Shown here: positions 1 through 27,076 of the stretch, in pieces
How positions within the stretch are numbered: position 1 is the stretch's first letter
Layout: every line of letters begins with the position of its first letter
From: Streptomyces roseochromogenus subsp. oscitans DS 12.976
GTDB taxonomy: Bacteria > Actinomycetota > Actinomycetes > Streptomycetales > Streptomycetaceae
Assembly: GCF_000497445.1 (NCBI RefSeq)
Contig: NZ_CM002285.1
Location: forward strand, 4,070,806-4,097,881
Direction of reading: 5' to 3'
DNA: 27,076 bases
The notes under the pieces: model-generated
The model's input: the letters and a program-made list of their open reading frames with translations, nothing else
Databases searched by the model: none
Told to the model about the DNA's origin: nothing
Made by a program: the position numbers and the translations under genes

Positions 1-678
1 TTCGCGGGCACGCGCGCGCAGCGCCTCCTGCGCGGCGTGTCGGTCACGGCCGGCGAACAGCGCGCGGGACAAGGCGAGCGCGGTCAGCCGCTCCTCCGGG
101 GAGAGATAGCGGTTGCGGCTGGACAGGGCGAGCCCGTCCGCCTCGCGCACGGTCGGTACGGCGACGATCTCGATGCCGAAGTTCAGGTCCCGCACCATGC
201 GCCGGATCAGGGCCAGCTGCTGGGCGTCCTTCTGCCCGAACAGGGCCACGTCGGGACGCGTGAGGTGCAGCAGCTTGGCGACGACGGTGAGCATGCCGTC
301 GAAGTGGCCGGGCCGCGAGCCGCCCTCCAGGCGCTCGCCCATGGGGCCCGCGGTGATGCGGACCTGAGGGTCGCCGCCGGGGTAGACCTCGTCCACGGAG
401 GGCGCGAACACCGCGTCCGCACCGGCCTGTTCGGCGATCTTCAGGTCGGCTTCGAGGGTGCGCGGATAGCGGTCCAGGTCCTCGCCCGCGCCGAACTGCA
501 GCGGGTTGACGAAGACGGTGACGACGACCTCGCCCTCGGGGCCGGCGATCTCCCGCGCGGAGCGGATCAGGGTGGCGTGGCCCTCGTGCAGGGCGCCCAT
601 GGTCATCACGACGGCGCGGCGGCCGCTCCGCACGCGCGCGTGCAGCTCGTCGGCGGTGCTCAGCAGGACGGTGGTCAT
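1..678 (-). CDS. panC: Pantothenate synthetase (pantoate-beta-alanine ligase), 3' part outside the window
   Basis: Condenses pantoate and beta-alanine with ATP to pantothenate, the CoA precursor, in the cytosol. I translated 226 codons from the ATG at 678 to the left edge without a stop. The protein begins [12 protein letters not shown]. It has the nucleotide-binding HxGH-type motif in TMGALHEGH near residue 30, the VFVNPLQF segment, a central [13 protein letters not shown] stretch, [10 protein letters not shown], and the SSRNRYLS motif that plays the KMSKS role. The family is usually about 280-330 residues, so the C-terminal part lies outside the window. The start ATG overlaps the TGA of the upstream DUF2520 gene (ATGA at 678-675), so the two are probably translationally coupled in one minus-strand operon. 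Identity is very secure; only the end is unseen. Confidence 0.97.
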
Positions 679-1637
679 CGGTCGTTCCCCTCGGTGCCGT
701 GAGTGCCGTTCGTGCCGCCGCCGTTCGTGCCGCCGGCGCCGTCGGCCAGCACGCCGAGCAGGTCCTCGGCGAGTTCGGGCTTCAGCAGGCCGTGCGCGAG
801 CGCCCGGTCGGCGGTCGCGCGGGCCATCGCGACATAGCCCGCGACGGTCTGCGGGGCGTGCTTGCGCAGCTCGGTGATGTGCGCGGCGACCGTGCCGGCG
901 TCCCCGCGCGCGACGGGCCCGGTGAGCGCCGTGTCGCCCGAGCGCAGCGCGTTGTCCAGGGCTGCGCCGAGCAGCGGGCCGAGCATCCGGCCGGGCGCTT
1001 CGACGCCCGCCGTGCGCAGCAGCTCCATGGACTGGGCGACCAGGGTCACCAGATGGTTGGCGCCGAGTGCGAGGGCCGCGTGGTAGAGCGGGCGGTTCTG
1101 CTCGCTGATCCACTCCGGTTCGCCGCCCATCTCGATCACGAGGGCCTCGGCGGCCAGGCGCAGCTCCTCGGGCGCGGTGACACCGAAGGAGCAGCCGGCG
1201 AGGCGCTGGACGTCCACGGGGGTGCCGGTGAAGGTCATCGCCGGGTGCAGGGCCAGCGGCAGCGCGCCCACGCGCGTGGCCGGATCGAGGACCCCCGCGC
1301 CGTAGCGGCCGGAGGTGTGCACGAGCAGCTGTCCCGGCCGTACGGCGCCGGTCTCGACGAGGCCGCCGACCAGGCCGGGCAGGACGTCGTCGGGGACGGT
1401 GAGCAGCACCAGGTCGGCGCGGGTCAGGACCTCGGCGGGCGGCACCAGCGGCACGTCCGGGAGCATGGTCTCGGCGCGCCTGCGGGAGGCGTCGGAGACG
1501 CCGGAGACGGCCACCGGGCGGTGTCCGGCGAGCTGGAGGGACGCGGCGAGCGCGGGGCCCACGCGGCCGGCGCCGACGACGCCGACGGTGAGCCGCGCGG
1601 GGCGGTCCTTGATGTCTGGCTGGTGGACTGTACTCAC
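675..1637 (-). CDS. Rossmann-fold / DUF2520 dehydrogenase-like protein; candidate PanG-type ketopantoate reductase
   Basis: 320 residues from a GTG at 1637, with a GGAAGG-type ribosome site about 10 nt upstream. The N-terminal dinucleotide-binding fold is visible as [13 protein letters not shown] (about residues 18-30), followed by a [10 protein letters not shown] strand and [14 protein letters not shown]. The C-terminal DUF2520 helical domain includes LHPAMTFTG, the [19 protein letters not shown] segment and [11 protein letters not shown]. Its stop overlaps the panC start. Families of this type sit beside panC in many actinobacteria, and a DUF2520-like protein (PanG of Francisella) has been shown to reduce ketopantoate; assigning that reaction here is inference from context. 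The last 20 residues are a Gly/Thr/Asn-rich tail made by a tandem repeat at 705-734 and are unlikely to matter for the fold. Confidence 0.85.
705..734. repeat. 15-bp tandem duplication in the DUF2520 tail
   Basis: Two perfect head-to-tail copies of GCCGTTCGTGCCGCC (705-719 and 720-734). Read on the minus strand they encode the GGTNGGGTNG part of the C-terminal tail. The tandem arrangement suggests a slippage expansion at a tolerant protein end. Confidence 0.85.
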
Positions 1638-1869
1638 GCGACGGCGGCCTTCCCGTTCCAGTCCGCTCTGGGTACCGGACGATTTCTCGTCATGTTAACG
1701 CTATCTCGGTCCGGTGCGGATCGGTCGTCCACAGGCTGTGGGTTTCACCACGCCGCCGCACCGCCGAGGCGCGCGGGAATTCCCGTGCCTCCGCGCCAAC
1801 CCTCCGCGCCAACCGGCCGCGCGGAAATCTCAGTGCCCCGCCCGGCCGGGACAGGGCATGATCGCGCGC
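1638..1869. promoter_or_regulatory. Divergent intergenic region for the DUF2520-panC operon and the aldolase-family gene
   Basis: This 232-nt gap separates divergent genes. It holds an unusually AT-richer patch (about 1681-1706) with a 5-bp-arm inverted repeat GACGA-tttc-TCGTC at 1678-1691, and TANNNT-like hexamers readable on the minus strand at 1703-1698 and 1697-1692. I cannot pair either with a convincing -35, so a promoter is likely here but its exact position is not established. Nothing else is recognised. Confidence 0.45.
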
Positions 1870-3048
1870 ATGAGCGACACGGCGGAACAGGCGGAACAGG
1901 CGGAACAGCAGGACGAGAAACGATCGATGTACGAGCGGCGCCTGGCCGCTCTGCGGGTGGCGCGCCGCGTGCTGTGGCGGCCCGCCTTCGAGGCCACGAT
2001 CCGGGAACGGCTGGAGTGGCTGGCGCAGACGGCTCCGCAGGTCCACGACCTGGACGAGCGGGCGGACATGTACGGCGACCGGATCGTGGCAGCCCTGGAG
2101 GAGCGGGTCGCCGGCCTGCTCGGCACGGAGGCCGCCGCCTTCTTCCCGACCGGCACGATGGCCCAGCAGGTGGCGCTGCGCTGCTGGGCGGCCCGCACCG
2201 GCGACCCCACGGTCGCCCTGCATCCCCTCGCCCACCCGGAAGTGCATGAACGGAATGCGTTCAGCCAGGTCAGCGGCCTGCGCTCGGTACGCGTGACGAG
2301 CGAGCCCCGGCTGCCCACGGCCGCGGAGATACGCGACTTCGACGAGCCCTTCGGCACGCTGATGCTGGAACTGCCGCTCCGGGACGCCGGATTTCTGCTG
2401 CCCACGTGGGAGGAGCTGACCGAGGTCGTGGAGGCGGCGCGGGAGCGCGACGCGGTGGTGCACTTCGACGGCGCGCGCCTGTGGGAGACCACCGAGCACT
2501 TCGGCCGCCCCCTGGACGAGATCGCCGGCCTCGCCGACACCGTCTACGTGTCGTTCTACAAGTCCCTCGGCGGCTTCGGCGGCGCCGCGCTCGCCGGCCC
2601 GAAGACCCTGGTCGAGGAGGCGAAGACCTGGCGGCACCGGTACGGCGGAATGGTCTTCCAGCAGTTCCCGACGGTGCTGGCGGCGCTCGCCGGGCTGGAG
2701 ACGGAGCTGCCCCGGCTGCCGGACTATGTGCGGCACGCGCGCGTGGTGGCCGCCGCGCTGCGCGAGGGATTCGCCGCGGCCGGGCTGCCCTGGGCACGCG
2801 TCCACCCGGAGGTGCCGCACACGCACGAGTTCCGGGTCTGGCTGCCGTACGACCCCGACATGCTGGCCGAGGCCGCGGTACGGCAGGTGGAGGAGACCTC
2901 GGTGGGACTGTTCGGACGCGCCTGGGACCGCGGCGGACCGGACCTGGCGTTCACCGAGGTCACCGTCGGCACGGCGGGCCTGGAGTGGACGGCCGACGAC
3001 GTACGCGCGGCCGTGGCCGACTTCGTGGACCGACTGCCCGCGCCGTGA
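1870..3048 (+). CDS. PLP-dependent threonine aldolase / beta-eliminating lyase family protein
   Basis: 392 residues if started at the ATG at 1870; an in-frame ATG at 1858 would add MIAR, and neither has a strong ribosome site. It belongs to the fold-type I PLP family that includes low-specificity L-threonine aldolase (retro-aldol cleavage of threonine to glycine and acetaldehyde) and aromatic beta-eliminating lyases. Seen directly: a cofactor-pocket segment FFPTGTMAQQ (about 91-100), the pyridine-contacting aspartate in VHFDGARLWE (Asp200, Arg203), and the Schiff-base lysine in SFYKSLGGFGG (Lys231). The true substrate cannot be told from sequence. The N-terminus carries AEQ repeats from three perfect tandem copies of GCGGAACAG at 1882-1908. 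The stop codon lies inside the first unit of the 3046-3171 repeat array. Confidence 0.88.
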   Translation: MSDTAEQAEQAEQQDEKRSMYERRLAALRVARRVLWRPAFEATIRERLEWLAQTAPQVHDLDERADMYGDRIVAALEERVAGLLGTEAAAFFPTGTMAQQVALRCWAARTGDPTVALHPLAHPEVHERNAFSQVSGLRSVRVTSEPRLPTAAEIRDFDEPFGTLMLELPLRDAGFLLPTWEELTEVVEAARERDAVVHFDGARLWETTEHFGRPLDEIAGLADTVYVSFYKSLGGFGGAALAGPKTLVEEAKTWRHRYGGMVFQQFPTVLAALAGLETELPRLPDYVRHARVVAAALREGFAAAGLPWARVHPEVPHTHEFRVWLPYDPDMLAEAAVRQVEETSVGLFGRAWDRGGPDLAFTEVTVGTAGLEWTADDVRAAVADFVDRLPAP

Positions 3049-3171
3049 TCACAGGGCGCGCGGGTGCGTGATCGCAGAGGGCCGAGCGCGGGCGATCGCA
3101 GAGGGCCGAGCATGGGTGATCACAGAGGGCGGGGGCAGCTGATCGCAGAAGGCGAAGGTGGCTGATCACAG
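3046..3171. repeat. Six-unit tandem repeat array between convergent stop codons
   Basis: Six imperfect head-to-tail units begin at 3046, 3069, 3093, 3117, 3140 and 3163, a period of 23-24 bp. Each opens with YGATCRCAG; units 2-5 continue with an AGGGC/AAGGC-like core followed by GC-rich sequence. Units 1 and 6 are closest to each other (both continue with GCGCGCGGGTGC). Unit 1 starts with the TGA stop of the aldolase-family gene, and the palindrome TGATCA in unit 6 supplies the TGA stop of the small minus-strand gene, so the array fills the convergent gap exactly. No U-tract follows, so it is not a classical terminator. Confidence 0.9.
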
Positions 3172-3372
3172 CGCGCGCGGGTGCAGCCACCGGCGCAGGG
3201 CGTAGCGCACGCGCCCCCGCGCCGGGCGCTCGGTGATGACCGCGTTGAAACGCCGGTAGTCGCGTACTGCGCGGACCACGTCGGCGTCGTGCCGGCCGGG
3301 CGCGGGCGGCTCCGGCTCGCCGAGTACGCGGGCGCGGTAGCTGTCGAGGAGGTACTGCTGGGTGATGCTCAT
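3166..3372 (-). CDS. Small conserved-looking hypothetical protein, 68 aa
   Basis: I chose the ATG at 3372 because a GAGAAGG ribosome site precedes it by about 11 nt on the minus strand; an upstream in-frame start at 3432 would give 88 residues without such a site. The product begins MSITQQYLLDSYRARVLGE, is highly basic towards the end (RGRVRYALRRWLHPRAL), and has no membrane segment or recognisable motif. It is divergent from the DUF5937/ArsR regulator with a large inverted repeat between them, so it may be a target of that regulator. I do not recognise a function. The good ribosome site and ordered amino-acid composition support a real gene. Confidence 0.7.
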   Translation of the reverse strand: MSITQQYLLDSYRARVLGEPEPPAPGRHDADVVRAVRDYRRFNAVITERPARGRVRYALRRWLHPRAL

Positions 3373-3499
3373 GGCGGATCGCCTTCTCGGAAGGTCTCGG
3401 GACGAGGACTGGCAGGTCTGGCCACCGACCACTCGGTGACCGTTCGGGCTCCGCGGCTGCCCCGGTGCCTCCAGACTGCTCGCGACCAGGGCGGCTGTC

Positions 3500-3530
3500 C
3501 CGTGGATTGACGACTGCCGTCAATCCACGG
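3500..3530. promoter_or_regulatory. Perfect 13-bp-arm inverted repeat, candidate operator
   Basis: Left arm CCGTGGATTGACG (3500-3512), 5-nt spacer, right arm CGTCAATCCACGG (3518-3530). It lies in the 199-nt gap between the small minus-strand gene and the ArsR-type regulator, 41 nt before the regulator's start. Each arm contains TTGACG, a good -35 hexamer, one facing each gene, although I find no convincing -10 at 17-18 bp. It fits an operator for the neighbouring HTH protein controlling both directions. Confidence 0.6.
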
Positions 3531-3571
3531 CACCGCTGTCAGTGGCCGGGTGCACGATGGAGGGCATGAGC

Positions 3572-4708
3572 GTGACCATCGACATCACCGGACTCGCCGC
3601 CGGTGGGGGTGCCCCCGGCTCGAGCGAGGCCGAGAGGTGGGGGAGGGTGTCCGTCGTGCCCTCCCCGCTGGCGGAACTGGGGATGGCCCTGCACGCCCTC
3701 AGCGAGCCCGGTCACCACCCCGGCCTCCAGGGCTGGGCGACCGCCGTCTCGTCCCGGCTGGACCCCTGCCTGGCCGACCGGCTGTGCGAGGCGGACTTCC
3801 TGTGGCGTACGACGTTCTCGGACGTCTTCGCCCCGTTCGCGGGCATACCCGGCGGCCGCACGCTCCCCGGCGCCACGCTCGCGGAGGACCTGGACCTGCT
3901 GGACAAACTGACGGACGACCAATTCGTCAGCGCCGCCCTGGAGTTCTCCTGCCGGCTGCGCTACGACGTCGAGGCCCCCGGCCCGCTGGGCGACCCCGAG
4001 CTGCGCCGCCGCTCCCTGGAACTGGCCGCCGCGCGCGGTGCCGTACAGGAGCGGTTCACGCACCGGCTGCTGGAGGACCCGCCGGCGGTCCGCGCCTGGT
4101 TCCGGCAGCTGATGCTCGACTGCGACGAGGCGTTCTTCGCCGACACCTGGGCCCGGGTCCAGCCGCAGCTCGCCGCGGACGCCCGGCACAAGACCGAGCT
4201 GCTGCGCCGCGCGGGTCTCGCCGAAGCCCTCGCGTCCCTCTCCCAGGCCGTCTCGCTGGACGAGGAAGCCGCGCTCATCACCATCGACAAGCTCTCGGTG
4301 GGCCGCACCGCCACGGGCGACGGCGGCCTGGTCCTGATGCCGACCAGCCTCGGCTGGCCGCATCTCCTGGTCCTGCACCGGTTCGGCTGGCAGCCGTCGA
4401 TCTCCTATCCCGCGAGCGGCTCCCGCCCGCAGGCCCCGTCCGTGGAGCAGCTCACCCGCCGCATGGAAGCGCTGGCCCACCCGGTGCGGATGCGGCTGTG
4501 CCGCCATCTGGCCCGCGCCCCGCACACCACGAGCGAACTCGCCGAGGCACACGGCATGTCGGCACCGGAGATATCCCGGCACCTCGCGGTCCTGAAGAAA
4601 GCGGGCTTGATCACCAACTGCCGCCGCGGCCGCTACGTCCAGCACCAGCTGGACCTGCCGGCGGTGGCCCGACTGGGCAGCGACTTCATCGAGGGCGTCC
4701 TGCGCTGA
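3572..4708 (+). CDS. DUF5937 / ArsR-type winged-helix transcriptional regulator
   Basis: 378 residues from the GTG at 3572, chosen because GGAGGG (3559-3564) sits 7 nt upstream; the ATG at 3566 is too close to that site but possible. The long N-terminal part (SPLAELGMALHALSEPGHH and onward) resembles the DUF5937 domain found in streptomycete ArsR-type proteins. The last 90 residues form the winged helix: MEALAHPVRMRLCRHL, then TTSELAEAHGMSAPEISRHL as the helix-turn-helix, then LKKAGLITNCRRGRYVQHQL as the wing. No ArsR metal-binding CxC motif is visible, so the inducer is unknown. Residues about 8-25 are encoded by a short hairpin repeat (3603-3646) that looks like an insertion. The perfect inverted repeat upstream suggests autoregulation. 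Confidence 0.88.
   Translation: MTIDITGLAAGGGAPGSSEAERWGRVSVVPSPLAELGMALHALSEPGHHPGLQGWATAVSSRLDPCLADRLCEADFLWRTTFSDVFAPFAGIPGGRTLPGATLAEDLDLLDKLTDDQFVSAALEFSCRLRYDVEAPGPLGDPELRRRSLELAAARGAVQERFTHRLLEDPPAVRAWFRQLMLDCDEAFFADTWARVQPQLAADARHKTELLRRAGLAEALASLSQAVSLDEEAALITIDKLSVGRTATGDGGLVLMPTSLGWPHLLVLHRFGWQPSISYPASGSRPQAPSVEQLTRRMEALAHPVRMRLCRHLARAPHTTSELAEAHGMSAPEISRHLAVLKKAGLITNCRRGRYVQHQLDLPAVARLGSDFIEGVLR
3603..3646 (+). repeat. GC-rich hairpin repeat of the Streptomyces intergenic type, inserted in frame
   Basis: The segment contains the small palindrome GGGGGTGCCCCC (3605-3616), then GGCTCGAGCGAGGCCGAGAGG, ending in a TGGGGGAGGG run. I recall near-identical sequences (GGGGGT-CCCCC, CTCGAGCGAAGCCGAGAG, GGGGGAG) as abundant short repeats between genes in Streptomyces genomes; this comes from memory and is unchecked. 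Here it is translated as AGGGAPGSSEAERWGR near the N-terminus of the ArsR-type protein, without breaking the frame. Confidence 0.65.
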
Positions 4709-4795
4709 GGGGGCCTTGCCGGGGCGGGGCTTGGCTGTGATGGCGGAGGGGTGCGCCGGCACCTCGCTGCGGCAGGCCTCGGCCCCGGCAGCTGA

Positions 4796-4914
4796 GCCTG
4801 CGCTGACGCCTCGGAGGGGCCAGGGCAGCCGTAGGGCTGCGAGGGCGCCTGCGCTGATGCCTCGGAGGGCCTGGGCAGCCGTGGCTACGGGGCCTGCGGC
4901 GGTGTCTCGCCGAG
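4796..4914. repeat. Direct repeats filling the gap between the ArsR-type gene and the response regulator
   Basis: The 258-nt gap 4709-4966 has no gene I can support. It carries an imperfect direct repeat of about 40 bp, starting GCCTGCGCTGAYGCCTCGGA, at 4796-4838 and 4847-4886 (51-bp period), each ending in GGGCAGCCGT plus a short GGCT. A shorter degenerate third copy occupies about 4892-4914. An open frame across it (4716-5006, plus) is Arg/Ala-rich and overlaps the regulator gene, so I do not call it. Confidence 0.7.
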
Positions 4915-4966
4915 TCAGCCTCAGTCGTCGACGAGGGGCAGCGAGGGCTCCTCGCCGTGGCCGGTC

Positions 4967-5638
4967 TCAGCCGTGGCCGCCCGCGCGGACCAGGCCCGTC
5001 TCGTAGGCCAGCACCACCACCTGCACCCGGTCGCGCAGACCGAGCTTGGTCAGGATGCGGCCCACGTGGGTCTTCACCGTCGCCTCGCTCAGCACCAGCC
5101 GGGCCGCGATCTCGCCGTTGGACAAGCCTTGCGCGACCAGCACCATCACCTCGCGCTCCCGGTCGGTGAGCCGCTCCAGCTCCTTGTGCTGCGGCTCCTT
5201 GCCGGCGGAGGGCAGCATCGGCGCGAAGCGGTCCAGCAGGCGCCGGGTGGTGGAGGGCGCCACGACCGCGTCGCCGCTGTGCACCGCGCGGATCGCGGCC
5301 AGCAGGTCACCGGGCGGCACATCCTTGAGCATGAAGCCGGAGGCGCCCGCCTTCAGCCCGGAGAAGGCGTACTCGTCCAGGTCGAACGTGGTCAGGATCA
5401 GCACCTTGGGCGGGTTGGGCTCGGCGCAGATCCGCCGGGTGGTCTCCACGCCGTCCAGCTTCGGCATACGGACGTCCATCAGGACGACGTCGACGGCCGC
5501 GGATCGCAGCACCTGCAGAGCCTCGACCCCGTCGCCCGCCTCCGCGACGACCTCCATGTCCGGCTGGGCGGCGAGCACCATCCGGAACCCGGTGCGCAGC
5601 AGCACCTGGTCGTCGACGAGCATCACGCGGATCGTCAT
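4967..5638 (-). CDS. NarL/FixJ-family response regulator
   Basis: 223 residues from the ATG at 5638, with GAGG 5 nt upstream. Receiver domain: acidic pair Asp9-Asp10, phosphoacceptor Asp55 in VVLMDVRMP, Thr83/Thr84 in ILTTFD, and Lys105 in GFMLKD. C-terminal LuxR-type helix-turn-helix (about 158-215): LTDREREVMVLVAQGLSNGEIA, then SEATVKTHVGRILTKLGLRDRVQ. All key residues for phosphorylation are present. It lies 80 nt downstream of its histidine kinase on the same strand, so it is the cognate DNA-binding output, phosphorylated by that kinase. The target genes are not identifiable here; the nearby envelope genes are plausible but unproven. The family assignment is secure and the physiological signal unknown. 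Confidence 0.96.
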   Translation of the reverse strand: MTIRVMLVDDQVLLRTGFRMVLAAQPDMEVVAEAGDGVEALQVLRSAAVDVVLMDVRMPKLDGVETTRRICAEPNPPKVLILTTFDLDEYAFSGLKAGASGFMLKDVPPGDLLAAIRAVHSGDAVVAPSTTRRLLDRFAPMLPSAGKEPQHKELERLTDREREVMVLVAQGLSNGEIAARLVLSEATVKTHVGRILTKLGLRDRVQVVVLAYETGLVRAGGHG

Positions 5639-5686
5639 CGGGCCTCTTTCGTCGGGGATGGGCGGTGGTGCTTCAGGACGAGGGTG

Positions 5687-5698
5687 TGACAGGTGTCA
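5687..5698. promoter_or_regulatory. TGACA-GG-TGTCA inverted repeat between kinase and regulator genes
   Basis: A 12-bp sequence with perfect 5-bp arms around a GG spacer lies in the 80-nt gap between the kinase stop and the regulator start. It could be a regulator-binding half-site pair or chance. There is no terminator-like hairpin here, so read-through from kinase to regulator is expected. Confidence 0.3.
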
Positions 5699-5718
5699 GC
5701 AGGGGGCGTACGACCGCG

Positions 5719-6924
5719 TCAGTGCGCCGGTTTGAGCGGGAGCAGGGCGCTGATGCGGAATCCTCCGCCCGGACGCGGGCCGGCGTCCAGCGTGCCGCCG
5801 ACCATACCGACCCGCTCGCGCATACCGATCAGGCCGTGCCCCTGGCCGTCCGCGCCGCCCTCCTCGTACAGCTCGTGCGGGGCGCCCTTGCCGTCGTCCT
5901 CGACGAGCAGGCCGAGCCCGTCGTCGAAGTAGACCAGCCGCACGCTCGCGCCCGCGTTGGGTCCGCCGTGCTTGCGGGTGTTGGTCAGCGCCTCCTGCAC
6001 GATCCGGTACGCGGTCAGCTCCACACCGCTGGGCAGCGGGCGCGGAGTGCCCTCGACCTTGAAGTCGACGGGGAGGCCGGAGCTGCGGCACTTCTCGATG
6101 AGGTCGTCGATCTGCTCGACGTCGGGCTGGGGGACGTACTCCCCGCTCTCCTGGTGCTCGCCGGTACGCAGCACGCCCAGCAGGCGGCGCATCTCTGCGA
6201 GTGCCTGACGGCCGGTGGAGGAGATCGTCTCCAGGGCCTTCTTGGCCTGGTCGGGGGCGGTGTCGAGGACGTAGGCGGCGCCGTCGGCCTGCACCACCAT
6301 CACCGACACGTTGTGCGCGACGACGTCGTGCAGCTCGCGCGCGATCCGGGCGCGTTCGGCGGCCACCGCAACCTTCGACTGCGCCTCGCGCTCCTTCTCC
6401 AGACGAGCCGCGCGCTCCTCCAGCTGAGCGAAGTAGGCACGCCGGGTACGCATGGAGTCACCGAGCACCCAGGCGAGCGCGAAGGGCACCGTCTGGAAGA
6501 CCGCGATGGCGATCTGCCCGGCGAAGCTGGAGTGCGGCGTCGGCCAGCGGATCTGCGCGACGGTCGCCGCGACGAGGCTGACGGCGAGGGCGAGCCGCGA
6601 GGCCCAGCGGGAACCGACCGCGGCGACGGTGTACGTGATCACCAGCATCGCGAAGTCGGCGAGGGTCGTCCCCACGTCCAGGACCAGCTGGGCCAGCCCG
6701 GTCGCGCACGCGACCAGCAGCATCGGCTCCGGGTAACGGCGGCGCAGCGCGACGACGACGCACAGGACGACAGACACGGTCATCGCCGCGACGGCCGATC
6801 CGTGGTGCCCCGGCGCCCCGTTCAGATTGACCACGCTCAGGCCGGACAGCCCGAGCAGGGTGACGGCCCAGAAGGTGTCGACCCAGGTCGGGTGGCGGCG
6901 GAGGAAGTCATAGAGGCGCTGCAC
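5719..6924 (-). CDS. Membrane sensor histidine kinase (HisKA_3 type)
   Basis: 401 residues from a GTG at 6924. The N-terminal third has about six hydrophobic segments (roughly 18-35, 45-60, 67-85, 88-104, 108-125, 135-155) with almost no extracellular loops, as in DesK- and LiaS-like intramembrane sensors. A short coiled linker (165-190) leads to the dimerisation/phosphoacceptor helix ARELHDVVAHNVSVM with His199. The ATPase domain shows the N box EALTNTRKHG (Asn315), the G1 box VEDDGKGA (343-348) and the G2 box GHGLIGMRERV (362-372). It phosphorylates the regulator encoded just downstream. The signal is unknown, but the intramembrane sensor type suggests membrane stress. The start is preceded at exactly 7 nt by TACTCT and has no Shine-Dalgarno, so the mRNA is probably leaderless. 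Confidence 0.95.
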   Translation of the reverse strand: MQRLYDFLRRHPTWVDTFWAVTLLGLSGLSVVNLNGAPGHHGSAVAAMTVSVVLCVVVALRRRYPEPMLLVACATGLAQLVLDVGTTLADFAMLVITYTVAAVGSRWASRLALAVSLVAATVAQIRWPTPHSSFAGQIAIAVFQTVPFALAWVLGDSMRTRRAYFAQLEERAARLEKEREAQSKVAVAAERARIARELHDVVAHNVSVMVVQADGAAYVLDTAPDQAKKALETISSTGRQALAEMRRLLGVLRTGEHQESGEYVPQPDVEQIDDLIEKCRSSGLPVDFKVEGTPRPLPSGVELTAYRIVQEALTNTRKHGGPNAGASVRLVYFDDGLGLLVEDDGKGAPHELYEEGGADGQGHGLIGMRERVGMVGGTLDAGPRPGGGFRISALLPLKPAH

Positions 6925-6931
6925 GTAACCC

Positions 6932-6937
6932 AGAGTA
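6932..6937 (-). promoter_or_regulatory. -10 box of a probable leaderless promoter for the histidine kinase
   Basis: TACTCT (minus strand) lies 7 nt before the kinase GTG. A TTGACC occurs 21 nt further upstream (6964-6959), longer than the ideal spacer. There is no Shine-Dalgarno before the GTG. Confidence 0.6.
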
Positions 6938-7030
6938 GGGAAACCGGGTGCGTGCAGGGGTCAACCGGAGGGCCGATCCCCACCCGGCACGCATACTCCG
7001 CAAGGTGGAGGGAGTGATCATCTGTGGGCC

Positions 7031-7036
7031 TAGTCT
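7031..7036 (+). promoter_or_regulatory. -10 box of a probable leaderless promoter for the MidA-type gene
   Basis: TAGTCT is followed by 6 nt and the GTG at 7043. No Shine-Dalgarno is present. It is back-to-back with the kinase promoter in a 118-nt divergent gap. Confidence 0.6.
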
Positions 7037-7042
7037 GTTCCG

Positions 7043-8362
7043 GTGACGGATGAGACGGCACCGGAAGCTGAACCGCCCGGACGCACCAGGGGCACCGGGC
7101 ACGACGCACGCGCCCGACCCGGCCGGCGTGACGGTACGGGTCTGCGCGGCTGGCGTGAAGCGACCGAGGCGGCGCTGTACGGGCCCGGCGGTTTCTACCG
7201 CCGCCCGGAGGGCCCGGCCGCCCACTTCCGTACGTCCGTGCACGCCTCCCCGCTGTTCGCGCAGGCCGTGGCCCGGCTGCTGTGCCGGGTCGACGAGGCG
7301 CTGGGACGACCCTCGGCACTGGACTTCGTCGACATGGGCGCGGGGCGCGGCGAGCTGGTCACCGGAGTCCTGGCCGCCCTGCCCGCCGACGTGTCCGCCC
7401 GCACGCGCGCGTACGCCGTCGAACTCGCCGACCGCCCGGCCGGACTGGACGAACGGATCACCTGGCAGGACACGCCCCCAGCCGCCGTCACAGGGCTGCT
7501 GTTCGCCAACGAGTGGCTGGACAACGTGCCCGTGGACGTCGCCGAGGCCGGCCCCGCGGGCGTGCCCCGGCTGGTGCTCGTCGCCGACGACGGCACCGAG
7601 CAGCTCGGGGAGCCGGTGACCGGCGCGGAGGCGGAGTGGCTCGCCCGGTGGTGGCCGCTGCCGGCCGAGGAGGGGCTGCGCGCGGAGATCGGGCTGCCCC
7701 GGGACCTGGCGTGGGCGTCGGCGGTGGACCGGGTGGCGCGCGGGCTCGCGGTGGCCGTGGACTACGCGCACACCGTCGACACGCGTCCCCCGTTCGGGAC
7801 GCTCACCGGCTTCAGGGAGGGGCGCGAGACGGCGCCCGTGCCGGACGGGTCGTGCGACATCACGGCGCATGTCGCACTGGACGCGTGCGCGGCGGCCCCC
7901 ACGGCGCACATGCGCTCGTGCGCGCCCTGGGACGCAGCGCGCACGACTCTCGACACGGCGCGCAGGCTCGGGGATACGGCGCGCGATCTGCAGAACACGA
8001 CGCACATCCCCTCTGACGCGTCCGGCCCGGCGTCCGGCAGGGCTCGCACGCCGCATAGGGGGGCGCGCACAACCTCAGGGGCAGCGCAGAATCCGGCGTG
8101 CACGCCCTCTGGCGCGCCGCAGCCTCCCCACGGCACAGCGCGCACGCTGCCTCCCGCACGCCTTCTCACGCAACGCGCTGCTCTGCGCGCCCTGGACATC
8201 ACCGGCGCACGCCCCCCGCTCGCGCTGGCCTCCACGGACCCCTCCGCCTACGTGCGCGCCCTCGCGAGCGCCGGCGAAGCCGCCGAACTCACCGCCCCGG
8301 GCGGTCTCGGCGACTTCGGCTGGCTGGTCCAGCCGGTTGGAATTCCGGACCCGCTCGCCTGA
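7043..8362 (+). CDS. SAM-dependent methyltransferase, MidA/NDUFAF7 family (COG1565-like)
   Basis: 439 residues from a GTG at 7043. The SAM-binding motif is [17 protein letters not shown] (about 94-110). Family-specific stretches follow: [13 protein letters not shown] (154-166, the ANE-DxxPV motif), [10 protein letters not shown] (234-243), [10 protein letters not shown] (252-261) and [11 protein letters not shown] (271-281). In eukaryotes this family (NDUFAF7/MidA) symmetrically dimethylates an arginine of the complex I subunit NDUFS2, the NuoD orthologue. Here the gene is convergent with a nuoD paralogue 23 nt away, so that paralogue is an attractive candidate substrate; this is inference. 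Residues about 285-372 are a Thr/Ala/Arg/Pro-rich, low-complexity insertion (DNA 7895-8158, with recurrent GCGCGCA cores) between [10 protein letters not shown] and [11 protein letters not shown]. Confidence 0.88.
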
Positions 8363-8385
8363 GCCAGTCGGCTTCCGGGGCCGCC

Positions 8386-9537
8386 CTATTTGTCGATGTC
8401 GCCGACCACGAAGAACATCGAGCCCAGGATCGCCACCATGTCCGCCACCAGTGTCCCCGGCAGCAGTTCGGTCAGCGCCTGGATGTTGTTGTACGACGCG
8501 GAGCGCAGCTTCAGCCGGTACGGCGTCTTCTCGCCCTTGCTGACCAGGTAGTAGCCGTTGATGCCGAGCGGGTTCTCGGTCCACGCGTACGTGTGCCCCT
8601 CAGGGGCCTTCAGCACCTTCGGCAGCCGCTGGTTGATCGGCCCGGGCGGCAGTTCGGCGAGCCGGTCCAAGCAGGCGTCGGCGAGGTCGAGCGCGTTGTG
8701 GGTCTGCTCCAGGAGCACCTCGAAGCGGGCGAGGCAGTCGCCCTCGCTCCGGGTGACGACCTTCAGGGTGTCCTGGAGATCGCCGTACGCCAGGTACGGC
8801 TCGTCACGGCGCAGGTCGAAGTCGACGCCCGAGGCGCGCGCGATGGGCCCGCTCACGCCGTAGGCGTGCACGGTCTCCGGCGTCATCGCGCCGACTCCGC
8901 GCGTGCGCCCCCGGAAGATCTCGTTGCCGAGCACCAGGTCGTCGAAGACGTCCATGCGCGAGCGCACGTCGGCGACGGCGGCACGCGCGCGTGCGGTCCA
9001 GCCGGCCGGCAGGTCCTCCTTGAGGCCGCCGACGCGGTTGAACATGTAGTGCATACGGCCGCCGGAGACCTCCTCCATGACGTTCTGGAGCACTTCGCGC
9101 TCGCGGAACGCATAGAACACCGGGGTGATGCCGCCCAGCTCCAGCGGGTAGGAGCCGAGGAACATCAGATGGTTCAGGACGCGGTTCAGCTCGGCGAGCA
9201 ACGTGCGCGTCCACACCGCGCGCTCGGGCACCTCCATGCCGAGCATCCGCTCCACGGCGAGGACCACACCCAGCTCGTTCGAGAACGCCGACAGCCAGTC
9301 GTGGCGGTTGGCGAGCACGATGATCTGCCGGTAGTCGCGCGCCTCGAAGAGCTTCTCGGCGCCGCGGTGCATATAGCCGATCACCGGCTCCGCGCGCACG
9401 ATGCGCTCCCCGTCCAGCACGAGCCTGAGCCGCAGCACGCCGTGCGTGGACGGATGCTGGGGCCCGATATTGAGCACCATGTCGGTGCTCTCTGCAGCAC
9501 CGCCGATCCCGACCGTGGTCTCCGTCGTAGGAGTCAT
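8386..9537 (-). CDS. nuoD2: Orphan NADH-quinone oxidoreductase 49-kDa subunit paralogue (NuoD2)
   Basis: 383 residues from the ATG at 9537; the open frame runs much further upstream but overlaps the PH-domain genes, and homology begins here. The family signature [13 protein letters not shown] (25-37) and the [10 protein letters not shown] motif (56-65) are clear, and the protein ends in FFVVGDIDK as NuoD proteins do. No other nuo gene is adjacent, so it is not part of a complete complex I operon. By my alignment to bovine NDUFS2, the quinone-site His59 is kept (His32) and Arg85 is kept (Arg58), but Tyr108 is Trp81 and Asp160 is Glu133. It may be an alternative subunit or a repurposed scaffold. 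A MidA-type methyltransferase gene converges on it. Confidence 0.93.
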
Positions 9538-9556
9538 GGCCCCAGTTTCCCCTACG

Positions 9557-9562
9557 TACGCT
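9557..9562 (+). promoter_or_regulatory. -10 box of a probable leaderless promoter for the first PH-domain gene
   Basis: TACGCT is followed by 6 nt and the ATG at 9569. It lies in a 31-nt gap from the divergent nuoD2 start, so the two promoters must overlap. Confidence 0.6.
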
Positions 9563-9568
9563 GGGCCC

Positions 9569-10072
9569 ATGGAAACGGGGAGCCCGGAGGAGACCGGGAT
9601 ACCGGGGGACGAGCTCGTGTGGCGGGGGCTGCAGCCCGCTCTGGTGCGGGTGCGCCGGCTGCTCATGGTCCTGTGGGCGGCGGTGCTCGCGGTCGCCACC
9701 GCTCTGCTGCTGGGCCTGCTCGTGGGCCCTGTGTGGGCGGCCTTCGCGCTGCTGCCACTGGCCTTCGCCGCCTGGTGCTGGAGGCTGCTGGGACGCAACT
9801 GGCGCTCGTGGCGGTACGCCGAGCGCGCGGACGACCTGCTGATCAGCCGCGGTGTCCTGTGGCGTGAGGAGACGGTGGTGCCGTACGGGCGGATGCAGCT
9901 GGTGGAGGTCACCTCCGGGCCCATCGAGCGGCGCTTCGGGCTGGCGACCGTGCAGCTGCACACGGCGGCCGCCGCGACCGACGCCACCATCCCCGGCCTG
10001 GACCCGGCCGAGGCGGAACGGCTGCGCGACCGGCTCACCGAGCTGGGCGAGGCGCGATCGGCGGGCCTGTGA
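9569..10072 (+). CDS. Bacterial PH-domain membrane protein, YdbS-like
   Basis: 167 residues from the ATG at 9569. Two adjacent membrane segments (about 30-50 and 52-72, [19 protein letters not shown] and [18 protein letters not shown]) precede one bPH_2 (formerly DUF304) domain: [30 protein letters not shown], then the [12 protein letters not shown] strand. YdbS and YdbT form a two-gene unit in bacilli that has been linked to resistance to cyclic bacteriocins; here the pair has the same layout, with the one-domain protein first. The stop overlaps the start of the next gene (GTGA at 10069-10072), so the two are translationally coupled and probably act together at the membrane. The exact role is unknown. 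Confidence 0.9.
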
Positions 10073-11538
10073 CAACCCGGGACCACGGCGACATCCCGCG
10101 CGCCGCAACCCACGCAGACAGCACAGCCTGCATAGGCACCACGAACCGCGTGAGCGGCGCAGACGCCACAGCGGCCGTGGCGGGCGCCGGGGGCGCGGAG
10201 GGCATAGCGGGCGCTGGGAGTGCGGAGGGTACTGAGGGGCGCGCGGCCGTCAGCGAGCGCCGGCTGCATCCCGTCACGCCCTTCCGGCGGGCGTGGGCGC
10301 CGATCGCCGTACTCGCCGGATGGGCCGTGCACGACCCGGACGGAGCGCAGCAGCAGCTGGCGCGGCTGACCACCACCATGCTGCTGCTCGGGCTCGCGGT
10401 GCTGGTACCGGTGGCCGGCCTCTACGGTTTCCTGTCCTGGTGGTTCACGCACTACGCGGTCACCGACACCGAACTGCGCATCCGGACCGGCCTGTTGTTC
10501 CGGCGCACCGCGCACATCCGGCTGGAGCGCATCCAGGCCGTGGACGTCTCCCGTCCGCTCCTCGCGCGCGTGGCGGGCGTGGCGAAGCTGCGGATCGACG
10601 TCGTGGGTACGGACGACAAGGACGAACTCGCATTCCTGGGCGAGCGGGAGGCACGCGCCCTCCGCGCGGAGCTGCTCGCGCGCGCCGCGGGTTTCGCGCC
10701 CGAGACGGCGCGTGAAGTCGGTGAGGCGCCGGCGCACGAGCTCATGCGCGTGCCCCCACGCGCACTGGCGCTCTCCTTGGTGCTGACGGGCGCCACTTGG
10801 GGCTCGCTGTGCGCCGCGCTCGTCGTACCGACCGTGCTCTGGCTCACCACCCACAACCTGTGGTCGGTCCTCGCCACGGCCCTCCCGCTGTTCGGCGCGG
10901 CCGGCGCGAGCAGCGCGGGACGGTTCGCCGGCGAGTTCGACTGGAAGGTGAGCGAGTCACCGGACGGACTGCGCATCGACCACGGGCTGCTCGACCGTAC
11001 GCACGAGACGGTCCCGCCCGGCCGGGTGCAGACCGTGCGGTTCGTGGAGCCGCTGCTGTGGCGGCGGCTCGGCTGGGTGCGGGTGGAACTGGACGTGGCC
11101 GGGTCCGCCAACTCGGTGCTGGTGCCGGTCGCCCCGCGCCCGATCGCCGAGTCGGTCGTCGCACGCGTGCTGCACGGCGTGACCGTGCCGCAGGAGCAGG
11201 CGCGGCCGCCGCGGCGGGCCCGCTGGTGCGTGCCGGTGTGGTGGCGCGGGCACGGCCTCGCGGTCACCGACACGGTGTTCGCCGCCCGGCACGGCCTGCT
11301 GCGTCGCAGGCTCTCGCTGGTCCCGCACGCCAAGGTGCAGAGCGTTCGGCTGAGCCAGGGTCCCTGGCAGCGCCTCTGGCGCCTCGCGGACGTCCATGTG
11401 GACACGGGGGCGGACAAGACCGTGAAGGCCTGCCTGCGGGACGCCCAGGAGGCCGCGCGGCTCCTGCACGCCCAGGCGGAGAGGTCCCGTACGGGCCGCA
11501 GGGACGCCCGCCCCGACCGCTGGATGACCTCGGGATGA
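10069..11538 (+). CDS. Multi-domain bacterial PH-domain membrane protein, YdbT-like
   Basis: 489 residues from the GTG overlapping the previous stop. Residues 1-65 are Ala/Gly-rich and variable, partly made of a 27-bp imperfect tandem duplication (10180-10206, 10207-10233). Membrane segments follow (for example [20 protein letters not shown]) and then three bPH_2-type domains. The first starts at [20 protein letters not shown] and runs into LERIQAVDV. The second is around [21 protein letters not shown]. The third is around [18 protein letters not shown] and [11 protein letters not shown] further membrane pair ([20 protein letters not shown] and [15 protein letters not shown]) lies between domains 1 and 2. 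This matches the YdbT architecture. It is presumed to form an envelope complex with the YdbS-like partner; a role in antimicrobial-peptide tolerance is inference. Confidence 0.9.
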
Positions 11539-11578
11539 CACGAGGCCCGGCTCCCTGTGCGGGAAGCCGGGCCTCGTG
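11539..11578. terminator. Strong bidirectional hairpin between convergent genes
   Basis: Arms CACGAGGCCCGGCT and AGCCGGGCCTCGTG pair perfectly over 14 bp, and the stem continues CCC/GGG after a one-base bulge, leaving a 5-nt loop. It begins one base after the YdbT-like stop and ends 16 nt before the stop of the convergent gene, so it probably terminates both transcripts. There is no T-run, which is usual for streptomycete terminators. Confidence 0.88.
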
Positions 11579-11594
11579 CCTGCCTGGTGAGAGC

Positions 11595-13079
11595 TCAGGA
11601 AGCCGCGCTGCGCAGCCCCTGGACGTCGATCTGCTCGGTCTCGTCGTGCGCGGTCAGGTCGATGACCTGGCTGACGCCGTCCTCCTGCGCACCGGCGGGC
11701 TTGAACTCGGCCTCGGCCTCGGCCTTGTGCACAGCGAGGGCCTCCGGGCCCACGACGTCGGCGAGATCCTCGTTCTGCACGGAGTCCAGCGCGGCCTTCG
11801 GTGCGCCCTTCTGGGTGCCGAAGAAGTCGAAACCGCCCTCGACCATCGGCCGCCGCGCGGGCGCGGCCGGTACGACGGCCACCGCGGTCGGCACCGTGAA
11901 GTGCCCGGCGGGCGGCCGGCCCACGGGCTTGACGGGCTCGGCCGGGACCGTGGGTGTGGCGGCCGCGCGCGTGTGCCCGTCGGCCGCCAGGGGCTGCCCC
12001 TGCGCCTCGTCCTCCTTCGCGGCCGGCGCACCGGCATCGCTCCGAGGACCGCCGGCACCGTCCGTCACACCTTCGACCGCGCCTTTGCCGGCGCTTTTTC
12101 CGGCGCCTGTCTCGGTGCCCTCTGCGGCGACGTCTCGCGCGGCTTCCGCAGTGCCCTCCGAAGTGCCCTCCGAACGGGCGGAATCGGCCGTAGCCGCATC
12201 AGACCTGCGGACATCGGCCTTGCCCGCCGGGACAGCGCCCGCATCGGCCACAGCCTCGTCGACTTCGGCATCGGCACATACCTCGGGAGCCACCGCCTCC
12301 GGAGCCGTACCTCCAGGAACCACAGCCTCGGAACCCGGAGCCTTGGAAGCCTCGTCGCCCTCGGGAGCCACCGCCTCCGCGGCTTCCGGCACGGACTCGG
12401 ACGGGGCCTCGCCGGCCTCGCCGTCGAAACGCGCCAGAGCCGTCAGGGCGCTCCGGTACAGCCGTGCGCCCTCGGGCGAGAACACGGCCTGCGCCGTCGG
12501 CTCGCCCCCGGCGTCCACCCCGGCCTCACCTGCTGCCTCGGTGGCCTCGTCCGCCGCCTCCGTCCCGAGCGGTTCCGGTGCGGGGCGACGCGCGGGCGGC
12601 AGCGCGGGCGAGGACGACGGTACGGCCGCCTCGATCTCCAGCAGGCGACGTCCCTCCAGGGCGCTCGCGCGCTCGGTCTCCGCGGTGGCGTACCGGCGCA
12701 GCAGGGCCGCGTGCTCGTTGCGCAGGCCCGCCAGCTCCGTGCGCTTGGCGCGCAGCCGCTGCTCGAGCTTCGTGCGCAGTTCGCGCGACTCCTCCAGGTC
12801 GGTCTCCAGTTCGGCGACCCGTTCCTCGTACCGCCATTCGTCGCCGGCACGCGCGCGTGTGAGCTCGGCGACCCGCTTGCCCGCCTGCGTGTCCCAGCGG
12901 CGCATCACGACCGCGCCGACGACCGCCGTCGCGGCGGCCGCACCGGCCAGGGCGCGCAGCACCATGGCCTCGGAGAACACCCAGGGACCCAGCGCGCAGA
13001 CGACGGAGACACCGGCGATCGCCGAGGCAGGCAACAGCCGGTGCAGAGGTGGGGAATGGCGATGGCGTCCACGTGGCAT
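11595..13079 (-). CDS. Membrane-anchored coiled-coil protein of unknown function
   Basis: 494 residues from the ATG at 13079, chosen because TAAGTT lies exactly 7 nt upstream (leaderless pattern) and the longer frame has no better start. Two hydrophobic segments at the N-terminus (about 16-35 and 38-59) are followed by a charged heptad-like region (65-150, with KRVAELTRARAGD, RVAELETDLEESRELRTKLE and RRYATAETERASALEGRR), which I read as a coiled coil. From about 155 to 400 the protein is Ala/Glu/Pro/Gly-rich and probably disordered. The last 90 residues regain order (VEGGFDFFGTQKGAPKAALDS, VSQVIDLTAHDETEQIDV). The topology suggests a membrane-tethered cytoplasmic scaffold. I do not recognise the family. 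It converges on the PH-domain operon. Confidence 0.8.
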   Translation of the reverse strand: MPRGRHRHSPPLHRLLPASAIAGVSVVCALGPWVFSEAMVLRALAGAAAATAVVGAVVMRRWDTQAGKRVAELTRARAGDEWRYEERVAELETDLEESRELRTKLEQRLRAKRTELAGLRNEHAALLRRYATAETERASALEGRRLLEIEAAVPSSSPALPPARRPAPEPLGTEAADEATEAAGEAGVDAGGEPTAQAVFSPEGARLYRSALTALARFDGEAGEAPSESVPEAAEAVAPEGDEASKAPGSEAVVPGGTAPEAVAPEVCADAEVDEAVADAGAVPAGKADVRRSDAATADSARSEGTSEGTAEAARDVAAEGTETGAGKSAGKGAVEGVTDGAGGPRSDAGAPAAKEDEAQGQPLAADGHTRAAATPTVPAEPVKPVGRPPAGHFTVPTAVAVVPAAPARRPMVEGGFDFFGTQKGAPKAALDSVQNEDLADVVGPEALAVHKAEAEAEFKPAGAQEDGVSQVIDLTAHDETEQIDVQGLRSAAS

Positions 13080-13086
13080 GGCCAGA

Positions 13087-13092
13087 AACTTA
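13087..13092 (-). promoter_or_regulatory. -10 box of a probable leaderless promoter for the coiled-coil protein gene
   Basis: TAAGTT on the minus strand lies 7 nt before the ATG at 13079. No Shine-Dalgarno is visible. Confidence 0.55.
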
Positions 13093-13120
13093 CCGCGCGT
13101 AGGCGAATCGTGGGCCCCCG

Positions 13121-13158
13121 CCCCGTAAAAACACGGCCACATCACCGGTTTTACGGGG
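13121..13158. promoter_or_regulatory. 10-bp-arm inverted repeat between the esterase and coiled-coil genes
   Basis: Arms CCCCGTAAAA (13121-13130) and TTTTACGGGG (13149-13158) pair perfectly across an 18-nt spacer. The arms are AT-richer than their surroundings. On the minus strand the element lies after the esterase stop and before the coiled-coil gene's -10 box, so it could be a terminator for the first or an operator for the second. The long spacer and absence of a T-run favour an operator slightly. Confidence 0.5.
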
Positions 13159-13176
13159 TGTCAGGCCCAGAGGGGT

Positions 13177-14304
13177 TCAGTGGGCGACCAACCGGGTGCT
13201 GAGCCACTGGAGCGTGCTGGGGATCTCCCGCTTCCAGGTGTTGAAGTTGTGCCCGCCGCTCGGAAGGATGATCGACGAAATCCTGGTCACGTTCGTGTCC
13301 TGCACGCTCTTGATGAATTTGAGCGTGTCCTTGTAATTGTGCTCACCGACCTTGCTGCTGGTGACCAGCAGCGACGTCTCGGGCGGGGTCAGATTCTTGA
13401 TCGTCCAGAAGAGGTCGGCACGATTCTGCAGGTTCTTGTTGCCGTGGAAGAGATCCCCGGTGGTGGGGTCGATCGGCGCCTTGTAGTAGGGCGAAAGGCC
13501 CGCGGCGGCCGCGTACGAACCCGGGTGGTGCATGGCGATCTTCAGAGCGCAGTACCCGCCGGTCGAGTCGCCGACGATGCCCCAGCTGGCGGGGGTCTTG
13601 TCGACCCGGTAGTGGGCCATCACCGAGTCGCGCAGGTCCTTTGCGAAGAAGGTCTCGGCCTGCGGGCCACCGGGAACGTCGACGCACTCGGTGTCCCGCG
13701 GCGGCGCCACGGTCGGCCGCATCATCACCAGGATCATCGGCTGCATCTTGCCCTGCTTGGACAGCTGCTGCGCCGTACTGGGGTAGTGCAGCTTGTCCAC
13801 CAGCGCCTGAGCCGTACCGGGGTAACCGGTGAGGACGACGGACACCGGGAACTTGCGCGCGTGGTTCTGCGGCTGGAAGTACTCCGGAGGCAGGTACACG
13901 AACGCCGGCGTGGCGATGTGGGTCGTACGGCCGATGATGTCGACCTTCTGGACCTGCCCGGCCACCTGCGGCAGCGCGCTGCTCACACCGATGACCCGGG
14001 ATGTGGAGACCACCTGTATGGGGCTGTTGCCGCCGCCGCCGGCTATGTGGTCGACGACCACCCCCTGGCCGTTCTCCTGGCCGAACAGGTCGGCCCAGCT
14101 GGCGTAGAACCCGAAGGTCTGGTTGGCGGCGAGGCCCACGGAGCCGAAGATCACCAGCTGCGTGGCGAGCAACAGCCCGATCCGTCCGCTGACTGCGCGC
14201 CAGCTCTGCCGTGCCAGGCGTGGCCAAAGCCACACCGTGGCGGCGAACAGAACGGCGGCGGCGATGACCGCCAGCACCAGCACCTTATTGCTCGTGAGAC
14301 CCAT
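13177..14304 (-). CDS. Exported alpha/beta-hydrolase, antigen 85 / esterase D-like
   Basis: 375 residues from the ATG at 14304 with AGGAAG about 6 nt upstream. Two membrane helices at the N-terminus (about 7-27 and 41-60) place the catalytic domain outside the cell. The hydrolase fold shows FPVSVVLTGYPG, the nucleophile elbow WGIVGDSTGGYCALK (Ser247), the probable acid Glu321 in SSKVGEHNY, and His352 in PSGGHNFNTW. The family includes mycobacterial antigen 85 and many esterases. It is divergent from an MprF-like aminoacyl-lipid synthase. In Corynebacterium glutamicum and Pseudomonas aeruginosa, comparable synthases are paired with extracytoplasmic hydrolases that remove the amino acid from lipid, so that role is plausible here. 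The substrate is not shown by the sequence. Confidence 0.88.
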   Translation of the reverse strand: MGLTSNKVLVLAVIAAAVLFAATVWLWPRLARQSWRAVSGRIGLLLATQLVIFGSVGLAANQTFGFYASWADLFGQENGQGVVVDHIAGGGGNSPIQVVSTSRVIGVSSALPQVAGQVQKVDIIGRTTHIATPAFVYLPPEYFQPQNHARKFPVSVVLTGYPGTAQALVDKLHYPSTAQQLSKQGKMQPMILVMMRPTVAPPRDTECVDVPGGPQAETFFAKDLRDSVMAHYRVDKTPASWGIVGDSTGGYCALKIAMHHPGSYAAAAGLSPYYKAPIDPTTGDLFHGNKNLQNRADLFWTIKNLTPPETSLLVTSSKVGEHNYKDTLKFIKSVQDTNVTRISSIILPSGGHNFNTWKREIPSTLQWLSTRLVAH

Positions 14305-14446
14305 GGGCTACTTCCTGCCTGCGCTTTCCGCCCGGCACAGCCCACGCGTCGTTGCGAGGGCTTGCCCGGGGCTTTCCTTGACCTTTGACCCGACTTTCCG
14401 GCGGGGAGTGAACCTCTCTCCCCGAGACACCGTCCTAGAGGGCGCA
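14305..14446. promoter_or_regulatory. Divergent control region of the esterase and MprF-like genes
   Basis: This 142-nt gap holds two TTGACC hexamers 7 bp apart (14378-14383 and 14385-14390) facing the MprF-like gene, and a hairpin with arms GGGGAG (14403-14408) and CTCCCC (14418-14423) shortly before its start. No clear -10 stands at 17-18 bp from either hexamer. The shared region would allow co-regulation of the two genes. Confidence 0.45.
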
Positions 14447-16345
14447 ATGTCGCCGGATGCCCGTTCGGGCCCGGGTTCAAGGTCTCTCGCAGAACTACGG
14501 GATGCGATGTCTGTCAGGATAGATGGGGAAATGTCGGGCGGGGTTCCGAGCCGATCCAGCCGGGCACGGCGCATACTGCGCGGCCCGCGCCCCGAGGCCG
14601 TTCCCGTCCTCGTCGGCAGGGCGGCCGCCCTCGTGGGCGTCCTGGACATTGCCGCGGGTGTGTTCCCACGCTTCCGTCACAGCCGTATGCACGCTATCGC
14701 GGAGGTGCTGCCGGGCTCGTTCGGGCCCTTCGCCGCGGCGCTCTCGGTCAGTGCCGGTGTGCTGTTGCTGCTGCTCGCGCACGGGCTCAAACGGCGCAAG
14801 CGCCGAGCGTGGCGGGCCGCGGTCGCGCTGCTGCCGGCGGGTGCGGCGGCGCAGTTCGCGTACCGGCACTCGATCGTCGGCGTGCTGATCGCGGTCGCTC
14901 TGCTCGTGCCGCTGCTGCTCCATCGTGACCAGTTCGCGGCCCTGCCGGACCCACGCAGCAGGTGGCGCGCTCTTACCAACTTCGTACTCATGAGCGCCGG
15001 TTCCCTCGTCCTCGGACTCGTGATCGTCAGCGTCCACCCGCACCGGACGATCGGCGACCCGAGCCTGGCAGACCGGCTGACACACGTCGTCTACGGCCTG
15101 TTCGGCTTCGAGGGTCCGGTCGACTACCAGGGCAATACGTCCTGGACCGTCGCCTTCTCGCTCGGCGCCCTCGGCTGGATCACCGCTGTCACCACCATCT
15201 ACCTGGCGTTCCGCCCCGAGCACCCGGCGGCGCGCCTCACCGAGGAGGACGAGTCCCGGCTGCGGGCCCTGCTGGAGAAGCACGGCGGCCGCGACTCCCT
15301 CGGCCACTTCGCGCTGCGCCGCGACAAGGCGGTCGTCTTCTCGCCCAGCGGCAAGGCCGCGGTCACCTACCGGGTCATCTCCGGCGTGATGCTCGCCAGC
15401 GGCGACCCGATCGGTGATGTCGAGGCCTGGCCCGGCGCCATCGAGCGCTTCATGGACGAGGCCAAGGCCCACTCCTGGACCCCGGCCGTCGTGGGCTGCT
15501 CGGAGACGGGCGGCGAGGTGTGGACCCGCGAGACCGGCCTGGACGCCCTGGAACTGGGGGACGAGGCGGTGGTGGACGTCGCGGATTTCTCGCTCGCCGG
15601 ACGCGCGATGCGCAACGTGCGACAGATGGTCAAGCGCATCGAGCGAGCCGGCTACGAAACCCGAGTACGGCGCATCCGTGACCTCGGTGAGGCCGAGCTG
15701 GACCGGATCCGGCGGGCCGCGGAGGACTGGCGCGGCACCGACACCGAGCGCGGCTTCTCCATGGCACTCGGCCGCGTCGGCGATCCCGCCGACGGCGACT
15801 GCCTGATCGCCACCGCCCACAAGCAGGACGACGAGCCCGGCGAGTACGGCGACCTGAAGGCGGTCCTGCACTTCGTGCCCTGGGGCAAGGACGGCGTCTC
15901 GCTGGACCTGATGCGCCGCGACCGCAGCGCCGACCCCGGCATGAACGAACTGCTGATCGTCGCCGCCCTGCAGGCCGCGCCGAAGTTCGGCATCGCCCGG
16001 ATCTCGCTGAACTTCGCGATGTTCCGCTCCGCCCTCGCGCGCGGGGAGAAGATCGGCGCCGGTCCGGTGCTGCGTGCCTGGCGCGGGCTGCTGGTGTTCC
16101 TCTCGCGCTGGTTCCAGATCGAGTCGCTGTACAAGTTCAACGCCAAGTTCCAGCCGCGCTGGGAACCCCGGTTCATGGTCTACCGTGCCACGACCGACCT
16201 GCCCCGCATCGGCTTCGCCACCATGCAGGCGGAGGGCTTCGTCGACCTCGCGCTTCCGCTCCCGCGCTTCCTGCGCCGGCGCAGGGCGACCGCCGAGCGC
16301 CCCTGCGCGCACTCCGTGGCGGAACGGGACGTGCGCGCGGCTTGA
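14447..16345 (+). CDS. MprF-like aminoacyl-phosphatidylglycerol synthase (DUF2156), short membrane domain
   Basis: 632 residues from the ATG at 14447, chosen for GAGG 5 nt upstream; ATGs at 14507 and 14531 are alternatives. About six membrane segments lie in residues 52-255. The DUF2156 catalytic domain (about 265-580) shows VVFSPSGKAAVTYRV, GVMLASGDPIG, FSLAGRAMRNVRQMVKRIE, ERGFSMALGRVGDP, LDLMRRDRSADPGMNELL, ISLNFAMFRSAL and the terminal YKFNAKFQPRWEPRFMVY. Such enzymes move an amino acid from tRNA to phosphatidylglycerol or related lipids, lowering surface negative charge and sensitivity to cationic peptides. Staphylococcal MprF has a larger, 14-helix membrane part, and mycobacterial LysX carries a fused lysyl-tRNA synthetase domain, which is absent here. 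The amino acid used is unknown. A hairpin follows the stop. Confidence 0.9.
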   Translation: MSPDARSGPGSRSLAELRDAMSVRIDGEMSGGVPSRSSRARRILRGPRPEAVPVLVGRAAALVGVLDIAAGVFPRFRHSRMHAIAEVLPGSFGPFAAALSVSAGVLLLLLAHGLKRRKRRAWRAAVALLPAGAAAQFAYRHSIVGVLIAVALLVPLLLHRDQFAALPDPRSRWRALTNFVLMSAGSLVLGLVIVSVHPHRTIGDPSLADRLTHVVYGLFGFEGPVDYQGNTSWTVAFSLGALGWITAVTTIYLAFRPEHPAARLTEEDESRLRALLEKHGGRDSLGHFALRRDKAVVFSPSGKAAVTYRVISGVMLASGDPIGDVEAWPGAIERFMDEAKAHSWTPAVVGCSETGGEVWTRETGLDALELGDEAVVDVADFSLAGRAMRNVRQMVKRIERAGYETRVRRIRDLGEAELDRIRRAAEDWRGTDTERGFSMALGRVGDPADGDCLIATAHKQDDEPGEYGDLKAVLHFVPWGKDGVSLDLMRRDRSADPGMNELLIVAALQAAPKFGIARISLNFAMFRSALARGEKIGAGPVLRAWRGLLVFLSRWFQIESLYKFNAKFQPRWEPRFMVYRATTDLPRIGFATMQAEGFVDLALPLPRFLRRRRATAERPCAHSVAERDVRAA

Positions 16346-16398
16346 GCGCCGCACGGCGACCCTGAGCACCACGGAAGCGAGCGGTGCGACCGAGGACC

Positions 16399-16448
16399 GG
16401 CCCGGGCGGGCGTCCCACCCCCTCCAGCACGGGGTCTCCGCCCGGGCC
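16399..16448. terminator. Nested hairpin after the MprF-like gene
   Basis: Outer arms GGCCCGGGCGG (16399-16409) and CCGCCCGGGCC (16438-16448) pair perfectly; inside them ACCCC (16417-16421) pairs with GGGGT (16431-16435). The structure starts 54 nt after the stop and ends 29 nt before the folP -10 box, so it probably insulates the fol operon from upstream transcription. Confidence 0.65.
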
Positions 16449-16477
16449 GCCGCGCATTCCCGGTGCCCCGCTGGGCC

Positions 16478-16483
16478 TACGCT
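16478..16483 (+). promoter_or_regulatory. -10 box of a probable leaderless promoter for folP
   Basis: TACGCT is followed by 6 nt and the ATG at 16490. It is the same hexamer as that before the YdbS-like gene. No Shine-Dalgarno precedes the ATG. Confidence 0.65.
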
Positions 16484-16489
16484 GAACGT

Positions 16490-17494
16490 ATGAACAACCA
16501 CAGCGGGCGCGGCCAGGTGGCCGGCCTTCCGGCTTGGGACCGGTGCGCGGTCATGGGTGTGGTCAACGTGACCCCCGACTCCTTCTCCGACGGCGGCCGC
16601 TGGTTCGACACGACCGCCGCCGTGAAGCGCGGCCTGGACCTCGTGTCCGAGGGCGCCGACCTGGTCGACGTCGGCGGCGAGTCCACCCGCCCCGGCGCCA
16701 CCCGCGTGGACGAGGACGAGGAGCTCCGCCGGGTCGTCCCGGTCGTCCGCGGCCTCGCCTCCGAGGGCGTCGTCGTCTCCGTCGACACCGTGCGCGCCTC
16801 CGTCGCCGAACAGTCCCTCGCGGCCGGTGCCGCCCTCGTCAACGACGTCAGCGGCGGCCTCGCCGACCCCGCGATGATCCCGGCGGTCGCCGCCGCGGGC
16901 GCCCCGTTCGTCGTCATGCACTGGCGCGGCTTCCTCCAGGGCGACAACGTCAAGGGCGACTACGAGGACGTCGTCGCCGAAGTCGTGGACGAACTGCACG
17001 CGCGTGTGGAGGCTGTTCTTGCGGGCGGCATCGCCCCCGACCGCATCGTCGTCGACCCCGGCCTCGGCTTCTCCAAGGAGGCCGAGCACGACCTCATCCT
17101 CCTCGCCCACCTCCACCGTCTGCGCGCCCTCGGCTACCCCCTGCTCGTGGCCGCCTCCCGCAAGCGGTTCCTCGGCCGCGTCCTCGCCGGCCCGGACGGG
17201 GCGCCCCCGCCGGCCCGGGAGCGCGACGCAGCCACGGCCGCCGTCTCCGCACTCGCGGCGCACTCCGGCGCGTGGGCGGTGCGCGTGCACGAGGTGCGCG
17301 CCACCGCGGACGCGGTACGGGTCGCGCGCGCCGTGGAGGAGGCGCGTACGGCAGGTTCAGCGCTGGGCGCTGCAGGTGAGCGCGGGGCGCGGGACGCGGA
17401 GCACACGCCGGGCACCGAGAGCGAGCAAGAGGCGCGCGGCGACGGGCGCGCGCCCGGTGCCGGTGGTGAGCGCGGGGCGGAAGGACCCCGGTGA
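16490..17494 (+). CDS. folP: Dihydropteroate synthase
   Basis: Joins p-aminobenzoate to hydroxymethyldihydropterin diphosphate to form dihydropteroate; it is the sulfonamide target. 334 residues from the ATG at 16490. Both family signatures are present: MGVVNVTPDSFSDGG (about 22-36) and DVGGESTRPGA (60-70). Further conserved stretches are VVSVDTVRA, LVNDVSGG, VDPGLGFSKEAEHD and LVAASRKRFLG with the diphosphate-binding SRK. The enzyme core ends near residue 280; the last 50-60 residues are a Glu/Arg/Gly-rich tail containing a 15-bp direct repeat 90 bp apart (17375-17389 and 17465-17479), longer than the usual 270-290 residue enzyme. It is the first gene of folP-NTF2-folB-folK-DUF3180, and its stop overlaps the next start (GTGA). 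Confidence 0.96.
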   Translation: MNNHSGRGQVAGLPAWDRCAVMGVVNVTPDSFSDGGRWFDTTAAVKRGLDLVSEGADLVDVGGESTRPGATRVDEDEELRRVVPVVRGLASEGVVVSVDTVRASVAEQSLAAGAALVNDVSGGLADPAMIPAVAAAGAPFVVMHWRGFLQGDNVKGDYEDVVAEVVDELHARVEAVLAGGIAPDRIVVDPGLGFSKEAEHDLILLAHLHRLRALGYPLLVAASRKRFLGRVLAGPDGAPPPARERDAATAAVSALAAHSGAWAVRVHEVRATADAVRVARAVEEARTAGSALGAAGERGARDAEHTPGTESEQEARGDGRAPGAGGERGAEGPR

Positions 17495-18024
17495 GCGCCC
17501 CTCATACCGACGTCGAACAGGTGGAGGCCGCCAACACCGCCTTCTACGAGGCGATGGAACGCGGTGACTTCGAGGAGCTGTCCTCGCTCTGGCTCACCCC
17601 CGCCGACCTGGGCGTGGACGAGGAGTACCACGACCCGGCGGACACCGGCGTGATCTCCTGCGTCCACCCCGGCTGGCCAGTGCTCACCGGCCGCGGCGAG
17701 GTCCTCAGGTCGTATGCCCTGATCATGGCCAACACCGACTACATCCAGTTCTTCCTCACCGATGTGCACGTCTCCGTGACCGGCGACACCGCGCTCGTGA
17801 CCTGCACCGAGAACATCCTCAGCGGTGGCCCCGCCCCGAAGGACGGCGCGGAACTGGGACCGCTGGTCGGGCAGCTCGTCGTCGCCACGAACGTGTTCCG
17901 GCGCACGCCCTCCGGCTGGAAGCTCTGGTCGCACCACGCCTCCCCCGTCCTGGCGGAGAGTGACGACGAGGACGGCGAGAGCGCCGTCGACGGCGTGAAT
18001 CCGGACGACGATCCCCTCGCCTGA
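17491..18024 (+). CDS. NTF2-like / SnoaL-type protein inside the fol operon
   Basis: 177 residues from the GTG overlapping the folP stop, so probably translated by coupling. The single NTF2-like alpha+beta fold is indicated by the N-terminal helix EAANTAFYEAMERGDFEELSS, the CVHPGWPVLTGRGEVLRSY segment, the strand VHVSVTGDTALVTCTENI, and VVATNVFRRTPSGWKLWSHHAS. The acidic C-terminal tail (about 155-177) is probably disordered. The family includes small-molecule isomerases, hydratases and non-enzymatic ligand-binding proteins, so activity cannot be read off. Its place between folP and folB suggests a folate- or pterin-related job. I recall no such gene between folP and folB in mycobacteria. Confidence 0.9.
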   Translation: MSAPHTDVEQVEAANTAFYEAMERGDFEELSSLWLTPADLGVDEEYHDPADTGVISCVHPGWPVLTGRGEVLRSYALIMANTDYIQFFLTDVHVSVTGDTALVTCTENILSGGPAPKDGAELGPLVGQLVVATNVFRRTPSGWKLWSHHASPVLAESDDEDGESAVDGVNPDDDPLA

Positions 18025-18272
18025 GCCGGTGGACCCCGCACAGGGAGCAAGAAGTGGTTGGAATCACCTACCCCTGGGTATGAGCCGCTACCAGCCCATG
18101 ACAGGGCCGGGTTTTCCCGGGGAAACACGAGATGAACCCTCGTGATCCCGGTCCGGGCCCGCGCCCCGCAGCCCGGCTTTGTCAGTGCCCGCAGGTAGAT
18201 TCGTCTGAAGCCGGTGTGCCGCCCGCACGCGGTACGGGCCGGTCATTCCCGACGATTGCAGGAGTGATTCGC
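18025..18272. other. Intergenic region before folB
   Basis: A 248-nt gap within the fol cluster. It contains a 13-bp palindrome TTTCCC-G-GGGAAA (18113-18125) overlapping a CCGGG-tttt-CCCGG hairpin (18107-18120), and a TAGATT hexamer at 18196-18201 that could be a -10 box for a separate folB promoter, though I find no -35 at proper spacing. No reading frame in it is convincing. Confidence 0.4.
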
Positions 18273-18632
18273 GTGGATCGTGTCGCGCTGCGCGGCCTCA
18301 GGGCCCGCGGGCACCACGGTGTGTTCCCCAAGGAGCGCGAGGAGGGCCAGACCTTCATCGTCGACCTCGTCCTGGGGCTGGACACCCGGCCGGCCGCGGC
18401 CGACGACGACCTGGCGAAGACCGTGCACTACGGCATCGTGGCCGAGGAGGTCGCGGCCGTGGTCGCGGGCGAGCCGGTCGACCTCATCGAGACCCTCGCC
18501 GAGCGAATCGCCCAGACCTGTCTGAAGCACGAAGGGGTCCAGGAGGTCGAAGTCTGCGTCCACAAGCCGGACGCGCCGATCACCGTCCCCTTCGATGATG
18601 TGACCGTCACCATCACCCGGAGCCGAGTATGA
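18273..18632 (+). CDS. folB: Dihydroneopterin aldolase
   Basis: Converts 7,8-dihydroneopterin to 6-hydroxymethyl-dihydropterin and glycolaldehyde. 119 residues, the normal length, from the GTG at 18273, which has GGAG 8 nt upstream; the in-frame GTG at 18264 overlaps that ribosome site and is unlikely. Conserved features: RGHHGVFPKEREEGQTFIVDL at the N-terminus, Tyr53 in TVHYGIVAEEV, DLIETLAERIA at the pterin-binding glutamate, and the catalytic Lys98 in VCVHKPDAPI. The enzyme works as a ring-shaped oligomer in the cytosol. Its TGA overlaps the folK ATG (ATGA at 18629-18632), so the two enzymes, which act consecutively, are translationally coupled. Confidence 0.95.
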   Translation: MDRVALRGLRARGHHGVFPKEREEGQTFIVDLVLGLDTRPAAADDDLAKTVHYGIVAEEVAAVVAGEPVDLIETLAERIAQTCLKHEGVQEVEVCVHKPDAPITVPFDDVTVTITRSRV

Positions 18633-19240
18633 CCCGACCTTTCCTCCAGGGTCACAGCGACCCGACCGTCCAGCCGGTGCCCGCCTCGGTCGTCGAGCAG
18701 GTCGACGCCGCCGACACGACCCTGCAGAACCCCAAATGGGCCGTGATCTCCATCGGCTCCAACCTCGGCAACCGCCTGGAGACCCTCCAGGGCGCCGTCG
18801 ACGCGCTCGAGGACACTCCAGGCGTGCGCGTCAAAGCGGTCTCCCCGGTGTACGAGACGGAGCCGTGGGGCGTCGAGCCCGGCAGCCAGCCGTCGTACTT
18901 CAACGCGGTGGTGATCCTGAAGACCACTTTGCCCCCCGCCTCCCTGCTGGAGCGGGCGCACGCCGTCGAAGAGGCCTTCAAGCGGGTCCGCGACGAGCAC
19001 TGGGGCCCGCGCACCCTGGACGTCGACATCGTCGCCTACGCGGACGTCACCTCCGACGACCCTCAGCTCACCCTGCCCCACCCGCGCGCCCACGAACGCG
19101 CCTTCGTGCTCGCGCCCTGGCACGACGTGGACCCGCAGGCCCAGCTGCCCGGCCGCGGCCCGGTGGCCGAACTGCTGTCGGCCATCACCCGCGCGGGCGT
19201 CGAACCCCGCGAGGACCTGGAACTCCGACTGCCCGAGTAG
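18629..19240 (+). CDS. folK: 6-hydroxymethyl-7,8-dihydropterin diphosphokinase (HPPK)
   Basis: Transfers diphosphate from ATP to hydroxymethyldihydropterin, making the substrate of FolP. 203 residues, of which the first 35 are an extension not needed for the fold. The HPPK domain starts at WAVISIGSNLGNRLETL (37-53), continues with SPVYETEPWG and YFNAVVILKT, and carries the signature HWGPRTLDVDIVAY (124-137), with the two magnesium-binding aspartates Asp131 and Asp133. The segment LPHPRAHERAFVLAPW near the C-terminus is also typical. The start overlaps the folB stop. A 71-nt gap with repeats separates it from the DUF3180 gene. Confidence 0.96.
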   Translation: MTRPFLQGHSDPTVQPVPASVVEQVDAADTTLQNPKWAVISIGSNLGNRLETLQGAVDALEDTPGVRVKAVSPVYETEPWGVEPGSQPSYFNAVVILKTTLPPASLLERAHAVEEAFKRVRDEHWGPRTLDVDIVAYADVTSDDPQLTLPHPRAHERAFVLAPWHDVDPQAQLPGRGPVAELLSAITRAGVEPREDLELRLPE

Positions 19241-19245
19241 TCGTT

Positions 19246-19293
19246 AAGGTCAAGACGACAAGGTCGACACGACCGCAGTCCGGACCGGTCCGG
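19246..19293. promoter_or_regulatory. Tandem 14-bp repeat and 14-bp palindrome before the DUF3180 gene
   Basis: Two adjacent 14-bp units, AAGGTCAAGACGAC (19246-19259) and AAGGTCGACACGAC (19260-19273), match at 12 of 14 positions. They are followed by the perfect palindrome CCGGACCGGTCCGG (19280-19293), which ends 18 nt before the GTG. This dense structure in a 71-nt gap suggests a control site or a weak terminator. Confidence 0.45.
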
Positions 19294-19311
19294 GGGAGCT
19301 GAAGGGACACC

Positions 19312-19800
19312 GTGAGAGAGCTGCGCATCAGGGTGCTGGCGGGCGTGTTCGTCGTGGCCGGGATCCTGTCCTGGGCGGGCGCCCGCCTCTGGAACTCGAT
19401 CGGGACCCTCCCCAGCGTCCCCCTGGCCGCGCCCGTCGTGCTCGCCCTGATCGCGGTGGTCCTGCTCTCGACGGCGCTGTCGCTGCGCGCCCGTCTCAAG
19501 GCCCAGCGCGAGCGCCGCCCCGGTGCGAAGGGCGTCGACCCGCTGATGGCCGCCCGCGCGGTCGTCTTCGGCCAGGCCAGCGCCCTGGTCGCCGCCCTCG
19601 TCGCCGGCATGTACGGCGGCACGGGCGTCTTCCTGCTGGAGCTGCTCGACATCCCGACCCGCCGCGACCAGGCCCTCTACGCCGGCTTCTCGGTCCTGGC
19701 AGGCGTCGGCGTGATAGCGGCGGCACTGTTCCTGGAACGGGTGTGCAGGCTCCCGGAGGACGACGACCAGAACCCCCCGGGGGCAGAGCCGGTGGCATGA
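19312..19800 (+). CDS. DUF3180 membrane protein
   Basis: 162 residues from the GTG at 19312, with GAAGGG about 5 nt upstream. Four hydrophobic segments are visible: LRIRVLAGVFVVAGILSWAG (about 4-24), VPLAAPVVLALIAVVLLSTA (36-55), AVVFGQASALVAALVAGMYGG (83-103) and LYAGFSVLAGVGVIAAALFL (121-140). A basic cytoplasmic stretch (RARLKAQRERRPGAKG) lies between segments 2 and 3, and the tail is acidic. DUF3180 proteins accompany folK in many actinobacteria, including mycobacteria as I recall, but have no established function. A role in transport or in membrane association of folate enzymes would be speculation. It is the last gene of the plus-strand fol block and converges on folE. Confidence 0.92.
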   Translation: MRELRIRVLAGVFVVAGILSWAGARLWNSIGTLPSVPLAAPVVLALIAVVLLSTALSLRARLKAQRERRPGAKGVDPLMAARAVVFGQASALVAALVAGMYGGTGVFLLELLDIPTRRDQALYAGFSVLAGVGVIAAALFLERVCRLPEDDDQNPPGAEPVA

Positions 19801-19869
19801 CCACCGGCCCGGGGCGAAGACCTCGGCGGCGTGAGCCTAGGCATCAGCGCCGATGTGGGCGTCCAAGGG

Positions 19870-20475
19870 TCAGCGCGCCATGATGAGGCTCATCGCCTCA
19901 TTCCGTGTGGCCACGTTCCGCAGCTGACCACGGACAGCGGACGTTATGGTCTTCGCCCCCGGCTTGCGGATACCGCGCATGGACATGCACATGTGCTCGC
20001 ACTCGATGACCACGATCACGCCTCGCGGCTCCAGGATCGTCATCAGGGAGTCGGCGATCTGCGTCGTGAGACGTTCCTGCACCTGGGGGCGGCGCGCGAA
20101 GACGTCCACGAGCCGGGCCAGCTTGGACAGGCCGGTGATCTTTCCGGTCGTCGACGGGATGTAGCCGACGTGCGCGACTCCCCGGAACGGCACCAGATGA
20201 TGTTCACAGGTGCTGTACACCTCGATGTCCTTCACCAGGACCATCTCGTCGTGCCCCAGGTCGAACGTCGTCGTCAGGACGTCCTCGGGCTTCTGCCACA
20301 AGCCCGCGAAGATCTCCTTGTACGCCCGTGCCACCCGAGCCGGGGTCTCCCGCAGGCCTTCGCGGTCCGGGTCCTCGCCGACCGCGATCAGCAGCTCGCG
20401 TACGGCGTTCTCGGCGCGCTTCTCGTCGAACTCGCCGATGCGGCCCTCACCGTCCAGCGTCACGGGGTCGGTCAT
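19870..20475 (-). CDS. folE: GTP cyclohydrolase I
   Basis: Converts GTP to dihydroneopterin triphosphate, the first step of folate synthesis. 201 residues from the ATG at 20475, which has GAGGA about 5 nt upstream. Zinc ligands are intact: Cys90 and His93 in [11 protein letters not shown], and Cys163 in [10 protein letters not shown]. Other conserved parts are [13 protein letters not shown] near the N-terminus, [27 protein letters not shown] in the centre, and SAVRGQLR near the end. It faces the opposite way to the other fol genes. It follows ftsH on the minus strand but a strong hairpin lies between them, so it probably has its own promoter near the palindrome at 20500-20521. Confidence 0.97.
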
Positions 20476-20499
20476 CTGGTTCCTCGTTCCTGAGCCTTC

Positions 20500-20521
20500 A
20501 CACGTGGCGGCAGCCACATGT
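20500..20521. promoter_or_regulatory. 22-bp imperfect palindrome upstream of folE
   Basis: Half-sites ACACGTGGC and GCCACATGT surround a GGCA centre (a single symmetry break). It lies 25-46 nt upstream of the folE ATG, between that gene and the ftsH terminator, in a good position for an operator or activator site. Confidence 0.4.
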
Positions 20522-20538
20522 TCATGTTGCGGACATAA

Positions 20539-20581
20539 GAACGCCGCGCCCCCAGGCTAAAACCTGGCGGACGCGGCGTTC
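20539..20581 (-). terminator. ftsH terminator
   Basis: Arms GAACGCCGCG and CGCGGCGTTC pair perfectly over 10 bp, with a second inner stem CCAGG/CCTGG. On the minus strand the structure starts 27 nt after the ftsH stop and is followed by TTAT. It separates ftsH from folE. Confidence 0.85.
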
Positions 20582-20607
20582 ATTCCGGGCCGGGTGGCCG
20601 AAAGCCG

Positions 20608-22647
20608 TCAGCTTTCCGAGCGGTCCTCCGGGGTCTGGTCCGTCACCGGGGCCGACTCCGCGGCGGTGGACTTGACCGTGCTGATCGCGGCCGTCGCTCC
20701 GTTCGTACCGTTGGTCAGTGCCAGCTCCTTCGGGGAGAGCACCGGCGGGCGGGTGGACGGGGTGCGGCGCGAAGAGCCGGTCCAGGCAGGCCGCGGCGGG
20801 CGCTTGACGATCGGGGCGAAGATCTCGGCGATCTCCTCCTTGCCCAGGGTCTCCTTCTCCAGCAGGTGAAGGACGAGCTGGTCGAGCACGTCGCGGTTCT
20901 CGACCAGGATCTCCCAGGCCTCGTTGTGCGCGGTCTCGATGAGCTTCTTGACCTCTTCGTCGACCAGCGCGGCGACCTCTTCCGAGTAGTCACGCTGGTG
21001 AGCCATCTCACGGCCGAGGAAGGGCTCGCTGTTGTCGCCGCCGAACTTGATGGCGCCGAGCCGCTCGGTCATGCCGTACTGGGTGACCATCGCGCGGGCC
21101 AGGTTGGTGGCCTTCTCGATGTCGTTCGCGGCGCCGGTGGTCGGGTCGTGGAAGACCAGTTCTTCGGCGGCGCGGCCGCCCAGCATGTAGGCCAGCTGGT
21201 CGAGCATCTCGTTGCGCGTGGTCGAGTACTTGTCCTCGTCCGGCAGGACCATCGTGTAGCCGAGGGCGCGGCCGCGGGACAGGATCGTGATCTTGTGGAC
21301 CGGGTCGGAGTTCGGCGAGGCCGCCGCGACCAGGGCGTGACCGCCCTCGTGGTACGCGGTGATCTTCTTCTCCTTGTCCGACATGATCCGGGTCCGCTTC
21401 TGCGGGCCCGCGACCACACGGTCGATCGCCTCGTCCAGCGCCCTGTTGTCGATCAGCTTCTGGTCGCCTCGGGCGGTGAGCAGCGCGGCCTCGTTCAGCA
21501 CGTTCGCGAGGTCGGCGCCGGTCATGCCCGGGGTGCGGCGGGCGACGGCGGACAGGTCGACGTCGGGCGCGACCGGCTTGCCCTTCTGGTGGACCTTGAG
21601 GATCTCCAGACGGCCCTGCAGGTCCGGCGGGTCGACCGCGATCTGCCGGTCGAAGCGGCCCGGGCGCAGCAGCGCCGGGTCGAGGATGTCGGGCCGGTTG
21701 GTGGCGGCGATCAGGATGACGCCGCCCTTGACGTCGAAGCCGTCCATCTCGACGAGCAGCTGGTTCAGGGTCTGCTCGCGCTCGTCGTGACCACCGCCGA
21801 GGCCGGCACCGCGATGGCGGCCGACCGCGTCGATCTCGTCGACGAAGACGATCGCCGGGGCGTTCGCCTTGGCCTGCTCGAACAGGTCACGGACTCGGGA
21901 GGCACCGACACCGACGAACATCTCGACGAAGTCGGAACCGGAGATCGAGTAGAAGGGGACGCCCGCCTCGCCGGCGACGGCGCGCGCGAGCAGGGTCTTG
22001 CCGGTACCCGGGCGGCCGTAGAGCAGCACGCCCTTGGGGATCTTGGCGCCGACGGCCTGGAACTTGGCCGGCTCCTGCAGGAACTCCTTGATCTCGTGGA
22101 GCTCCTCGACGGCCTCGTCGCAGCCGGCGACGTCGGAGAAGGTCGTCTTCGGGGTGTCCTTGGTGATGAGCTTGGCCTTGGACTTGCCGAAGTTCATGAC
22201 CCGGGAGCCGCCGCCCTGCATCTGGTTCATCAGGAACAGGAAGACGACCACGATCAGGACGAAGGGCAGCAGGGAGAGCAGGACGCCGACGAACGGGTTC
22301 TGCTTGGACGGCGACACCGTGTAGCCGTCCGGGATCTGCTTGTCCTGGTACTTGGTCTGCAGAGTGCCGGCGACGGTCTCGCCCTGCCGGTCGATGTAGC
22401 TCGCCTGGATCTTCGAGCTGCCGTCGACCTTGTAACCGTCCTTGAGCGTGACCTTGATGCTCTGCTCGTCACCGGTGGTCAGCTTGGCCGACTGGACCTT
22501 GTTGTCGTTGATCGCCGCCACGACCTGGCCGGTGTCCACCGTCTTGTAGCCGCCGGACGAGCCGACGACCTGCATCAACACGACCACGGCAAGGACGGCC
22601 AGCACGATCCACATGACCGGCCCACGGAAGTATCGCTTCACGTCCAT
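20608..22647 (-). CDS. ftsH: ATP-dependent zinc metalloprotease FtsH
   Basis: Membrane-anchored AAA protease that unfolds and degrades membrane and cytosolic proteins. 679 residues from [10 protein letters not shown] at 22647; an ATG at 22683 would add [12 protein letters not shown], and the choice is uncertain because neither has a well-placed ribosome site. Membrane helices at about 11-29 and 118-140 flank the extracytoplasmic domain. AAA module: Walker A GRPGTGKT (211-218), Walker [10 protein letters not shown] (266-274) and the second region of homology with RPGRFDR. Protease: HEGGH (433-437) and the third zinc ligand Asp509 in [10 protein letters not shown]. The C-terminal 60 residues are Ser/Thr/Pro-rich and variable. 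The first proline of the usual GPPGTGKT is arginine here. It lies downstream of hpt and tilS in a widely conserved order. Confidence 0.97.
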
Positions 22648-22793
22648 CCATACGGAGCGGTACCGCCCCGTCCCTCCTGCCATAGTGAGTTTGATAAGAC
22701 AGTTCTTCTGACGGTACCCCAGCATGGATGCCCGAAGCCGCACGATGCCGCTTCGACGGCGGGGAAACCCGTCTCTGCATGCTTCAACGGCAC

Positions 22794-22845
22794 GGAACCC
22801 GCCGGGGTTCCCGATCGTCCTACAAGGCTTGAGCCGACTGGCTCA
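22794..22845 (-). terminator. Pair of hairpins between hpt and ftsH
   Basis: Downstream of the hpt stop on the minus strand come TGAGCC/GGCTCA (22845-22840 with 22835-22830, 4-nt loop) and then GGAACCC/GGGTTCC (22811-22805 with 22800-22794, 4-nt loop). They may end part of the hpt transcript. The rest of the 214-nt gap should hold an ftsH promoter that I cannot locate. Confidence 0.45.
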
Positions 22846-22861
22846 CACCAACCGGTCCGGC

Positions 22862-23422
22862 TCAGCCGCCGTAGACGTGAGGCGCGAGCGTACCGACGAA
22901 CGGCAGGTTGCGGTACTTCTCGGCGTAATCGAGGCCGTAGCCGACGACGAACTCGTTCGGGATGTCGAAGCCGACCCACTCGACGTCGATGGCGACCTTG
23001 GCCGCGTCGGGCTTGCGCAGCAGCGTGCACACCTTCAGGGAGGCGGGCTCGCGGGAGCCGAGGTTGTTGATCAGCCAGGACAGGGTCAGGCCGGAGTCGA
23101 TGATGTCCTCGACGATCAGGACGTGCTTGCCCTTGATGTCGGTGTCGAGGTCCTTGAGGATCCGCACGACACCGGAGGACTGGGTGCCCGCGCCGTAGGA
23201 GGACACGGCCATCCAGTCCATGGTGAGAGGGGTGGACAGCGCCCGCGCGAGGTCTGCCATGACCATCACGGCGCCCTTGAGGACGCCGACGATGAGCAGG
23301 TCCTTGCCCTCGTACTCCGCGTCGATCTTCGCGGCCAGCTCGGCCAGCTTCGCGTCGATCTCTTCCTTGCTGATGAGCACCTGCTGGAGGTCGGCACCCA
23401 TGTCTTTCGCGTCCACCCGCAT
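22862..23422 (-). CDS. hpt: Hypoxanthine (guanine) phosphoribosyltransferase
   Basis: Salvages hypoxanthine or guanine with PRPP to IMP or GMP. 186 residues from [12 protein letters not shown] at 23422; the in-frame ATG at 23401 (MGADLQQV) is an equally reasonable start, giving 179 residues. Conserved features are [17 protein letters not shown] (about 42-58), the flexible loop region [19 protein letters not shown], the PRPP-binding loop [14 protein letters not shown] (101-114), and the purine-recognition stretch [25 protein letters not shown] near the C-terminus. It lies between tilS and ftsH on one strand. In Bacillus subtilis TilS and HprT have been reported to act together in ftsH transcription, so the conserved order may have regulatory meaning. 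Confidence 0.96.
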
Positions 23423-23511
23423 CACTTTCGGTCGTCCCGCACTTACGGCCGCAGTCACGGCCACCGGCTGCCCGGGCCGGCCGCCGGAGGGTCGCTCCGC
23501 GGGGCCGGGAT

Positions 23512-24567
23512 TCAGCCTTGCCGAATCACCAGTCTGCCACCCTGGCGCTGGGCGACGACTTTGCCCGGGAGATTGATGGCTCCCTGGCCGCGCCAGCCGG
23601 TGATCAGACGGTCGACTTCCTCGATGTGGCGGGCGAACAGCGAACCGGCCGGGGCACCGGCCTCGATGGCCGCGCGGCGCAGGATCCGGCGGCGTACGGC
23701 GGGCGGCAGGGCGTAGAGCTTGGCGCATTCCAGCAGGCCCGTGGCGTCACGTACGGAGGCCTCGGCCTGGCTGGCCCAGGCGTCGAGGGCGTCGGCGTCG
23801 TCGCGGGAGAGCTGGGCGGTGCGGGCGAGCGCCTCCACGACTCCTTTGCCGAGGGCCTTCTCCAGCGCGGGCAGGCCTTCGTGCCGGAGCCGGGAGCGGG
23901 TGTAGGCCGGGTCGGTGTTGTGCGGGTCGTCCCAGACCGGCAGGGACTGGGCCATGCAGGCCTTGCGGGCGGTCTGCCGGTCGAGTGCCAGGAAGGGCCG
24001 CCGGTAGCGGCCGCCGGTCCCCGAGACCGCGGCCATCCCGGACAGGGAGCGGATGCCGGAGCCGCGGGCGAGGCCGAGCAGGACGGTTTCGGCCTGGTCG
24101 TCGCGGGTGTGGCCGAGGAGGATCGCCGTGGCCCCGTGGCGTTCGGCGACGGCGTCGAGGGCGGCGTAGCGGGCGTCGCGGGCGGCTGCTTCGGGGCCGC
24201 CGTCGCGGCCGACGGTGACGGCGACGCACTCGACCGGGTCGAGACCGAGTTCTTGCAGGCGCAGCGCGACCTCGTCGGCGCGGAGGCCGGAGCCGGGCTG
24301 GAGGCCGTGGTCGACGGTGACGCCACCGGCGCGGACACCGAGCCGGGGCGCCTCGAAGGCGAGGGCGGAGGCGAGGGCCATGGAGTCGGCGCCGCCGGAG
24401 CACGCTACGAGCACGAGCGGGGAGGGGGACCGCTCGGCTGTCCGGTGCGTGCGCTCGCCGGAGGCCTGCCGGCCGAGCCCGCTGGGGGTGTGGTCGTCGT
24501 TGAGGATGTCGTGGAGGACGCGGCGGACCGCCAGGCGTATCGCCGCGACCGCAGGATGGGGACCCAT
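23512..24567 (-). CDS. tilS: tRNA(Ile)-lysidine synthetase
   Basis: Attaches lysine to C34 of the CAU-anticodon tRNA(Ile), changing its identity from Met to Ile; an essential enzyme. 351 residues from the ATG at 24567, which has AAGGG about 9 nt upstream. The ATP-pyrophosphatase P-loop is [15 protein letters not shown] (SGGADS at 57-62). Conserved stretches follow: [40 protein letters not shown] with the HTRDDQAET motif, and [27 protein letters not shown]. The C-terminal part is shorter than in E. coli TilS, as is usual in actinobacteria. It is followed 89 nt later by hpt on the same strand. Confidence 0.96.
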
Positions 24568-24758
24568 GTCCGGTTCCCTTCATGAAGTTTTCGGGGGGTG
24601 AGCCCGAGTCGGTCACTCAGAGTGTGTAGATGGTGACAGAACCGGGCGGTTCCCCGAGCATTGCACGCCTACGCATGCCCCACGGTCCCTCGGACGGGTG
24701 ATTGGAGGGGCGTTCGCCTGCCGCAGGCCGGATTCCATTCACGACGTGTCCATGCCGT
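24568..24758. other. Intergenic region between the metalloprotease gene and tilS
   Basis: In this 191-nt gap I see one small hairpin, GAACC-gggc-GGTTC (24639-24652), about 110 nt after the metalloprotease stop on the minus strand, which could be a weak terminator. The AT-richer part next to tilS (24620-24640) probably carries the tilS promoter, but no canonical hexamers stand out. Confidence 0.35.
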
Positions 24759-25892
24759 TCACGACTCTGCCTTGCGGTGCACCCGCGCGACCCAGTCCGC
24801 CGGTTTGGCGATCTCCGCCTTGGTGGGCAGGGTGTTGGGCGAGGTCCACACGCGGTTGAAGCCGTCGGTGCCGACCTGCTCGACGACGGCTCGTACGAAC
24901 CTCTCGCCGTCCCGGTACTGCCTCAGTTTGGCATCCAGACCCAGCAGCTTGCGCAGGGCGAGATCGAGCCGGGAGGCGCCCTTGGCGCGACGCTGCTGGA
25001 ACTTCTCGCGGATCTCCGAGACGGTCGGTACGACGCTGGGGCCGACACCGTCCATGACGTAGTCGGCGTGCCCCTCCAGCAGGGACATCACGGCGGTGAG
25101 CCGGCTGAGGATCTCGCGCTGGGCCGGGGTCTGCACCAGCTCCACGAAGGAGCGGCCGCCGTCGTCCTCCTCGCCCTCGGGGCGGCCTCCGGCGAGGGAC
25201 TGGGCGGCTTCCCTGATGCGCTCCAGGAAGGTCATCGGGTCGACGTCGGTCTCCGCCAAGAACGACTGGATTTCGCCCTCCAGGTGGTCGCGCAGCCAGG
25301 GCACGGCCGTGAACTGGGTGCGGTGGGTCTCCTCGTGCAGGCACACCCACAGCCGGAAGTCGTGCGGCTCGACGTCGAGTTCGCGCTCGACGTGGACGAT
25401 GTTGGGGGCGACGAGGAGGAGGCGGCCGCCGCCGTTCTCGCCGGCGGGGAGATCGCGGGTGGCGGGGGCGAAGGTCTCGTACTGGCCGAGGACGCGGGAG
25501 GACAGGAACGACAGCAGCATGCCGAGTTCCACGCCGGTGACCTTGCCGCCGACGGTGCCGAGGACGGCGCTGCCGGGGCTGCCGGCACGGCGTTCCTGCA
25601 TCTTCTCCAGGAGCGGTTTGAGGATCTCGCGGAAACCGGCGACGTTGGCGCGGACCCAGCCGGGGCGGTCGACCACGAGGACGGGGGTGTCGTGGGTTTC
25701 CTCGGTGCCCATACGAGTGAAGCCCCGGACGTGTTCCTCCGAGGACTTCGCGTGCCGGCGCAGCTCCGCGACGACGGCGCGGGCCTCGTCGCGGCTGACG
25801 TCGGGGCCCGGTCGCACGAGCCGCGTCGCGGTCGCCACCGCGAGGTTCCAGTCGACCATCCCGGGAGATGTGGTGCCACCGAAGCCAGTCAT
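24759..25892 (-). CDS. Zinc-dependent metalloprotease-like protein, DUF2342 family
   Basis: 377 residues from the ATG at 25892, preceded at 7 nt by TACGGT and without a ribosome site (leaderless pattern). The zinc motif HEETH is seen in LWVCLHEETHRTQF (His186, Glu187, His190), and the later EGHADYVMDGVG probably supplies a further ligand. The region before it (RLLLVAPNIVHVERELDVEPHDFRLWV) is typical of this actinobacterial family, often annotated as F420-related or zinc-dependent metalloprotease. No signal peptide is evident, so it is probably cytosolic. Its substrate is unknown. As I recall, the mycobacterial homologue has the same neighbours (tilS and a dacB-type gene), so the placement is old, but the functional link is not understood. 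Confidence 0.9.
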   Translation of the reverse strand: MTGFGGTTSPGMVDWNLAVATATRLVRPGPDVSRDEARAVVAELRRHAKSSEEHVRGFTRMGTEETHDTPVLVVDRPGWVRANVAGFREILKPLLEKMQERRAGSPGSAVLGTVGGKVTGVELGMLLSFLSSRVLGQYETFAPATRDLPAGENGGGRLLLVAPNIVHVERELDVEPHDFRLWVCLHEETHRTQFTAVPWLRDHLEGEIQSFLAETDVDPMTFLERIREAAQSLAGGRPEGEEDDGGRSFVELVQTPAQREILSRLTAVMSLLEGHADYVMDGVGPSVVPTVSEIREKFQQRRAKGASRLDLALRKLLGLDAKLRQYRDGERFVRAVVEQVGTDGFNRVWTSPNTLPTKAEIAKPADWVARVHRKAES

Positions 25893-25899
25893 GCTGTCA

Positions 25900-25905
25900 A
25901 CCGTA
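25900..25905 (-). promoter_or_regulatory. -10 box of a probable leaderless promoter for the DUF2342 gene
   Basis: TACGGT on the minus strand lies 7 nt before the ATG at 25892; no Shine-Dalgarno is present. Confidence 0.55.
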
Positions 25906-25984
25906 CGTGAGCGTTCCCGCTTCGGGCAGGCCGTGTGAGGTCGGCGGTGGCCGGGGGTGTTGCCGGGGTACCCGATGCCGGCGG

Positions 25985-27076
25985 CTACTTGCAGCCGCAG
26001 CTCGCCAGTGCCGTCGCCGTTTTGTCCAGGGCGGACTCGGCCTCCGCGGGGTTTGCCGTGCCGGAGGCCATGAAGGCGAAGGCCAGCAGGCGGCCGTCGC
26101 TGTCCACGACCGTGCCGGCGAGGGTGTTCACCCCGGTCAGGGTGCCGGTCTTGGCGCGTACGACACCTGCCGCGCTGTCGGTGTAGCGGTCGGCCAGGGT
26201 GCCGGTGAAGCCGGCCACGGGCAGGCCGGTGAGGACGGGGCGCAGGCCGGGGCGGCCGGGGTCGCCGGCGGTGACCAGGAGGCCGGTGAGGAGGTCGGCG
26301 GTGAGCCTGTCGTCGCGGTCGAGGCCGCTGCCGTCGTGGAAGGCGGCGCCGGACATCGGCAGGCCGAGCTTGGTCAGCCGCGCGGAGATCGCCTTGGCAC
26401 CTCCGTCGAAGCTGCCGGGCTCGCCGCTGGCGAGGGCCGTCTGGCGGGCCAGGTGCTCGGCGATGTCGTTGTCGCTGTTGGTCAGCATGCGCTCGACCAG
26501 GACGGACAGCGGGGGCGAGGAGACCGTGGCGAGGGTCTCCGCGCGCGTGCTGGCCTTGGAGGGACCGGGGGCCGTGGTGGTGATGCCGGCGTCCTCCAGG
26601 AAGCCCGCGAACTTGCCGGCCGCGTCCTTCGCCGGGTCGTTCACGCGGGCCGCCGGACCGCTGGTGGAGTCGTCGGTGCGGCCCTCGTCGGCGGTCAGGG
26701 CGCTGACCGGCGCCAGGTTGTCGTTGACGCCGATGGGGTGCAGGGCGGGTCCGGAGTACAGGGTCGTGTCGTAGGAGAGCGTGACCTTGTGGATGCCGCG
26801 CTTCCGGAGTGCTTTCGCGCTGCTCGCCGCCAGCGTGCGCAGACTGGCCCAGCCGTCGGCGTTCTTGTGGGCGGTGAGAGTGGGGTCGCCGCCGCCCACC
26901 AGGACGAGTTCGCCGGTGTCGGGTTCGAGGGCGGCGCCAGTGGTGAGGCGATGGTCGGGGCCCAGGGCGGACAGGGCGGCGACCGCGGTGGCGATCTTGG
27001 TGGTGGAGGCCGGGGTGAGGGCCTTGTTGTCGTCGGCGCCGTACACGCGCGTGCCGGTCACCATGTCGACGACGGC
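25985..27076 (-). CDS. dacB: D-alanyl-D-alanine carboxypeptidase/endopeptidase, PBP4 (S13) family, 5' end outside the window
   Basis: Trims or cleaves peptidoglycan cross-bridges outside the cytoplasmic membrane. 363 codons are in the window and the frame stays open to the right edge, so the signal peptide and N-terminus are missing; an internal ATG at 27064 is not the start. All three penicillin-binding motifs are present: SxxK in TPASTTKIATA with the serine nucleophile, SxN in MLTNSDNDIAEHLARQ, and KTG in GVVRAKTGTLTGVNTLAG. The region between the first two motifs holds the inserted domains typical of PBP4 (LVLVGGGDPTL, PIGVNDNLAPVSALTADEG). The protein ends in ASCGCK with two cysteines. 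It is separated by 92 nt from the metalloprotease gene downstream. Confidence 0.95.
   Translation of the reverse strand, partial: AVVDMVTGTRVYGADDNKALTPASTTKIATAVAALSALGPDHRLTTGAALEPDTGELVLVGGGDPTLTAHKNADGWASLRTLAASSAKALRKRGIHKVTLSYDTTLYSGPALHPIGVNDNLAPVSALTADEGRTDDSTSGPAARVNDPAKDAAGKFAGFLEDAGITTTAPGPSKASTRAETLATVSSPPLSVLVERMLTNSDNDIAEHLARQTALASGEPGSFDGGAKAISARLTKLGLPMSGAAFHDGSGLDRDDRLTADLLTGLLVTAGDPGRPGLRPVLTGLPVAGFTGTLADRYTDSAAGVVRAKTGTLTGVNTLAGTVVDSDGRLLAFAFMASGTANPAEAESALDKTATALASCGCK

What the first reader, a model, noticed from the sequence alone, without database searches (positions are those of the whole stretch)
7043..9537. MidA/NDUFAF7-type methyltransferase next to an orphan NuoD that keeps the presumed target arginine
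The eukaryotic relative of this methyltransferase dimethylates Arg85 (mature bovine numbering) of the 49-kDa complex I subunit, in the motif HRGTEKL. Here a family member lies 23 nt from a NuoD paralogue, convergent, and that paralogue has [10 protein letters not shown] with the arginine at position 58. A dedicated modification enzyme genetically linked to its substrate would be a bacterial counterpart of a mitochondrial assembly step and, to my knowledge, is not described in Streptomyces.
Basis: partly seen in the sequence, partly recalled or inferred. Interest (0 to 1): 0.75.

Follow-up and report, generated by a model that had tools for sequence, protein, structure and literature searches.

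The report
Complex I methyltransferase paired with NuoD2
In Streptomyces and many other actinobacteria, a relative of the human enzyme that methylates one arginine of respiratory complex I is encoded beside the version of complex I that still has that arginine, so it is probably a dedicated maturation enzyme for that second complex.

Summary
Window 7043-8362 (+) encodes a MidA/NDUFAF7-family methyltransferase; 8386-9537 (-) encodes a NuoD paralogue with [10 protein letters not shown] (Arg58), convergent, 23 nt apart. NuoD2 is no true orphan: it is the displaced NuoD of a second, partial nuo cluster already described.

Evidence for a dedicated pair: (1) of three NuoD-family proteins in this genome only NuoD2 has Arg at the site; the main NuoD1 has Thr. 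(2) Arg in NuoD goes with Thr in NuoB and the reverse in 69 of 70 loci; NuoB2 has Thr, so it matches NuoD2. (3) Among 196 same-class genomes, automatic search finds both genes in 58; all 55 pairs sharing a contig lie within 12 kb, in 16 families. (4) In Acidimicrobiia-like loci midA follows nuo antiporter genes in 72 of 75.

Against: 70 of 178 MidA-less genomes of the phylum also have the Arg motif; one MidA-bearing family is unlinked; methylation is untested.

Most likely MidA dimethylates NuoD2 Arg58 while the second complex is assembled: a new variant of a known kind.

The parts
7043..8362 (+). midA: MidA/NDUFAF7-family (COG1565, PF02636) SAM-dependent methyltransferase, 439 aa; start codon uncertain
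7328..7360 (+). SAM-binding glycine motif [11 protein letters not shown] of MidA
7502..7525 (+). FANEWLDN motif of MidA (invariant E157, D160)
7847..7876 (+). [10 protein letters not shown] motif of MidA (invariant G269, D272, T274, V277)
8363..8385 (.). 23-nt gap between the two convergent stop codons
8386..9537 (-). nuoD2: second, Arg-type NuoD (49-kDa subunit) paralogue, 383 aa
9364..9366 (-). codon of NuoD2 Arg58, the presumed methylation site in MHRGAEK
   Evidence: Arg/Thr switch
9295..9297 (-). codon of NuoD2 Trp81, at the place of the quinone-site tyrosine (Thermus Nqo4 Tyr87)
9569..11538 (+). two bacterial PH-domain (bPH_2) genes that recur in the same block in other genomes

Best explanation
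MidA is a dedicated arginine methyltransferase and assembly factor for the second complex I (nuo2) of Streptomyces and many other Actinomycetota. It uses SAM to dimethylate NuoD2 Arg58 (HRGxEK motif), most likely symmetrically and before or while NuoD2 docks on NuoB2, where the modified side chain packs near the terminal Fe-S cluster N2 as in mitochondria. The main complex needs no such enzyme because its arginine at N2 is carried by NuoB1 and NuoD1 has Thr. Shown here: family, fold, conserved motifs, gene linkage, co-occurrence, the Arg/Thr switch. Inferred: that methylation happens, its site, symmetry, timing and effect on assembly.
Against: 70 of 178 MidA-less phylum genomes have the Arg motif and 9 such loci inspected show no MidA within the ~10 kb fetched, so the Arg does not require MidA. 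Linkage is not universal: 33 of 68 MidA-bearing phylum genomes are not within 12 kb (26 on different contigs, 3 farther apart on one contig, 4 without the motif); in family f9 all 11 are on different contigs, one of them in a 6-contig assembly. G089, G196 and G244 have MidA but only Thr-type NuoD was found. Arg next to MidA in G331 lacks MidA. Co-occurrence statistics are not corrected for relatedness. No methylation data.
Confidence: 0.75

Rival explanations
1. MidA serves the nuo2 complex but not through Arg58: it methylates another residue or subunit of that complex, or acts as a non-catalytic chaperone of NuoD2.
For: Linkage to nuo2 genes would look the same; in G244 MidA lies beside NuoB2 with no NuoD2 found within the stretches fetched.
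Against: When nuoD2 lies apart from nuo2, midA is with nuoD2; SAM and NE..D motifs are conserved; Arg is kept even in diverged NuoD2 next to MidA.
Confidence: 0.15
2. The neighbourhood is inherited gene order without functional meaning; MidA acts on an unrelated substrate.
For: A block of DUF2520 gene, MidA, bPH pair and NuoD2 recurs in several families of the class, so part of the class linkage is shared ancestry; f9 genomes keep both genes unlinked.
Against: Orientation and distance vary (convergent, tandem; 0.4-11.6 kb), and in other families of the phylum midA instead ends the nuo2 operon. In family f75 of the class sample both genes are found in 8 genomes and neither is detected in the others listed.
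Confidence: 0.07
3. NuoD2 and MidA are decaying remnants with no working second complex.
For: Trp in place of the quinone-site Tyr; degraded quinone loop in some families; a low-complexity insert in this MidA.
Against: 19 of 19 own-genus genomes of the class sample have both; NuoD2 scores 780-817 bits in the 8 other Streptomyces fetched; NuoB2 keeps the matching Thr.
Confidence: 0.03

Closest known systems
Human NDUFAF7 acting on NDUFS2 Arg85 (PMC3829151) and Dictyostelium MidA (PDB 5ztz, 5zu0)
   Same: Same enzyme family and fold and the same HRGxEK target motif in the 49-kDa subunit.
   Different: Here a bacterium with two complexes I, of which one alone has the Arg; gene beside or in the operon of its presumed substrate; sequence identity to 5ztz only 17%; activity not shown.
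Paracoccus denitrificans Nqo4, symmetrically dimethylated at the equivalent Arg (PMC3750175)
   Same: Bacterial complex I with the modified HRG arginine.
   Different: A single-complex alphaproteobacterial case in the passages read; no enzyme named there for Paracoccus, and gene linkage was not examined here.
Inter-subunit arginine switch between Yarrowia NDUFS2 Arg121 and Thermus Nqo6 Arg83 (PMC8042128)
   Same: The same two states: Arg on NuoD with Thr on NuoB, or the reverse.
   Different: Here both states coexist in one genome, and MidA goes with the NuoD-Arg state.
Streptomyces nuo2 cluster with separate nuoD2 (PMC3765725, PMC8388888)
   Same: The same nuoD2 lying apart from the other nuo2 genes.
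   Different: The passages read do not mention MidA or the arginine; a NuoC-like gene is also present in this genome's cluster.

Membership tests
MidA/NDUFAF7 (COG1565, PF02636) | Match to the family profile | tested here: met
   66.5 bits, cut-off 23.3
MidA/NDUFAF7 (COG1565, PF02636) | Fold of solved MidA structures | tested here: met
MidA/NDUFAF7 (COG1565, PF02636) | SAM glycine motif, NE..D and DY motifs shared with 4f3n, 1zkd and 5ztz | tested here: met
   Alignments; the Thr of D-I-T is Ser in 5ztz
MidA/NDUFAF7 (COG1565, PF02636) | Symmetric dimethylation of the NuoD/NDUFS2 HRG arginine | not testable with these tools
   Needs mass spectrometry
MidA/NDUFAF7 (COG1565, PF02636) | Direct binding to the 49-kDa subunit | not tested
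   No complex was modelled
NuoD / 49-kDa subunit of complex I | Match to family profiles | tested here: met
   PF00346 237.3 bits; NF004739 379 bits over cut-off 360; TIGR01962 388.6 bits, under its cut-off 459.35
NuoD / 49-kDa subunit of complex I | HRGxEK motif with the methylatable arginine | tested here: met
   MHRGAEK, Arg58
NuoD / 49-kDa subunit of complex I | Quinone-site tyrosine (Thermus Nqo4 Tyr87) | tested here: not met
   Trp81 in its place
Subunit of the second (nuo2) complex | Compatible with NuoB2 at the Arg/Thr switch | tested here: met
   NuoB2 Thr in L104, NuoD2 Arg; NuoB1 Arg with NuoD1 Thr in L148

The most novel reading that the evidence does not exclude
One bacterial cell builds two complexes I with opposite chemistry around cluster N2: one with an unmodified NuoB arginine, the other with a MidA-dimethylated NuoD arginine. 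The second has also lost the quinone tyrosine (Trp instead) and, in some families, the quinone loop. MidA would then stabilise or tune N2 in a complex that no longer reduces quinone in the usual way, and the methyl mark would help the cell keep the two assembly lines apart.
Probability: 0.3. Interest if true: 0.85.

Novelty: new variant of a known kind. Interest (0 to 1): 0.7.

Why it matters
What dimethylation of the N2 arginine does, apart from the arginine itself, is open: PMC8042128 (passages) names removal of the methylase as the future test. A bacterium with one complex I that has the arginine, another that does not, and a single-copy candidate enzyme would be a natural controlled experiment. 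It would also place this modification firmly outside Proteobacteria, whereas the 2018 MidA paper (title seen only) speaks of a proteobacterial origin.

Tried and rejected
Rejected: conservation of the Arg as evidence for methylation in itself (E. coli keeps it unmodified; MidA-less lineages keep it). Rejected: NuoD2 as a true orphan. Considered and dropped: loss of a catalytic Glu in Streptomyces MidA (His in the TSPE stretch), because the position varies across the 16 relatives. The strict DNA pattern missed Arg-type NuoD in G176 and in 12 of 13 class genomes; the 122 class genomes with neither gene and the 108 phylum genomes with neither were not re-read. Of the 55 first-type NuoD places used, 30 were read as Thr (own NuoD1 and 29 others) and a few more; the rest were taken as first type by score, and G176:C10 proved to be Arg type on reading. 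The list was cut at its weak end.

Literature: nine searches showed no paper linking MidA with nuo genes in actinobacteria; most subscription papers are not held. The 2018 Cell Reports MidA paper is not held. A parallel survey of Pseudomonadota was not possible. No trees were built and no phylogenetic correction was made. VIA-align and Foldseek lists also show many general methyltransferases at much lower scores.

Full report

What NuoD2 is. Two papers (passages read) describe a partial second nuo cluster in Streptomyces with nuoD2 lying apart. This genome has that cluster at G000:C1 about 3.805-3.818 Mb (L104), some 265 kb from the window, with a NuoC-like gene not in the published list.

The arginine is paralogue-specific. 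NuoD1 of this genome and the 29 other first-type loci read all have Thr at the site (LHTG), as Thermus does; the third PF00346 protein has Lys; NuoD2 has Arg. In Thermus an arginine of NuoB fills the same space (PMC8042128, passages). I tested this switch on 70 loci holding one NuoD and one NuoB: 44 Arg/Thr, 25 Thr/Arg, 1 Arg/Trp. Here NuoB1 has Arg and NuoB2 Thr, so NuoD2 fits NuoB2 although its gene lies far away.

Linkage, phylum sample (246 genomes drawn evenly, at least 90% complete). PF02636 in 68, Arg-motif in 134: both 64, MidA only 4, motif only 70, neither 108. The pattern read backwards gave no match. On reading, one of the 4 (G176) is Arg type; G089, G196 and G244 showed only Thr-type NuoD. 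MidA lies within 12 kb of the Arg-type NuoD in 35 of 68 genomes, 13 of 27 families; about 0.5 would be expected; none of 55 listed first-type NuoD places is that near. Of the other 33, 26 have the genes on different contigs, 3 lie farther apart on one contig, 4 lack the motif. Family f9 is unlinked in all 11 genomes.

Linkage, class sample (196 genomes). PF02636 in 71, motif in 61: both 58, MidA only 13, motif only 3, neither 122. All 55 pairs on one contig are 0.4-11.6 kb apart, in 16 of 16 families; 3 pairs are on different contigs. All 19 own-genus genomes have both, 17 of them within 2.3 kb start to start. Reading the 16 discordant genomes: 12 of 13 keep an Arg-type NuoD on the contig of MidA with a diverged motif, G332 has a MidA that PF02636 missed, G334 a fragment at a contig end; G293 (MidA at a contig end, only Thr-type NuoD) and G331 (NuoD2 without MidA) remain. 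Fisher values ignore relatedness; family counts and varied gene order are the better argument.

Gene order. In 14 fetched loci of 7 phylum families midA ends a nuo2 operon after the antiporter genes (L088-L094, L096-L099, L101-L103). The best 80 loci found with Acidimicrobiia MidA are mostly titled Ilumatobacteraceae or Acidimicrobiaceae; 75 have at least 700 nt upstream, and 72 of these have a NuoL/M-like gene within 1.5 kb upstream on the same strand (misses L163, L164, L167); 46 of 47 NuoD stretches cover the site and all 46 read MHRGYEK. In Streptomyces and families f4, f5, f6, f14 and f15 midA is instead near an Arg-type nuoD that stands apart from most nuo2 genes, in convergent, tandem or divergent order, often with bPH and DUF2520 genes. 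So where nuoD2 stands apart, midA is found with it.

Mechanism. Human NDUFAF7 methylates Arg85 of NDUFS2 during assembly (PMC3829151, abstract and passages). The mark occurs in Paracoccus but not in E. coli, which has the Arg (PMC3750175, passages and one section) and is not among the 3 of 14 control genomes with PF02636. I propose that MidA dimethylates NuoD2 Arg58 during assembly of the second complex. The site, chemistry and effect are inferred.

Against. Arg without MidA is common (70 of 178 MidA-less genomes), so MidA is not required by every Arg-type NuoD; 9 such loci show no MidA in the stretches fetched. Three MidA-bearing genomes showed no Arg-type NuoD. Nothing here shows catalysis.

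Novelty. Enzyme family, modification and nuoD2 are each known. The pairing, both states of the switch in one cell, and midA at the end of nuo2 operons were not seen in print in the searches listed.

Noticed in passing
window 9295-9297 (-): NuoD2 has Trp81 where Thermus Nqo4 has the quinone-site Tyr87; Trp in 128 and Tyr in 9 of 137 distinct Arg-type NuoD read. The second complex may treat its acceptor differently.
   Followed up: partly
L251, L258-L261, L265: Diverged NuoD2 with a degraded quinone loop (GPQHPSTHG) that still keep the HR[GS]xE[KR] motif next to MidA.
   Followed up: partly
L104 9605-11233 (-): A 542-aa frame with a NuoC-like domain (PF00329) inside the nuo2 cluster, not in the published lists of nuo2 genes.
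   Followed up: no
window 9569-11538 (+) and 675-1637 (-): Two bPH_2 genes and a DUF2520 gene recur near MidA and NuoD2 in several families; the bPH proteins might be partners of the second complex.
   Followed up: partly
L003 (G000:C1 307626-308099) and L008: A third PF00346/NADHdh place in this genome, with VHKGVEKLF in the motif, probably a hydrogenase-like complex.
   Followed up: no
window ~7900-8160: Low-complexity insert in this strain's MidA (about residues 286-372), shorter or absent in the other relatives aligned.
   Followed up: no
phylum sample, families f16, f18, f25, f31, f47 and others: Lineages with Arg-type NuoD (MHRGFEK, LHRCQEK, LHRCFEK and similar) but no PF02636 gene: either unmodified as in E. 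coli or modified by another enzyme.
   Followed up: partly
L221, L232: Metagenome bins titled Bifidobacterium breve carry a midA close to that of Acidimicrobiia; the labels are probably wrong.
   Followed up: no
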